Shown one piece after another: positions 1 through 64,000 of a DNA stretch of 64,000 nucleotides (positions within the stretch are counted from its first letter, which is position 1; each line of letters opens with the position of its first letter). A model generated the notes under the pieces. That model had not been told where the DNA came from, ran no database searches, and was given only the letters and a program-made list of their open reading frames with translations. The DNA comes from Acidobacteriota bacterium (lineage in GTDB: Bacteria > Acidobacteriota > Vicinamibacteria > Vicinamibacterales > JAKQTR01). The stretch is taken from assembly GCA_026393675.1 (NCBI GenBank), contig JAPKZQ010000015.1:1-64000 (forward strand), written 5' to 3'. A program made the translations under genes and the position numbers.

Positions 1-23
1 GCATACTCGGTGAACGTCGAGGG

Positions 24-111
24 AAGCCGTATGCGGGAAATCCGCACGTACGGTTTGACGAGGGGTTGCTGGTCCGTGCGTGATTCCACGGCGGACTGGG
101 GCCTACTCCAC
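24..111 (+). ncRNA. 3' end of a group II intron (domains V and VI)
   Basis: Positions 24-56 fold as a group II intron domain V. The 8-bp outer stem (AAGCCGTA with TACGGTTT) contains the AGC catalytic triad, and the inner stem CGG/CCG is capped by a GAAA tetraloop. Positions 66-111 can form domain VI, ending in CCTACTCCAC, which matches the usual 3' terminus with its bulged adenosine. The intron body and any reverse transcriptase/maturase lie left of the window, so class and mobility cannot be judged. The 3' exon junction is probably near 111. Confidence 0.82.
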
Positions 112-159
112 CCGGCTTGCGTGAGCGGGGACGCGGAGGGACCGTCTCTCGTCAGATCC

Positions 160-182
160 GGGCGCGATCAATCGCGCCCCTG
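160..182. repeat. Dispersed palindrome, copy 1
   Basis: GGGCGCGATCAATCGCGCCC is a perfect inverted repeat just upstream of the MBL hydrolase start. The reverse complement of 160-182 matches 39087-39109 at 22 of 23 positions, so this is a dispersed repeat rather than a gene-specific operator. It lacks a T-tract and is probably not a terminator. Confidence 0.7.
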
Positions 183-202
183 ACTCCTGTATTCTGTTTC
201 CC

Positions 203-844
203 ATGCTCCTCGAAACCCGCGCCGTCGCTCCGTTCTTCAAGAATGGCTTCCTGCTTGGCTGCGAGACCACTCGCGAGGCCGTCGTCATCGACCCCGGCGA
301 CGAGGCGCAGGAGCTCATCAACCTCATCGACCTCGGTCGGCTGAGCGTCCGATACATCCTGCTGACGCACGCCCACATGGATCACGTGAGCGGCGTCGCC
401 AGGTTGAAGGCGGCTACCGGTGCGCCCATCGGACTTCATCGCGACGACCTGTTCCTCTACGACAGCGCCGTCCAGCAGGGGCTGATGTTTGGCTACAAGG
501 TCGAGCCTCCTCCAAAGCCGGACTTCTTCTATCAGGTCGGCGTGCCGCTGATGTTTGGCAACTACCAGGTGCACGTGCACCACACGCCAGGCCACAGCCC
601 GGGCGGCGTGGCCCTGCAGGTTGGCGCCACCGGCACGGCCGGCAGCGAGATCTTTGTTGGCGACACGCTGTTTGCGGGGTCGATCGGCCGGACCGATCTG
701 CCGGGCGGCGACACGCAGATGCTTATCAACTCGATTCGGACGGTGCTCTTTGGCTTCGGGGATGCCGCCGTCGTCTACCCGGGTCACGGGCCGCAGACGA
801 CGATCGGCGACGAGAGGCGGAGCAACCCGTTTCTTCAGGACTGA
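203..844 (+). CDS. MBL-fold hydrolase, glyoxalase II-like
   Basis: This is a 213-residue cytoplasmic metallo-beta-lactamase-fold enzyme without a signal peptide. The metal-binding signature THAHMDH is at residues 55-61. Further ligands are the histidine in HTPGHSPGG, the aspartate in FVGDTLFAG and the histidine in YPGHGP. Length and motif order fit the short glyoxalase II-like (YcbL) group, which hydrolyses thioesters such as hydroxyacylglutathione; the substrate here is unknown. The ATG at 203 follows the dispersed palindrome directly. Its 3' end overlaps the convergent FHA gene by about 10 bases. Confidence 0.88.
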   Translation: MLLETRAVAPFFKNGFLLGCETTREAVVIDPGDEAQELINLIDLGRLSVRYILLTHAHMDHVSGVARLKAATGAPIGLHRDDLFLYDSAVQQGLMFGYKVEPPPKPDFFYQVGVPLMFGNYQVHVHHTPGHSPGGVALQVGATGTAGSEIFVGDTLFAGSIGRTDLPGGDTQMLINSIRTVLFGFGDAAVVYPGHGPQTTIGDERRSNPFLQD

Positions 845-1149
845 GTGATCGGATGGTCGCGCTCGAGCATCAGTTCGGCGCGCCCGATCTTCAACACCGC
901 ACCCTCGGCGAGCGTCGCTTGCTGCACCCGCTCGCCATTGACCCACGTGCCGTTGGTGCTGTCGAGATCCCGCACCTCGACTGTGCCCTCGGCCGACACC
1001 GTGAACCGGCAGTGCAGCCTCGACACAAGCGGCGCATCGATGACGAAGTCCGACCGCGACGATCGGCCGGCCGTCTTGATGTGGCCCGGCATCAGCCGGA
1101 ACGTCAAAGCGTTCTCGGGATCAACGCCCGGGGCGCGCAGTATCCACAT
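835..1149 (-). CDS. Small FHA-domain protein
   Basis: The 104-residue protein is essentially one forkhead-associated domain, a phosphothreonine-binding module. Conserved FHA positions are visible: GRSSRSDFVI, SRLHCRF, and DLDSTNGTWVNGE with the usual asparagine-glycine turn. There is no kinase, membrane or second domain, so it probably acts as an adaptor. Its start lies inside the 3' end of the upstream hydrolase gene (29-base overlap), suggesting translational coupling. No serine/threonine kinase gene is in the window, so the phosphorylated partner is unknown. Confidence 0.87.
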   Translation of the reverse strand: MWILRAPGVDPENALTFRLMPGHIKTAGRSSRSDFVIDAPLVSRLHCRFTVSAEGTVEVRDLDSTNGTWVNGERVQQATLAEGAVLKIGRAELMLERDHPITQS

Positions 1150-2815
1150 GCAGCTTGTCCTTCAGCCAGCCGACCAGCGTGCCGATGAGCTTGGGGCTGA
1201 CGGTCCGGTCCTGTAGCGACGAGTACTCGTCCACTTCCCCGGTCACAGCCGGCACCAGCAGGTGATTGATGCCTTCCACCACGGAAAGCTCCGAGCCCGG
1301 GTCGTTCTTGCGTGCCTTGGCCATGCCGACCAGCAGTTGACCGTGCTGAGCAGTCACCTGCCGATCGCGATCGCCCTGCAGGATGAGCGTCGGCTGCGCC
1401 ACCTTACGCATGATCCTGGCCGGGTCGAACGTCAGGAAACTCCTGAACCACGCGGTGTCGGCCTGCCTCTTGTACGCCGGTGGGATTGCCTCCCATCCGT
1501 TGCCACTGATGACCGCCGCCTGGATCCTCTTCTGTAGATCCACTCTCCGCTGCTTCTCGTCATCCGGCAGGTTCATCCCATCGAGCGTGTGACGCTGTTG
1601 CTCGAGCACAAGGTCGGCGCCGGTCGTGCCCGACGTGGCGATGAGCGCGAGCGCAGCAATCTTCTTCTTCTCCTCGGATGCCGCCAGCATACTGACAAAT
1701 CCGCCCTCGCTATGGCCGATGAGCGCGATGCGTTTGGGATCAACGTCCTTTCGCTTTTCCAGGTACTTCACGACTGCGCGCACATCGTCTGAGAAGTCGA
1801 CGATGGTCGCCGATTCGTCGCGGCCGCCACTCTGCCCGACACCGCGCTTGTCGAAACGAATCACCAGGAAGCCGGCGTCGGCAATCGCATTGGCCAGCTG
1901 CGCGAAGATGGACACCCCGGCGACGGTTTCGTCGCGATCACCCGGACCGGATCCCGGCACCAGGATCACCGCCGGCCACAGGATGGCAGCGCCGGTTCCC
2001 GTCGTGGCCGGCTTGGAGACGGTTGCGGCGAGCGTGAAGCCGCTGGCCTGGATCCGCGCCTGCTCGTCTGTCTGTCGCGCCATCCGCTCGACGCGCGACG
2101 ACACCGCCGCGATATCGTCGCGGACCACGTCGAGCCCCTGGGACGGCACGCGGAAGCGAACCAACCTGCTGCTTTCGTCCACCCATACCTCAGCCGCCAA
2201 CGTCGAGTTGGGGTTGACCATCGCGAGGTTATACCGCTTCGCGGCAATCATCCGCGCCGTCGTCTGAATGCGTTCGTCGACGATGCTGTTGAGGCGGATG
2301 ACAATTTCAACCTGCGGCGCAATGTAGGCCTTGATCTGGCTTCCGGAACTGACCGACGCCAGTCGCAGCGCAAGCGCTTCGAACGCGCCGAAAGCCATGT
2401 TCGGCAGCACGACCGTGTCGGCCGCCACGACATCGGTCTTCTGTGATTCCTGACCGCCCTGGATGATGCTGCTCGTGGCCTTCCCGTTCGCGAACGCCGT
2501 CTTGAGCACCAGCGGCTGCCCGCGCAACGTCGCGTCAATTTCGAGAGAGAGGGGCTTCCAGTCGCGGTCGTAGCGGAGTTCGAAACGGGCGGTCGACAGG
2601 CTGATCGGCACGCCAAGCCGGCCCGTGGCCCGGATTGTCCACCCTTCTGCCGATGCCGTGACGGTGACCTGCTCGGAGCCTATCGCCGCACCCGACAGGA
2701 AGACCGTGAAGTTGGCGGGCGTTGCCTGCCCGGGTGCCGGGGGAGGCTGTGCTGGCGCCTGTGACGCGGTTCCTAGGATGAGGACTGCGGCAAGGATAGA
2801 ATGGAATCGAGCCAT
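1121..2815 (-). CDS. Secreted alpha/beta hydrolase
   Basis: A protein of about 564 residues from the ATG at 2815. That start gives a good signal peptide (MARFHSILAAVLILGTASQA, ending in AQ); longer in-frame starts up to 3055 add unlikely N-terminal sequence and run through ygfZ. The N-terminal 230 residues are a beta-rich domain found on exported hydrolases. The C-terminal half is an alpha/beta hydrolase with the nucleophile elbow GHSEGG, an aspartate near ILQGDRD and a histidine in GINHLLV. It is probably periplasmic or extracellular and acts on esters or peptides; the substrate cannot be predicted. Confidence 0.85.
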   Translation of the reverse strand: MARFHSILAAVLILGTASQAPAQPPPAPGQATPANFTVFLSGAAIGSEQVTVTASAEGWTIRATGRLGVPISLSTARFELRYDRDWKPLSLEIDATLRGQPLVLKTAFANGKATSSIIQGGQESQKTDVVAADTVVLPNMAFGAFEALALRLASVSSGSQIKAYIAPQVEIVIRLNSIVDERIQTTARMIAAKRYNLAMVNPNSTLAAEVWVDESSRLVRFRVPSQGLDVVRDDIAAVSSRVERMARQTDEQARIQASGFTLAATVSKPATTGTGAAILWPAVILVPGSGPGDRDETVAGVSIFAQLANAIADAGFLVIRFDKRGVGQSGGRDESATIVDFSDDVRAVVKYLEKRKDVDPKRIALIGHSEGGFVSMLAASEEKKKIAALALIATSGTTGADLVLEQQRHTLDGMNLPDDEKQRRVDLQKRIQAAVISGNGWEAIPPAYKRQADTAWFRSFLTFDPARIMRKVAQPTLILQGDRDRQVTAQHGQLLVGMAKARKNDPGSELSVVEGINHLLVPAVTGEVDEYSSLQDRTVSPKLIGTLVGWLKDKLHVDTARPGR

Positions 2816-2868
2816 AACGAGACTGAGCATATCAGCAAATTGTGCGACGAAACCTGTCGCGTCGAACC

Positions 2869-3897
2869 ATGCTTTCACCCGACCAGATACGCCAATACAC
2901 GGACGTTCGTGGGGGTGCCGCCCTCCTCGATCGGCACCACCGTGGCCGCATTGCCGTGCGGGGCAACGACCGGAAGTCGTTCCTGCAGGCCCTTTTGACA
3001 AACGACATTGTGGCGCTTGGTCCGGGCTCGGGATGCTACGCCGCGCTGCTGACACCGCTTGGGCGGATGGTGACCGATATGCGCGTCTTCGAGCTGGGGG
3101 ACGCGACGCTGCTGGAGGTGCCGGGCGCCGTCAAGGACATGCTCGTTGCCAGGCTCGACCAGCTGATCTTCAGTGAGGACGTGCAGTTGGGAGATCTGAC
3201 CGACGAGCTCGGATGCGTGAGCGTCCAGGGGCCACTGGCCGCGGCGATGGTTCGACGGGCGTTGGGGGGTCGACCGGGAAGTGAGCCGACAAAACTCACT
3301 GGCGATTTGGCGGATTGGCCCGCGTTTCAGAACCGGCGAATCGACCTCGACAAAGAGGTAGGCATCCTGGCACGCGTCGACGAATTCGGCCTGCCCGGAT
3401 TCCTGATTCTTGCGCCGCCGAGTCGACTGCCCGCACTGGCTGCGGCCATCTCCGCATCTGGCGCAATCGTGCCGGATGACGAGGTCGTTGAAACACTTCG
3501 CATCGAGAGCGGGACGCCGTTGTTTCTCGTCGACATGACCGACGACACGATTCCGCTCGAGGCGGGCATCGAAGCACTGGCCATCAGCTCGACCAAGGGC
3601 TGCTACCCCGGCCAGGAGGTCATCGTCCGCATTCGCGATCGCGGGCACGGGCGGATTGTCCGCAAACTGGTCGGCCTCGCCATTGACGGCGATGCCGAGC
3701 CGTCGCCCGGGGACAGGCTGCTCGTTGACGGGAAGGATGTTGGACACGTGACCAGCGCCGCGCACTCACCGGCGCTGGGAAAGCCGATTGCGCTCGGATA
3801 CGTCCACCGCGACCACATCGCGCCCGGCAGTCGTATTACCGTCGCGCACGGCGATGCGAGCCTCGCTGCGACCGTCACTGCACTGCCGTTCGTCTAG
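2869..3897 (+). CDS. ygfZ: Folate-binding protein YgfZ (GcvT-like)
   Basis: A tetrahydrofolate-binding protein of the GcvT/YgfZ family that assists iron-sulfur enzyme maturation. The family signature with its conserved cysteine, KGCYPGQE, is followed by VIVRIRDRGHGR. At 342 residues it is near the usual length. I prefer ATG 2869 (MLSPDQIRQY); an in-frame GTG at 2842 adds nine residues without family support. It is divergent from the secreted hydrolase across 53 bases. Its end overlaps the convergent NUDIX gene by 4 bases. Confidence 0.9.
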   Translation: MLSPDQIRQYTDVRGGAALLDRHHRGRIAVRGNDRKSFLQALLTNDIVALGPGSGCYAALLTPLGRMVTDMRVFELGDATLLEVPGAVKDMLVARLDQLIFSEDVQLGDLTDELGCVSVQGPLAAAMVRRALGGRPGSEPTKLTGDLADWPAFQNRRIDLDKEVGILARVDEFGLPGFLILAPPSRLPALAAAISASGAIVPDDEVVETLRIESGTPLFLVDMTDDTIPLEAGIEALAISSTKGCYPGQEVIVRIRDRGHGRIVRKLVGLAIDGDAEPSPGDRLLVDGKDVGHVTSAAHSPALGKPIALGYVHRDHIAPGSRITVAHGDASLAATVTALPFV

Positions 3898-4298
3898 ATC
3901 TTTCCGGCGATGAGTCTCCGCACCAGTTCGTAGTCGGCCGGCGGGAGTGGAAAGCTGCCGAGTTCCGAGCGCGACACCCAGCGTATCTTCTGTCCAAGGA
4001 CCGGCCGCGGGTCGCTTCTCAACTCACACCGGAAGAAGCGCAACTCAACCGTGCGTTCCGGGTACTCGTGTGTGGTGGCGAGAAGCTCGACGCCTACATC
4101 TATTTCAGCATCGAGTTCCTCCTTGATCTCCCGGATCAAACTGGCCTCGAGCGTCTCGTTCTGGTGGCACTTGCCGCCCGGAAACTCCCAATGTCCGGCC
4201 AGATGCGTGCCCTCGAGCCGGCGCGTCATCAGGAACGCCCCGTCTCGCTCGATGACTGCCGCCGTGACGAGCACGTGCCGCCGATCGCTCATTCTCAT
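3894..4298 (-). CDS. NUDIX hydrolase, MutT-like
   Basis: A 134-residue single-domain NUDIX hydrolase with a full Nudix box starting at GGKCHQNETLEASLIREI and continuing KEELDAE; all box glutamates are present. Its closest family resemblance is to MutT/8-oxo-dGTP diphosphatase. The start overlaps the mutY stop by 4 bases; a second methionine at 4292 (MSDRR) is equally possible. Coupling to mutY supports a role in 8-oxoguanine defence: this enzyme would clean the nucleotide pool while MutY repairs A:8-oxoG pairs. Confidence 0.9.
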   Translation of the reverse strand: MRMSDRRHVLVTAAVIERDGAFLMTRRLEGTHLAGHWEFPGGKCHQNETLEASLIREIKEELDAEIDVGVELLATTHEYPERTVELRFFRCELRSDPRPVLGQKIRWVSRSELGSFPLPPADYELVRRLIAGKI

Positions 4299-5029
4299 TT
4301 CAGTCTCATTTTCGCACGCGCGTCGCGCGCCGGGCTAAACGGGTATGAGCGGCACATCGACGACATGGTGCACTCGGAGCACTTTGGCTTCCGCGCGACA
4401 CACACCATCGCGCCGAAGTCCATGAGCGCCTGGTTGAAATCAAAGACGCGTTTGTGGGGCATCGTGATGTCGGCGAGCGACCAAAGGTGTTTCTTTATCC
4501 GGTGCGTTGTGGAATCGCCGCGGCTTACGAAGATTCTGAACAGGACCCGTGCGATATTGGTGTCGAGAATCGCGGCCCGCTGTTTGAACGCAAAGCTCAG
4601 CACGGCTCCGGCTGTGTAGGGACCGATACCCTTGAACGACAGCAGCGTCGCGGGGTCGGACGGCAGCTCGCCGCCATAGTTCACAACGGCCTCGCGGGCG
4701 ATGGCGTGCAGGCGACGCGGGCGGATGTTGTAGCCCAACGGGTACCACGTCTTGACCACCTCGTCTTCCGGCGTCGCGGCCAGCGCGTCAAACGACGGGT
4801 ACTTCTCGAGCCACTCCTCGTACTTTGGCAAGACGCGGTCGACCTGCGTCTGCTGGAGCATCACCTCCGACACCAGGATGTGGTAGGGATCGTCGGTCTC
4901 GCGCCAGGGCAGGTCGCGGCCGTTCCGGTCGTACCAGTCCAGCAGTTCTCGCCGGAACTTCTGCCGCAGGCCGGGTTCTGGCAGCCGGCCGGCCTGAGGG
5001 CGTGACGGGAGCGTGGTTCTCTTGGGCAT
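4295..5029 (-). CDS. mutY: A/G-specific adenine glycosylase, short form
   Basis: A HhH-GPD DNA glycosylase that removes adenine opposite 8-oxoguanine. The catalytic glutamate lies in SEVMLQQTQV. The helix-hairpin-helix FKGIGPYTAGAVLSFA is followed by the aspartate in ILDTNIARV. Four cysteines spaced C-x6-C-x2-C-x5-C (VC..KC.EC..MC) make the 4Fe-4S cluster. At 244 residues it ends soon after the cluster, so the C-terminal 8-oxoG-recognition domain of classical MutY (about 350 residues) is absent. The start is MPKRTTLP at 5029. A NUDIX gene follows with a 4-base overlap. Confidence 0.9.
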   Translation of the reverse strand: MPKRTTLPSRPQAGRLPEPGLRQKFRRELLDWYDRNGRDLPWRETDDPYHILVSEVMLQQTQVDRVLPKYEEWLEKYPSFDALAATPEDEVVKTWYPLGYNIRPRRLHAIAREAVVNYGGELPSDPATLLSFKGIGPYTAGAVLSFAFKQRAAILDTNIARVLFRIFVSRGDSTTHRIKKHLWSLADITMPHKRVFDFNQALMDFGAMVCVARKPKCSECTMSSMCRSYPFSPARDARAKMRLK

Positions 5030-5043
5030 ACTCTTCCAACACA

Positions 5044-5051
5044 CTTATAAT
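5044..5051. promoter_or_regulatory. Symmetric -10 element shared by mutY and pduO
   Basis: In the 31-base gap between divergent mutY and the adenosyltransferase gene, CTTATAAT gives TATAAT (5046-5051) on the plus strand and TATAAG (5044-5049) on the minus strand. A TTGGGC at 5022-5027 could serve as the plus-strand -35 with an 18-base spacer. Transcription on the plus side would begin at or within a few bases of the ATG at 5061, giving a leaderless or nearly leaderless mRNA. Confidence 0.5.
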
Positions 5052-5060
5052 CCAAGCGGC

Positions 5061-5594
5061 ATGAAGATCTACACTCGAACTGGCGATACGGGAACCACAA
5101 GTCTTTTCGACGGCACCCGAATTGCGAAATCCGACCCGCGTGTGGACGCCTATGGCGAAGTCGACGAAGCCAACGCCGTGCTCGGTCTAGCGCGGGCTTC
5201 TGGCCTCGACTCGGACCTCGACGACATGCTGGTTCAGATCCAGCGCGATCTGTTTGCGCTCGGATCCCGGCTGGCGGATCCGACCGAGCGCATTGCCGGG
5301 CGTGTGGAAAAGGCCGCGGTCGGACAGCAGGACGTGGCGCGGCTCGAGGGCTGGATCGACCAACTCGAGGAGGAACTCACGCCGCTTCGTCGCTTCATCC
5401 TTCCTGGAGGCGCCATGACCGGTGCCGCGCTCCACCTCGCGCGGACGGTCTTTCGCCGCGCCGAACGTCGCATGGTGGCGCTTGGTGTTCTGGAACCCAC
5501 GCTTCTGGCCTACGCCAATCGTCTCTCCGATCTGCTCTTTGTCATGGCCCGGGCCGCGAACCGCCGGGCTGGCATGCCCGAGGTCGAGTGGTGA
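5061..5594 (+). CDS. pduO: PduO-type ATP:cob(I)alamin adenosyltransferase
   Basis: This enzyme transfers adenosyl from ATP to cob(I)alamin, making coenzyme B12. The 177-residue protein begins MKIYTRTGDTGTTSLFDG, the family's N-terminal ATP-binding signature. It continues with KSDPRVDAYGEVDEANAVLG and ends with the conserved active-site helix NRLSDLLFVMARAANRR. ATG 5061 starts exactly at the conserved N-terminus; the upstream extension from 5013 is not supported. No cobalamin riboswitch fits in the short leader. The stop overlaps the hpnC GTG start. Confidence 0.93.
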   Translation: MKIYTRTGDTGTTSLFDGTRIAKSDPRVDAYGEVDEANAVLGLARASGLDSDLDDMLVQIQRDLFALGSRLADPTERIAGRVEKAAVGQQDVARLEGWIDQLEEELTPLRRFILPGGAMTGAALHLARTVFRRAERRMVALGVLEPTLLAYANRLSDLLFVMARAANRRAGMPEVEW

Positions 5595-6472
5595 ACGTCG
5601 GCGAGGCCTACACGATCTGCCAGCGCCTCGCCCGCACGCATTACGAGAACTTCCCGGTGGCGTCGTACCTGCTGCCGCGTCCGATGCGCCCGCATATCGC
5701 GGCAATCTACGCCTTCGCCCGCACGGCGGACGACTTCGCCGATGAAGGCGTGCTAGCCGCCGATGAGCGCCTGGCGCGTCTCGACGATTGGCTCCTGCGG
5801 CTCAGGTCATCCGCCACTCGGGATGTGCACGACGGCACGTCGGAGGCTGATGCCATCTTCGTGGCGCTTGCCAACACGATTCGCGAGCGCGCACTGCCGG
5901 TCGGCCTGTTCGAAGATCTGTTGAGCGCGTTTCGCCAGGACGTGACGACGACCCGCTATGAGTCCTGGCCGGACGTGCTCGACTACTGTCGCCGGTCGGC
6001 CAATCCGGTCGGGCGACTCGTCCTCCGTGTTGCGGGCCACGACAACGAGGACCTCGATCGGGCGTCCGATGCGGTCTGCACTGCGTTGCAGCTCACCAAC
6101 TTCTGGCAGGATGTCGCACGCGACTGGCGAAAGGGCCGGCTGTATGTGCCACTCTCCGACATGCGCTCATTCGGCGCGCTCGCGAAGGACCTCGAGAGGC
6201 AGTGTTTCACCGTGAACTGGCGCAGCGTGCTGTCGTTGATGGCCGACCGCACACGGGCGCTCTACGACGATGGCCGGCGCGTCTGCGATGGCGTCACCGG
6301 CCGTTTCCGCTTCGAACTGCGGATGACATGGCTCGGCGGCCGGCGCATTCTCGATGCGCTCGAACGCGACAGCTTCGATGTGTTCACAAAACGGCCCACG
6401 CTCGGGCCGAGCGACATCCCCGCGCTCGCGTGGGGCGCGTTTACGTGGCGCGCGTCACACCCGGGAAACTGA
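5591..6472 (+). CDS. hpnC: Hydroxysqualene synthase HpnC
   Basis: A trans-isoprenyl diphosphate synthase-type enzyme of about 293 residues. In the known HpnCDE route it converts presqualene diphosphate to hydroxysqualene. The first aspartate-rich motif is in ARTADDFADE; the second region is LTNFWQDVARDWRKGRLYVP. The GTG start overlaps the preceding stop as GTGA (an adjacent GTG at 5588 is also possible), suggesting coupling to the adenosyltransferase gene. hpnD and hpnE follow. No squalene-hopene cyclase is in the window, so the end product (hopanoid or other squalene derivative) is not shown here. Confidence 0.92.
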   Translation: MNVGEAYTICQRLARTHYENFPVASYLLPRPMRPHIAAIYAFARTADDFADEGVLAADERLARLDDWLLRLRSSATRDVHDGTSEADAIFVALANTIRERALPVGLFEDLLSAFRQDVTTTRYESWPDVLDYCRRSANPVGRLVLRVAGHDNEDLDRASDAVCTALQLTNFWQDVARDWRKGRLYVPLSDMRSFGALAKDLERQCFTVNWRSVLSLMADRTRALYDDGRRVCDGVTGRFRFELRMTWLGGRRILDALERDSFDVFTKRPTLGPSDIPALAWGAFTWRASHPGN

Positions 6473-6566
6473 GTGCTTCGACTCGCAAGTACGGTTGCCT
6501 GGTTCCTGCGAGCCGATCCGGTGGAAAATGCTCGCTCAGCACAACGTCCTGAGTGAGTAAAACCGA

Positions 6567-6620
6567 TTTCAAGACCCGTTCTTGCGGCCGTAGAACAGGC
6601 CGCTCACGCAGGTCTTGAAA
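6567..6620. repeat. Nested inverted repeat between hpnC and hpnD
   Basis: TTTCAAGACC (6567-6576) is perfectly complementary to GGTCTTGAAA (6611-6620). Inside, GCGGCC (6584-6589) pairs with GGCCGC (6598-6603). The 54-base structure fills much of the 200-base gap splitting hpnC from hpnD. It lacks a T-tract, so attenuation, RNA processing or a repeat element is more likely than simple termination. Confidence 0.6.
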
Positions 6621-6672
6621 CCGTCCCCAGTCTCGTTGTCGAGTTCACGAATCGAAGGGCTGAGCCGATCAC

Positions 6673-7548
6673 ATGGCCAGACGCGACACTAGCTTCTACT
6701 ACTCCTTCGTCGTGCTGCCGCGCGACCAGCGTCGCGCCATCATGGCCGTGTGGGACTTCTGCCGCGCCGTCGACGATGCGGTCGATGAGCAGGCAGGAAA
6801 CGCCGACCGGGTAGTCGCGAGAACAACCGCGGTGGCGGAGTTGGCCAAGTGGCGCCGCGAACTCGCGGCGTCGTTCGATGGCGGGCCGCTCGAAACGACC
6901 GTCGCGCGAAACCTCGTGCCGCACATCTCGGCGTTCAATCTGCCGCGCCGGGCCTTCGAAGACGTGATCGACGGCGTGGAGATGGACCTCGACGAGCGCC
7001 GCTATGCCACTTTCGACGATCTCCACCAGTACTGCCTTCGGGTGGCGTCGGCCGTGGGCCTGATCTGCATCGAGATCTTCGGTTACAAAGATGCCCGCTG
7101 CCGGGAGTACGCGCTCAATCTCGGCGTGGCGCTCCAGTTGACCAATATCCTCAGGGATCTCGGCAAGGATCTGGGTATTGGGAGACTCTATCTGCCTCAG
7201 GACGATCTGGCCCGCTGCGGCGTGACCGAGGACGCGTTGCGCGCCGGCGTGGTATCGGGGCCGGTGCGGAGTCTTCTGACGCTCGAGGCGGAGAAGGCCC
7301 GCGACTACTACAGGCGCGCTGCCCTTGCGCTGCCTCCAATCGACGCGCGCCGTCTCGTGGCGGCGCGCATCATGGGCGCCATCTACTTCGATCTCCTGCG
7401 GCGCATCGAGCGCAGCGGATACGCCGTGTTCGGGCCGGCCATCCGCGCTCCGCGCTGGCGCAAGGCGTTTCTTGCCGCAAAGGTATGGACGCAGTCCATG
7501 CTTGGCCTTCCCGTCGAACGCTCCATGGCTGGCGCCGAACCGAGATGA
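6673..7548 (+). CDS. hpnD: Presqualene diphosphate synthase HpnD
   Basis: A 291-residue squalene/phytoene synthase family protein. HpnD condenses two farnesyl diphosphates to presqualene diphosphate. Both aspartate-rich substrate/Mg motifs are visible: DFCRAVDDAVDE near residue 30 and LTNILRDLGKDLGIGRLYLP near residue 155. The intervening YCLRVASAVGLICIEIFGY is typical. The start MARRDTSFYYSFVVLP aligns with the family. The stop overlaps the hpnE ATG by 4 bases, so the two are probably translationally coupled. Confidence 0.93.
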   Translation: MARRDTSFYYSFVVLPRDQRRAIMAVWDFCRAVDDAVDEQAGNADRVVARTTAVAELAKWRRELAASFDGGPLETTVARNLVPHISAFNLPRRAFEDVIDGVEMDLDERRYATFDDLHQYCLRVASAVGLICIEIFGYKDARCREYALNLGVALQLTNILRDLGKDLGIGRLYLPQDDLARCGVTEDALRAGVVSGPVRSLLTLEAEKARDYYRRAALALPPIDARRLVAARIMGAIYFDLLRRIERSGYAVFGPAIRAPRWRKAFLAAKVWTQSMLGLPVERSMAGAEPR

Positions 7549-8915
7549 GCGACCACACGTTCGACGTGATCGTCATCGGCGGAGGCGTGGCAGGGTTGAG
7601 CACCGCTACGGCGCTCGTCGAGCAGGGCGCCCGCGTGCTGGTCGTTGAAGCGCGCCCCGCTCTCGGGGGCCGGGCTTCGTCGCACCATGACCCCACCACG
7701 GGCGAGATCGTTGACAACGGCCAGCATATCCTCCTGGGCTGCTATCGCGAGTCGTTTGCCTTCCTCAAGCGGATCGGCGCCGAATCATCTGTTCGTCTAC
7801 AACCGTCGCTGGAAGTGCCGTACGTCGATCCGGCAGGGGTTCGGACTACGTTGAGTTGCCCCGCATTACCCGCGCCGTTTCATCTGCTTGCCGGCTTGAT
7901 GGAGTGGGACGCGCTGTCGTGGACCGATCGGCTGTCGGCGCTCCGGATGGGGCCCGTGATCAGGATGACGCAGCAGCAACTGCGCGGCCGCACCGACAGG
8001 ATTGCGGCCTCGCCCGAAGAGACGGTCGAAGACTGGCTCGTCCGCAATGGGCAGCGCCGCCGCCTCCGCGAGATGTTGTGGGAGCCGCTTGCGCTGGCCG
8101 CACTCAATCAGCCGGCGCACGAAGCCGCGGCGCCGACGTTTGCCCGGGTGCTCGCCGAGATGTTCGGTCGCGACCCGCAGGCCTCGGCACTCGGGCTTCC
8201 CGCGCGCGCGCTCGCCGAGACCTATGCTGAGCCCGCCCGGCAGTTCATCGAACAGCGAGGCGGGGAAGTGCGCACCAACGCCCTCGCAAAGGTGATCGTC
8301 GACGGCGGGCGAGCAGTCGGTGTCCGCGTCCGGAGCGGCGGCGAGCATCGCGCCGGTGCCGTTGTGTCGGCGGTGCCGTGGTTTGCGCTGGCCGATCTGT
8401 TCGACAGGCGGCTGCCAGAACTGACTGACGTTCTGGATAACGCCAGCCGGATGGGCTCGTATCCGATCGTCACAGTGAATCTCTGGCTCGACCGGGCCGT
8501 GCTCGAGACGCCATTCGTGGGACTGCCCGGTCGCGCGATGCAGTGGATCTTCGAGAAGCGCCTGATTCTCGGGGAGGCCGCGACCCATCTCTCCCTGGTC
8601 TCGAGCGGCGCGTCCGACATCGTCTCGCGCGGCAACGCCGAACTTGTGGCGCTCGCCCTGAGCGAACTTTGCGACGGCATACCAGCGGCCCGCGCCGCGA
8701 CGTTGAAACACGCGACGGTCGTGCGGGAGCGGCGTGCCACCTTTTCGCTCGCGCCAGGCGAGCCGCCTCGACCGGGCGCAAAGACGAACCTCGCAGGATT
8801 CGTGCTGGCGGGCGATTGGACCGACACGGGCTTGCCAGGTACCATTGAGAGCGCCGCCGCGAGCGGACACGTTGCGGCTGTTCTGGTGCTCGGGCCACGG
8901 CCCACGTCAATCTGA
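7545..8915 (+). CDS. hpnE: Hydroxysqualene dehydroxylase HpnE (FAD-dependent)
   Basis: A 456-residue flavoprotein of the phytoene desaturase/amine oxidase superfamily that reduces hydroxysqualene to squalene. The N-terminal dinucleotide-binding signature DVIVIGGGVAGLSTA is at residues 7-21, followed by VVEARPALGGRASS. The C-terminal FAD-contact region GFVLAGDWTDTGLPGTIESA is also present. It completes the hpnC-hpnD-hpnE set and overlaps hpnD by an ATGA junction. The restriction-modification island begins directly downstream, after a palindromic repeat pair. Confidence 0.93.
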   Translation: MSDHTFDVIVIGGGVAGLSTATALVEQGARVLVVEARPALGGRASSHHDPTTGEIVDNGQHILLGCYRESFAFLKRIGAESSVRLQPSLEVPYVDPAGVRTTLSCPALPAPFHLLAGLMEWDALSWTDRLSALRMGPVIRMTQQQLRGRTDRIAASPEETVEDWLVRNGQRRRLREMLWEPLALAALNQPAHEAAAPTFARVLAEMFGRDPQASALGLPARALAETYAEPARQFIEQRGGEVRTNALAKVIVDGGRAVGVRVRSGGEHRAGAVVSAVPWFALADLFDRRLPELTDVLDNASRMGSYPIVTVNLWLDRAVLETPFVGLPGRAMQWIFEKRLILGEAATHLSLVSSGASDIVSRGNAELVALALSELCDGIPAARAATLKHATVVRERRATFSLAPGEPPRPGAKTNLAGFVLAGDWTDTGLPGTIESAAASGHVAAVLVLGPRPTSI

Positions 8916-8916
8916 T

Positions 8917-8982
8917 CTGGATTCCGGCGGACCGCCCGAATGACCCTTTTTTCGCGTCATGCCGGCGAAAGCCGGCATCCAG
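8917..8982. repeat. Head-to-head palindromic repeat pair at the island's left edge
   Basis: Copy one (8917-8944) starts CTGGAT and ends ATGAC. Copy two (8956-8982) starts GTCAT and ends ATCCAG, so the ends are reverse complements. Each unit has its own hairpin: GGCGG-AC-CGCC in the first, and ATGCCGGC-GAAA-GCCGGCAT (8959-8978) in the second. A T6 run after the first unit could make it the hpnE terminator. The arrangement resembles REP/BIME pairs and marks the junction between hpnE and the restriction island. Confidence 0.7.
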
Positions 8983-9014
8983 GGGCGAAACAGAAGCAAG
9001 GAGTTCATTGAACG

Positions 9015-11027
9015 ATGGCGCTCTCGCTCAATAAACCCAAGCTCGACAATCTTACCGGCGACATCTGGAAATCTGCCGAGCGCCTGCGCGGCAAGTTCAA
9101 GGCGTACGAATACCAGAGCGTCATCCTCCCGATCATCGTCATCCGGCGGCTGGAATGCGTGCTGCTGGCCTGGCGCGAGGCCAAGAGCGCCGAGGTGTTG
9201 GCCAGGCGGCCCAAGCTCACCGAGAAGGAGCTTGCCAAGCTGGTTAAGGAACTCGAACTCAATCCCCAGCAGTCGCCCTTTTCGAACAAGACCAAATGGA
9301 CGCTGCGCAGGGTTTATGAGGAAGATCACACGCTGCTGGAAGAGAACTTCCGCGCCTACATCAACGGTTTCTCCAAGAACGTTGACGACATCATCGAGCA
9401 CTTCAATTACCGGGCCACCATCGCCACGATGGTGAAGAACAACCGGCTCGCCCCAATCCTGAATCAGTACAAGGAACTGGAGCTTGGCCCGGACCATCTT
9501 TCCGGTCTCGAGATGGGCTACATCTACGAGGAGCTGCTGCGACGCTTCTCGGAACAAAGCGGCGAGGAGGCCGGGGAACACTTCACCCCGCGCGAAGTCA
9601 TCCGGCTGATGGTCGAGTTGCTGGAGATTCCGATCCCCGACCGGCACGTCTCGATCTACGACCCCGCCTGCGGCACGGGCGGCATGTTGTCCGTGGCCAA
9701 GGAACACCTGCTCGACCGCGCCGGCACACCCGCACAGCGAGACAACGTCGAGAAGTTCGTCACTGTCCACGGGCAGGAACTGTCCCCGACGAACTACGCC
9801 ATCTGTCAGGCCGACCTGCTCATCAAGAACGACCAGCAGGCCAAGGTCTTCCTCGGCAACTCGCTCATCCCCCACGAGGCGCACAGCAAAGAGCCGGGCG
9901 ACCAGCTTCCCGAAACCAAGTTCCAATTCGACTTCATGCTCAGCAATCCGCCTTTCGGCGTCACCTGGGGCGGCAAGGACGGCTATGAGAAGGAAGCCCG
10001 GAAACTGGAGAAGACCCGCTACCAGGCCGGCATGCCGCGGGTAAACGACGGCGCGCTGCTGTTCCTGCAGACCATGCTGGCCAAGATGCAGACACCGAAG
10101 AAGGGCTTGCCTGCCGAAGCCTCGGCGCAGGCAGGCGGCAGCCACCTTGCCATCATCTTCAACGGCTCGCCGCTCTCGAATGGCGACTGCGGCTCAGGCG
10201 AGAGCGAGATTCGCCGCTGGATTCTGGAGAACGACTGGCTCGACGCCATCGTCATGCTGCCCGACCAGCTCTTCTACAACACCGGCATCTTCACCTACAT
10301 CTGGCTTCTGCGAAACGAGAAGCCAGCCGGCCATCGCAGGCGCGTGATGCTCATCGACGCCCGCCTGCAATTCGAGAAGGAGCCGAAGTCGTTCGGCAAT
10401 AAGCGCAACAGGATGACCGAGGTGCACCGGGAGTGGATCGAGGAGCGTTACCAGAAGGGTTGGAAGCCTGGCTTTGACGATGAGCACGTGAAGCTGTTTC
10501 GCGAGAAGGACTTTGCGTTCCATAAGGTCAAGGTGGTTTTCTGGCAGACCGACGAACACGACAAGCCGGCCATCATTACCGAGCCCTACGAGAAAGCATT
10601 CACCGCCGCCAACCTCGCCAAGGAGCAGGCCTTCTACGACAGCGACCTCACCTTCCGCGTGCGCGTGAAGGCGGATAACAAAGAGAAGATCGTGGAGTTC
10701 GTCCTCAAGCCGGGCGACGGCGCCGCGAAGAAAGTGAAAGCGGCCCTGGGCGACCGGCCGGAGATTCTCTCCGTCGAATGGACGCACCGGCACTACGTCC
10801 AGGACGACGAATACATCCCGCACGGCGAGGACATCGAGACGTTTCTGAAGCGGGAAATAGCCAAGCCCATCATCCGCTGGGAGGACAGCCCGCAGCTCGG
10901 ATACGAAATCCTGCCCAACAAGTACTTCTACCGCTACCAGCCGCCCACGCCCGCGAAGGACTTGTTGGAGGAGTTTTGGCGACTGGAGAAGGAGGCGGAG
11001 AAGATGTTGGAGGGGCTGGCTCAATGA
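9015..11027 (+). CDS. hsdM: Type I restriction-modification methyltransferase subunit HsdM
   Basis: A 670-residue N6-adenine DNA methyltransferase. The N-terminal HsdM helical domain (residues 7-150, including LPIIVIRRLECVL) precedes GEHFTPREVIRLMVELL. SAM motif I, YDPACGTGGML, is near residue 215 and the catalytic NPPF near 311. With HsdS it methylates the recognition site; with HsdR it forms the nuclease complex. Oddity: a short palindromic sequence at 10109-10132 encodes about ten extra residues (LPAEASAQAG) in the loop before LAIIFNGSPL, which family members seem to lack. Its last 34 codons are duplicated downstream. The stop overlaps the next ATG. Confidence 0.94.
   Translation: MALSLNKPKLDNLTGDIWKSAERLRGKFKAYEYQSVILPIIVIRRLECVLLAWREAKSAEVLARRPKLTEKELAKLVKELELNPQQSPFSNKTKWTLRRVYEEDHTLLEENFRAYINGFSKNVDDIIEHFNYRATIATMVKNNRLAPILNQYKELELGPDHLSGLEMGYIYEELLRRFSEQSGEEAGEHFTPREVIRLMVELLEIPIPDRHVSIYDPACGTGGMLSVAKEHLLDRAGTPAQRDNVEKFVTVHGQELSPTNYAICQADLLIKNDQQAKVFLGNSLIPHEAHSKEPGDQLPETKFQFDFMLSNPPFGVTWGGKDGYEKEARKLEKTRYQAGMPRVNDGALLFLQTMLAKMQTPKKGLPAEASAQAGGSHLAIIFNGSPLSNGDCGSGESEIRRWILENDWLDAIVMLPDQLFYNTGIFTYIWLLRNEKPAGHRRRVMLIDARLQFEKEPKSFGNKRNRMTEVHREWIEERYQKGWKPGFDDEHVKLFREKDFAFHKVKVVFWQTDEHDKPAIITEPYEKAFTAANLAKEQAFYDSDLTFRVRVKADNKEKIVEFVLKPGDGAAKKVKAALGDRPEILSVEWTHRHYVQDDEYIPHGEDIETFLKREIAKPIIRWEDSPQLGYEILPNKYFYRYQPPTPAKDLLEEFWRLEKEAEKMLEGLAQ
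10109..10132. repeat. In-frame palindromic element inside hsdM
   Basis: GCCTGC (10109-10114) pairs with GCAGGC (10127-10132), and CGA with TCG inside, separated by a two-base bulge. It is translated as part of LPAEASAQAG, a loop insertion between FLQTMLAKMQ and LAIIFNGSPL. It resembles a small mobile palindrome that has entered a coding sequence without breaking the frame. Confidence 0.55.
10927..11027 (+). repeat. Direct repeat A: hsdM 3' end
   Basis: The last 101 bases of hsdM recur at 11583-11683. The first 31 bases are identical and the rest is similar, encoding YRYQPPTPAK-x-LL-x-EFW-x-LE-x-EAEKMLEGLA in both copies. The two copies end with the same stop/start overlap into the next gene. 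Confidence 0.9.
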
Positions 11028-11683
11028 AAAACGCAAACGCCCCGACCGTGATGACCTCGCCGGAATACCGGCAGTTCATCGAGGACCTGAAGATGCGGGT
11101 GAACTTCGCCCGCATCTCGGTGGCGCGGGCCGTGAACCGCGACCTGATCCTGCTCTACTGGGACATCGGGCGCGAAATCGTGGAGAAACAACAGACGCTG
11201 GGCTGGGGCGATGCTGTCGTGCAAATGGTGGCGGCGGACTTGCGACGCGCGTTTCCGGAAATGCGCGGATTCTCTCTGGCAAACGTCTGGCGGATGCGCC
11301 AACTCCACATGGTGTATTCCAGTGAGGCAATTCTCGCACAAGCTGTGCGAGAATTGGCGGCGCCTGTCCCTTGGGGACATCACGTCCTTCTTCTCGGCAG
11401 GATTAAATCCCCGCCAGAGTTGCTCTACTACCTCCGCGCCACTGCCCGGTTCGGCTGGTCCCGCAACGTCCTGCTCAACCAGATCAAGGCCGGTACGTAT
11501 GAACGGGCGGTGACGGAGAAGAAGACGCACAATTGTCGTGCGGGCGGTTCTTCCCGAACGGGGCACTCCGTGACCAAGCATGTCTACCGCTACCAGCCGC
11601 CCACGCCCGCGAAAGAGTTGCTCGCGGAGTTTTGGAAGCTGGAGAGGGAGGCGGAGAAGATGCTGGAGGGGTTGGCGAAATGA
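11024..11683 (+). CDS. Truncated DUF1016 (YhcG-like) protein fused to an hsdM tail copy
   Basis: A 219-residue chimera. Residues 1-165 match the N-terminal DUF1016 domain: YRQFIEDLKMRVNFARI, NRDLILLYWDIGREIVE, FSLANVWRMRQLH and RFGWSRNVLLNQIK. The PD-(D/E)xK nuclease half of a full YhcG protein is missing. A low-similarity linker (about 165-183) leads into 34 residues copied from the HsdM C-terminus. The ATG at 11024 overlaps the hsdM stop and the stop overlaps the hsdS ATG. Nuclease function is lost; it might still bind a partner, or be a relic kept because it preserves coupling. Confidence 0.8.
   Translation: MKNANAPTVMTSPEYRQFIEDLKMRVNFARISVARAVNRDLILLYWDIGREIVEKQQTLGWGDAVVQMVAADLRRAFPEMRGFSLANVWRMRQLHMVYSSEAILAQAVRELAAPVPWGHHVLLLGRIKSPPELLYYLRATARFGWSRNVLLNQIKAGTYERAVTEKKTHNCRAGGSSRTGHSVTKHVYRYQPPTPAKELLAEFWKLEREAEKMLEGLAK
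11329..11355. repeat. Perfect 12-bp palindrome inside the DUF1016 chimera
   Basis: AATTCTCGCACA and TGTGCGAGAATT flank the three bases AGC. It encodes ILAQAVRELA, at the position where the second DUF1016 gene carries its QIVSALLRQLSW palindrome. Confidence 0.75.
11583..11683 (+). repeat. Direct repeat B: copy of the hsdM 3' end
   Basis: This second copy of the hsdM terminal 101 bases lies immediately before hsdS. With repeat A it brackets the DUF1016 fragment, so removing one repeat unit would restore a simple hsdM-hsdS junction. Confidence 0.9.
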
Positions 11684-13023
11684 GTGGTGTCCCGACGGGC
11701 TGGGCAAGCGATCGCCTTAAGGACGTCGCTGCGATCAACGCGGTCGCGCTGTCCGCTGGGACAGACCCCGACTACGAGTTCGACTACCTTGAGATCTCGA
11801 ACGTCGACTACCACGGCATCGTTGACCCGAATGCCATCGAACGACTTCGTTTCGAAGATGCGCCGTCGCGCGCGCGGCGAGGGGTGGCTGCCGGGAGTAC
11901 CGTGATTTCATCAGTGAGGCCGAATCTGCAGGCTGTCGCCTTCTTTCCGGATGCTCCGCCACACTTCGTATGTTCAACCGGCTTCAATGTCGTGGAGCCA
12001 CAACCGAGCAGGCTGTCACCGCAATTCGCCTACTACCACCTTATATCCGAGAACGCGCGCCAGTATTTAGAGGCGGCAGCAACCGGTGTTGGCTATCCCG
12101 CAGTTGGGGACAAGGAATTCAACGCCATAGCGGTCTCGCTACCGCCCTTGCCCGAGCAACAGCGCATCGCGGCGTATCTGGATGCGAGTTGCGCAGCAAT
12201 TGACGCGGCGGTCACCGCCAAGCGCCGTCAACTCGACACCCTCGACGCACTCCGCAAGGCCATCATTCAACGTGCTGTCACACGCGGCATCTCAGACCGC
12301 GTCGTTCTGGAATCGACCGGCAATGCGTGGATGGAGAGCATTCCGCGTGGTTGGAGACTTGTCTGCCTCAAGCGCATCGCTGAAATTCAGGGCGGCCTCA
12401 CTCTCGGTAAGCAATACGACGGGCCGCTCATCGAGCGTCCGTACTTGCGTGTCGGCAATGTGCAGGACGGCCACCTCGATCTGGCGGACGTGTCCGTGAT
12501 TGAACTTCCCGCCAGCGTAGCGGCAGGTGTCGAGCTTCGTCCCAACGATGTGTTGATGACCGAGGGCGGCGACCTTGACAAGCTTGGCCGGGGCCACGTG
12601 TGGAAGGGCGAGATACCGGGATGCCTGCACCAAAACCACATTTTCGCGGTGCGTTGCACCCTCCACAAGCTGAAGCCGACGTTCCTCGCCTATGTCACTG
12701 CTGCCAAGTACGGGCGCGATTACTTCGAGGCTACCGGAAAAAAGACAACCAACCTCGCATGCACGAACGCCACCAAGGTCGGCGAGTTTCCCATTCCGTT
12801 GCCCCCGTTGACCGAACAAGAAGCTATTTGCGCTCACCTTGAAGAGGAACTCGGCGAACTGAAGGGCATCGTCAGCTGCATCGAATCCCAGATCGCCACC
12901 CTCACCGCCTACCGCAAGTCGCTGATTCATGAGTGCGTCACCGGCCGGCGGCAAGTGACCGACGAGGACGTGCGGCGCGCAGGGCACAGCGAGAGAAGTC
13001 AGCCGACGGAGCGCATGGCATGA
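11680..13023 (+). CDS. hsdS: Type I restriction-modification specificity subunit HsdS
   Basis: A 447-residue specificity subunit with two target-recognition domains, each followed by a conserved helical spacer. The first half ends with IAVSLPPLPEQQRIAAYLD and the long helix AAVTAKRRQLDTLDALRKAIIQRAVTRG. The second ends with FPIPLPPLTEQEAICAHLEEE and a similar helix ending in AYRKSLIHECVTG. The two-domain layout predicts a bipartite recognition site. ATG 11680 (MSGVPTGW) overlaps the preceding stop; the in-frame extension back to 11533 is out-of-frame hsdM-tail sequence. The stop overlaps the next gene by 4 bases. Confidence 0.93.
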   Translation: MSGVPTGWASDRLKDVAAINAVALSAGTDPDYEFDYLEISNVDYHGIVDPNAIERLRFEDAPSRARRGVAAGSTVISSVRPNLQAVAFFPDAPPHFVCSTGFNVVEPQPSRLSPQFAYYHLISENARQYLEAAATGVGYPAVGDKEFNAIAVSLPPLPEQQRIAAYLDASCAAIDAAVTAKRRQLDTLDALRKAIIQRAVTRGISDRVVLESTGNAWMESIPRGWRLVCLKRIAEIQGGLTLGKQYDGPLIERPYLRVGNVQDGHLDLADVSVIELPASVAAGVELRPNDVLMTEGGDLDKLGRGHVWKGEIPGCLHQNHIFAVRCTLHKLKPTFLAYVTAAKYGRDYFEATGKKTTNLACTNATKVGEFPIPLPPLTEQEAICAHLEEELGELKGIVSCIESQIATLTAYRKSLIHECVTGRRQVTDEDVRRAGHSERSQPTERMA

Positions 13024-14108
13024 CACCTCGGAAGCCGACGAAGCGAGCGAGCGTGGCGTTGCCCGCCGCAAAGCCAATCGCGCTGATATCGGATGTTCGG
13101 GAGCTGATTCTCCAAGCCCGCGCGGGCGTGGCGCGGGCGGTGGACTCGGGGCTGACTACGCTGTACTGGCATGTGGGGCGCCGCATCCGCCAAGACATCT
13201 TGAAGGAAAAACGGGCCGAGTATGGCCGGCAAATTGTCTCGGCACTGGGGAGACAATTGGAGAGGGAGTTTGGCCGGGGCTTCTCGGAAAAATCGCTGCG
13301 CCACATGGTCCGCTTTGTCGAGGCTTTTCCCGATGTCCAGATTGTCTCGGCACTGCTGAGACAATTGTCGTGGACACACTTCGTCACGCTCATCTACCTT
13401 GATGACGCGTTGAAGCGAGACTTCTACGCTGAGATGTGCCGGATCGAGCGGTGGAGCACACGTACGCTGGAGAAGAAGATTGGCTCCATGTTGTTTGAAC
13501 GCACCGCGCTGTCGCGGAAACCGGAGAAACTCGCGGCGCTGGAACTGAAGCAACTGCGGGAAGAAGACAAACTGACGCCTGATCTCGTCTTCCGCGACCC
13601 GTATCTGCTTGATTTTCTCGGGCTGAAGGACAGCTACGCGGAAAAGGACATGGAAGCCGCCATTCTCCGCGAGATGGAGTCGTTCATTCTCGAATTGGGA
13701 GTCGGATTCGCCTTTCTCGAACGACAGAAGCGCATCACGGTGGACGGCGAGGACTATTACCTCGACTTGCTGTTCTATCACCGCCCTCTGCGGCGGTTGG
13801 TGGCCATCGAACTGAAGTTGTCGGAATTCCGGCCCGGCGATAAAGGTCAGATGGAGCTGTACCTGAGGTGGCTCGACCGCTACGAGCGCAAGGATGGCGA
13901 GGACAAGCCCATCGGATTGATCCTCTGCGCGGGCAAGCGGCACGAAACGGTCGAATTGCTGGATCTGGAGCGAAGCGGCATCCGCGTATCGTCCTACTGG
14001 GCTGAAGCGCTGCCCAAACGAGAACTGGAACGCAAACTCCGCGACGCTGTTCGCCTGGCGCGTGCCCGGCTCGAATCCGGGAAGGCGGGAGGGACCGACG
14101 GTGCCTAA
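13020..14108 (+). CDS. DUF1016 / YhcG-family PD-(D/E)xK nuclease
   Basis: A full-length 362-residue DUF1016 protein. The N-terminal domain has GLTTLYWHVGRRIRQD, FSEKSLRHMVRF and the conserved LSWTHFVTLIYL. The C-terminal nuclease domain has DGEDYYLDLLFYHRPLRRLVAIELK, with a typical D...E-x-K active site near residues 245-265. Such genes commonly accompany type I restriction systems; their biochemical role is unsettled. It sits between hsdS (ATGA overlap) and hsdR (8-base overlap), so it should be co-expressed with the complex. Two copies of an internal palindrome are in its N-terminal half. Confidence 0.9.
   Translation: MTPRKPTKRASVALPAAKPIALISDVRELILQARAGVARAVDSGLTTLYWHVGRRIRQDILKEKRAEYGRQIVSALGRQLEREFGRGFSEKSLRHMVRFVEAFPDVQIVSALLRQLSWTHFVTLIYLDDALKRDFYAEMCRIERWSTRTLEKKIGSMLFERTALSRKPEKLAALELKQLREEDKLTPDLVFRDPYLLDFLGLKDSYAEKDMEAAILREMESFILELGVGFAFLERQKRITVDGEDYYLDLLFYHRPLRRLVAIELKLSEFRPGDKGQMELYLRWLDRYERKDGEDKPIGLILCAGKRHETVELLDLERSGIRVSSYWAEALPKRELERKLRDAVRLARARLESGKAGGTDGA
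13232..13258. repeat. Intragenic palindrome, first copy in the DUF1016 gene
   Basis: AATTGTCTC and GAGACAATT flank a nine-base loop, GGCACTGGG, encoding QIVSALGRQL. A near-identical element lies 109 bases further on. Confidence 0.7.
13341..13365. repeat. Intragenic palindrome, second copy in the DUF1016 gene
   Basis: ATTGTCTC and GAGACAAT flank GGCACTGCT, encoding QIVSALLRQL just before the conserved SWTHF. It differs from the first copy only at two loop positions over the shared core. Confidence 0.7.
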
Positions 14109-17028
14109 GCGAAAGAAGACCCCCGAGCTGACCTTTCAGCAGCACATCGAGGACTTCCTCATTCGCGAGCATCGTTATGGTGTGCTCGAACAGTCCGACA
14201 TCACGGACACCGAGCATTTCATTGCCGAAGACCAGCTCTGGGCCTTCCTCATAGCCACGCAGTGCGACACGCTCAAGAAGCTGACGGACGACTACGGAAC
14301 AGACGCGCGCGAAGAGGTGTTCAAGGCCCTTCGCAAGGAATTGGAGCACACGCCGCTGTGGATGCTCCTCCGCCACGGACTGAAAGTGCGTGGGCTCGAG
14401 TTGCGGCTCTACTACCCCAAGCCTCGCTCCGCCGAGAGCGCCGCCGTCGCAAAACACGGTGAGAACCGCATCACCTTCCGCCCGCACTTCTACTTCGGCG
14501 AGACCAACCAGGAGATTGATTTCGCCTTCTTCCTCAACGGCCTGCCCATCGTGGCGCTGGAGTTGAAACACGAGAAGAACCAGACCGTGCACGACGCCGT
14601 CGCGCAGTTCGCCACCCGCGACCACGCACGCAAGATCTTCCAGCATCCGTTCCTCTACCTCGCCGCCGACACGAGCGACGTGATGGCCGCCACCGACCCG
14701 CGCCGGGAACAGAACTTCCGCTGGCACAACACGGGCCTGACGAACGAAGCCGTCACCAAAGATGGCAGCGAATACCCGGTAGAGTTTCTCTACCGCGAGG
14801 TGTTGGCGAAGGACCAGTTGCTCGAAGCGCTCTCGTTCTTTCTCGTCCGCGTGCCCCAGCGCGACGCGGAGGACGACAAGCCGGAGCGTCCGGCCTTCAC
14901 CCTGTTCCCGCGCTACCACCAGAGCCGCACGGTGCGAAAGGTGGCGGACGACATCTCGGCACAATTCGCCGCGAAGGCCGACATCGGCCGCAAGTATCTC
15001 GTCAATCATTCGGCGGGCAGCGGTAAGACGCTGACCATGTGCTGGCTGGCGGACCGCCTCCACAGCCTATTCAAGCCCGGCACGAGCGAGAAACTCGTCG
15101 ACCTGGTGTTCATCCTCACAGACCGGAAATCGCTCGATACGAATATCAAGGACGAAATCGAGAACTTCTCTCACCTCAAGGATGTCGTTGGTCTGGCGCG
15201 GAAGGCCGAAGACCTGCCGCGGTTCTTGAAGGGGCGCAAGCCGATCATTGTCACCACGCAGCAGAAGTTCGCTTACGTGCTGGACGAGATCGAGAAGAAC
15301 CCCGAATTGAAGAAACTCCGGGTCGCTTTCCTGATTGATGAAGCCCACCGCTCGCAGGAAGGCCAGATGGGCGCAGCCATCCGGTTGCCGTTCCGCAAAA
15401 CTGACGAACCTGATGCCGAGGCCCCCGAGGTTGACCCGGAAGAGCAGCTCGCCAAGATCATCCGCGAGCATGACCTCAATCAGATGATCGTTGCGTTCAC
15501 CGCTACGCCTGCGCCGGCCACCGTCACCCTGTTCGGCGAACCGTTCGACACCTACTCCGAGGCCGAGGCCATCGCCGAAGGCTACATCGTGGATGTGGCG
15601 GCCAGCATCATTTCCTACAAGACGCTCTACAACCTGCATTGCCCGGTCGTGCCCAAACTGGACGAGGAGAAGCTCTATCCCAAGGGGGTCGTGTCCAAGG
15701 CGCTCCAGAACGTGGCCTTCCAGGATGATGGGCTGATTCAGTACAAGGCCGAGGTGATGCTGCGCATCTTCGAGAAGGACGTGATGCCGCTCATTGGCGG
15801 ACGCGCCAAGGCGATGATCGTAACCGCCTCCCGCGTCGCCGGGCTGCGTTATTTCCAGATCATCAAGGAGAAACTCAAAGAGCGCGGCGCAGCCTACAAG
15901 GCGCTCTACGCCTTCTCGGATTTCGTTCATCCGACAACCAACGCGGCGATTAGCGAGCACGCAGTCAATGAGTTGAAGGACGGAGAGCTGATCGAGCAGC
16001 GATTTGAAGGCGACAACTACCGCTTGATGGTCGTGGCCAACAAGTTCCAGACCGGGTTCGATCAACCCCTGCTGGCCGGCATGTTCCTCGACAAGCCCGT
16101 CGTGGACCGAAACGCCGTTCAGACGCTGTCACGCCTGAACCGCTGCCACGAAGGCAAGGATCGTGTCGTGGTCGTGGACTTCACCAACAACGCCAAAGCG
16201 ATCCTCAAGGCGTTCGTCAAGTACCGAAAAGGCACTCCGTTCGAGCCGGAAGAGCCGGACCAGGAGCTTTGCCCGAGGTTACACGCCGAGATTCTGGCTG
16301 CGGGGGTGTTCACACAGAAGGATGCCGCCGATCTCGCAAGACTGCTCGCGACCGGCACGGATGCCCAGGTGCAGTTCTCGGTCAATGCGCTGCGGACCCG
16401 CTTTCAGGCGAAGCTCACCGACCGGGAAGAACGCAAGGAGTTCGTTTACCTGCTCGCCCGCTTCGTGAAGAGCTTTCACTTCCTCACGTGCTTCTTCACC
16501 TTTGCGCCGGAGATCAGGCAACTCGCCACGTTTGCCGAATACGTCGGCCCGCAGCTCATCAAGGCAGGCAGTGTGTCGGAGCTGATGAAGCAGATTCGCC
16601 AGACGGAAGTCATCAAGGCCGCTGTTGAGTATCAGGGCGTAGAAAGTGGCGGAGGAACGGTCAAACTCAAACCGGGCACGGGGAAGAAGGGCGCTGGCCC
16701 GCCCCCGAAGAAGGTGTCCGTTCAGGACATGATCGCGGAGATCCAAGCCAGGTTCGACATCAGCGACGAGGAAGCGCTCTACATCAAGCAGGTCACGGAG
16801 GAGAAAGTCGCCGACCTGGCCATTCGCAGCACCGTCACGGCCCACCGGGACGACCGCATCTATCTCGAAGGCGCCTATCGCTGGCAGGTGAACGGCGAGA
16901 TTCAGACCGCTTATGATGAACGAGAGCGCTACGAGGAACTGGCGGATCTCAAGTACACGGACACCGGGGGTATCTTCGACATCATGGCGGTCACCGTGAT
17001 CCAGCACCATCTGTCATTCGCGGCATGA
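14101..17028 (+). CDS. hsdR: Type I restriction endonuclease subunit HsdR
   Basis: A 975-residue motor and nuclease subunit. The PD-(D/E)xK nuclease is visible as EIDFAFFLNGLPIVALELKHEKNQ near residues 140-160. Superfamily 2 translocase motifs follow: Walker A HSAGSGKT near 303, the DEAH box FLIDEAHRSQ near 413, motif III FTATPAP, and motif VI VQTLSRLNR. I chose GTG 14101, preceded by GGGAGGG at good spacing; an upstream GTG at 14062 adds 13 residues inside the DUF1016 gene. It ends 4 bases before radC. The gene appears intact, so restriction is plausibly active. Confidence 0.94.
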   Translation: MPKRKKTPELTFQQHIEDFLIREHRYGVLEQSDITDTEHFIAEDQLWAFLIATQCDTLKKLTDDYGTDAREEVFKALRKELEHTPLWMLLRHGLKVRGLELRLYYPKPRSAESAAVAKHGENRITFRPHFYFGETNQEIDFAFFLNGLPIVALELKHEKNQTVHDAVAQFATRDHARKIFQHPFLYLAADTSDVMAATDPRREQNFRWHNTGLTNEAVTKDGSEYPVEFLYREVLAKDQLLEALSFFLVRVPQRDAEDDKPERPAFTLFPRYHQSRTVRKVADDISAQFAAKADIGRKYLVNHSAGSGKTLTMCWLADRLHSLFKPGTSEKLVDLVFILTDRKSLDTNIKDEIENFSHLKDVVGLARKAEDLPRFLKGRKPIIVTTQQKFAYVLDEIEKNPELKKLRVAFLIDEAHRSQEGQMGAAIRLPFRKTDEPDAEAPEVDPEEQLAKIIREHDLNQMIVAFTATPAPATVTLFGEPFDTYSEAEAIAEGYIVDVAASIISYKTLYNLHCPVVPKLDEEKLYPKGVVSKALQNVAFQDDGLIQYKAEVMLRIFEKDVMPLIGGRAKAMIVTASRVAGLRYFQIIKEKLKERGAAYKALYAFSDFVHPTTNAAISEHAVNELKDGELIEQRFEGDNYRLMVVANKFQTGFDQPLLAGMFLDKPVVDRNAVQTLSRLNRCHEGKDRVVVVDFTNNAKAILKAFVKYRKGTPFEPEEPDQELCPRLHAEILAAGVFTQKDAADLARLLATGTDAQVQFSVNALRTRFQAKLTDREERKEFVYLLARFVKSFHFLTCFFTFAPEIRQLATFAEYVGPQLIKAGSVSELMKQIRQTEVIKAAVEYQGVESGGGTVKLKPGTGKKGAGPPPKKVSVQDMIAEIQARFDISDEEALYIKQVTEEKVADLAIRSTVTAHRDDRIYLEGAYRWQVNGEIQTAYDERERYEELADLKYTDTGGIFDIMAVTVIQHHLSFAA

Positions 17029-17032
17029 GGCT

Positions 17033-17695
17033 ATGAACAAGACGATTCACCAGATGCCCGAGTCCGACCGGCCGCGAGAGAAGCTGCTCCGGAAAGGCGC
17101 GGCTGCCTTGAGCGATCGGGAACTGCTCGCCGTTCTGCTTGGGAAAGGCACGCCAGGGATGGATGTCATGACCCTCGCCGGGAAGCTGGCGCGGCTCCTT
17201 GACGAGAAGGGCCTGGAAGTGAAGGCCGAAGACCTGACGCAGTTCGAAGGCGTGGGCGACGCGAAGGCCACCCTGATTCTCGCGGCGATCGAGTTCGCCC
17301 GCCGTCGCATCAAGCCGGCGGGTGCGAAGATCATCACCCCGGCGGATCTGCTGCCCCACATCCGGCACTACACCGATCGGAAGCAGGAGCACTTCTTATG
17401 CGCCAGCATCAATGGAGCGAACGAAATTCTGAACATCCGCGTCGTGTCGATTGGCCTGATTGACCGGAGTCCGGTCCACCCGCGCGAGGTCTTCGCGGAT
17501 GCACTTGCCGAACGTGCTTCGGCGGTCATCGTTGCTCACAATCACCCCAGCGGTGGCGTTGAACCGTCGCAAAGCGACATCAACATCACCGCTCAGCTCA
17601 AGGCGGCGGGTGAAATCGTAGGCATCGAGCTGCTGGACCACATCATCTTCGACAGAAGTGAGCACTACAGTTTTCTGGAAGCTGGAAGGCTGTAA
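17033..17695 (+). CDS. radC: RadC-family JAB/MPN metalloprotein
   Basis: A 220-residue RadC protein. The N-terminal helix-hairpin-helix-like region (LRKGAAALSDRELLAVLLGKGTPG, FEGVGDAKATLILAA) leads to a JAMM metal site: HPREVF, then AHNHPSGG near residue 169 and the aspartate in PSQSDINIT. RadC is no longer considered a recombination protein in Escherichia coli, and homologues are frequent in mobile and defence islands. Four bases separate it from hsdR, so it looks like the last gene of the restriction operon. thiI begins six bases downstream. Confidence 0.92.
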   Translation: MNKTIHQMPESDRPREKLLRKGAAALSDRELLAVLLGKGTPGMDVMTLAGKLARLLDEKGLEVKAEDLTQFEGVGDAKATLILAAIEFARRRIKPAGAKIITPADLLPHIRHYTDRKQEHFLCASINGANEILNIRVVSIGLIDRSPVHPREVFADALAERASAVIVAHNHPSGGVEPSQSDINITAQLKAAGEIVGIELLDHIIFDRSEHYSFLEAGRL

Positions 17696-17701
17696 GGCCA
17701 G

Positions 17702-18949
17702 ATGAACTCGATCATCGTCCACTACCAGGAGATTGCGCTGAAGGGCCGCAACAGGCCCTATTTCATCGCGAAGCTCGTTCGTAACCTGCGCAGGCAGACC
17801 TCCGACATCGGCGTGCAGGACGTGCGGGCGCTCATGGGCCGGATTGAGATCGTGCTCGGACCGTCGGCCGACTTCGACCGCGTCAAGGAGCGACTGCTCC
17901 ACGTCTTCGGCATCGCGAACTTCTCAAAGGCCGGGCGGGTCGCGCTCGATTTCGACGGGCTCTGCAAGGCCATCCTGGCCGACCTGGCGGATCATGCGCC
18001 GGTGACGTTCCGGGTCAATGCGAAGCGCGCCGACAAGCGCTTTCCGATGACCTCCCCGCAAATCGAACGCGAGATCGGTGGGCGCATCGTCGAAGCGCTC
18101 GGCTGGAAGGTCAAGCTCGATCACCCGGAACTGGCGGTCAACGTCGAACTGCTCTCGAACCAGGCGTTCTACTCATTTGGCAAGCAGAAAGCCGCCGGCG
18201 GCATGCCGACCGGTGTGAGCGGGCGCGTCGCGTGCCTGCTGTCGGGCGGGATCGATTCCCCTGTCGCGGCCTACCGGCTGATGAAGCGCGGGTGTTCGGT
18301 CGTGCCCATCCACTTCCACAGCTATCCGTTCGTCTCGCGCGCGTCGCAGGAGAAGGTGCGCGAGATTGTCGAGATCCTGACGCGGTACCAGATGAAGACC
18401 ACGCTGAAGCTCGTGCCCTTTGGCGAGCTGCAGCGGCAGATTGTGTTGACCGTGCCGCCGCCGCTTCGCGTCGTGATCTACCGGCGCATGATGCTGCGCA
18501 TAGCCGAGCGCCTCGCGCGGGACACTCGCGCCCGGGCGCTTGTCACCGGCGAGGTGATTGGACAGGTTGCGTCGCAGACGCTCGAGAATCTCACCGTCAT
18601 TGCCTCGGTGACCAACCTGCAGATCCTGAGGCCGCTTATTGGCATGGACAAGGAGGAGATCATCGTCGAGGCCCAGCGCATCGGGACCTACGAGGTTTCA
18701 ATCGTGCCCGACCAGGACTGCTGCCAGCTGTTCACGCCGCGCAGCCCGGAGACTCACGCACGCGGCTGGCAGGTCGATGCGGCGGAGGCGAAGTTGCCGA
18801 TCGAGGACATGGTGGCATCGGCCATCGCGGCCACCGTGACGGAGAGTTTCGAGTTCCCGGCCTGTCCTGAGCGAGCGCCGGAATCAAGCGGCGAGTCGAA
18901 GGGCCCGCAGCCGGACGCCGAGGGCGATCCTGGCCCTGAGTTAGCTTGA
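17702..18949 (+). CDS. thiI: tRNA 4-thiouridine synthetase ThiI
   Basis: ThiI adenylates tRNA uridine-8 for thiolation and may also supply sulfur for thiazole synthesis. The N-terminal ferredoxin-like/THUMP region covers about residues 1-165. The PP-loop LLSGGIDSPVAAYRLMKRG is followed by IHFHSYPF. There is no C-terminal rhodanese domain, as in many short ThiI proteins, although the cysteine pair in DQDCCQLF is retained. The last 25-30 of 415 residues (after FEFPACP) are encoded by palindromic repeats that continue past the stop, so the natural C-terminus has probably been altered. Confidence 0.9.
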   Translation: MNSIIVHYQEIALKGRNRPYFIAKLVRNLRRQTSDIGVQDVRALMGRIEIVLGPSADFDRVKERLLHVFGIANFSKAGRVALDFDGLCKAILADLADHAPVTFRVNAKRADKRFPMTSPQIEREIGGRIVEALGWKVKLDHPELAVNVELLSNQAFYSFGKQKAAGGMPTGVSGRVACLLSGGIDSPVAAYRLMKRGCSVVPIHFHSYPFVSRASQEKVREIVEILTRYQMKTTLKLVPFGELQRQIVLTVPPPLRVVIYRRMMLRIAERLARDTRARALVTGEVIGQVASQTLENLTVIASVTNLQILRPLIGMDKEEIIVEAQRIGTYEVSIVPDQDCCQLFTPRSPETHARGWQVDAAEAKLPIEDMVASAIAATVTESFEFPACPERAPESSGESKGPQPDAEGDPGPELA

Positions 18950-19029
18950 GTCGAAGAGCGCGTCGAGGGGCCAGCCGAGTCGAAGGGCCAGCCCTGAGCG
19001 AGCTCAGGTTGAACGAGCGAGTCGAAGGG
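18865..19029. repeat. Cluster of CCTGAGCGAGC...GAGTCGAAGGG repeats
   Basis: Four related units lie at about 18865-18903, 18934-18957, 18962-18987 and 18992-19029. Complete units begin CCTGAGCGAGC and end GCGAGTCGAAGGG; the others are degenerate. They cover the 3' end of thiI and the gap before the aldolase gene. Confidence 0.75.
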
Positions 19030-19079
19030 TAGAATAAGACAGTGTCCTGGTCTCTAGTCACTGACTGGCAGGTGAACCC

Positions 19080-20513
19080 ATGGTGTTCGAATCCGTCGCG
19101 CAGATGATTGACGCGTTGAAGCCGGCCGTTGTCCTGGCCGGAGACAGGGTCCAGGTGGCCGGCGAGGTTCCGGCAGCGGCCATTGATCGGCTGGCCTGGA
19201 CGGCCGCGTTCGGGGCGTCCGCGGACGTTAGAGGGACCGCGCGGTGGATCATCCGCGGCATCGGTGTTCACCAGGGCGTGGTGCCCGCGTCGATCCACGA
19301 CTTGTATGTGGCGATCGGACGAGGGGATGCGAAGGGATTCACCGTGCCCGCCATGAACCTCCGCGCAATGACGTACGACACGGCGCGAGCGGTGTTCCGG
19401 GCGGCAATCGCCCTCAAGGTCGGCGCGTTCATTCTCGAGATTGCGCGTTCCGAGATCGGGTACACCGAGCAGCGTCCGCACGAGTACTCAGCCATCCTGC
19501 TCGCCGCGGCACTGCGTGAGGGCTTCAACGGACCGCTCTTCATCCAGGGCGATCACGTCCAGGTGAACGCGAAGAAGTTCGCGGGCCCGGAGTGCGAGAA
19601 GGAGCTGGCGACGCTGCGTGACTTGATCCAGGAGGAGATTGCGGCTGGGTTCTACAACATCGACATCGACACCTCGACGCTGGTCGATCTCGACCAGCCC
19701 ACGCTCGACGAGCAGCAGCGCGTGAACTGCGAGCAGGCGGCCGCCTTTACGCGGCACGTCAGGGGTCTCGAGCCGAAGGGCGTGATCATTTCCATCGGTG
19801 GGGAGATTGGCGAGGTGGGCGGCAAGAACTCGGATGCGCACGAACTGCGGGCGTTCATGGCGGGGTACGACAGGGCGCGCGGCAGCCTGGTCGGCATCAG
19901 CAAGATCAGCATCCAGACCGGCACGGCCCACGGCGGGTTCGTCGCGCCGGATGGCAGCGTGCGGATGGATGTGAAGATCGATCTCGACACGCTCCGCGAA
20001 CTCTCCGAGCTGGCCCGCAAGGAGTTCGGGATGGCCGGTGCCGTGCAGCACGGCGCATCAACGCTGCCGCCCGACGCCTTCCACGCGTTCCCGAACGCTG
20101 GCGCGTGCGAGGTCCATCTGGCCACCGACTTCCAGAACATGGTCTACGAGCACCCGTCGCTGCCGGCGTCGCTCAAGGCCGAGATGTACGGCTGGCTTCG
20201 CGAGCACGCTCAGGAAGAACGCAAGCCGAAAGACACCGAAGAGCAGTTCATCTACAAGGCGCGCAAGAAGGCGATTGGGCCGTTCAAGAAGCAGTTATGG
20301 GGCCTGCCCGAGGACATCCGCGCCGCCATCGGCGCGTCGCTCGAGCAGCGGTTCACATTCCTGATGAAGCAGTTGCGCGTGGACGGTACCGCGGATGTCG
20401 TGAAGAAGTTCGTCAAGCCGACACCGGTGGCGTTTAATCGCGCCGCCGAAATCCAGGCCGCTGGCGGCACAATCACCGCGTCCGAGCGCAAGGCGGAAGG
20501 ACTGGCGGATTAG
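19080..20513 (+). CDS. Class II fructose-bisphosphate aldolase family protein
   Basis: A 477-residue zinc-dependent ketose-bisphosphate aldolase-like protein. Family marks are FTVPAMNLR, the zinc/substrate histidine region FIQGDHVQVN, FYNIDIDTS, ISIGGEIGEVGG, IQTGTAHGG and MAGAVQHGAS. It is longer than ordinary class II aldolases (about 350) because of an extra N-terminal segment (1-85) and a C-terminal extension. It fits a larger subfamily whose substrate may not be fructose-1,6-bisphosphate. A TAGAAT at 19030-19035, just after the repeats, could be its -10. It overlaps the convergent lipoprotein gene by 4 bases. Confidence 0.83.
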   Translation: MVFESVAQMIDALKPAVVLAGDRVQVAGEVPAAAIDRLAWTAAFGASADVRGTARWIIRGIGVHQGVVPASIHDLYVAIGRGDAKGFTVPAMNLRAMTYDTARAVFRAAIALKVGAFILEIARSEIGYTEQRPHEYSAILLAAALREGFNGPLFIQGDHVQVNAKKFAGPECEKELATLRDLIQEEIAAGFYNIDIDTSTLVDLDQPTLDEQQRVNCEQAAAFTRHVRGLEPKGVIISIGGEIGEVGGKNSDAHELRAFMAGYDRARGSLVGISKISIQTGTAHGGFVAPDGSVRMDVKIDLDTLRELSELARKEFGMAGAVQHGASTLPPDAFHAFPNAGACEVHLATDFQNMVYEHPSLPASLKAEMYGWLREHAQEERKPKDTEEQFIYKARKKAIGPFKKQLWGLPEDIRAAIGASLEQRFTFLMKQLRVDGTADVVKKFVKPTPVAFNRAAEIQAAGGTITASERKAEGLAD

Positions 20514-21007
20514 CGCTTCGTGAGCAGCTCCGAACCCGTGATCGAGATTCCGCAGACAGTCGCGTTGTAGGTCACGCGGACGCCGCCGTTTTCGAGCGCC
20601 GCGGTCCCGGTCACAACAAACTGGCACGTGAGGCTGCCGGCCACGTCGCCGGCCGCACTCCAGACGGCGCTGGTGCCATTGAGCGACGCCGTTGCATTAC
20701 CAGCCAGCGAGAGACCTCCGCCGCAGTCCGCCGCGAAGGTGCCGGTCGCACTGACCAGCGTCAGTGATGTAACGGACCACTTGAAGTTCCCGCACGTGCC
20801 CGGGTTCAGGATGACGCCGCCGAGAGGGTCGACGGAAAACGAGGTCCAGGTTCCGGCCGACAGCGATCCAATCGTCAGGGCTCCGCTCGCCAGTGTGCTG
20901 TTGATCGCGCTCGGAGAGGTTGGCGTCGACGTAGACGAGTCCGCGCATCCCGAAGCCAGCACGCCAATAGCCAGTACGAACAAAACGGCTCCAGCCCATT
21001 TTTTCAT
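20510..21007 (-). CDS. Small predicted lipoprotein of unknown function
   Basis: A 165-residue protein with a clear lipoprotein signal: MKKWAGAVLFVLAIGVLASGC, lipobox LASGC. The rest is rich in serine, threonine, glycine and alanine and predicted beta-rich, with three later cysteines (TCGN, DCGG, TVCG). It probably sits in the outer membrane facing the periplasm. No recognised domain. GGGAG upstream of ATG 21007 is a reasonable ribosome site. It stands alone between convergent aldolase and divergent def. Confidence 0.75.
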   Translation of the reverse strand: MKKWAGAVLFVLAIGVLASGCADSSTSTPTSPSAINSTLASGALTIGSLSAGTWTSFSVDPLGGVILNPGTCGNFKWSVTSLTLVSATGTFAADCGGGLSLAGNATASLNGTSAVWSAAGDVAGSLTCQFVVTGTAALENGGVRVTYNATVCGISITGSELLTKR

Positions 21008-21345
21008 TGGAAGACTCCCAAGACTCCGATTCTATCCGCGTCTTCTTCCCAAATCGTGCCCGGCCCCAGCCTGGGAACGTTCCGGACAACACACCCTTTT
21101 GCGTCGTATCGGCCGAAGCGGGAGCCACCTTTATGTGCGGAATCGTCACGCCCAGCACCAAAACCGGTAGCCATCCCGCCGCCGTTGGTTTCCGGGAATC
21201 CATGCCGTAATGCGATGAAAAGACGGCACTTGGCCCGCTTGCTCTCCCATCGAGACCAGCGCCAGGTCGTCGGGCTATCAGCAAATCAACTGCAAGAAAC
21301 GTACTGAAGATTCCCGGCGTCTGGCGTCAGGTCGCACGCGCCCCG
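21008..21345. other. Intergenic region between the lipoprotein gene and def
   Basis: This 338-base stretch has no convincing gene. Short open frames on both strands lack family resemblance. I looked for a cyclic-di-GMP riboswitch on the minus strand, because the sequence has GGCTACCGG-like pieces, but the core is not there. The right end carries the def promoter. Confidence 0.5.
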
Positions 21346-21351
21346 TATAAT
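21346..21351 (+). promoter_or_regulatory. -10 element of def, probable leaderless promoter
   Basis: A consensus TATAAT ends 8 bases before the ATG at 21360, leaving almost no room for a 5' leader. The -35 is weak (TGGCGT at 21322-21327, spacer 18). The layout resembles that of the adenosyltransferase promoter at 5046. Confidence 0.5.
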
Positions 21352-21359
21352 CAGGATTC

Positions 21360-21932
21360 ATGTCTATTCTGAAGGTCGCGCGGATGGGTCACCCGGTCCT
21401 TCGCATCAAAGCGAAGACCGTCCCCGCGTCGGAGATCGTCGGCGCCGCGATCCAGGCCCTGATCGACAACATGATCGGGACGATGCTCGAGTACAACGGC
21501 GCCGGGCTCGCTGCGCCGCAGGTGCACGAAGGGATCCGGATCTTCGTGGCCCAGCCGGTGACCGAAGACGAGGAAGGCGAACAGGGCGCAGAGAAGGCGG
21601 GGGAGCGCAAGGCGGCCGAGCCCGGGGTGATGGTCATCATCAACCCCGAAATCATCCCCGTCGGCCGACACACCGTCGAGGACTGGGAAGGATGCCTCAG
21701 CATTCCTGATCTACGGGGTCTGGTGCCGCGGCACCGCGACATCAAGGTACGCGGGTTCGACCGCGAGGGCCAGCGCATCGAGATCGAAGCCAGTGGCCAC
21801 ATGGCCCGCGTCATGCAGCACGAAACCGATCACCTCGACGGCGTGCTGTTCCTGGACCGGATGAAGACGCTCCAGAGCCTCAGCTTCATCGACGAGTACA
21901 CGAGGTATCGCGCGGGGCACGATCAAGAGTAG
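21360..21932 (+). CDS. def: Peptide deformylase
   Basis: Removes the N-formyl group from nascent proteins. All three metal/active-site motifs are present: GAGLAAPQV (residues 48-56), EGCLSIP and QHETDHLDG. The 190-residue length is slightly above average because of an acidic-basic insertion (EDEEGEQGAEKAGERKAAEP) after the first motif. Start ATG 21360 gives MSILKVARMGHPVLR, the normal N-terminus. Confidence 0.95.
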   Translation: MSILKVARMGHPVLRIKAKTVPASEIVGAAIQALIDNMIGTMLEYNGAGLAAPQVHEGIRIFVAQPVTEDEEGEQGAEKAGERKAAEPGVMVIINPEIIPVGRHTVEDWEGCLSIPDLRGLVPRHRDIKVRGFDREGQRIEIEASGHMARVMQHETDHLDGVLFLDRMKTLQSLSFIDEYTRYRAGHDQE

Positions 21933-21959
21933 AAGCCAGAAGTAAGAAGCAAGAGCATC

Positions 21960-23495
21960 GTGATCGAAACCGCTCCGCCCCTCGTGACCCTGCGCAATGC
22001 GCCGACGGCGCCCTTTGACGGGGCGATTGCGGCGGCGCGGACGTGCTACTCGCCGCGGGTCATCGAGGTCGGCGAGATCACCGACAGGCAGCGCGAGACG
22101 ATCGGTTCGCTTACCTTCGACGCCGGCCACCACACCGTTTACCAGCACGCACACTTCGAGTTCGGCCTCGAGAACATCTCGCGCCAGTTCGTGTGGAGCT
22201 TCCTGCACGCGTACCCCTTCTACAACTCCGAGCAGTCGAGCCAGCGCTACGTCAGGCTGAACGAACCCCGGGTTTTCGTGCCGCCGCTCGAAGGCCACGC
22301 GCGTGCCGTGTACGAACAGGCCATCATCCGGGCCTGGGACGACTACGCGAAGCTGTCGGCCCTGCTGAAGCCGGACGCCTTCGCCATCCTGAAGCAACTG
22401 CGGTACGTGACGCCGCGCGCGTCGGCCCAGCGCCTGGGTGGCATCGAGCGCGAAGCCGAGAAGAAGGCCATCGAAGTGGCGCGCTACGTGATCCCGATTG
22501 CCGCCTTCACCTCGATGGTCCACACCGTGTCGGGCATCACGCTGCATCGCCTGCGCCGGATGATGAATGTCGGTGACACGCCCTTCGAAGCCAGGCAGGT
22601 CATTGGCGCGATGGTCGACCTGGTGAGCCGGCACGACCCGCTGTTTTTCGAGCGTGTCGGGCCCGAGCCGCTTGGCCGCGATGCCGCGCCCGAGACGGCA
22701 TTCCCCCGGCCCGTCGCCGGCGCGGACCGGTTCGCCAGGGAGTTCGACGCGAAGCTGGGCGGTCGGGTGTCCAGGCTGATCGACGCCTCCGATGGCGCCG
22801 AAACCCTTGTGGCCGATGCGGTGCGGACAACCTTCGGCCTCGCCGCCGACGAGCTGTCCGAAGACGAGGCGATTGACCGCGTGTTGAATCCAGCGCGCAA
22901 CCGCTACCGGCTGGACATGCTGAACGTGTCGTACCACTCGCCCCTGATGCGTGCGCTCAATCACGCCAGCTACACGTTCGCCAAGCGCATCAGCCACACG
23001 GCCGACTCGCAGGACCAGCGCCACCGCATGGTGCCGGCGTCGCGCCCATTGCTCACCTTTGCTGCGACCCGCGAGCCGGACTTCATCACGCCCCGGCTCA
23101 TCGTGAACAACGGACCCGCCAATGCGATCTTCCAGGAGTCGATGCGCGCCGCCTGGTCGGCCAGTAACCGCCTGATCGATCTCGGCGTGCCCGTTGAGTT
23201 CGCGGCCTATGTGCTGCCCAACGCGCTTGCCGTGCGGATGATCGAAACGGGCCCGCTCATCGCGCTCGTACACAAGTGGACCCAGCGGACCTGTTTCAAC
23301 GCCCAGGAGGAGATCTACGACGCGTCGATGGACGAGGTCGAGCAGGTGCGCGCGAAACACCCGAGGCTCGGGCGTTACATCGGCCCGCCGTGCGTCGTCC
23401 GCAATGGCCTGGTGGCTCCCCGCTGCACCGAGGGCACGCATTTCTGCGGCGTTCCGGTGTGGCTCAATTTTCCGAACGTCGAGCGACGACTGTGA
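21960..23495 (+). CDS. Double-length ThyX-like (FAD-dependent thymidylate synthase) protein
   Basis: A 511-residue protein built from two ThyX-like halves. Half one contains FYNSEQSSQRYV (residues 88-98), matching the last part of the ThyX signature RHRxxSxNExSxRY, but where RHR is expected it has SRQFVWSF. Half two contains DQRHRMVPASRPL (352-364), the first part of the signature, without the NExSxRY part. Together they might rebuild one composite site. Classical ThyX is about 220-250 residues. The start is GTG 21960, 27 bases after def; the stop overlaps the MFS start. Whether it makes dTMP is untested; no other thymidylate synthase is in the window. Confidence 0.85.
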   Translation: MIETAPPLVTLRNAPTAPFDGAIAAARTCYSPRVIEVGEITDRQRETIGSLTFDAGHHTVYQHAHFEFGLENISRQFVWSFLHAYPFYNSEQSSQRYVRLNEPRVFVPPLEGHARAVYEQAIIRAWDDYAKLSALLKPDAFAILKQLRYVTPRASAQRLGGIEREAEKKAIEVARYVIPIAAFTSMVHTVSGITLHRLRRMMNVGDTPFEARQVIGAMVDLVSRHDPLFFERVGPEPLGRDAAPETAFPRPVAGADRFAREFDAKLGGRVSRLIDASDGAETLVADAVRTTFGLAADELSEDEAIDRVLNPARNRYRLDMLNVSYHSPLMRALNHASYTFAKRISHTADSQDQRHRMVPASRPLLTFAATREPDFITPRLIVNNGPANAIFQESMRAAWSASNRLIDLGVPVEFAAYVLPNALAVRMIETGPLIALVHKWTQRTCFNAQEEIYDASMDEVEQVRAKHPRLGRYIGPPCVVRNGLVAPRCTEGTHFCGVPVWLNFPNVERRL

Positions 23496-24685
23496 AAGCC
23501 TCTCCACTGATCATCGTCTTTGTGACGGTCTTCATTGACCTGCTGGGGTTCGGGATCATCATCCCGCTCCTGCCGTTCTACGCGGAGACGTTCGGGGCCA
23601 ACGCGTTCACGATCGCGATGCTGGCCACCTCGTTTTCGCTGATGCAGTTCATCTTCGCGCCGCTCTGGGGGCGATGGTCGGATCGGATCGGCCGGCGGCC
23701 CATCATCCTGATGGGGCTCTTCGGCTCGTTCCTCTCGTACCTGATCTTCGGCCTCGCCAGTTCCCTGGTGCTGCTGTTTGCCGCGCGTATCTTCGCCGGG
23801 ATTGCCGGGGCCAACATCCCGACCGCCCAGGCGGTGGTCGCCGATGTGACGACGGCCGAGAACCGCGCGAAAGGGATGGGCATGATTGGCGCGGCGTTCG
23901 GGTTGGGCTTTATTTTTGGGCCGGCGATCGGCGGGTTCCTGAGCCGGTGGGGGTATGCGATGCCGGCGTTTTTCGCGTCGGCGCTGTCGCTCGCCAACTT
24001 CACCGCCGCCTGGTTCCTGCTTCCCGAAACACTGAAGGCCGAGTACCGGGCAAAGGCGCGCATGGGACGGCTGGAAGCGCTGCGCCACGCGATCAGCCGC
24101 CCGCATCTGCCGCTGCTGCTGCTGGTGAGTTTTCTGGTGGTGGGCGCGTTCTCGGGCTTCGAGACCACCTTCGCCCTCTTCGCCGAGCGGACCTTCGCGT
24201 TCCACGCGTCGACCATCGGGTATCTCTTCGCGTTTGTCGGCATCATTCTCGTCATCGTGCAGGGACTGCTCGTGGGGCGCACGGTCAAGTTCGTGGGCGA
24301 GCACCACATCGTGCCAATCTCGCTCGGTGTCGTGTCGATGGGCCTGCTGATGATCCCGGCGTCATCGACCGTCGCGGTGCTGATGGTGTCGCTGGCCGTG
24401 TTGTCCGTGGGGATGGGCTTCAACAACCCGTCGCTCATGTCGCTGATCTCGCGGTGCTCGGCCGCTGAGGACCAGGGCGGCATTCTCGGCCTGACGCAGG
24501 CGCTCGGCAGTCTCGCCCGGATTGTCGGGCCGCTGTGGGCAGGCTTCGCGCTCGACAACCTCGGCATCGCGGTGCCGTACGTCAGCTCCGCCGGCGTGAT
24601 TGCCGTCGCCTGCCTGATCAGTATCGTCTCGCTCTGGCGCGCACGCACCGATCGGTCGTCGGGCGGCGCCCCCCGGGCTGCCTAG
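23492..24685 (+). CDS. MFS transporter, TetA-like drug-proton antiporter family
   Basis: A 397-residue integral membrane protein with about 12 hydrophobic helices. The MFS loop 2-3 motif appears as GRWSDRIGRRPIILMGLFGS, and the motif C-like sequence of exporters as GFIFGPAIGGFLS. This places it with DHA1/TetA-type efflux proteins; the substrate is unknown. GTG 23492 overlaps the ThyX stop as GTGA. The in-frame extension back to 23276 is a shadow of the ThyX gene. Confidence 0.88.
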   Translation: MKASPLIIVFVTVFIDLLGFGIIIPLLPFYAETFGANAFTIAMLATSFSLMQFIFAPLWGRWSDRIGRRPIILMGLFGSFLSYLIFGLASSLVLLFAARIFAGIAGANIPTAQAVVADVTTAENRAKGMGMIGAAFGLGFIFGPAIGGFLSRWGYAMPAFFASALSLANFTAAWFLLPETLKAEYRAKARMGRLEALRHAISRPHLPLLLLVSFLVVGAFSGFETTFALFAERTFAFHASTIGYLFAFVGIILVIVQGLLVGRTVKFVGEHHIVPISLGVVSMGLLMIPASSTVAVLMVSLAVLSVGMGFNNPSLMSLISRCSAAEDQGGILGLTQALGSLARIVGPLWAGFALDNLGIAVPYVSSAGVIAVACLISIVSLWRARTDRSSGGAPRAA

Positions 24686-24701
24686 TCGTCGGGAGTCATT
24701 G

Positions 24702-25112
24702 ATGGCATTCAAGTACAGCTGCCCGGTGGAAGTCCGGTTCCGTGATTGCGACCCGATGGGGCACGCCAACAACGCGGTGTACCTTACGTATCTCGAGGTC
24801 GCGCGCTTCGCCTATTGGCGCGACGTGTGCGGGGGCCGCGGCTGGGGCGACATCAAGTTCATCATGGCGCGCGTCGAGGTCGACTACAAGGCGCCGGCAG
24901 AGCAGGGCAATGTGCTGGACGTACGCCTCGGGATCACCAGCTTCGGCCGGACCAGTTTCGTTTTCAAGTACGAGCTGCTGGACCAGCACAACCGCCTGAT
25001 CGCGACCGCGCGGACCGTGCAGGTGATGTACGATTACGCGACGAGCAAGCCGGTCCCCGTCCTGCAGGGGTTCAAGGACCGGGTTTCCGCCTTCGAGGGG
25101 GTGACGTCATGA
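24702..25112 (+). CDS. Hotdog-fold acyl-CoA thioesterase
   Basis: A 136-residue single hotdog domain of the 4-hydroxybenzoyl-CoA thioesterase/YbgC family. The signature VRFRDCDPMGHANNAVYLTYLE carries the catalytic aspartate, and VEVDYKAPAEQG is typical. It hydrolyses acyl-CoA thioesters; chain preference is unknown. ATG 24702 is preferred over TTG 24699 because GGGAG lies at 24691-24695. Its stop overlaps the ATG of the selenoprotein gene by 4 bases, so the two are probably co-translated. Confidence 0.9.
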   Translation: MAFKYSCPVEVRFRDCDPMGHANNAVYLTYLEVARFAYWRDVCGGRGWGDIKFIMARVEVDYKAPAEQGNVLDVRLGITSFGRTSFVFKYELLDQHNRLIATARTVQVMYDYATSKPVPVLQGFKDRVSAFEGVTS

Positions 25113-25321
25113 ATACTGTGCTCATCTTCGGCAAAGATACCTGACCGTACACGGAGGCCGCCCGTGACGACTATGCAAGGCGGCGTGTCGCGTTCGAGTA
25201 CGTCAACGTCAAGAAGAACCCCGGCGATCTCCAGCGGATGCTGGCCTACAGCAAGGGGCGCCGTGATGTTCCGGTGATCGTTGACGGCGAGAAGATCACC
25301 ATCGGCTTCGGAGGCACCTGA
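25109..25321 (+). CDS. Glutaredoxin-like selenoprotein (UXX-star type), UGA read as selenocysteine
   Basis: Reading through the in-frame TGA at 25142-25144 gives 70 residues: MNTVLIFGKDT-U-PYT, then EAARDDYARRRVAFEYVNVKK, then VPVIVDGEKITIGFGGT. The UPYT motif replaces the CPYT redox site of glutaredoxins. VPVIV is the cis-proline substrate-binding strand and GFGGT the C-terminal glycine motif, so the reading frame is plainly conserved on both sides of the UGA. I recall a bacterial UXX-star selenoprotein family with nearly the same GKDTUPYT core. The ATG overlaps the thioesterase stop; the final TGA is at 25319. A candidate SECIS hairpin follows the UGA. The role is probably thiol/disulfide or persulfide redox chemistry. 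Confidence 0.88.
25149..25188 (+). promoter_or_regulatory. Candidate bacterial SECIS hairpin
   Basis: Inner stem GCCGCC (25157-25162) pairs with GGCGGC (25179-25184). Outer ACAC (25149-25152) pairs with GTGT (25185-25188), with GGAG bulged on the 5' side. The 16-base apical loop starts 18 bases after the UGA and contains GUG. Distance and loop fit what SelB-binding hairpins need; they are known for variable sequence. The hairpin lies inside the coding sequence, as in other bacterial selenoprotein mRNAs. Confidence 0.6.
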
Positions 25322-25383
25322 GGAATTTAATTGGGATGGGGCCGCCGTGCGCGGCCTGAGAATGCGGGTGACGGGCCAGCTCG

Positions 25384-26058
25384 ATGATTACCGCCAGCGG
25401 CGTCACGAAGTCCTATTGCGGTAAGCGCAACGTCGTCGCGCTCGACTCGGTCGATCTTCGCGTCGAGCGCGGCGAGATGGTCTCGATTGTCGGGCCGTCC
25501 GGCTCGGGAAAATCCACACTGCTCGACCTCATCGGTGCGCTCGATCGGCCGACGTCGGGCTGGATTGAAATCGACGGCCAGCGCCTCGACGGCCTCGACG
25601 ATGACGGTCTGACCCGGGTGAGACGCGACAAGATCGGGTTCATCTTCCAGTTCTTCAACCTGCTGCCATCGCTGAACTGCCTCGAGAACATCGCGCTTCC
25701 GCTGCACCTTCGAGGTTGGTCGCGGGCCAGATGCGTCGAGCGCGCACGGGAGCTTATCGATCTGGTGCAGCTTCGCGAGCGGGCCGAGCACCTGCCGGAC
25801 GAACTTTCGGGCGGCGAACGCCAACGGGTGGCCATTGCGCGGGCACTGGCCAACAAACCGCCGGTGCTGCTCGCCGACGAGCCCACAGGCAATCTCGACT
25901 CGAAGACGGGCAGCGCCATCTTGGATCTGCTCAGGGACCTCCACGAACAACTGAACGCCACGATTCTCGTCGTCACCCACGACCAGCAGGTGGCCGCGCA
26001 CTGTTCGCGGACGGTCTCCCTCTGTGACGGCCGCATCGTGTTCGACAAGCGGCGATGA
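25384..26058 (+). CDS. ABC transporter ATP-binding protein, LolD/MacB type
   Basis: A 224-residue nucleotide-binding subunit with Walker A VGPSGSGKST (residues 37-46), Q-loop FIFQFFNLLPS, signature LSGGERQRVAIARAL, Walker B VLLADEPTGNLD and the switch histidine VVTHD. The FNLLP..L...NI region and length are those of the LolD/FtsE/MacB group, which pairs with FtsX-type permeases. The ATG at 26055 of just such a permease overlaps its stop. The two, with the following LolA-like protein and outer-membrane protein, look like one envelope transport operon. Confidence 0.93.
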   Translation: MITASGVTKSYCGKRNVVALDSVDLRVERGEMVSIVGPSGSGKSTLLDLIGALDRPTSGWIEIDGQRLDGLDDDGLTRVRRDKIGFIFQFFNLLPSLNCLENIALPLHLRGWSRARCVERARELIDLVQLRERAEHLPDELSGGERQRVAIARALANKPPVLLADEPTGNLDSKTGSAILDLLRDLHEQLNATILVVTHDQQVAAHCSRTVSLCDGRIVFDKRR

Positions 26059-28604
26059 TTCTGCTGAAGCTCATCACCTGGCCGTACGTGCGGCGCCACA
26101 AAGCACGCACGGGGCTCACTCTGTTCGGCATCGTGCTCGGCGTGGCGGTGTTTATTGGCATGCGCACCGCCAACGACTCCGTCCTGCTGGCCTTCCAGAA
26201 GACCATCGATCGGATTGCCGGCAAGGCCCAGTTGCAGGTGTCGACCGGGGAGGGCGGGTTTCCGGAAGACGTGCTCGACATCGTGCAGGCACTGCCTGAG
26301 GTGCGCGTCGCGGTGCCGGTCGTCGAGGCGGCCGTCGACACCGGGAGGAAGGACGAAGGCAACCTGCTCATCCTGGCCACCGACATGATCGGCGATCGGA
26401 GTCTGCGCGACTACGATCTCGACTCGGGTGATGACGCGATCATCGACGACCCGCTCGTGTTCCTGGCACAACCCGATTCACTGATGGTGACGCGCGAGTA
26501 TGCCGACCGCACGGGGCTGCGCATCGGTAGCCGCGTGCCCATGCGTACCATGGACGGCGACAAACAGTTCACCGTGCGCGGCATCATGAAGTCGGGAGGT
26601 TTGTCGAAGGCCTTCGGCGGCAATGTCGCCGTCATGGACATCTATGCGGCACAGAAAGTGTTCGGCCGGGGACGCCGGTTCGACCGCATCGACCTCGCGT
26701 TGAAAGAGGGCGTGGGCATCGCGCAGGGGCGGATGGCCATCGAGAAGGCCCTCGGCGCCGGCTTCCAGGTGGAGCCGCCGGCCTCGCGCGGGCAGCAGGT
26801 CGAATCAGTACTGCGCGTCTATAGCTTCACGGTGAACCTCAACAGCGCGTTTGCCTTGTTCATCGGGATGTTCATCATCTACAACTCGTTCGCGATTGCC
26901 GTCACCCAGCGACGGAGCGAGATTGGTATCCTGCGCGCGCTCGGCGCGTCGCGTGCGCAGATCCGGAATCTGTTCCTGATGGAAAGTGCCCTTGCGGGCC
27001 TGGTCGGCTCGACCGGCGGCCTCGGTCTCGGCATGCTGATGGCGCGAGGGCTCGCCGTCTACGTCTCGAACCTGCTCAGCGGCGTGTATGGCGTCGCGGA
27101 GCGGGCGTCTGAACTCTCGACCGATCCGACGATCCTGCTCGCTGGTCTCGTCATGGGGATGGCGACAAGCACCATCGCCGGGTTCCTGCCTGCACGCGAT
27201 GCGGCCCGTGTGGATCCGATCCAGGCTCTGCAGAAGGGCAAATACCAGGTGTTGTCGGCTGGCGAGAACCGCACGCGCCGCACCGTGGCCATGGTATGTG
27301 CCGCGGCGGCCGCGACGTCACTCTTCTTCAGCAGCGTTCCGGCCTTCTTCTACGCCGGCTTTCTCCTGACGTTGCTGACCATGCTGCTGCTGAGCCCGAG
27401 CTGGACCCTGTGGCTGACGCGCGCGATGCGGCCCGCACTCAAGTGGCTTCGCCCAATCGAAGGGGCGCTTGCCGCCGACAGCCTCATCGAGGCGCCGCGG
27501 CGCACCTCATCCACGGTGGCGGCGCTGATGCTGTCACTGGCATTTGTCATCAGTCTGGGTGGCGTCATTCAGGCCAGCTACAACTCGATCATGGATTGGA
27601 CCACCACGACGCTCAACCCCGACCTGTTCGTGACCCCATCCCCAACCCTGACCGACCGGAGCTTTCAGTTTCCCCCTGGCGTGGGCGACACGCTTCGCAC
27701 GATAGACGGAGTCGACGAAATCCAGAGCGTGCGAACCCAGCGAATCCTCTACGACCACGCACAGGTGCTCTTGATCGCAGTGGAAGCGCACTCGCTCGGT
27801 CGGCGTGTGCGACGGCCCGTCGTCGAAGGACCGGCCAATATGTATGAACTGGCGGGTGCCGGCAAAGGGGTCATCCTGTCTGAGATTCTCGCGAGGCTGC
27901 ACCATTTTCACGCAGGCGACACGATGGAGCTGGCATCGCCGACAGGGCTCCATCGGATGCCCGTCATCGGCATCGTCGTGGACTGGTCGGATGAGGGAGG
28001 CGCCATCCTCATGGATCGCGCCACGTACATCAGTTGGTGGCGCGACGATACGGTCAGCATCTTCCGGGTATACACCAAGCCAGGCGTGGCGCCGATGGAT
28101 GTCAGGCAGCGAATCATCGATCGGTTCGCCGGGACGCGGAGATTCTTCGTGCTGACCAACGCGGAGGTTCGCGCGTTCATTATGAAGGTGACCGATCAGT
28201 GGAACGCCCTCGCTTACGCGCTGATTGCCATTGCCGTGCTCATCGCGATTCTGGGCATCGTCAACACCCTGACGGCGTCGATCATCGATCGCCGGCGCGA
28301 ACTTGGCGTTCTCCGGGCAGTCGGTGGACTGCGGAACCAGGTCCGCTACACGATCTGGATCGAGGCGCAGGCCATTGCCCTGGTTGGCCTCGTGCTGGGG
28401 GGCGCATGCGGGTCAGTGATGCTCAAGTACGTGTTGGTGATGACGGAGCGCGACATCGCCGGCACGGCGCTGCCGTACACATTCCCGGTGGGCATCGCGG
28501 CTATGCTCGTTCCGATCATGCTGGTGTCGGCATTTGTCGCCGCCCTGTGGCCGGCAGAGTCCGCCGTGCGCGGATCGCTGGCGGAAGCACTCGAGTATGA
28601 ATAG
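26055..28604 (+). CDS. FtsX-type ABC permease
   Basis: An 849-residue permease with two FtsX/MacB halves. It has an N-terminal membrane segment (TGLTLFGIVLGVAVFIGM), a large periplasmic domain, and a first helix cluster containing VTQRRSEIGILRALGASRAQI. A second periplasmic domain follows, then a second FtsX core with IIDRRRELGVLRAVGGLRNQV. The RR-E-G-LRA-GA/G coupling motif occurs twice, as in permeases that carry both half-transporters in one chain. Such mechanotransmission ABC systems move lipids, lipoproteins or signals rather than pumping through the membrane. It overlaps both neighbours. Confidence 0.92.
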   Translation: MILLKLITWPYVRRHKARTGLTLFGIVLGVAVFIGMRTANDSVLLAFQKTIDRIAGKAQLQVSTGEGGFPEDVLDIVQALPEVRVAVPVVEAAVDTGRKDEGNLLILATDMIGDRSLRDYDLDSGDDAIIDDPLVFLAQPDSLMVTREYADRTGLRIGSRVPMRTMDGDKQFTVRGIMKSGGLSKAFGGNVAVMDIYAAQKVFGRGRRFDRIDLALKEGVGIAQGRMAIEKALGAGFQVEPPASRGQQVESVLRVYSFTVNLNSAFALFIGMFIIYNSFAIAVTQRRSEIGILRALGASRAQIRNLFLMESALAGLVGSTGGLGLGMLMARGLAVYVSNLLSGVYGVAERASELSTDPTILLAGLVMGMATSTIAGFLPARDAARVDPIQALQKGKYQVLSAGENRTRRTVAMVCAAAAATSLFFSSVPAFFYAGFLLTLLTMLLLSPSWTLWLTRAMRPALKWLRPIEGALAADSLIEAPRRTSSTVAALMLSLAFVISLGGVIQASYNSIMDWTTTTLNPDLFVTPSPTLTDRSFQFPPGVGDTLRTIDGVDEIQSVRTQRILYDHAQVLLIAVEAHSLGRRVRRPVVEGPANMYELAGAGKGVILSEILARLHHFHAGDTMELASPTGLHRMPVIGIVVDWSDEGGAILMDRATYISWWRDDTVSIFRVYTKPGVAPMDVRQRIIDRFAGTRRFFVLTNAEVRAFIMKVTDQWNALAYALIAIAVLIAILGIVNTLTASIIDRRRELGVLRAVGGLRNQVRYTIWIEAQAIALVGLVLGGACGSVMLKYVLVMTERDIAGTALPYTFPVGIAAMLVPIMLVSAFVAALWPAESAVRGSLAEALEYE

Positions 28605-29364
28605 ATCACTGACCGCGCTCGCCCTGGTCGCCGCGCTGGCATCGCCCGCCATCGTGCAGGCGCAGGATGCCCGCGAGATCATGCTGGAACAGCAGCGGCG
28701 GACCGACGCAAAGTCGCAGCGATGGGAAGGCCTGCTGCAGGTCTTCGACGCCAGCGGCAAGGTCTCCGACAAGCGCTGGGTGTTCGAGCGGCTGGGAGCG
28801 CACGGCGGGAGCAAGTCGCTACTGACGTTTGTCGCGCCGCCCGACGTGAAGGGCGTCATGCTTCTGGTGCTCAGCTATCCGGATCGCGCATCCGATCAGT
28901 GGATGTGGATCCCGGCCAACGAGCGCGAGCGCCGCGTGGCGCTCCAGGACCGCGCCACGCGGTTCTTCGGCACCGACTTCACATTCGAGGATCTCGAAGA
29001 ACGCGACGTCGAGCAGTACAGCTACTCGATGGTTGGCGACGAAGCGATCGACGGCGTGGCCTGCTGGAAGATCGAGTCGCGGCCGAAGCAGGCAAAGGCC
29101 TCGCAGTATACGCGCTCATATATCTGGGTGCGAAAGGACAACTACGCGTTCCAGCAGTTCGAGAACTACATCAAGAAGGAACTCGTGCGCCGGCTGAAGT
29201 ACTCGCGCATCGAACAGGTACAGGGCATCTGGAGCGCCCGAATGGCCGAAATGACTGACTTCAGGCGCAACAGCCGGACGGTGCTGACCTTCGAGAAACT
29301 GCTGTACAACACCCCGATGAACGAAGAGGGCTTCACGGTGCAGGCGTTGCGTCGAGGAAAGTAG
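28597..29364 (+). CDS. LolA-like outer-membrane lipoprotein-sorting protein
   Basis: A 255-residue secreted protein (signal peptide MNRSLTALALVAALASPAIVQA). The mature part resembles the outer-membrane lipoprotein-sorting family: an antiparallel sheet with SDQWMWIPANERERRVALQDR and FFGTDFTFEDLEERDVEQYSY, then VACWKIESRP. These bind hydrophobic ligands like LolA. The start lies 8 bases inside the permease gene, so it should be co-translated. It probably receives a lipid or lipoprotein from the FtsX-type transporter and passes it to the outer-membrane protein encoded next. Confidence 0.85.
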   Translation: MNRSLTALALVAALASPAIVQAQDAREIMLEQQRRTDAKSQRWEGLLQVFDASGKVSDKRWVFERLGAHGGSKSLLTFVAPPDVKGVMLLVLSYPDRASDQWMWIPANERERRVALQDRATRFFGTDFTFEDLEERDVEQYSYSMVGDEAIDGVACWKIESRPKQAKASQYTRSYIWVRKDNYAFQQFENYIKKELVRRLKYSRIEQVQGIWSARMAEMTDFRRNSRTVLTFEKLLYNTPMNEEGFTVQALRRGK

Positions 29365-29376
29365 GGGTACACCCGA

Positions 29377-30657
29377 ATGACCCGCCCCTCACGCACCGTT
29401 CAACTTTTGACGCTGCTCCTGGCGGCGAGCGCCTGGATCGACGTGCCGGCGCGTGCCCAGGACGTCTCCCAGAAGGGCTTTCTCGACGTCAAGGCCATCG
29501 CGTACCCGCAGACGACAGTCATCGACGACACGCGGATCGTGGGGGAGGCGCTCCTTCGTCACGAAGTGACCCCGAGACCCGCCAGGTGGTTCAAGCTCGT
29601 CGGAGCGCTCGACGCCCGCGTCGGCACACACGGTCAGACCGCGTGGGATGGCCTGGACTGGTCCGATCGCCAGTCGGAACGCCCGTCGCTCGGCGTCCGC
29701 CGCCTGGATGCCACGATCAGCCACGGCTCCATGACCTTCAGTATCGGCAAGCAGTTCGTCCGCTGGGGAAAGACCGACACCATCAACCCCACGGACCGGT
29801 TTGCCCCGCGCGACTTTCTGACGGTGTTCGACAACGAGTACCTCGCCGTGACATCCGCCAGGCTCACGGCCGGGTCAGACGCCAGCATGATCGACATCGT
29901 GCTCGCCCGGTTCACGCCAAGCCGCATCCCACTGCTCGACCAGCGTTGGTCGGGGTCGGCGTCCACCGTGCCGGTGCTGGCGATTGAAGACCAGGGCGCT
30001 GCGTATCCCGACCGCCCCCAGATCGGCGCCAGATGGAGCCACCTTGGCAAGGGCTACGAGTTGTCAGTCTCGGGATTCAGCGGAAACAACCATCTCCCGT
30101 TGATGGCCGTCCAGCTCGTCCCGGCAGTCCAGCCCGGCGTGCCGCTTCAGCCCGGCATCGTGCCCCACGTGGCGATCACCAGGGTCTATCCGCAGATCTG
30201 GATGGTAGGGGGCGATGCGGCCGTGCCATTGACCTGGTTTGTCGCCAAGGGAGAGGTGGCCTATTTCGGTTCGACCGACGGGCGGACAGACGAATACGTG
30301 CTGTATGTCCTGCAGGCCGAACGGCAGATTGGTGAGTGGCTCGTCGTCGCGGGATACGCGGGAGAAGCCGTCACGGCAACGCGCACGCCGACGGGGTTCG
30401 CGTTTGATCGCGGGCTCACCCGCGCGGTGCTCGGACGTGCCAGCTACGCCATCGATACCAACCGGAGCCTCGCCATCGACGCGGCTATCCGCCAGGACGG
30501 CGCTGGCCATTGGCTGCGATGGGAATTCTCGCAGGCGAGGGGACAACACGTGCGTGTCACGGCACAGGCCACCTGGATCCACGGCTCCCAAACCAACTTC
30601 TTCGGCCGCTACAATCGCAATTCCAATGCGACGATGAGCGTTCGGTACAGCTACTGA
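29377..30657 (+). CDS. Outer-membrane beta-barrel protein of the ABC module
   Basis: A 426-residue secreted protein with a signal peptide ending ARA-QD. Alternating hydrophobic/polar strands run throughout and the last residues (ATMSVRYSY) end in the aromatic residue typical of barrel C-termini. It resembles DUF1302/alginate-export-like porins that accompany LolA-like and FtsX permease genes, but I cannot name a family confidently. It starts 12 bases after the LolA-like gene, which supports a joint role in envelope export or lipid trafficking. Confidence 0.75.
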   Translation: MTRPSRTVQLLTLLLAASAWIDVPARAQDVSQKGFLDVKAIAYPQTTVIDDTRIVGEALLRHEVTPRPARWFKLVGALDARVGTHGQTAWDGLDWSDRQSERPSLGVRRLDATISHGSMTFSIGKQFVRWGKTDTINPTDRFAPRDFLTVFDNEYLAVTSARLTAGSDASMIDIVLARFTPSRIPLLDQRWSGSASTVPVLAIEDQGAAYPDRPQIGARWSHLGKGYELSVSGFSGNNHLPLMAVQLVPAVQPGVPLQPGIVPHVAITRVYPQIWMVGGDAAVPLTWFVAKGEVAYFGSTDGRTDEYVLYVLQAERQIGEWLVVAGYAGEAVTATRTPTGFAFDRGLTRAVLGRASYAIDTNRSLAIDAAIRQDGAGHWLRWEFSQARGQHVRVTAQATWIHGSQTNFFGRYNRNSNATMSVRYSY

Positions 30658-30680
30658 CAAGAAAAGTGACCCGGCCCCTT

Positions 30681-30710
30681 TTGGCGGGCGTCGGCCCGCG
30701 GGGGTATGAT
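30681..30710 (+). promoter_or_regulatory. Thiolase promoter with a palindromic spacer
   Basis: TTGGCG (30681-30686) and TATGAT (30705-30710) are spaced by 18 bases. GCGGGC-GTCG-GCCCGC (30684-30699) is a perfect palindrome over the spacer, where a dimeric repressor could block polymerase. The thiolase ATG is 47 bases downstream. Confidence 0.4.
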
Positions 30711-30757
30711 CTGCCTAGCACGTCATTATTCCTTCTTCCCGGCCAAAGGGGACGTCG

Positions 30758-31966
30758 ATGAACAAACAGGTCTACATAGCGGCATATCACCAGTCCAAGT
30801 TCGGCAAGTTGATGGGCATGACGGTGCCTGAGATCGTCAAGAACGCTGTGACCGAGGTCTGTCAGCAGGTCAAGACCGATCCGTCCCAGATAGACGTCGG
30901 GTCGATTGGAGCCGCGTGCAACTTCACGCTCAATCAACAGGGTCTGCTGGCCGGTCTGATGGCCACGGTGCCAGGTCTCGAGGGCAAGCCGATTGAATCG
31001 GTCGAAAACGCGTGTGCCTCGGGTGGCCAGGCCGTGCTGTCGGTCGTCTACAAGTTGCTGCTCGGGATAGGCGAGGTCGGGATTGCGCTCGGTTACGAGA
31101 AGATGCGCGATAACGAGGGCAAGGCGGATGGCAAGTTGATTGGCGCGGCCCTGGGCGTGTTCTCGCATCCGGACGAGCGGCCCGGTAAGGTCTTCGTGTT
31201 TCCCCACATCTTCGCCGAGGTGATGGCCGACTACATGAAGACGCACGGCGTGACCGAGGCCGACCTGGCGCAGATTGCGGTGGTTGAATACGCCAACGGC
31301 AACAAGAACCCGTACGCTCAGATGCAGAAGGCGACAATGACTATCGAGCAGGCCATGAAGATTGAGGGCATCAATCGCTACATCGTCGATGGTCTGCCCC
31401 TCAAGACGTTTGACTGCTCTCAGATGACCGACGGCTACGCGGCGCTCATTATCGCAACCGAGGAGGGGCTGAAGCGGCTCGGCGTGGCCAAAGCCGACTG
31501 CGTGCAGATTGCGGGCTACGCGCAGGCCACCGACTCGTTGCTGCGCGCGGGCCGCGACGTCCTGCGCCCCAAGGGCGCACTCGGCGCGATGAACAAGGCG
31601 TACCAGATGGCCGGCGTCTCACCGGGCGACGTCAATGTCGCCGAGATCCACGATTGCTTCACCGTGATGGGCGCCATCGGGACCGAAGTCGTCGGTAAGG
31701 CCGGATATGGCAAGGGCGCGAAGTACTGGGTTGACGGAAAGGCCAACGTCGACGGCGAGTGCGGGATCAACACCTCCGGCGGCCTGATTGCGAAGGGACA
31801 TCCGGTCGGCGCCACCGGCATTGCGATGCTCGGCTGGGCCGCCTGGCAGCTGCTTGGCAAAGTGCCGCCCGCCCTGCAGGTGAAGAACGCGAAGGCCGCC
31901 GCCACCTTCAACATTGGCGGACCCATCTGCGCGTCGGTGTGCACGGTATTGAAGCCGGCGTCGTAA
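30758..31966 (+). CDS. Thiolase-family protein, SCP2/acetyl-CoA acetyltransferase type
   Basis: A 402-residue thiolase-fold enzyme. The nucleophilic cysteine lies in VENACASGGQAV (near residue 88). The C-terminal active site is GINTSGGLIAKGHPVGATG. EIHDCFTV, replacing the NEAFA motif of classical thiolases, marks the SCP2/SCP-x group, which handles lipid or branched acyl-CoA or acts in acetyl transfer. It starts at ATG 30758 with AAAGGGG upstream. A TetR gene follows after 22 bases in the same direction and may control it. Confidence 0.9.
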   Translation: MNKQVYIAAYHQSKFGKLMGMTVPEIVKNAVTEVCQQVKTDPSQIDVGSIGAACNFTLNQQGLLAGLMATVPGLEGKPIESVENACASGGQAVLSVVYKLLLGIGEVGIALGYEKMRDNEGKADGKLIGAALGVFSHPDERPGKVFVFPHIFAEVMADYMKTHGVTEADLAQIAVVEYANGNKNPYAQMQKATMTIEQAMKIEGINRYIVDGLPLKTFDCSQMTDGYAALIIATEEGLKRLGVAKADCVQIAGYAQATDSLLRAGRDVLRPKGALGAMNKAYQMAGVSPGDVNVAEIHDCFTVMGAIGTEVVGKAGYGKGAKYWVDGKANVDGECGINTSGGLIAKGHPVGATGIAMLGWAAWQLLGKVPPALQVKNAKAAATFNIGGPICASVCTVLKPAS

Positions 31967-31988
31967 TCGGGCAGGTTCGGGGGCCGGG

Positions 31989-32609
31989 ATGAACCAGGAA
32001 GAACGCACGCAGCGAAGCCGCACGGCCATCCTCGACGCGGCGCTCGGGCTGTTTTCGACGCAGGGCTACCGAGCGACGTCCATGCGGGACGTCGCGCAGA
32101 GAGCCTTGGTGTCGATTGGCAACGTCTACCATCACTTCGACGCCAAGGAAACGATCTTCCGGGAGCTCCTCGATGCGTTCTGGCGCGTGGTCGAGACGCC
32201 GGAGTTTCCCGTGACACACGCCCTGACCGTGGGGACGTTTCCGGAGAATCTGGAAGCCCTCGGCCACGCTGCCCAGGAGAGCATCGCCAAGTACCGGCCT
32301 TACATCAGGCTGATCTACGTGGACGTCGTCGAATTTGAAGGAAGCCACATCCGGAAGTTCTATTCCGAGATGGCCAGCGTCTTTGAGCGATTCGTCGAGG
32401 TCCACAAGGACGAGATCAGGATCGAAGGCAAGCTGCGCCGCGACATCCCGCCTGCCGAGGCGATCATGTTCGTGTTCCGGACATACCTTCAGCACTTCGC
32501 CGTCGAACTCGTCTTTGGCGTGCCTGATCTCTACGGCAAGAGCACTGGCCAGATTATTCGCGAGATTTCGGACATCATGCGCAACGGGCTGCTTCAAGCG
32601 AAGGCTTGA
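31989..32609 (+). CDS. TetR-family transcriptional regulator
   Basis: A 206-residue regulator. The N-terminal helix-turn-helix domain is typical: RTAILDAALGLFSTQGYRATSMRDVAQRALVSIGNVYHHFDAKETIFRELL. The C-terminal ligand domain is variable and unassigned. It lies just downstream of the thiolase gene and probably regulates that promoter, which has a palindrome at 30684-30699. Its stop is almost adjacent to the convergent membrane-protein gene. Confidence 0.9.
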   Translation: MNQEERTQRSRTAILDAALGLFSTQGYRATSMRDVAQRALVSIGNVYHHFDAKETIFRELLDAFWRVVETPEFPVTHALTVGTFPENLEALGHAAQESIAKYRPYIRLIYVDVVEFEGSHIRKFYSEMASVFERFVEVHKDEIRIEGKLRRDIPPAEAIMFVFRTYLQHFAVELVFGVPDLYGKSTGQIIREISDIMRNGLLQAKA

Positions 32610-32613
32610 GGCA

Positions 32614-33834
32614 CTAAGACAGCAGCACCATCACGCCGGGAATCACGGCCAGGTTGCCGGCCAACCACCACGGCCAGAACGCCCGGCCTTTGGGCAGCGT
32701 GAGATTAAACGCGAGCGTCATTGGCAGAACCACCCGCGGCGTGGCTCCGGGCTCTCCGCCCCACACGTGATCAGAGACGAGCAGCATGAGCACCGCGAAG
32801 ACCGCCCCGGTGCACCACAGCGGGCTTCTGATGTTCGGCCGGAACAAGAGGCCGGCGGCCTGCACGGTGAGCGAGATCAGGACCAGCGCGCCTGGACTTC
32901 GCCAGATCGCGTTTGGGCCAAACGTGAAGAACGAGCCGTGGATCAGGCCATCCCACTGGGCGGCAAAGGCCGCAAGCGGCACGCCGAGCGACGGACCGTG
33001 GGCGAGCACCGTCGACCTGTAGATCGAACGCAGATAGTCGATCCACAACAGTTCTGGCAGCACCAGCAGCAGGCTGCACGCCAATAGCACCCATAGCCGC
33101 GGTCGTCTTCCCATGGCCAGTACGAGCGGGAAGAGCGCTGCGGCCGCCAGCAGGTTCGTTTCGCGCCCCAGCACGGACACCCCAACGATGGCCGCAGCCG
33201 TCTTGATGTGGCCTTTCTCGGCCGCGGTGACGGCCAGCGCGACCAGCAGCAGGCTCGGCCCGTCGAGCACCGCCAGCCTGACCGAAGCCAGCAGGCCCTG
33301 CGTAAAAAGGCACGCCGCCCACACCAGCAACCCACGCATATCATCGGCCGGCAGCCGACGTGCGAGCCACCAGGCCAGCAGGAGCCAGACCAGCACGTTC
33401 TGCACCGAGTAGGCCTGGAGAATCCACGCCGGGCGACCGAGCCCAAGGCAGTAGGCCGTCATCGAGAACAGGATGCGCCGGGCTCTGAACGGCGCCATGT
33501 CCATCAGCGTGTCGGTGTCGGGCTCGCGCAGGAGAGGGTCCATGGCCAACTGGGCATAGAATTGGCCGTCGTAGCCTGCCGTGCCAGGATAGTGGAAATG
33601 AGCCGTCCGCTGCAGCGTCTGGCTTTCGAACTCATGGTCGCGCTCGGAGAAGTTGATAAGCGAGGTGAACCCGGTGACCGGGTCGTAGTATCTCGCGACC
33701 AGGGCGAGCAGCATCATGACGAGCGCCAGTCGCGCGAGGGCTATGACGCGACCGCGGTGACGCGCGTATATGATCAGGATCGTGCTGTTGCTGATGCGCC
33801 GCGCAATGTTCACGATGATTCCATCCAACACCAT
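32614..33834 (-). CDS. Multi-spanning membrane protein, unknown function
   Basis: A polytopic membrane protein with about nine hydrophobic helices. It has features of glycosyltransferase-C-like or DUF-type membrane proteins: a first periplasmic loop with YDGQFYAQLAMDP, then repeated leucine-rich helices. The GYDGQFY segment is common in bacterial GT-C-like sequences, but I cannot assign a reaction. The start is uncertain: methionine at 33834 overlaps the divergent lipoprotein start, while methionine at 33717 shortens the first helix. The longest frame, to 34149, runs through the lipoprotein gene and is not credible. Confidence 0.7.
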   Translation of the reverse strand: MVLDGIIVNIARRISNSTILIIYARHRGRVIALARLALVMMLLALVARYYDPVTGFTSLINFSERDHEFESQTLQRTAHFHYPGTAGYDGQFYAQLAMDPLLREPDTDTLMDMAPFRARRILFSMTAYCLGLGRPAWILQAYSVQNVLVWLLLAWWLARRLPADDMRGLLVWAACLFTQGLLASVRLAVLDGPSLLLVALAVTAAEKGHIKTAAAIVGVSVLGRETNLLAAAALFPLVLAMGRRPRLWVLLACSLLLVLPELLWIDYLRSIYRSTVLAHGPSLGVPLAAFAAQWDGLIHGSFFTFGPNAIWRSPGALVLISLTVQAAGLLFRPNIRSPLWCTGAVFAVLMLLVSDHVWGGEPGATPRVVLPMTLAFNLTLPKGRAFWPWWLAGNLAVIPGVMVLLS

Positions 33835-34423
33835 TCGCGCTATCGGCGTTTCGCGACCGCAGTTCAACCGGGGTCTCGCGATCGCCGGTCTCGTGGCGCT
33901 CGTCGCGTTTCCAGGCGGTTGCAGCAGGGCTCCGCAGCCCATCCACATCGACCTGCTCTCGCTGCTGGCGCGCGCCGACAAGAGGCCGCCCAGCAGGCCA
34001 GGCGAAGCGTTCGTCGTGCGCGACGTCCAGTTTGACGGTCGCACGATTCCCGCCGTCATCGTTCCCCAGCCGAGCCGCATCGTGTGGACCGTCAGGATAC
34101 CTCGCCGGGCGACGCTGACGACGCACGCGGGGCTGGCACCAGACCGCACCGGTAAGTATGCCGGAGATGCCGTATTCCGAATTGGCGTTTCTGGGGGAAA
34201 ACTCTACGAGAAGGTGTATGAGCGCCGGCTGACCCCGAACAAGGTTGAGGCCGACCGCTCCTTCGTGCCGATCGCGGTCGACCTGTCGGCCTGGGCCGGG
34301 TGGCAGTGGAGCCTGTTCTATCGGCCGAGCGAGAGGGCGTGGAACGTCGTCTTCAGCGTCGATGGCACGAAATCATCTGATACCCCGCTGTGGCTGGCGC
34401 CCGCGATCAAGGGCGTTAAGTGA
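33815..34423 (+). CDS. Predicted lipoprotein, unknown function
   Basis: About 202 residues from ATG 33815. Its lipoprotein signal is LAIAGLVALVAFPGGCSRAP, lipobox FPGGC. The mature part begins PIHIDLLSLLARADKRP and contains alternating beta-type segments (VWTVRIPRRATLTTHAGLAP, AVFRIGVSGG), which may form a beta sandwich. Earlier in-frame ATGs at 33770-33806 only lengthen the n-region. It is divergent from the membrane protein and 75 bases upstream of the M20 peptidase. Function not recognised. Confidence 0.7.
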   Translation: MIPSNTIRAIGVSRPQFNRGLAIAGLVALVAFPGGCSRAPQPIHIDLLSLLARADKRPPSRPGEAFVVRDVQFDGRTIPAVIVPQPSRIVWTVRIPRRATLTTHAGLAPDRTGKYAGDAVFRIGVSGGKLYEKVYERRLTPNKVEADRSFVPIAVDLSAWAGWQWSLFYRPSERAWNVVFSVDGTKSSDTPLWLAPAIKGVK

Positions 34424-34498
34424 AGGGATTCCGGATGGTCGCTTGCGGGGTATGATGAGAAGCGCCGCACGCATGGCTGCTCCCGGGGACCCGATTTC

Positions 34499-35872
34499 AT
34501 GAACGACATTGTCGACTTCATCCAGGTGAATCGTGATCGGTACGTCGAGGAACTGAAGCACTATCTGGCCATTCCCAGCATCAGCGCGATGCCGGAGCAC
34601 GCCGGGGACGTGCGGCGGGCCGCCGAGTGGACCGCGGCTGAGATGACCCGCATCGGCATGGAGCATGTCCGCGTCGTCGAAACCGCAGGTCATCCCATCG
34701 TCTGTGGCGACTGGCTGCATGCGGAAGGCGCACCGACCGTGCTGCTTTATGGACACTACGACGTGCAGCCGGCGGACCCGATTGAGCTGTGGAAGTCGCC
34801 GCCGTTTGTCGCAACCATCCGGGACGGCGAGATCTACGCGCGTGGTGCCTGCGACGACAAGGGCCAGGTGTTCATCCACCTCAAGGCGATCGAAGCGCAC
34901 ATCCGCAAGTCGGGTCGGCTGCCCGTCAACTTCAAGGTCTTGCTGGAAGGCGAGGAGGAAGTCGGCAGCGTCAATCTCGTGCCCTACGTGCGAGACAACC
35001 GCGCTGCGCTGGCCTGCGACATGGTCCTCATCTCGGACACCGAGATGTTCGACCGCGGCGTACCATCGATCTGTTACGGCCTGCGTGGCCTCGCCTATAT
35101 GCAGATCGACCTGCGCGGCACGAGCCAGGACCTGCATTCGGGCTCGTACGGCGGGGCCGTCGCCAATCCGGCCAACGTGCTCGCCCATGTCATCGCCCAA
35201 CTCAAGGACAAGAGCGGCAACATCAAGATTCCCGGGTTCTATGATGACGTGCGGGCGCTGCGCGAGGAAGAGCGCGCGGAGTTCAAGCGCCTGCCGTTCA
35301 ATGAAGTCGGATTCAAGAAGCACATCGGCGCCCCCCGCCTCACCGGCGAACGCGGCTACAGCGTGCTCGAACGCGTCTGGGCGAGACCGTCTCTCGATGT
35401 GAACGGGCTGCTGGCGGGCTGGACCGGCGAGGGCAGCAAGACCGTCATTGCCGCCACCGCGATGGCGAAGGTGAGCATGCGGCTCGTGCCGAACCAGGAA
35501 CCCGAAAAAATTGCGGCGCTCTTCGAGGCCTACGTGAAGAAGATTACGCCGAAGACCGTCGACGTGAAGGTGACCAACCTGCACGGCGCGAAGCCGTGGA
35601 TGACGGACTTCGACAACATCTACGTGCAGGCCGCCGGGCGCGCCATCGAGAAGGGGTTCGGAAAACGGCCGGTCTACACGCGCGAAGGCGGTTCAATCCC
35701 GGTCGTCGCGAACTTCCAGGAAGAGCTGAACGTGCCGGTCGTCCTCTTCGGCTTCGGCCTGCCGGATGACAATCTGCACGCGCCCAACGAGAAGTTCAGC
35801 CTCGACAACTTCTTCAACGGGATCGTGGCGTCGGCGTTTCTCTACACCGAGGTGGCGGCGACAAGACGGTAG
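34499..35872 (+). CDS. M20-family dipeptidase
   Basis: A 457-residue cytoplasmic di-zinc metallopeptidase. The metal/catalytic motifs are LLYGHYDVQP (near residue 84), ARGACDDKGQ (near 117), LEGEEEVGS and a late histidine in DDNLHAPNE. The dimerisation domain lies in the middle (YMQIDLRGTSQDLHSGSYGG). Family members cut dipeptides and related small amides. A TATGAT -10 lies at 34451-34456, giving a leader of about 36 bases. It may recycle peptides together with the secreted peptidases nearby. Confidence 0.93.
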   Translation: MNDIVDFIQVNRDRYVEELKHYLAIPSISAMPEHAGDVRRAAEWTAAEMTRIGMEHVRVVETAGHPIVCGDWLHAEGAPTVLLYGHYDVQPADPIELWKSPPFVATIRDGEIYARGACDDKGQVFIHLKAIEAHIRKSGRLPVNFKVLLEGEEEVGSVNLVPYVRDNRAALACDMVLISDTEMFDRGVPSICYGLRGLAYMQIDLRGTSQDLHSGSYGGAVANPANVLAHVIAQLKDKSGNIKIPGFYDDVRALREEERAEFKRLPFNEVGFKKHIGAPRLTGERGYSVLERVWARPSLDVNGLLAGWTGEGSKTVIAATAMAKVSMRLVPNQEPEKIAALFEAYVKKITPKTVDVKVTNLHGAKPWMTDFDNIYVQAAGRAIEKGFGKRPVYTREGGSIPVVANFQEELNVPVVLFGFGLPDDNLHAPNEKFSLDNFFNGIVASAFLYTEVAATRR

Positions 35873-35934
35873 TCGGCAGACAGTTTCTTCCGTGCCTTCG
35901 GCGACCCCGGGTCTGAAGACCCGGCGATCCAGAA

Positions 35935-38931
<2,997 letters not shown>

Positions 38932-38980
38932 GGGAACTCCTTCCAAAAATCGGGCGCGCGCATGGTAGCACACCCGCCTT

Positions 38981-39109
38981 CGCCCTTGGGACGCCGAAGC
39001 TGCCATAGGCAGCGAAGGCGCCTACGGCTTCGGCGCGGCTCCGGCCGCCTTCGCCGCTGGCTACGGCGGGCCAAGGGCGCGAGTTGCAGGGGCGCGATTG
39101 ATCGCGTCC
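38981..39109. repeat. Palindromic repeat cluster, including dispersed palindrome copy 2
   Basis: CGCCCTTGG (38981-38989) is matched by CCAAGGGCG (39071-39079), enclosing several shorter GC-rich inverted repeats. Positions 39087-39109 are the second copy of the dispersed palindrome seen at 160-182, in inverse orientation and with one change. Confidence 0.75.
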
Positions 39110-39117
39110 GCGTTATC

Positions 39118-39753
39118 TCAACGGGCGGGAATCGTGGACTGCGCCATCTTCTCCCCGGCGTGGACAGGGATTGGCAGCCGGTTCTGCTTCGGGGGGTAGG
39201 GGCAGTCGTAGTCGTGGTTGTAGTAGCAGTACGGATTGAACGCCCGATTGAAATCGACGACGTAGACGCCGGTCTTGCTGCGATCGATCTCCAGGTACCG
39301 CCCCGCGGAGTAGGTCTCCGTGCCGCTGGTCAGATCGCTGAACGGAATGAACAGCCGATCGGGTGGCGTGTCGGCCTCGACAAATGCGGCCAGCGAAAGT
39401 GGCCGTCCCTTGAGCGTGAACTCGAGCGTGCCGACCTGCTCCATATCGCGGATCTTCCCTGTGGATGTCGGCATCTTCGCCGGCGTGCGTACCGGCGCGG
39501 GCGTAAACGATGCCGGCACGGCGTACGCGGGATCGGGAGCGAAGTACTTGAGCGGGAGATAGGTGGCGCGCGCGCTCGCGGGAACCGGCGAGTTCTCCGC
39601 CGAGAGAAAAGCGGCGTCCTTGCTTGCCCGTTCGGCCTGCAATGTCCCGATGTACTCCGCGTCGGCATCAACCGGTTTGCCACCGCACGCGACCGCAATC
39701 GCCAGCAACCCAAGCAGGCAGAACGGGAGTCCGAACTTCCTATCTGAAGACAT
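39118..39753 (-). CDS. DUF1684 lipoprotein
   Basis: A 211-residue protein with a lipoprotein signal, MSSDRKFGLPFCLLGLLAIA followed by VACGG. The C-terminal DUF1684 signature is clear: FIPFSDLTSGTETYSAGRYL, then VDFNRAFNPYCYYNHDYDCP and PPKQNRLPIPVHAGEK. DUF1684 is widespread and uncharacterised; its conserved cysteines and asparagine-proline segment suggest binding or catalysis. Its start overlaps the end of the acyl-CoA dehydrogenase gene by 14 bases, suggesting co-expression with beta-oxidation. Confidence 0.88.
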   Translation of the reverse strand: MSSDRKFGLPFCLLGLLAIAVACGGKPVDADAEYIGTLQAERASKDAAFLSAENSPVPASARATYLPLKYFAPDPAYAVPASFTPAPVRTPAKMPTSTGKIRDMEQVGTLEFTLKGRPLSLAAFVEADTPPDRLFIPFSDLTSGTETYSAGRYLEIDRSKTGVYVVDFNRAFNPYCYYNHDYDCPYPPKQNRLPIPVHAGEKMAQSTIPAR

Positions 39754-41527
39754 ATCCCCCCTTGGCGACCGTCGCGTCCGCGATCCGGCGCCTCAAGGCA
39801 ATCGTATTCACTGGCACAGGCTTCAACAAGCGCCGCAACGCGGCCAGGTGCATCCGCAGCATGTCGCCGTCGGCAAGCGCAGCGAGCGCCTGTTTCGCGT
39901 TGAACTCCACGCGCGCGGCGGCATCGTTGACGAAGACCTGCGCGGCATCCTGCTGCAGCGCAGCCCTCGGCAGTGATCGTGCGGCGGCGTCGATCGCCCG
40001 GAGCACGGCGCTTTCGGCCTGGTACGTGTCGATGAGGATGTCGGCGATCGACATCATCACTTCCTGCTCTTCGCCAAGCTTCTCGGCGTGCTTGAGCATC
40101 CCGACGCCCATCACCGCGAGCGCGACCTTCTTGAGACTCGCGACGGTCTGCTGCTCATCGCCGAGTACCCCGCCGGCCGTCCTGGCGCCCATCTGCGGCG
40201 GGCCCATCAACTCATCCTGCAGTTTCTTCGCCGCCTGGATGATCGGCAGGTCGCCCTTGAGCGCGCGGCGCATCAGCATCCCGGGGATGAGCAACCGGTT
40301 GATCTCGTTGGTGCCTTCGAAGATGCGGTTCACCCGGGCATCGCGGAAGTGGCGCTCGGCAGGGTAGTCGCGCACGTACCCGTTGCCGCCGTGGATCTGG
40401 ATGTTCTCATCGAGAACGAAATCGACGACCTCGCTACCGGCGACCTTGGCGATTGAGGCCTCGACGGCATACTCCTCGCCGGCCGCCAGCACGGCAGCCA
40501 TATCTTCGCGCGACGTCTGGTGTTCGTTGATCGCGACATCGAGCAGGCCCGCCGTCCGGTAGAGCATGCTCTCGAGCGCGTAGGTCCGCGCGCTCATCTC
40601 ACCAATTTTGTGTTTGATGGCGCCAAAGGTGGCGATGGGATGTCCGAACTGCTGCCGAGCTGCCGCATAGCGGGCCGACTCGCCAACCACCGCGACGCTG
40701 CCCCCGGCGCACATGAAGCCGAGCTTGAGGCGGCCGAAGTTGAGCACGTTGAAGGCGACGCGGTGGCCCTTGCCCACCTCGCCCAGCACGTTCTCGGCCG
40801 GCACGCGCACGTCCTGCAGCAGCACGGACGTAGTCGACGACCCGAGCAGCCCCATCTTGTGCTCTTCTTTTCCGCTCGACACCCCCGGATACGCCCGCTC
40901 GACGATGAACGCCGTAAAGTGTTGGCCTTCGACCTTGGCGAACACGATGTAGAGATCCGCGAATCCGCCGTTAGAGATCCACATCTTCTCGCCAGTGATG
41001 ACGAAGCTGCCGTCGGCCTGGCGCATCGCGCGCGTTTTCACGGCGAGCGCGTCGGACCCCGCGCCGGACTCGGACAGGCCGTACGCGCCGATGATCTCCG
41101 CCGTCACCAGGCGCGGCACGTACTTCTGCTTCTGCGCCTCGGTGCCGAAGAGCAGAATCGCGAGCAGTGACAGGTTGACCTGCGCGCCGTAGCTGGTGGC
41201 AAATGATGCGCTCATGGCCAGACGCTCACTCAGGATGAGCGACGAGATCTTGTCGAGGTGGACCCCGCCGTACGCCTCGGGCGTGTCGGCGCCGAGCAGG
41301 CCAAGCTCGCCGCACTGGCGGAGCAGTTGCCGCGCGAAGGCCCAGTCCTTCTGCTCGAGTCGATCGATGTTCGGCAACACCTCGGTCGACATAAACTCGT
41401 CGGCCGTCTGCCCGATGAGCTTGTGCTCCTCAGTAAACCGGTCGGGCGTGAAAATGGCGGACGGCTCCGTCGTCGCCAGCAGCCACCCGCCACCCCTCGT
41501 TGCTAACGACGCTGTCTGCACGCTCAT
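39740..41527 (-). CDS. Acyl-CoA dehydrogenase (FadE-like)
   Basis: A 595-residue FAD-dependent dehydrogenase that oxidises acyl-CoA to trans-2-enoyl-CoA. Family signatures are GAYGLSESGAGSDA, GEKMWISNGGFADLYIVFAKV and the C-terminal QIHGGNGYVRDYPAERHFRDARVNRIFEGTNEINR, which includes the catalytic-base region. An extra 150-residue C-terminal domain is typical of long-chain members. It follows the thiolase gene leftward after a 229-base gap with repeats, so it may have its own promoter or be expressed by read-through. Confidence 0.93.
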   Translation of the reverse strand: MSVQTASLATRGGGWLLATTEPSAIFTPDRFTEEHKLIGQTADEFMSTEVLPNIDRLEQKDWAFARQLLRQCGELGLLGADTPEAYGGVHLDKISSLILSERLAMSASFATSYGAQVNLSLLAILLFGTEAQKQKYVPRLVTAEIIGAYGLSESGAGSDALAVKTRAMRQADGSFVITGEKMWISNGGFADLYIVFAKVEGQHFTAFIVERAYPGVSSGKEEHKMGLLGSSTTSVLLQDVRVPAENVLGEVGKGHRVAFNVLNFGRLKLGFMCAGGSVAVVGESARYAAARQQFGHPIATFGAIKHKIGEMSARTYALESMLYRTAGLLDVAINEHQTSREDMAAVLAAGEEYAVEASIAKVAGSEVVDFVLDENIQIHGGNGYVRDYPAERHFRDARVNRIFEGTNEINRLLIPGMLMRRALKGDLPIIQAAKKLQDELMGPPQMGARTAGGVLGDEQQTVASLKKVALAVMGVGMLKHAEKLGEEQEVMMSIADILIDTYQAESAVLRAIDAAARSLPRAALQQDAAQVFVNDAAARVEFNAKQALAALADGDMLRMHLAALRRLLKPVPVNTIALRRRIADATVAKGGYVFR

Positions 41528-41545
41528 AGGGACTCCTTCTTGCTC

Positions 41546-41726
41546 GGGATTGGGGGTTAGGGGTTGGGGATTGGCTCACTCCGGATGCCAATCTCTGATT
41601 CCTGACCCACGGCTTCAAAACCCAGCCTTCCGTGTTCCTCGGGACTAAGGATCAGGGACTGGGGACCGGCGACCAGGAATTCGGAAGCTGCATCGTGCAG
41701 CAACCAATCCCTAATCCCCAATCCCG
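41546..41726. repeat. G-rich inverted repeat with a G-quadruplex motif
   Basis: GGG (41546), GGGGG (41552), GGGG (41560) and GGGG (41566), spaced by 2-4 bases, match the G-quadruplex rule on the plus strand and include TTAGGGG. An inverted version (CCAATCCCTAATCCCC, from 41705) lies about 130 bases right. The element fills the gap between the fadA-like and acyl-CoA dehydrogenase genes. No gene was found in this gap. Confidence 0.6.
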
Positions 41727-41756
41727 TCTACTGACTACCGACTACTGTCTACTCAC

Positions 41757-42938
41757 TCAACACCGCTCGAAAATTCCCGCCGCTCCCATCCCTCCGCCGA
41801 CGCACATCGACACCATGCCGTAACGCGACCCGCGCCTGTGCATCTCGTAGAGGAGCGACGTCGTCAACTTCGCGCCCGTGCAGCCGAGCGGATGGCCCAG
41901 AGCCACCGCGCCGCCATTCACGTTGAGGCGATCGGGATCGATAGGCAGTTCGCGCAGGCATGCCAGCATTTGCGCGGCAAACGCCTCGTTGAGTTCCACC
42001 AGGTCGATGTCTTCCAGACGCAGCCCCGTACGCGCCAGAAGCTTCCTGATCGCCGGCACCGGTCCCACGCCAAACCGCTCCGGCTCGACGCCCGCCGTGG
42101 CGTAGCCGACAAACCGGGCGAGCGGCTGCAGTCCCATGGCGTCGGCCTTCTCGCGCGACATCACGACGACCGCGGCTCCGCCATCGCTCATCTGCGACGA
42201 GTTGCCGGCCGTCACCGTGCCTTTGGCGTGAAAGGCCGGCTTCAGTTTGGCCAGTGCCTCCATCGAGGTGTCGCGCCGCGGCCCCTCGTCTATGTCGAAC
42301 ACGAACTCGCGGGCAGTAGGTGCAGAGCCGTCAGGAGAGGGCTCGACCAACGTCACTCGAACCGGCACGATTTCGTCACGAAACCGGCCCGCGTCGATGG
42401 CGGCAATCGCCCGGCTGTGGCTGCGAAACGCGAAGGCGTCCTGCTCCTCGCGCGACAGCCCGCATTCGCGCGCGTGGTTCTCGGCGACAAGGCCCGTGCT
42501 CAGATACACGTCAGGGTAAGAGTCGACCAGCGCCGGGTTGGGCGACACCTTGTTGCCGCCCATGGGCACGAGGCTCATGCTCTCGGTGCCTCCCGCAACA
42601 ATGACGTCCGCGCCGCCGCCGATGATGCGTTCGGCGGCGTACGCGATCGCCTGCAGGCCCGACGCGCAGAACCTGTTGACGGTCACAGCCGAGGCCGAGA
42701 CCGGGATGCCCGCGCGCAGGCTGGCGATGCGCGCCACATTCAGACCCTGTTCTGCCTCCGGCATCGCGCAGCCGATGATCACATCGTCAATCAGGGCCGC
42801 GTCGAGCGCGGAAGCGCGGCGCAGGGCGGCGATGATGGCGGTGGCCGCCAGCTCGTCGGGACGTACTGTGCGGAGGGCACCGTGAGGAGCCCTGCCAATG
42901 GCGGTTCGCGCGGCGGAAACGATGACGGCTTCTCGCAT
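41757..42938 (-). CDS. fadA: Acetyl-CoA acyltransferase (thiolase, FadA-like)
   Basis: A 393-residue thiolase that cleaves 3-ketoacyl-CoA with CoA. The nucleophilic cysteine lies in [13 protein letters not shown] (near residue 89). The other active-site blocks are [26 protein letters not shown] and the final [10 protein letters not shown] 42938 ([16 protein letters not shown]) has GAGGACC upstream; an extension from 42965 lacks support. Together with the HCDH/crotonase fusion and the acyl-CoA dehydrogenase it completes the beta-oxidation spiral. Confidence 0.94.
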
Positions 42939-42965
42939 GAGTAGGTCCTCTGGTGCGGCGTCCAA

Positions 42966-43661
42966 TCAGCGCGGGGCGGAGAAATCCGCCAGCAGATCTT
43001 CGACGGCCTCGCCGAGTTCGAGTGTCTTGCCGTCGAACAGATGATCGGCGCCATCAATCACGACGAGTTCCTTGGGATCCGGCACGTGCGCGTAGAACGT
43101 CGTCGTCTCTCTGTACGGGCACAGTTCGTCGCGGTTGCCCTGGATGAAGAACTTCGGTTTCAGGCTGTTGGTCACAGCCGAAAAATCGTAGCGCCCGACT
43201 GGCGGAGCGATGCCGATCAGGGCAGAGACGCGATCGTCGGTGGCGCCCACCGTCATTGCGATCCACGAGCCGAACGAGAAACCGGCCGCCCAGATCTCGA
43301 CCCCGGGATACCGCGCGGCCACCACGTCGAGGGCCGCAAGAAAGTCGGCCATTTCGCCCGGGCCGTCGTCGAAGGTTCCCGCGCTTGTGCCCACGCCCCG
43401 GAAGTTGAAGCGCAGCACGGCCGCGCGCGTGCGACACAGCGACTTGGCGACCTGGTACACGACCTTGTTGTGCATCGTGCCGCCGCCGGTTGGCAGTGGA
43501 TGCGCCAGCACGACCGCGACGCGGGGCGGATCGTCCAGGTGCGCGTCGGCTGCCGGTGCACTGCCATCCGCCTGGCGGACCGGTCCGATGTGGCACCCCC
43601 ACGCCGGCTCATCGAGCAGCGCCTCGAGGCGGCCCGATGGGCCGTTGAACTCACGAATCAC
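42966..43661 (-). CDS. Alpha/beta hydrolase, dienelactone-hydrolase-like
   Basis: A 231-residue hydrolase with VVLAHPLPTGGGTMHNKVV (oxyanion region), NFRGVGTSAG, the nucleophile elbow AGFSFGS, an aspartate in GNRDELCP and a histidine in GADHLFDGK. It resembles the YcjY/CocE-like hydrolases often near fatty-acid genes. It starts at GTG 43661, overlapping the stop of the next upstream hydrolase as GTGA. The longer frame to 43994 lies within that gene and is a shadow. The substrate is unknown. Confidence 0.85.
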   Translation of the reverse strand: MIREFNGPSGRLEALLDEPAWGCHIGPVRQADGSAPAADAHLDDPPRVAVVLAHPLPTGGGTMHNKVVYQVAKSLCRTRAAVLRFNFRGVGTSAGTFDDGPGEMADFLAALDVVAARYPGVEIWAAGFSFGSWIAMTVGATDDRVSALIGIAPPVGRYDFSAVTNSLKPKFFIQGNRDELCPYRETTTFYAHVPDPKELVVIDGADHLFDGKTLELGEAVEDLLADFSAPR

Positions 43662-44443
43662 GCGACCACCTCTCGATGTGGACAGAACGCATTGACCACT
43701 TCCGCGAACGCGCCTGCCTGGGTCACCATGCCGATGTGACCGGTGCGCGCCATCGTGATCATGCGTGCGTCCGCGATCAGCTCGACGTAATCCTTCATAC
43801 CGTCGACCGGCACCACGCGATCCAGTTCGGGTTCGCCCGCCACCACCAACGTCGGTGCCGTGATGCGCCGGCAGACACTGACGAAATCGACATCGGCCGC
43901 GAGCATGATCCGGTCCGCCATTCGCCGCGGGGATATCCGTGCGGCAAGGATCCGACCGAGATGGCTGGTGAGAAACGAGAATCGCGGCCCCCACGCCGGC
44001 CGCGCCGCCGCGACCTCCGGATAGAGGCGGCCTGCCGCGCGCGCGACGAATGCGGGAGTTGATGCCAGCGGTGCGTTCACGTAGCGCTGCACTCTGGCGT
44101 CGGGCTTCCAGCGAGGACCCGGAGTTGAAGCCAGCACCAGCGCGCGAATCCGGCCCGGCCGACCCGCCGCGTACGCCGCACCCACCAGACCGCCAAACGA
44201 CACGCCGCAGATGACGGCGGACTCGGCTCCCGCGCGGTCGAGCACGCTGTCCACCTGCCGAAGAAACAGCTCGAACCCCAGACTCGGATCGTGCGGGCAG
44301 CCACTACCGCGTTCGCCAGGCAGCGAGACCGCGAGGACGCGAAACGTCCGGGCCAGCGCCTGGGCCGTCGGCGCAATCCACTCCCAGCGTCCCTGGATGC
44401 CGGGAATGAGCACGAGCGGTGGACCGGTACCGATGTCGAGCAC
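43658..44443 (-). CDS. Alpha/beta hydrolase
   Basis: A 261-residue classical alpha/beta hydrolase: LVLIPGIQGRWEWIAPTAQAL at the N-terminus, nucleophile elbow VICGVSFGGLVG, acid in VVAGEPELDRVVP and a histidine in RTGHIGM. It lies between the fadB-like and second hydrolase genes with 5-base and overlapping junctions, so it belongs to the beta-oxidation operon and may act on acyl esters or lactones. No signal peptide. Confidence 0.85.
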   Translation of the reverse strand: MLDIGTGPPLVLIPGIQGRWEWIAPTAQALARTFRVLAVSLPGERGSGCPHDPSLGFELFLRQVDSVLDRAGAESAVICGVSFGGLVGAAYAAGRPGRIRALVLASTPGPRWKPDARVQRYVNAPLASTPAFVARAAGRLYPEVAAARPAWGPRFSFLTSHLGRILAARISPRRMADRIMLAADVDFVSVCRRITAPTLVVAGEPELDRVVPVDGMKDYVELIADARMITMARTGHIGMVTQAGAFAEVVNAFCPHREVVA

Positions 44444-44448
44444 TTGAT

Positions 44449-46736
<2,288 letters not shown>

Positions 46737-46740
<4 letters not shown>

Positions 46741-47525
46741 GATGTGGGACTCCTTCGCTTCCGGGCGCCGGGGCCTCGACGCTGTTCTGGCCTCGACCGT
46801 CGACGTCGCTCGTTCCGGGCCGTCCGGCCGTCGACGGCCGGGAGGGTAGCACCATCAGCCGATCGGCCTGGCGCCGGGGTGCGCAGCCCGCCGACCAGCA
46901 GGCCGACGACCGCGTCGGCGTCGGCCGCGAGTGCATACCGGCGGCGGCTCAGCATCCAGTTGGTGGCCATTTCGTCGAGTGCGCCGAAGAGGATCTTGGC
47001 GACAGTGGTCGCCTTGAGGTCCTGGCGGAACACGCCGGCCGACTGCCCATCGGCAATCACGCCGCGGATGATGCCGAGGTACTCGCGCAGCAGCGTCGAC
47101 GAGAAGCGCTCCATGTGCTTGGTCGACTGGCGCAACTCCACCTGGAAGACGATGGCCAGATCGCGGTCGCGGCCAAGCCGGTCAAGATGAAGCCGCGCGA
47201 TGGCGGTCAGGCGGGAGAGCGGATCGGTGACGCCGGAGAGGGCCGCCCGGCCCTCGTCGATGGCCGTACGCATCGTACGCTCGAAGATCGACGCCAGCAG
47301 GTCGTCCTTGCTCCGGAAATACAGGTACACCGTGCCGGCGGCCACGCCGGCCTCGCGGGCGACATCGGCAACCTGCGCGTTGAAAAACCCGTGGCGCGCG
47401 AACACGCGCGTGGCGGCGCGGAGGATGGCGTCGTGCTTGTCTGCCTTTGCGCCTGACGGCCGGATTGTAGGCCTCAAGGGTTCGTCGGCGCGGATCGAGA
47501 CGGCAGAGAGGGCAGCGGACATCAT
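46737..47525 (-). CDS. TetR-family regulator of the beta-oxidation operon
   Basis: A 262-residue regulator. The helix-turn-helix domain is DAILRAATRVFARHGFFNAQVADVAREAGVAAGTVYLYFRSKDDLLASIF, close to the FadR/AcrR type found in fatty-acid regulators such as Bacillus FadR (YsiA). It has a basic tail of about 40 residues (RRRRSRPEQRRGPGARKRR). First gene of the leftward cluster; the stop overlaps the dehydrogenase start. An 18-bp palindromic operator lies 13 bases upstream of ATG 47525, so it probably represses itself and the downstream enzymes until acyl-CoA binds. The ligand is inferred. Confidence 0.88.
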
Positions 47526-47538
47526 GGACCCCGGTGAC

Positions 47539-47584
47539 TGAATGACTGTTCATTCACTCTGGACTCCTGTGCTGATCTTGTCAA
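47539..47584 (-). promoter_or_regulatory. TetR promoter with FadR-like operator
   Basis: Minus-strand -35 TTGACA (plus 47579-47584), a 17-base spacer and -10 CAGAGT (47556-47561). The perfect-armed palindrome TGAATGACTGTTCATTCA lies at 47539-47556, starting at the -10 and covering the expected transcription start. As I recall it, the Bacillus subtilis FadR consensus is TGAATGAMTANTCATTCA; this site differs at one position. It sits where a repressor would block transcription. Confidence 0.78.
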
Positions 47585-47616
47585 GGTCCCGGTTGGGGGC
47601 GCCGCTCGGATAGAAT

Positions 47617-47816
47617 TTGGCCTCAATACCCGTCCGCATCCATACCGTGCTGTTCACCATCACCCTGTTCCTCGGGTCGGTCCTGCTGTTCCTGCTCGAG
47701 CCGATGTTCGGTCGCCTGCTGCTTCCGCAACTGGGCGGGGCACCATCCAGGATCCCCCTGCCCGCGTCTGGACTGACGACTACTCGAACCTGCTTGCCCT
47801 GTTCCGCTGGCGGTAG
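47617..47816 (+). pseudogene. Spermidine-synthase-like membrane protein remnant with large deletion
   Basis: The N-terminal part, with VLFTITLFLGSVLLFLLEPM and LLLPQLGGAP, matches the first membrane segment of fused MFS/spermidine-synthase-like proteins. From 47763 a different frame encodes RVWTDDYSNLLALFRWR and a stop, matching their C-terminal end. Everything between, normally several hundred codons, is gone and the frame is shifted. A TAGAAT at 47611 may be the old -10. It lies divergent to the TetR gene and next to the symporter 3' end. Confidence 0.75.
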
Positions 47817-47825
47817 GAAACGCGC

Positions 47826-49232
47826 CTACGCCTTGTTGCGGGCGATCTTCGCGATCGTCACACCCAGCAGGTAGGTCGCTCCCGCCGATAGTACGCCGAC
47901 CGTCGCCGGCGTCCACAACGACCCGGGGCGGATGCCGCCCCACAACTGGGTGACCACCACACCCGCAGCTCCCGCGAGAATCGACACGAGCACTTCGCGC
48001 CGGCGATCAACGTGCGCGTGAGTCGCGACCAGCACCGGGATGAGCACGGTCGCGCCGAGCATGGCGTAGAAGAAGCTGAGCGCACCCTCGATGGTCGGCG
48101 TCACGATCGCGACTAGGATACCGAGGGCACCGCCAACCACGGCAGCCAGGCGAGCCACGCCAAGCACCTGGCTGTCGCGGGCCGAACGGTTGATGAAGCG
48201 ACGGTAGAGATCCTGCGAGAGTGAGGTCGACAGCATGAACAGCACGGCGTCCGCCGCGCTCACTTCGGCAGAGAAGCTCGCGGCCAGGAGCAGGCCACCG
48301 ACACCAACCGGCAGATCGCTGACGAGCAAGGTCGGCAGCGCGAGTTCCCGCGCCAGTCCGGGATGGTGCAGACGGGCCGCCATGCCGAGCAGCGCCGGCA
48401 CGAACCCGAACAGCATTAACATGACCGCGTTGACGCCAATCCCGATTCGCACGGCACGGTCGGATCTCGCACCGTAGATCTTCTGCAGCAGCCCGGGTGA
48501 GCTGACGAACGCCGGAACCATCAGCACCACGAAGCCAATAGAAGTGGTGCCGTGCCAGAACGCCCCATATCCTGCATCGGGTATCGCACCAGGCGCCTGA
48601 CGCAGAATCATGTCAAGGCCGCCCGCATTCGAGATGACGAATGGCAGCGCAATGGCGAAGCCCACTAACTTCACCATCAACTGCACCACGTTCACCCAGG
48701 CCGCGCCGAGCAGCCCGCCCGCCGCGAAGTACGTGGTCAGCAGCCCGCCGCCGATGAGGCATCCGACCCACTTGGGCATGCCCGCGACGACGTTCAAGAT
48801 CCAGGCAATGCCGATCAACTGCCCGGCGAGAATCGACAAAGTGGCAAACCACAGCATGCTCGACACCACGCCGCGCACCGATCGGCCGAAGTGGTGTTCG
48901 ACAAGGTCGCCAGCCGTGAGGAAACCGTTTTGCGTGGCCTGGCGCCACACGCGCGGGCCAATCCAAAAGGCCAGCAGCAGCGACCCGATGCCGGCCGATC
49001 CGTTCCACCACCACGCGCTCAGCCCGTCGCGGTATGCAATCCCGGTGGCGCCCACCGTCGAACCGGCTCCGATGTTGGCCGCGAGGACGGTTGAAAAGAG
49101 CAGCGCCGCGCCGAGCGATCTATTGGCAACAAAGAAGCTGCTCGCGCTGCGGACGCGCCGGCTCACGGCCAAGCCAACGCCCAGCAACACGGCCGAGTAA
49201 CAGACGAGCAGGACGAGGTGGAAATTCACCAC
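47826..49232 (-). CDS. Sodium:solute symporter family protein
   Basis: A 468-residue SSS-family transporter with about 13 hydrophobic helices. The N-terminal region has SFFVANRSLGAALLFSTVLAANIGAGSTVGATG, with the sodium-site-like glycine/serine/threonine-rich helix, and GLSAWWWNGSAGIGSL. Further on are ATLSILAGQLIGIAWILN and LLLAASFSAEVSAADAVLFMLSTSL, which resembles the family's sodium-coupling segment. Substrate not predictable. It starts with GTG at 49232, sharing one base with the stop of the P1 peptidase gene, so uptake may be coupled to peptide or amide breakdown. Confidence 0.9.
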   Translation of the reverse strand: MVNFHLVLLVCYSAVLLGVGLAVSRRVRSASSFFVANRSLGAALLFSTVLAANIGAGSTVGATGIAYRDGLSAWWWNGSAGIGSLLLAFWIGPRVWRQATQNGFLTAGDLVEHHFGRSVRGVVSSMLWFATLSILAGQLIGIAWILNVVAGMPKWVGCLIGGGLLTTYFAAGGLLGAAWVNVVQLMVKLVGFAIALPFVISNAGGLDMILRQAPGAIPDAGYGAFWHGTTSIGFVVLMVPAFVSSPGLLQKIYGARSDRAVRIGIGVNAVMLMLFGFVPALLGMAARLHHPGLARELALPTLLVSDLPVGVGGLLLAASFSAEVSAADAVLFMLSTSLSQDLYRRFINRSARDSQVLGVARLAAVVGGALGILVAIVTPTIEGALSFFYAMLGATVLIPVLVATHAHVDRRREVLVSILAGAAGVVVTQLWGGIRPGSLWTPATVGVLSAGATYLLGVTIAKIARNKA

Positions 49233-50308
49233 TACCGCCTGGCGGCGGCGGCGAGATCGTGGACCGCCGGCAGGCCGGGAAGACCAGTCGCCTGGCGCAC
49301 GGCGTTCAGCACGGCTTCGGCCACCACGTCGGCGGCAAGCGCCCCGATGATGCTCACATCGGCCGGCTGCGCCAATCGGCCCGTGGCCAGCGCAAACAGC
49401 GTGTCGCCGTCGTTCATCGAATGCACCGGCGCGATGGCGCGGGCCAGGCCGTCGTGCGCCATTTGCGCCACCTTTGTCGCCTGCGCCTTGGTCAGGCGCG
49501 CGTTGGTCGCGATGACGCCAATGGTCGAGTTCTCGCCGATCGGGTTCTTCTGTGTGGTACCAGTTCGAATCAGGACGCGCGCATCGGCCAGCCCGCGTCC
49601 GTCAGGTGTTCGCACGCCGGCCACCACGCGGCCAGTCGCGGGATCGACGATGTCGCCAAACGCATTGACCGCGACCAGCGCCGCGACCGTGAGGCCGCCG
49701 GGAAGCGTGATGGCCGCGCTGCCGATCCCGCCCTTCATCGCCCGATCCATGCCAAGCAGTTTGCCCACCGTGGCGCCCGCGCCCGCCCCCACGTTGCCCT
49801 GCGCCACGGGACCATCAGTCGCCGCCTTGGCCGCCGCGTAGCCGCAATCAGCCGTCGGCCGCACGCGCGCATCGCCCACCCCGAGATCAAACAGGATGGC
49901 GGCCGGCACAATCGGCACCACGCCGTACTGCGTCGGGAACCCGATCTTGCGTTCGTCCAGGTACCGCATCACACCCGAGGCGGCATCGAGGCCGAAGGCG
50001 CTCCCGCCTGCCAGCACAATGGCGTGCACCTGATCGACCAGGCTGAGCGGATTGAGCAAGTCGGTTTCGCGCGTGCCTGGCGCCGAGCCACGCACGTCGA
50101 CGCCAGCCACCGCGCCTGAACCCGCCAGAACCACCGTGCAGCCTGTCGGGCGTTCGGTGAGCGTGTGATGGCCGACCGTGATGCCCGGGACCGCCGTGAG
50201 GCCGCGATCATCAAACCGGCTTTGGGTCTGCGCCGCCAGGCCGAACGGGATGGCCGCGCACAACAGTGCGGCGCATGTCCACAGCCGAGAAGAGCCAAGT
50301 GTCTTCAT
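49232..50308 (-). CDS. Exported P1-family peptidase (DmpA-like)
   Basis: About 358 residues from ATG 50308, with signal peptide MKTLGSSRLWTCAALLCAAI ending AAQTQ. P1 (DmpA/L-aminopeptidase-D-esterase) peptidases self-cleave to expose an N-terminal nucleophile. Here the family blocks GITVGHHTL, GTRETDLLNP, IVLAGGSAFGLDAASGVMRYL and the late NSTIGVIATNARLTKAQATKVA (cleavage-site region with a threonine after IGENS) are visible. It probably works in the periplasm on small amides or beta-amino peptides. The symporter gene overlaps its stop. Confidence 0.88.
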   Translation of the reverse strand: MKTLGSSRLWTCAALLCAAIPFGLAAQTQSRFDDRGLTAVPGITVGHHTLTERPTGCTVVLAGSGAVAGVDVRGSAPGTRETDLLNPLSLVDQVHAIVLAGGSAFGLDAASGVMRYLDERKIGFPTQYGVVPIVPAAILFDLGVGDARVRPTADCGYAAAKAATDGPVAQGNVGAGAGATVGKLLGMDRAMKGGIGSAAITLPGGLTVAALVAVNAFGDIVDPATGRVVAGVRTPDGRGLADARVLIRTGTTQKNPIGENSTIGVIATNARLTKAQATKVAQMAHDGLARAIAPVHSMNDGDTLFALATGRLAQPADVSIIGALAADVVAEAVLNAVRQATGLPGLPAVHDLAAAARR

Positions 50309-50658
50309 GAGCGATTCCGCCCGAATGGTACCACACGGCGCAGTCGGTTGCCGGTGCTGGAGGACCCCCGATGTCCGCAACCGCTCCAGCCCAGGCGCCA
50401 TGTGCCACAGTCAGTCGGGTGTGGCTGCGCGAGGTGTGAACTCAAGAGACTCGGCGGATGTCAACGCCTGGTGTGAGTCTTGAATTCGCGGCATGCATCC
50501 CGGAAAATTCAGAACTCAGAACTCAACCGCGCCCCAACCCACCAGCGAGGTGCCCCCGCAAGACCTTGACAGTAACCTGCCTGGAGGTACCATCGTGTGT
50601 CGTGGCAGAGGAAATTCCTATCGTTTATACTTCCACAGTGGGAAGAGAGGTGACCACG
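50309..50658. other. Gene-free region with candidate promoter for the TPR gene
   Basis: This 350-base gap between the divergent peptidase and TPR genes has no supported gene. TTGACA (50566-50571) and TACCAT (50588-50593) are spaced by 16 bases, and a second TATACT lies at 50626-50631, 28 bases before the ATG. Either could drive the TPR gene. Confidence 0.4.
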
Positions 50659-51930
50659 ATGTCCACCAGCCAGCGCACAATGGCATGGCTCCTGATCCTG
50701 ATCTGGATAATCCCAGGGCTGGCCTTCGCCGAGCAAAAAGGGAGGCTCCTTGGCAAGGTCGTCGACCCGGAGGGCAACCCGATTCCAGGGGTGGTCGTGA
50801 CCGCCACGTCGCCGCAGATCCCGAGCTTCAAGGAAGTCCGGACAACCGACAAGAAGGGCACCTTCATTGTGGACTTCCGTGCGGTCGACGTGACGTACCA
50901 TTATCGATTTGACAAGGCCGGATATCAGTCCGTTGAGGCCCAGCAGGAGTGGCACCTGGAGGGCACCCAGAGTTACCAGTGGACGATGCACCCAGTGAGT
51001 GGGTCGGCGGTTGGCAGCCTGCCCCCGGCCTCGACTTCGGAGCCAGCGATCCTCGCCTTCAACGGTGGCGTCACCGCCCTCAAAGCCAAGGATTACCCAA
51101 CTGCCGAGGCGAAATTCAAGGAAGCCGTGGGGCACGACCCGAACCTGCTCCAGGCGTGGGTGGCGCTGAGCGCGGTCCAGGTGCAGACCGGGCATAACCA
51201 GCAGGCGGCGGAGTCCGCGGAGAAGGCCATGGCCCTCGGCTCCCAGGACGAGGCGGTCCTGTTGTCGCGGTGGCAAGCCTACCGCAACCTCAAAGATGAC
51301 GCCAAGGCGGCAGAGGCGCTGAAGGACCTGGAGAAAGTCGGTCGTCGGGCCGAGGAAGCGAAGAAGATCCACAACGAGGCTGTCGCCCTCGTAAAGGCCG
51401 GAGACAATACGGGCGCCTTTGCGAAGTTTCAGGAAGCCCTCAACATCGACCCGACCCTCCAGGCGTCGCTGCTCGGGCTCGCCACGGCCGGTTTCAAGAT
51501 CGGCCGCAACGCGGAGGCGGCAACCGCCGCGGAGGCCGTCCTGAAGGCGGATCCCAAAAACGAGCGCGCGATACGGCTTCGGTACAATGCCTGCTTGAGC
51601 CTGGGGGACAAGGAGAGGCTCATCGACGCGCTGGTGGGTCTGGCTGCCGTGGAGCCCGCGGTTGCAAGCAACGGGCTCCTGAAGCTGGCCTTCGAAGCCT
51701 ACGATGCCAATGACAAGGTCCGGACCAAGGAGAGATTCCTCAAGGTTCTCGATGTCGATCCGAACCAACCGCTGGCCCACTACTACCTGGCCATGGCCTA
51801 CGTGAACGAGGGCGCCACCGAGGAGGCGAGGAGCCACCTTGAACGCTTCATCGCGCTTGCGCCGAACAGCCCAGAGGCTAAGACAGCGCGCGAGATGCTC
51901 AAGCAATTGATCAAACTTGGAAGCGAGTAG
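50659..51930 (+). CDS. Secreted TPR protein with carboxypeptidase-regulatory-like domain
   Basis: A 423-residue exported protein (signal peptide MSTSQRTMAWLLILIWIIPG, ending LAFA). Residues 27-95 form a carboxypeptidase-regulatory-like beta domain (GRLLGKVVDPEGNPIPGVVVTATSP). Residues 130-420 are tetratricopeptide repeats with recurring AL..GD...A...F..AL..DP. Both parts bind other proteins or peptides. ATG 50659 gives the signal; the upstream in-frame sequence from 50458 does not. It precedes the TonB-dependent receptor, whose N-terminal domain is of the same type, and may help handle the receptor or its substrate. Confidence 0.87.
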   Translation: MSTSQRTMAWLLILIWIIPGLAFAEQKGRLLGKVVDPEGNPIPGVVVTATSPQIPSFKEVRTTDKKGTFIVDFRAVDVTYHYRFDKAGYQSVEAQQEWHLEGTQSYQWTMHPVSGSAVGSLPPASTSEPAILAFNGGVTALKAKDYPTAEAKFKEAVGHDPNLLQAWVALSAVQVQTGHNQQAAESAEKAMALGSQDEAVLLSRWQAYRNLKDDAKAAEALKDLEKVGRRAEEAKKIHNEAVALVKAGDNTGAFAKFQEALNIDPTLQASLLGLATAGFKIGRNAEAATAAEAVLKADPKNERAIRLRYNACLSLGDKERLIDALVGLAAVEPAVASNGLLKLAFEAYDANDKVRTKERFLKVLDVDPNQPLAHYYLAMAYVNEGATEEARSHLERFIALAPNSPEAKTAREMLKQLIKLGSE

Positions 51931-52247
51931 GCTCGGCCGTCAGCGGCCGCTCCGACTTGGTGTGAATCCAACCGCTTGGATCCAATGGCGTAGATTTTGG
52001 GTTCCTGCAGGCATGTGGCGTGAGACATTCACCTGCTAAACCATTGACATGGCAGAGATTTGTGATGCTTTGTCGGCGGCTGGCATCCGCCTGATTCTGG
52101 TATAGCGTGTGCAACTAGAACCAACCGCGACCTGTCGGCGTTGCCGCAGGCCTCGTGAGTCCCGTACGAGGGACACTGTCTCGGCGTTTGTATGTGGCTT
52201 TTTTTGATTCCCCGATTCCATCGGTTGACATCGGGGAGGAGGACGCG
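51931..52247. other. Leader region of the TonB-dependent receptor gene
   Basis: A 317-base region without a supported gene. It contains the hairpin GGCCG-TCAG-CGGCC just after the TPR stop, a TTGACA-like sequence near 52045 and an extended -10-like TGGTATAGC near 52100. GGGGAGGAGG directly before the ATG is a strong ribosome site. Confidence 0.4.
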
Positions 52248-55200
52248 ATGAAGAGAATGGCATGGCTAATGGCTGCTCTCATGGTTCTGGCGCTGCCGCT
52301 CGTGGGTGCAGCCCAGACCGAGGCCGGCCGCGTCACAGGTGTGGTCACCGACCCGAGCGGCGGGGTGCTGCCCGGTGTGACGGTTACTATCAAGGGTGAG
52401 GGCACCGGCGGCGCGATTCGCTCGACGGTGACCGACTCAACCGGCCGCTACGTCGTCGCCAACGTGGCGCCGGGCTCGTACGAGCTCAGCTTCGAACTGC
52501 CAGGGTTCAGCAGACAAGCGAGCAAGCTGGTCGTGGCGGTCGGCCAGTCCGTCACCGTGGATACGAAACTCGAGATCGGCCGCCAGACCGAGCAGATCCA
52601 GGTGACCGGCTCGCTGATTCCTCGCCCGACACTGGAGGCCATGAGCCCTGTCACCACCTTGGACGTTGAAACGATCACGTATCGGGGGATGAACCGCGTC
52701 GAGGACCTTCTCATGAGCTTGCCGCAGGTCTTCGCCGCGCAGAACTCCACGATCGCAAACGGTGCGTCGGGCACAGCGACAGTGGACCTGCGCTACCTCG
52801 GCGCAAATCGCACGCTGGTGCTGATCGACGGCCGCCGGATGTCGAGTGGTGACGCCTTCGCCACTGCTCCTGACCTGAACTTCATTCCGTCTGCGCTCGT
52901 GAAACGGGTCGACGTCCTCACCGGCGGCGCTTCGTCCGTCTACGGCGCCGACGCCGTCGCTGGCGTTGTCAACTTCGTCCTGGACAAGGACTTCGAGGGC
53001 GTCAGAGGCGGTGTTCAGTACGGCGGCTACCAGCACAACAACAGCAACGCCCTGGCGCAGTCCATAAACAAGGCCAAGGGGTTCAGCTACCCATCGGGTA
53101 CTATCTGGAATAACGCCCCGACCGACTTCAACGTGGCGCTCGGTGGCAAGTTCGGCGATCGTAAGGGCCATGCTTCTGTCTACCTCGACTACCGCAACAC
53201 CGACGCGATCACGAAAGATCAGCGCGACTACACCAACTGCTCCGTCCTCGGGGGTCTGACCATGAACGGCCCGACCTGTGGCGGTTCAGCCACGTGGCCG
53301 GCAGGTCGTTTCACGGTGTATGACGCAACCTTCAGTAAGACCGCTAACTACGTGCTGGACCTGAATTCCGCAACCGGCGATCAGCTCAGGCCCCGCACGT
53401 CAGCAGACGTCTTCAACTACGCGCCCTACAACTTCATGCAGCGTCCTGACCAGAGGTGGGCCGGTGGTGGTTTCCTGAACTACGAGTGGAACAAGAAGAT
53501 TCAGGCCTACCTTGACGTCATGTTCATGGATGACTACACGGACGCACAGATTGCGCCCTCGGGAGACTTCGGCAACACAGGGCTCATCAACTGCAACAAC
53601 CCGATGCTGAGCGCCCAGGAGCGGCAGACCCTTTGCACGAATTTCGGTTATGGGCCAACCGACATGGCCAACGTCTATATCTATAGACGCAACGTCGAGG
53701 GTGGAGGCCGGATCTCCCAGCTCCGTCACACCGACCTCCGTTACTCCTTCGGCCTCAAGGGCGACCTCAACAAGACCTGGAGCTATGACGCCTACGCCCT
53801 GCAGGCCGAGGTGCACTCCCCGCAATCGTACGCCAACGACCTTAACGCACTGAACATCCAGGATGCCCTGATCGTCGACGGCGACCCGGCCAATCCGAGC
53901 ACGTGGCACTGCCGTTCCGGCAATCCCGGCTGTGTTCCGTGGAACATCTTCAAGAAAGGCGGGGTGACGCAGGCAGCGCTGGACTACCTCTCGCTAGACG
54001 AAGTATTGAATTCTGGCACGAGGACACGGGTTGTGGGCGGCAAGCTCACGGGTGACCTCAAGAATTATGGTCTGGCTCTTCCCACCGCGACCGAGGGCAT
54101 TAAGGTCGCTCTGGGCGGCGAGTACCGGCAGGAATACCTGTTTGTCCATCCCGACATGCCGTTCGAGCAGGCCCTTGGTGCAGGTTCGGGTGGTCCAACG
54201 CTTCCCGTCGAAGGTACCTACACCGTAAAGGAGTTCTTCGCCGAGGGGCTGATCCCCATCGTTCAGAACGCTCCTGGGTTCAAGGATTTGAGCCTGGAGG
54301 TTGGCTACCGCTACTCCGACTACAGCAGCACCGGGAAGTGGCCCACCTACAAGGTGCAGGCATCCTGGGCGCCAGTCGCCGACTTTAAGATCCGTGCAGG
54401 CTTCAACCGTGCGACTCGCTCACCCAACGTGACGGAGCTGTACACACCGCAGGGGCTTGGTCTCGGCGGTAGTCAGGACACGTGTGCGGGCGCGCACCCC
54501 ACAGCAAGCCAGGCGCAGTGTGCGCTGCAGGGCGTGACCGCTGCGCAGTACGGTAACCTCTCTGAGAACCCGGCCAACCAGTACAACACCATCGGTGGAG
54601 GTAACCCGAAGCTGAATCCCGAGTCCGCCGATACCTACACCGTCGGGCTGGTTCTTACCCCGAGGGCGGTCCCGGGCTTCACGGCCGCGATCGACTACTA
54701 CAACATCAAGATCAATAGCACCATCGGCGCCCTTGGAGCCGATGACATCCAGAACCAGTGCGCCGCCACCGGCAGTCCCTTGCTGTGCGGCCTGATCCAC
54801 CGTGACAGGCTCGGTTCGCTGTGGATGACAACGGACGGCTACACCATCACGGCCAATCAGAACGTGGGTAAACTCGAGTCAGAAGGCATCGACCTGAACA
54901 CCACCTACTCCAAGAGCCTCGGCGGAGTCGGCTCGTTCTCGGTGAACCTCATCGGCACCATCCTGAGGCATCAGAAGATCGATACCGGGCTGTACGCCTA
55001 TGACTGCGTGGGCTACTTCGGCAACCAGTGCGGTATTCCGACTCCCACGTGGCGGCACATGCTCCGCTTCGCGTGGGAGACCAGGTTCAACACCACGTTC
55101 ACTCTCGGATGGCGCATGATCGGCGGCGTCACGAACGATGATGGCAGCCCCAATCCGGCTATTGGAGATCCGACCAACATCGCGTTGTTGCAGGCCAACG

Positions 55201-55415
55201 ACGCCTACGTGATCTCCGCCCGCCACTATCTTGACCTCTCGGCGACCTACAAGGCGGGGAAGCATTACCAGTTCGTACTCGGTGCCAACAACATTCTTGA
55301 CAAGGAACCCCCGTTCGGGGTGGGCAGTACTCCCAACGACTACGGGCCGGGCTTCTACGGCACGTACGATCCATTGGGCCGCTACATCCACATGAGCCTG
55401 CAGTTCAACTTCTAG
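52248..55415 (+). CDS. TonB-dependent receptor with carboxypeptidase-regulatory-like domain
   Basis: A 1055-residue outer-membrane receptor. Signal peptide MKRMAWLMAALMVLALPLVG, then a beta-sandwich regulatory domain (GRVTGVVTDPSGGVLPGVTVTIKG, residues 25-105). Next comes a plug domain with IQVTGSLIPRPTLE, VEDLLMSLPQVF, LRYLGANRTLVLIDGRRM and VDVLTGGASSVYGADAVAGVVNFVL. The large barrel ends YIHMSLQFNF with the C-terminal phenylalanine. It takes up a bulky or scarce nutrient using TonB energy; the substrate is unknown. A strong terminator follows. Confidence 0.93.
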   Translation: MKRMAWLMAALMVLALPLVGAAQTEAGRVTGVVTDPSGGVLPGVTVTIKGEGTGGAIRSTVTDSTGRYVVANVAPGSYELSFELPGFSRQASKLVVAVGQSVTVDTKLEIGRQTEQIQVTGSLIPRPTLEAMSPVTTLDVETITYRGMNRVEDLLMSLPQVFAAQNSTIANGASGTATVDLRYLGANRTLVLIDGRRMSSGDAFATAPDLNFIPSALVKRVDVLTGGASSVYGADAVAGVVNFVLDKDFEGVRGGVQYGGYQHNNSNALAQSINKAKGFSYPSGTIWNNAPTDFNVALGGKFGDRKGHASVYLDYRNTDAITKDQRDYTNCSVLGGLTMNGPTCGGSATWPAGRFTVYDATFSKTANYVLDLNSATGDQLRPRTSADVFNYAPYNFMQRPDQRWAGGGFLNYEWNKKIQAYLDVMFMDDYTDAQIAPSGDFGNTGLINCNNPMLSAQERQTLCTNFGYGPTDMANVYIYRRNVEGGGRISQLRHTDLRYSFGLKGDLNKTWSYDAYALQAEVHSPQSYANDLNALNIQDALIVDGDPANPSTWHCRSGNPGCVPWNIFKKGGVTQAALDYLSLDEVLNSGTRTRVVGGKLTGDLKNYGLALPTATEGIKVALGGEYRQEYLFVHPDMPFEQALGAGSGGPTLPVEGTYTVKEFFAEGLIPIVQNAPGFKDLSLEVGYRYSDYSSTGKWPTYKVQASWAPVADFKIRAGFNRATRSPNVTELYTPQGLGLGGSQDTCAGAHPTASQAQCALQGVTAAQYGNLSENPANQYNTIGGGNPKLNPESADTYTVGLVLTPRAVPGFTAAIDYYNIKINSTIGALGADDIQNQCAATGSPLLCGLIHRDRLGSLWMTTDGYTITANQNVGKLESEGIDLNTTYSKSLGGVGSFSVNLIGTILRHQKIDTGLYAYDCVGYFGNQCGIPTPTWRHMLRFAWETRFNTTFTLGWRMIGGVTNDDGSPNPAIGDPTNIALLQANDAYVISARHYLDLSATYKAGKHYQFVLGANNILDKEPPFGVGSTPNDYGPGFYGTYDPLGRYIHMSLQFNF

Positions 55416-55460
55416 TAGACTCGTTTGCCGGGGGGCGCCACGCGCGGCCCCGATTTTCAA

Positions 55461-55490
55461 GGGGGAGCCAGGTGGCTCCCCCGTTTTTTT
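55461..55490 (+). terminator. Rho-independent terminator of the TonB receptor gene
   Basis: GGGGGAGCC (55461-55469) and GGCTCCCCC (55474-55482) form a perfect 9-bp stem with an AGGT loop, followed by G and seven T's. Confidence 0.92.
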
Positions 55491-55612
55491 CTCGGCCTCG
55501 ACGCGTTCAAGCCGTCGGTCCCGTCCCGCTCGGGTGGAGACGAGGATTGACGTGGAAGGTCTATGCTATTGGGATGGCGTACCGCTCCGGCTCTGTCGCC
55601 AGGGAGGTTGTC

Positions 55613-58066
55613 GTGCGAAGACGCAGTTCGATGATGATGACGGTGGCGATGCTGGTGATGATGGCGGCAGGCCTGATGGCGCAATCGCCAGCGGCCCAGA
55701 CCGCCGCCAGGGCCTCCCGCCCGGCGGCCGCCCCTCCAGGGTCAGCATCGTTTGACCTGGCGCACCTCTCGACTGTCGACAAGGTCATCGAGCGGGCCAT
55801 CGCCGACAAACAGCTGCCGGGGGCCGTGCTGCTCGTCGGCCGCGGAGCCGACGTCGTCTACCAGAAGGCCTACGGCCTGCGGGCGCTGCTGCCGCAGCCC
55901 GAGCCGATGACGCTTGACACGATCTTCGATATGGCCTCGCTCACCAAGGTGGTGGCCACCACGACAAGCGTGATGATCCTCGTCGAGGAAGGTCGCATCC
56001 GCCTGAACGATCGCGTCGCCACCTTCATCCCCGACTTCGGCCGGCACGGCAAGGACCAGATCACCATTCGGCACTTGTTGACCCACTACTCCGGCCTCCG
56101 GCCCGACCTCGATCTGAGCGACGACTCGTGGACCAGTTACGAGAAGGCCATCGCGCGCGCCTGCGACGAGGTGCCGACTTCGGCGCCGGGCGAGCGGTTT
56201 GTCTACAGCGACATCAACTTCTTCGTGCTCGCCGACGTGGTGGCGCGCGTCAGCGGCCAGCGATTCGACCTGTTCGCGCGGGACCGGGTGTTCACGCCGC
56301 TCGGCATGGTCGATTCGATGTTCAACCCGTCGGACTCGCTGCGCCCACGCATCGCGCCCACCGAGATGTGCGTGCCGTTTGGATGGCCGTGCAACGGCCC
56401 AGGGCAGATGATGCTGCGCGGCATCGTGCACGATCCGACCGCGCGGCGGATGGGCGGCATCGCGGGCCACGCGGGGCTGTTCAGCACGGCCGCCGACCTG
56501 TCGCGTTTCTGCCGGATGCTCCTTGATGGCGGGTCGCTTGGCGGCGTGCGCATCCTGTCGCCGCTCACCGTCGCGAAGATGACGACGCCGGCGTCGCCGG
56601 CGGGAATGCCCAGCGTGCGCGGGCTTGGGTGGGACATCGACACGAGCTACTCGTCGAACCGCGGTGAGCTGCTGCCGGTCGGTTCGTTCGGCCACACCGG
56701 GTTCACCGGCACGTCGTTGTGGATCGATCCGCTGACGAAAACCTACGTCGTGCTGCTGTCCAACCGCGTGCACCCCGATGGCAGGGGCGATGTGACGCCG
56801 CTGCGCGCGCGTGTCGCGACAATTGTGGCGTCGGCCCTGCGCCAGGTGCCCGATGCCGCCGCCCTCAGGCAGCAACGGTGGACCGGCACCGACTTCGGCG
56901 CCGCGGGCACGGCGCCGCGACGCGGGGATGAGACGGAGGGACGGACGCGAAACGGCATCGACGTCCTGCGCGCCGACGCGTTCAAGTTGCTGCAGGGCAA
57001 GCGGGTGGGACTGGTTACCAACCACACGGGTCGCGCCCGAGAAGGCGACGCGACGATCGACCTGCTGGCGTCGGCCAAGGGCGTCAAACTGGCGGCGCTC
57101 TTCAGCCCGGAGCACGGGATCCGCGGCATTCTCGACGAGAAGGTCGCCTCCTCCACCGACGAGAAGACGGGCCTGCCCATCTACTCGCTCTACGGCGCGA
57201 CCATGCGGCCGACCGACGACATGCTCAAGGGCCTCGACACCATTGTCATCGACCTGCAGGACATTGGCGCGCGCTTCTACACGTACACGACCACGCTGGC
57301 CTACGTGATGGAGGAAGCGGCGAAGCGCAAGATCGCCGTCGTCGTGCTCGACCGGCCGAACCCGATCACCGGCGTCCAGATCGAAGGACCGTCGCTCGAT
57401 CCTGCCGAGTTGGGGTTCACCGCCTACTTCCCGATGCCCATCCGTCACGGGCTGACGCTCGGCGAGTTAGCAAGGTTGTTCAACGCCGAGAACAAGATTG
57501 GCGCGGCGTTGACCGTCGTCGAACTGAAGCACTGGAACCGCGACGACTGGTTCGACGAGACGGGCCTGATGTGGGTGAACCCGTCGCCGAACATGCGGAA
57601 CATGGTGGCGGCGAGCCTGTACCCTGGCATTGGCGCCATTGAGGCGTCGAACCTGTCGGTCGGGCGCGGAACCGATACGCCGTTCGAGCAGTTGGGTGCG
57701 CCATGGGTTGACGGCGTTCGTCTCGCTGCGGAGTTGAACCGGCGCAACCTGCCGGGCGTGCGTTTCTATCCCGTGGCGTTCACGCCCGTCTCGAGCAAGT
57801 TCGCGAACGAACTCTGCCAGGGCGTGTTCATCACCGTGACCGACCGGAGCCGGCTGCGGCCGGTGCGCGTCGGCCTCGAGGTGGCGTCGGCGCTCTTCCG
57901 TCTGCATCCGAAGCAGTTCAATGTGGATGGCGTGGGGCGGCTGTTTGGTGCCGACACCGTCAAGCGTCTCAGGGCTGGCGACGACCCTGCCGACATCGCG
58001 AACACGTGGGCACGGGCCGAGGCGCAGTGGCGGATCCTGCGCGCGAAATACCTGCTGTATCGGTGA
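55613..58066 (+). CDS. Fused serine beta-lactamase-like / NamZ (DUF1343) exo-muramidase
   Basis: An 817-residue exported protein from GTG 55613, chosen because AGGGAGG lies six bases upstream and a signal peptide (TVAMLVMMAAGLMAQ) follows. Residues 45-430 are a class C beta-lactamase-like domain with SxxK at 109-112 (SLTK), YSDIN near 197 and GHTGFTGT. Residues about 440-815 are DUF1343/NamZ: VGLVTNHTGR, LFSPEHGIRG, IDLQDIGARFYTY, VLDRPNPITG, MWVNPSPNMRN and PGIGAIEASNLSVGRGT. NamZ releases N-acetylmuramic acid from peptidoglycan ends. In Bacillus the two activities are neighbouring genes (ybbE, ybbC), so this fusion points to cell-wall turnover in the periplasm. Confidence 0.9.
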   Translation: MRRRSSMMMTVAMLVMMAAGLMAQSPAAQTAARASRPAAAPPGSASFDLAHLSTVDKVIERAIADKQLPGAVLLVGRGADVVYQKAYGLRALLPQPEPMTLDTIFDMASLTKVVATTTSVMILVEEGRIRLNDRVATFIPDFGRHGKDQITIRHLLTHYSGLRPDLDLSDDSWTSYEKAIARACDEVPTSAPGERFVYSDINFFVLADVVARVSGQRFDLFARDRVFTPLGMVDSMFNPSDSLRPRIAPTEMCVPFGWPCNGPGQMMLRGIVHDPTARRMGGIAGHAGLFSTAADLSRFCRMLLDGGSLGGVRILSPLTVAKMTTPASPAGMPSVRGLGWDIDTSYSSNRGELLPVGSFGHTGFTGTSLWIDPLTKTYVVLLSNRVHPDGRGDVTPLRARVATIVASALRQVPDAAALRQQRWTGTDFGAAGTAPRRGDETEGRTRNGIDVLRADAFKLLQGKRVGLVTNHTGRAREGDATIDLLASAKGVKLAALFSPEHGIRGILDEKVASSTDEKTGLPIYSLYGATMRPTDDMLKGLDTIVIDLQDIGARFYTYTTTLAYVMEEAAKRKIAVVVLDRPNPITGVQIEGPSLDPAELGFTAYFPMPIRHGLTLGELARLFNAENKIGAALTVVELKHWNRDDWFDETGLMWVNPSPNMRNMVAASLYPGIGAIEASNLSVGRGTDTPFEQLGAPWVDGVRLAAELNRRNLPGVRFYPVAFTPVSSKFANELCQGVFITVTDRSRLRPVRVGLEVASALFRLHPKQFNVDGVGRLFGADTVKRLRAGDDPADIANTWARAEAQWRILRAKYLLYR

Positions 58067-58267
58067 TGAGTACTGTACCTCTTCGGGATTCGGGATTCGG
58101 GCGAGCGGGAGGGCCGTGTGACGGCGGGTTTCCCGGGAACGCCGGGCTCCCCGACTTCGCTCGTTGAGCTTCGTCGAGGTCTCGCCGTAGCGCTCTGGCG
58201 CGGAGGCGGACAGCCCGGCACGTGCTCAGGCCACGCTAGATCGTGGCGATCCCAGGGGGATGGCGAG
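58067..58267. repeat. Repeat-containing gap before the second TonB receptor
   Basis: About 200 bases with the tandem ATTCGGG ATTCGGG near 58086 and an imperfect palindrome around CGACTTCGCTCGTTGAGC to CTTCGTCGAGG (58153-58180), related in style to the repeats near thiI. An AGGGGGA near 58254 may serve as ribosome site. No gene recognised. Confidence 0.5.
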
Positions 58268-61123
58268 ATGAACGTCTACAAGTTCTGGCTGGTAGCGTTT
58301 CTGGCATTAGCGATTGCCGTTCCGGCCGCGGCCCAGGTGGCCACCGGCCGCATCGAGGTCACGGCCGTCGACAGCACCGGAGCGGTCCTGTCCGGCGTGC
58401 TGGTCGAAATGACGGGACCGCAGAACGGCAGCAAGTTGACCGGCCCCGATGGCGCCGCCCGCATCCTGAACCTGCCTCCGGGCACGTATCAGATCAAGGC
58501 CACGCTGTCGGGTTTCGCCGACTACCTCAACACGTCGGTTTCGGTTGCGGCTGGCGGCAACGTGCAACTGAAAGCCGCTCTGGCGGTCGCGGGCGTGACG
58601 CAGAAGATCGATGTGACGGCCAGGACGCCCGTGATCGACGCGAAGAAGGTCGGGACGGCCACCAGCGTCACGCTCGATGAACTGCAGAACATTCCGTCGG
58701 CACGCGACCCGTGGGTCGTCATGCAGACGGTGCCGGGCATCATCACGGACCGCGTCAACGTCGGGGGTTCAGAATCCGGCCAGCAGTCTGGCTATCAGGC
58801 GAAGGGGGCATCGGGCGGCGACAACACGTGGAACATGGACGGTATCCCGATTACCGACATGGCGGCCACCGGGTCGACGCCGACCTACTACGACTTCGGC
58901 ATGTTCCAGGAAATGAACGTCACGACGGGCGGTTCCGACATGTCGAGCGCGACGGGTGGCGTGGCGCTGAACTTGATCCTGAAGTCCGGCAGCAATACGC
59001 CGCACGGATCGGCCCGCATCTTCTTCGAAGATCAGTCGATGCAGGGCAACAACATGTCGGCGACGCTGGCCACCGCGCTCGGCAGCCCGAACGGCAAGGG
59101 CAACCGAATCAAGCAGTACCTGGACACGGGTTTCGAAATCGGCTTTCCCATGGTGAAGGACAAGCTGTGGGCATGGGGGTCGATGGGCAAGACCGACGTG
59201 GACAACCTGACCATCAAGCAGACACCGGACAATACGTCCCTGAAAAACTGGGCGACGAAAATCCAGGGACAGGTGACGCAGAACGTCCGTGCCAGCTTCA
59301 TGTGGTTCCATGGCGACAAGCAGGCGTTCGGGCGCAATGCGAGCGCGACGCGTCCGCCTGAGACGACCGTCAACCAGAGCGGGCCGAGCAACTTCTACAA
59401 GGGCGAGATGAATGTCGTCCTGAGCAACGACCTGTTCCTGAGCGTCCGTGGTTCGCACATGCCCAGCAGATTCGACTTCGTGCCTCAGGGCGGCATGAAC
59501 AAGGACGTCTACTATGACGACAGCGGCGTGTGGCACGGCTCGTCCTGGAACTACCATACCAACCGGCCGCAGCAGGTGGCGATGGCCGAGGGCAGCTATT
59601 TCAACGGCAACCACGAGTTGAAGTTCGGTTTTTCCTGGCGCCGTGTCACCGTTGAAACGGCGTCGCAGGTATCGAGCAGCAACGGCAAATCCATCGTGTC
59701 GTACTACAACGGCTACCCGGACATCTTCGTCACGATTGACAGCCCGTTTGCGTCGAACGCCCGCGCGCACTACATGTCCGGCTGGCTATCCGACACCATC
59801 ACGGCGAAGCGCGCAACCATCACCGTGGGTTTGCGCTACGATCATCAGACCGATGGCACGCTCCCGACAAGCGAGCCGGCGGTGCCCGGCTTCGAGAAGT
59901 GGCTACCCGCGATCACCGCGCCGGCCGTCCCCGACGCAATCACGTGGAACTCGTTCTCGCCGCGCGCGGGTATGACCTACGCGCTCGACGAAGCGCGCAA
60001 GATACAGCTCCGAGCCAGCTACGCGCGGTTCGCGTCGCAGTTGGGCAACGGCACGTCGAGCGTGATTTCGCCCGTGCAGGATCGGTACATCGCCTTCTAT
60101 GCCGTCGATACAAACCGTAACGGCGTGGCCGACCCTGGCGAAATCGACACCTCGTATCTGGCTGGATGGGGCGGCTTCGATCCGGCCACGCTGACGGCCA
60201 ACAACAAGCTCGGCAGCTATTACGTGCCGGCCATCGACGAATTCATCGCCGGCATCGACCGCGAGGTGGGCAAGAACTTCGGTGTGAGCGCGTCGTTCAC
60301 CTATCGCCGGTTTACCAACTTCAACTGGACGCCGTACATCGGCCTCCGGTCGCCGGCGTACACTCTGGCCGGGACGCTCACTGGCGGGCCGCTGCCCGAT
60401 GGCTCAAATTTCAGCGCGCCGTACTACGCGGTGACTGCGGCTAACGTTCCGGCATCGGCCCAGTCCGGCGGTGTCGAGTACACCGGCCGCGACGGCTACT
60501 ACCAGCGGTATTGGGGTATTGAAGCAAGCGCCACGAAGCGTCTGTCCGACAAGTGGATGGCGCGTTTCGGGTTTTCGACTAACGACCACCGCGAGTACTT
60601 CGACAACCCGGCGACCGCGATCGAGGATCCAACCCCGTCGGCTGGCAACCCGCTCGTGGACGGCGGCCTCGTCGTGACGGCATCGGGCGGGTCCGGCAAG
60701 AGCGGCATCTACCAGGTGTTGCCGAAGTACCAGTTCATTGCCAACGGCCTCTATCAGGCGCCGTGGGGCATTGACCTCGGCGTCAGCCTGGTAACGCGCC
60801 AGGGCTTCAGCCAGCCCTGGTACCGCAGCAGTGTGACGGCGACGGGCGATTACTTCAGCAGCAGCAAGTCGGTGCTGCTCGTGAAGGCCGTCGGCGCGAA
60901 TCGTCTCCCGACCGTCACGTCGCTCGATGCTCGCATCGGCAAGGTGTTCAAGATCCAGAAGGTCAGCATCAACATCGACCTCGATATCTTCAACCTGCTC
61001 AACGCGGGGACCGTGCTGGGCCGCCAGTACGACCAGCGCCTGACGGGCGTCACCGGGTTCGACCAGATCCTCGAGATCATGAACCCGCGCATCCTGCGCA
61101 TCGGCGCGCGGATCGACTTCTAA
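58268..61123 (+). CDS. TonB-dependent receptor-like protein, carboxypeptidase-regulatory/Oar-like
   Basis: A 951-residue outer-membrane protein. Signal peptide MNVYKFWLVAFLALAIAVPA, then a regulatory beta domain (GRIEVTAVDSTGAVLSGVLVEMTG, residues 27-110). The plug has IDVTARTPVIDAKKVGTATSVTLDELQNIPSARDPW, WNMDGIPITDM and FQEMNVTTGGSDMSSATGGVALNLILKSG. The barrel ends RILRIGARIDF with terminal phenylalanine. This layout is typical of the large acidobacterial Oar-like receptors. Its stop overlaps the convergent DUF420 gene by four bases. Ligand unknown; the neighbouring muramidase fusion hints at cell-wall or glycan fragments, which is only inference. Confidence 0.9.
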   Translation: MNVYKFWLVAFLALAIAVPAAAQVATGRIEVTAVDSTGAVLSGVLVEMTGPQNGSKLTGPDGAARILNLPPGTYQIKATLSGFADYLNTSVSVAAGGNVQLKAALAVAGVTQKIDVTARTPVIDAKKVGTATSVTLDELQNIPSARDPWVVMQTVPGIITDRVNVGGSESGQQSGYQAKGASGGDNTWNMDGIPITDMAATGSTPTYYDFGMFQEMNVTTGGSDMSSATGGVALNLILKSGSNTPHGSARIFFEDQSMQGNNMSATLATALGSPNGKGNRIKQYLDTGFEIGFPMVKDKLWAWGSMGKTDVDNLTIKQTPDNTSLKNWATKIQGQVTQNVRASFMWFHGDKQAFGRNASATRPPETTVNQSGPSNFYKGEMNVVLSNDLFLSVRGSHMPSRFDFVPQGGMNKDVYYDDSGVWHGSSWNYHTNRPQQVAMAEGSYFNGNHELKFGFSWRRVTVETASQVSSSNGKSIVSYYNGYPDIFVTIDSPFASNARAHYMSGWLSDTITAKRATITVGLRYDHQTDGTLPTSEPAVPGFEKWLPAITAPAVPDAITWNSFSPRAGMTYALDEARKIQLRASYARFASQLGNGTSSVISPVQDRYIAFYAVDTNRNGVADPGEIDTSYLAGWGGFDPATLTANNKLGSYYVPAIDEFIAGIDREVGKNFGVSASFTYRRFTNFNWTPYIGLRSPAYTLAGTLTGGPLPDGSNFSAPYYAVTAANVPASAQSGGVEYTGRDGYYQRYWGIEASATKRLSDKWMARFGFSTNDHREYFDNPATAIEDPTPSAGNPLVDGGLVVTASGGSGKSGIYQVLPKYQFIANGLYQAPWGIDLGVSLVTRQGFSQPWYRSSVTATGDYFSSSKSVLLVKAVGANRLPTVTSLDARIGKVFKIQKVSINIDLDIFNLLNAGTVLGRQYDQRLTGVTGFDQILEIMNPRILRIGARIDF

Positions 61124-61530
61124 TAGAGCATCAGGTAGATCACGACGCCGGTCACCGACACATAGAGCCAGAAGGGCAGGGTCCAGCGTGCGAGGCGCTT
61201 GTGACGGTCGAAGTGTCCGCGGAGCGCCCGCGTGAGCGTGACGATGGCCATCGGCAGGATGACGGCCGCCAGCACCACGTGTGTGCCAAGGATGAAGAAG
61301 TAGACCAGCCGGATCGGACCGGTGCCCGGGTACAACTTCGAGCCCGCGTTGGCGTGATAGACGATGTACGACGTCAGGAAGAGGGCCGACGCCATACACG
61401 CGGCGATCATGCACCAGCGGTGCGCGGTCTTCTGGCGGCGCCGGATCATGACGTAGCCCGTTGCGAGAAACGCTGCCGCGATCGCATTGAGCGTCGCGTT
61501 GAGGGCGGGCAGGTCCGAGATGGACATCAT
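61120..61530 (-). CDS. DUF420 membrane protein
   Basis: A 136-residue protein with four predicted helices. DUF420 signatures are LPALNATLNAIAAAFLATGYV, HRWCMIAACMASALFLTSYIVYH, GPIRLVYFFILGTHVVLA and ARWTLPFWLYVSVTGVVIYLML, with histidines that might bind metal or haem. DUF420 proteins (CtaM-like) are linked to haem-copper oxidase assembly. It directly follows the haem O synthase gene, which supports that role. No cytochrome oxidase subunit genes are within the window. Confidence 0.9.
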   Translation of the reverse strand: MMSISDLPALNATLNAIAAAFLATGYVMIRRRQKTAHRWCMIAACMASALFLTSYIVYHANAGSKLYPGTGPIRLVYFFILGTHVVLAAVILPMAIVTLTRALRGHFDRHKRLARWTLPFWLYVSVTGVVIYLMLY

Positions 61531-62466
61531 TTACACCCGATTGAGCACCATCAGGATCCACAACAGGGGCAGGTACGTGATTGAGCCGAAAAACAGGCGG
61601 CGCGCGGAATTCGTCGTGCGATCCCAGGCGAAGCGCGCCGCGAGGGCGAGAAACAGCGCGCTCATGATGCCGGCACCCGCCAGATATACGTTGCCCGTCA
61701 TCGCCACAACCGTCGGCGCGAGGCTCAGCGGAAGCAGGGCGGCTGCGTAGATGAGCGCCTGCCGGCCGGTCGACGCGCCGTCGGGTTCGACCACTGGCAG
61801 AAGCGGGAAGCCCGCCCGCTTGTAGTCCTCCCTGTACATCCAGGCGATGGCGAGGAAGTGCGGCATCTGCCACAGAAAGACAATGCCAAACAGGATCCAT
61901 GCCTCAATCGAGAGCGAGTTGCGCACGGCCGCCCAGCCGATCATCGGCGGAAGCGCGCCTGGAATGCCGCCGACCACCGTCGCGAGCGATGTTCGCCGCT
62001 TGAGCGGCGTGTAGAACACGGTGTAGGTGAGCAGCGTCGCTGTCGCGACGCCTGAGGCGAGCAGGTTGACGCCGAACGCGAGCTCGACAATGCCAGAGAG
62101 CGAGAGCACGAGCCCAAAGATGCTCGCCTGCCGCGGCGTCAGCCGGCCTGTCGGCAGCGGCCGCAGCCTCGTGCGGCGCATCAGGCCGTCAGCCTCGATC
62201 TCCATCAACTGGTTGAAGGCGGAAGCCCCGCTCGCCACCAGCGTCGTACCGACCAGCGTGTGAACCAGCACCATCCAGTCGGCTCGTGCGGGCCCGGCCA
62301 TGTAGTAACCGGCGAGCGTCGTGGCGACCACCAGCATGTTCAAGCGGGGCTTGGCGAGCGTGACGTAGTCGCCCGTCCGGCCTCGCGCGGGGGCGGTAGA
62401 CGCCGGCACCGTCCCATCTGGCATCGCGCGGTCCGGCCGAGGTGCGTCGGTGGACGGGTCGGTCAT
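61531..62466 (-). CDS. ctaB: Protoheme IX farnesyltransferase (haem O synthase)
   Basis: Transfers farnesyl to haem B to make haem O for terminal oxidases. The 311-residue UbiA-family protein has YVTLAKPRLNMLVVATTLAGYYM, the catalytic aspartate-containing loop FNQLMEIEADGLMRRTRLRPLPTGR, and the second loop FLAIAWMYREDYKRAGFPLLPVVEPDG. A 30-residue hydrophilic N-terminal extension precedes the first helix. It lies between the M23 peptidase gene (20-base gap) and DUF420 (touching). Confidence 0.94.
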   Translation of the reverse strand: MTDPSTDAPRPDRAMPDGTVPASTAPARGRTGDYVTLAKPRLNMLVVATTLAGYYMAGPARADWMVLVHTLVGTTLVASGASAFNQLMEIEADGLMRRTRLRPLPTGRLTPRQASIFGLVLSLSGIVELAFGVNLLASGVATATLLTYTVFYTPLKRRTSLATVVGGIPGALPPMIGWAAVRNSLSIEAWILFGIVFLWQMPHFLAIAWMYREDYKRAGFPLLPVVEPDGASTGRQALIYAAALLPLSLAPTVVAMTGNVYLAGAGIMSALFLALAARFAWDRTTNSARRLFFGSITYLPLLWILMVLNRV

Positions 62467-62486
62467 TGGGCCCTGATGATGCCGCG

Positions 62487-63995
62487 TCAGCGCTTGCGAC
62501 GCGGTTTGACCGGGGGACGAGGTTTGGGCTTTGGCTTTGGCTTCGCCTTCACACGCGCGGGTGCCGGTTTGTCTTCGGTCGTTGCGGCCGCCACCTTCGG
62601 TGCTTCAGGTATGAGGCCAGCCTCGAACAACTTGCGATCAATACGGTCAGCGATCCAGTGCGGATCCCACCATTCGACAGGATTGACCGGACGTCCCGCC
62701 ACAAGCGTCGTAAAGTGCACGTGATCGCCGCCGGCCAGGCCCGTCATGCCACTGCGGCCGATGGTCTCTCCGCCCTTCACGCTGTCGCCCTTTTCGACAT
62801 CCATCGCCGACAGGTGGGCATAAAGCGTCTGGACGCCCATACCGTGGTCGATGATGACGCAATTGCCGTAGATGCCGAGGTACCCCGTATACATCACGCG
62901 TCCCGTATTCGCCGCGGTGACCTCCGCACCACGGACCGAGGCGAGATCCACGCCGAGGTGCACTTGCCGATCCACTTCGCGGTCGCCGTAGAAGTAGGTA
63001 CGGTGATCCGCGAACACCGCCGCCGACGCCGCGCGCGCCATCCGAAGGAACGGGCCGCGCCACAGCATTTCTGGCCCACTCTCCTTGGCGATCGCTTCGA
63101 TCTGCTGCGCGTTCTTGCGACGGACATCGCTGTTGATGGCCAGGAAGGCCGCCAGCCGCTCTTCGGGCTTGCCGGTTGGCATCTTCAGTTCCGGCGTGGC
63201 CTGCAGAATCGGCGGCACCACGCGGCTGACGAACGTGTCGTCGATCGGCACGCGGCTCCGCTCAAACTTGCCGGGAAACGTCTTGTGATCGAAGTCGGCC
63301 AACACCATGTTGCCCGCTTCGTCACGCGCGACCAGCGTCATGCGCGTGTCGACATCCTGATCGAAGGCCAGCGAGAAGAACGCCAGACGCAGGGTCGGAT
63401 CGGGGCTCTTGCTGCCGCCGACGCCAGCAGCGGGAAAGCCCGGATAGTAGCGGTCGCCCACCTGCACACCCGACGAAACATCGGGGGGCGCGACCCGGTA
63501 CACGATCATCTCTGCCCCGCCGAGCTTCACGTAGTGGTGAGTCGAGACGACCGTGATTGCAGGGGGCGTCAGCCGCACTTTCACGTCGCGGGACGTGGTG
63601 GATTCCGCCTTGCGGAGACCGAGGAGCACCAATCGCTCCGCCGTAATTACCAGGCGCGCCGTGCCGTCCTTCAAGCCGCCGAACTGGCTCGACGCTACCG
63701 CTCGCGTCAGCCGCATGCGATCGGGCGTTTCCTGCACAAATCGCGCATCGCCTGGCGATGCCAGCGAAAACACCGGAAACTGTTTATCTGCTTGTTCGAG
63801 CCTCGCCTCGACCCGTGTGAGGCGGGTGCCCATCACGTCGACCGACGCGTCAAACGTGACGCTGGCACTGCCCATGACCGACGGCCCGTGTATCGTCACG
63901 ATCGGCCCGGGCTCCTGGCCAGCAAGGTAATAGGTCACGCCCCCAGCCACGACCAGCAGGACGGCGACGGAAAGCAGAATCGTCTTGAGGGACAT
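62487..63995 (-). CDS. M23-family (LytM) metallopeptidase, membrane-anchored
   Basis: A 502-residue protein with an N-terminal signal-anchor (TILLSVAVLLVVAGGVTYYLA), beta-rich periplasmic domains, and a C-terminal LytM domain: HLGVDLASVRGAEVTA (H-x3-D zinc motif), GNCVIIDHGMGVQTLYAHLS and the catalytic HVHF. It ends in a basic, proline/lysine-rich tail (KPKPKPKPRPPVKPRRKR). It probably cuts peptidoglycan crosslinks in the periplasm. The ATG at 63995 is five bases from the window edge, so upstream signals are not visible. It heads the ctaB-DUF420 operon. Confidence 0.92.
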   Translation of the reverse strand: MSLKTILLSVAVLLVVAGGVTYYLAGQEPGPIVTIHGPSVMGSASVTFDASVDVMGTRLTRVEARLEQADKQFPVFSLASPGDARFVQETPDRMRLTRAVASSQFGGLKDGTARLVITAERLVLLGLRKAESTTSRDVKVRLTPPAITVVSTHHYVKLGGAEMIVYRVAPPDVSSGVQVGDRYYPGFPAAGVGGSKSPDPTLRLAFFSLAFDQDVDTRMTLVARDEAGNMVLADFDHKTFPGKFERSRVPIDDTFVSRVVPPILQATPELKMPTGKPEERLAAFLAINSDVRRKNAQQIEAIAKESGPEMLWRGPFLRMARAASAAVFADHRTYFYGDREVDRQVHLGVDLASVRGAEVTAANTGRVMYTGYLGIYGNCVIIDHGMGVQTLYAHLSAMDVEKGDSVKGGETIGRSGMTGLAGGDHVHFTTLVAGRPVNPVEWWDPHWIADRIDRKLFEAGLIPEAPKVAAATTEDKPAPARVKAKPKPKPKPRPPVKPRRKR

Positions 63996-64000
63996 GCGGT

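Follow-up and report, generated by a model that had tools for sequence, protein, structure and literature searches.

A probable double selenoprotein gene of UXX-star family 1 from an Acidobacteriota bacterium

Described relatives of the protein

The UXX-star selenoproteins are named after their C-terminus, in which selenocysteine (Sec, U) is followed by two residues and the stop codon (U, x, x, stop). The NCBIfam model NF041114, "UXX-star selenoprotein family 1", describes the first of these families and has an equivalog cut-off of 72 bits. Other described relatives are UXX-star families 2 and 3, the HUGP/GUXX-star fusion, and the glutaredoxins of the Glutaredoxin 3 / Grx-1 type (TIGR02181; PDB codes 3grx and 3ic4). 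In a 2026 review, family 1 is entered as 'Distant Grx-like protein 1' with the motif UxxT and two Sec residues, and bacterial SECIS elements are placed within coding regions (PMC13188914).

The DNA analysed here, referred to as the window, is a stretch of 64,000 nucleotides from an Acidobacteriota genome. The selenoprotein gene, its candidate SECIS elements and the thioesterase gene before it lie on the forward strand. The protein encoded at 25109..25330 scores 120.0 bits with NF041114 if the frame is translated to residue 73, a match that spans model positions 1-70 of 70, and 116.7 bits if it is read to residue 71. The product with TGA read as Sec also matches the Pfam Glutaredoxin model at 41.7 bits against a cut-off of 22.9. 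An earlier sequence-only reading of this DNA had proposed that the frame stays coding downstream of its first TGA and that the protein belongs to the UXX-star family. Both proposals are upheld by these scores, and the glutaredoxin-type match of the downstream frame lies well outside what chance would give.

The resemblance to family 1 is close. The window protein lies above the equivalog cut-off over the whole model, has two predicted Sec residues and ends in U-x-x-stop. Nothing of substance sets it apart; the stop of the window gene is TAA, and its 3' hairpin is about 5 nt more distant from the UGA than the hairpins of most relatives. UXX-star families 2 and 3 and the HUGP/GUXX-star fusion have the same domain and a related C-terminal Sec motif, but the window protein falls under the cut-offs of NF041211, NF047338 and NF045501 (59.9 against 100, 55.5 against 97 and 60.1 against 325 bits, respectively). 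Glutaredoxin 3 / Grx-1 is similar in fold and in the place of the active-site residue. However, the window protein is without the last helix, has U-x-x-T and not C-x-x-C, and carries a Sec near the GGxDD position. With the Glutaredoxin 3 equivalog TIGR02181 it gives 35.7 bits, below the 90-bit cut-off, the fold alone being common to both. This is almost certainly a true selenoprotein gene of a kind already catalogued, and the protein is ordinary for its family. The second Sec is likewise already known for UXX-star family 1 and was overlooked only at this locus.

The gene frame and its two in-frame UGA codons

The gene is preceded by a 4HBT-type thioesterase gene at 24702..25112 (Pfam PF13279, 74.3 bits). 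Its ATG at 25109 overlaps the thioesterase stop in the sequence ATGA, the thioesterase reading frame ending at 25112, just as the sequence-only reading had described. The first in-frame TGA (25142..25144) encodes residue 12 in the U-P-Y-T motif and occupies the site of the first Cys of glutaredoxin CPYT, which was also read correctly. The same reading had ended the gene at TGA 25319 after 70 residues, and here it has to be corrected. This codon (25319..25321) is that of a second Sec, residue 71; the nucleotides 25319-25330 are TGA-GGA-ATT-TAA, which gives the C-terminus ...GFGGT-U-G-I, and the true stop is the TAA at 25328..25330. The predicted product of 73 residues is MNTVLIFGKDTUPYTEAARDDYARRRVAFEYVNVKKNPGDLQRMLAYSKGRRDVPVIVDGEKITIGFGGTUGI, with Sec as residues 12 and 71. 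The earlier reading was right but incomplete, since it missed the second Sec, the very feature that names the family. Two in-frame UGA "stop" codons hide this redox-protein gene. It had been stated that standard gene callers would report nothing here; a plain open reading frame caller indeed lists no gene, but the NCBI annotation library does contain NF041114.

It is important to compare these two codons among orthologues. Initially 44 distinct orthologues were collected, 43 from Acidobacteriota and one from a Desulfobacteraceae contig. Five further orthologues with UPHT instead of UPYT bring the sample to 49. They are included in the pattern of positions 12 and 71 and of the stop, and are excluded from the other codon counts and the hairpin counts. 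One deltaproteobacterial relative (L053) is divergent, lacks U-x-x-stop and was omitted.

Position 12 is TGA in 44 of the 49 orthologues and TGC or TGT in the other five, with no other codon found, as would be expected from the earlier assignment of Sec to this site. In one genome, a nonsense mutation in a decayed glutaredoxin gene, with no product past residue 11, would look like an in-frame TGA at residue 12. However, the same TGA occurs in 44 orthologues across many families, the protein-level constraint downstream is strong, and the full Sec system is present in the genome. The decayed-gene reading is refuted by this conservation, and its probability is negligible. The orthologues with Cys12 retain the C-terminal Sec. 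A paralogue (L050; G043 C111) has Cys at both places, with CPYT and a C-terminal GLGCIV, and scores 60 bits with the family model.

All 49 orthologues have TGA at position 71, and in each of them exactly two codons separate it from a stop. This real stop varies, with TGA in 33 orthologues and TAG or TAA in 16. Variation in the two intervening codons is mostly synonymous (pS 0.65, pN 0.13), which indicates that they are translated. These findings bear on a simpler reading, with a single Sec at residue 12, termination at 25319 and a 3' hairpin that is a terminator or a chance fold. The resulting product of 70 residues would keep nearly the whole glutaredoxin domain, as the 116.7 bits to residue 71 indicate. 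However, a codon used for termination should interchange with TAG and TAA, as happens at the next stop, and should not stay TGA throughout with a constant distance of two constrained codons to that stop. In addition, the NCBIfam model extends past TGA 25319-25321, and the hairpin has no T-run after it. Termination at 25319 is therefore very unlikely, and both in-frame UGA codons are almost certainly decoded as selenocysteine. From these comparisons, the locus with high probability encodes a UXX-star family 1 protein of 73 residues that contains two Sec.

In the 33 orthologues with a TGA stop (for example L025, L031, L036 and L062), the Sec UGA71 and the stop UGA are six nucleotides apart. One UGA must mean Sec and the next must mean stop.

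Selenocysteine machinery and candidate SECIS elements

The sequence-only reading had implied SelA, SelB, SelD and tRNA-Sec, and all are present: the same genome contains tRNA-Sec (anticodon TCA), selA, selB and selD, each above its cut-off. The SelD of this genome (C8, L017) is itself a selenoprotein with an in-frame TGA at the active site, SGUASK. Among 297 genomes of the phylum, selA was found in 30 of the 33 that carry UXX-star and in 161 of the 264 that do not (Fisher p 4e-4, uncorrected for kinship). It was not found in three of the 33 phylum genomes carrying the gene. For one orthologue with Cys12 and Sec71 (L027, G045), selA was not found in a draft of 780 contigs. Incomplete drafts perhaps explain why selA is missing from some gene-bearing genomes.

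A candidate SECIS for the second Sec codon is located at 25339..25357. It has a 7-bp stem, the loop CGUGC (25346-25350) and a fold energy of -14.3 kcal/mol. This hairpin lies 24 nt after UGA 25319 and wholly 3' of the stop codon. Published criteria for bacterial SECIS elements are a G in the first two loop places, a distance of 16-37 nt from the UGA and an MFE <= -7.5; the window hairpin agrees with them in loop, spacing and energy. Hairpins were located in each sequence separately. Of 43 orthologues, 39 have a stable hairpin whose centre lies 22.5 +/- 1.9 nt downstream of UGA71, and every loop contains GG or GU. For twelve stretches nearby in these loci the corresponding number was 0-18 of about 44, mostly below 10, with scattered centres. 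The stems are built from different base pairs in different orthologues, although each hairpin was selected as the best of its stretch, so that flanking stretches and shuffles are the decisive control. When the 3' hairpin region was aligned with MAFFT, no consensus structure emerged, because the hairpins are offset between orthologues. Taken together, the SECIS of the UXX-star gene is likely to lie wholly beyond the stop, and in most members of the phylum it is likely to give one UGA the meaning Sec while the UGA six nucleotides further on still terminates.

The candidate SECIS of the first Sec codon is found inside the gene at 25157..25184, with a GCCGCC...GGCGGC stem and an inner CGUG/UAUG stem, and is proposed from the predicted fold and from codon constraint. 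The fold after UGA 25142 has an energy of -16.5 and a spacing within the published criteria; the best fold has ACGAC as its apical loop, with G in third place. In energy, this fold does not stand out from those of shuffles (z 0.37). Support for an element here comes from the codons. Of 39 Sec forms, 38 use GCC for Ala and 35 use CGT for the Arg that comes next. None of the five Cys forms has CGT for this Arg, and elsewhere in these genes CGT accounts for 21 of 177 Arg codons. This GCC-CGT constraint, restricted to the Sec forms, is as expected for a SECIS and would support one here. On the best tree, the link of Sec with CGT corresponds to about four switches between Sec and Cys, only one of them forced by well-supported branches, so that kinship limits its weight as evidence.

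The steps of decoding may be proposed as follows. The thioesterase gene and the overlapping selenoprotein gene would be translationally coupled. UGA 25142 would be decoded by SelB and Sec-tRNA(Sec) through the SECIS within the gene, and UGA 25319 by the same components through the hairpin beyond the stop. After readthrough of UGA 25319, the ribosome would terminate at the UAA.

Predicted fold, neighbourhood and possible function

With Cys substituted for Sec, AlphaFold2 confidently predicts (pLDDT 96.9) a minimal glutaredoxin that lacks the final helix. The best match among solved structures is the Archaeoglobus glutaredoxin 3ic4. The U-P-Y-T motif is found at the catalytic place, and the cis-Pro motif VP is conserved. 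The attacking residue would be Sec12. From its sequence motif, Sec71 may be placed near the first Asp of the glutaredoxin GGxDD glutathione-binding loop, beside the active site; the basis of this placement is the established glutaredoxin structure.

The gene order says little about function. In regions from the taxonomic order to which the window belongs, Thy1 is near the gene in 18 of 21 and peptide deformylase in 16 of 21, while in the other orders Thy1 is near the gene in 0 of 19 regions. A functional link with Thy1 was considered and rejected: the linkage is confined to one taxonomic order and is explained by inherited gene order. In the window, at 21360-23495, and in loci of the same taxonomic order, Thy1 (ThyX-type) and peptide deformylase occur near UXX-star on either side and on either strand. 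The downstream ABC and FtsX-type transporter genes were found in only 3 of 40 regions. A match to the Rfam group II intron (50.6 bits) is present at positions 22-111 of the window.

Two proposals for the function may be compared. The two Sec residues (or Cys and Sec) could chiefly bind a soft metal or metalloid instead of taking part in redox exchange. This is the main rival to a redox mechanism and has an appreciable, though minor, likelihood. However, the glutaredoxin fold, the U-P-Y-T motif at the catalytic place and the conserved cis-Pro VP stand against it, and the genes found beside it in the phylum, for a thioesterase, Thy1 and a deformylase, give no hint of metal handling. The most likely mechanism, to which we give about even confidence, is that the two Sec residues would cooperate as a redox pair, by selenylsulfide or diselenide exchange, acting on a thiol or selenol substrate.

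The gene model at this locus is now corrected to two Sec residues, 73 amino acids and an end at 25330. The 49 relatives reveal the build of the family, in which Sec and Cys are interchangeable at the first site, the C-terminal Sec is never exchanged in this sample and a SECIS-like hairpin lies past the stop. If the proposed position of the SECIS is true, the family would depart from the usual description of bacterial SECIS elements as parts of coding regions, and would also be a natural test of the precision with which SelB chooses its codon. Genes with UGA-x-x-UGA ends allow direct tests of the codon selectivity of Sec insertion.
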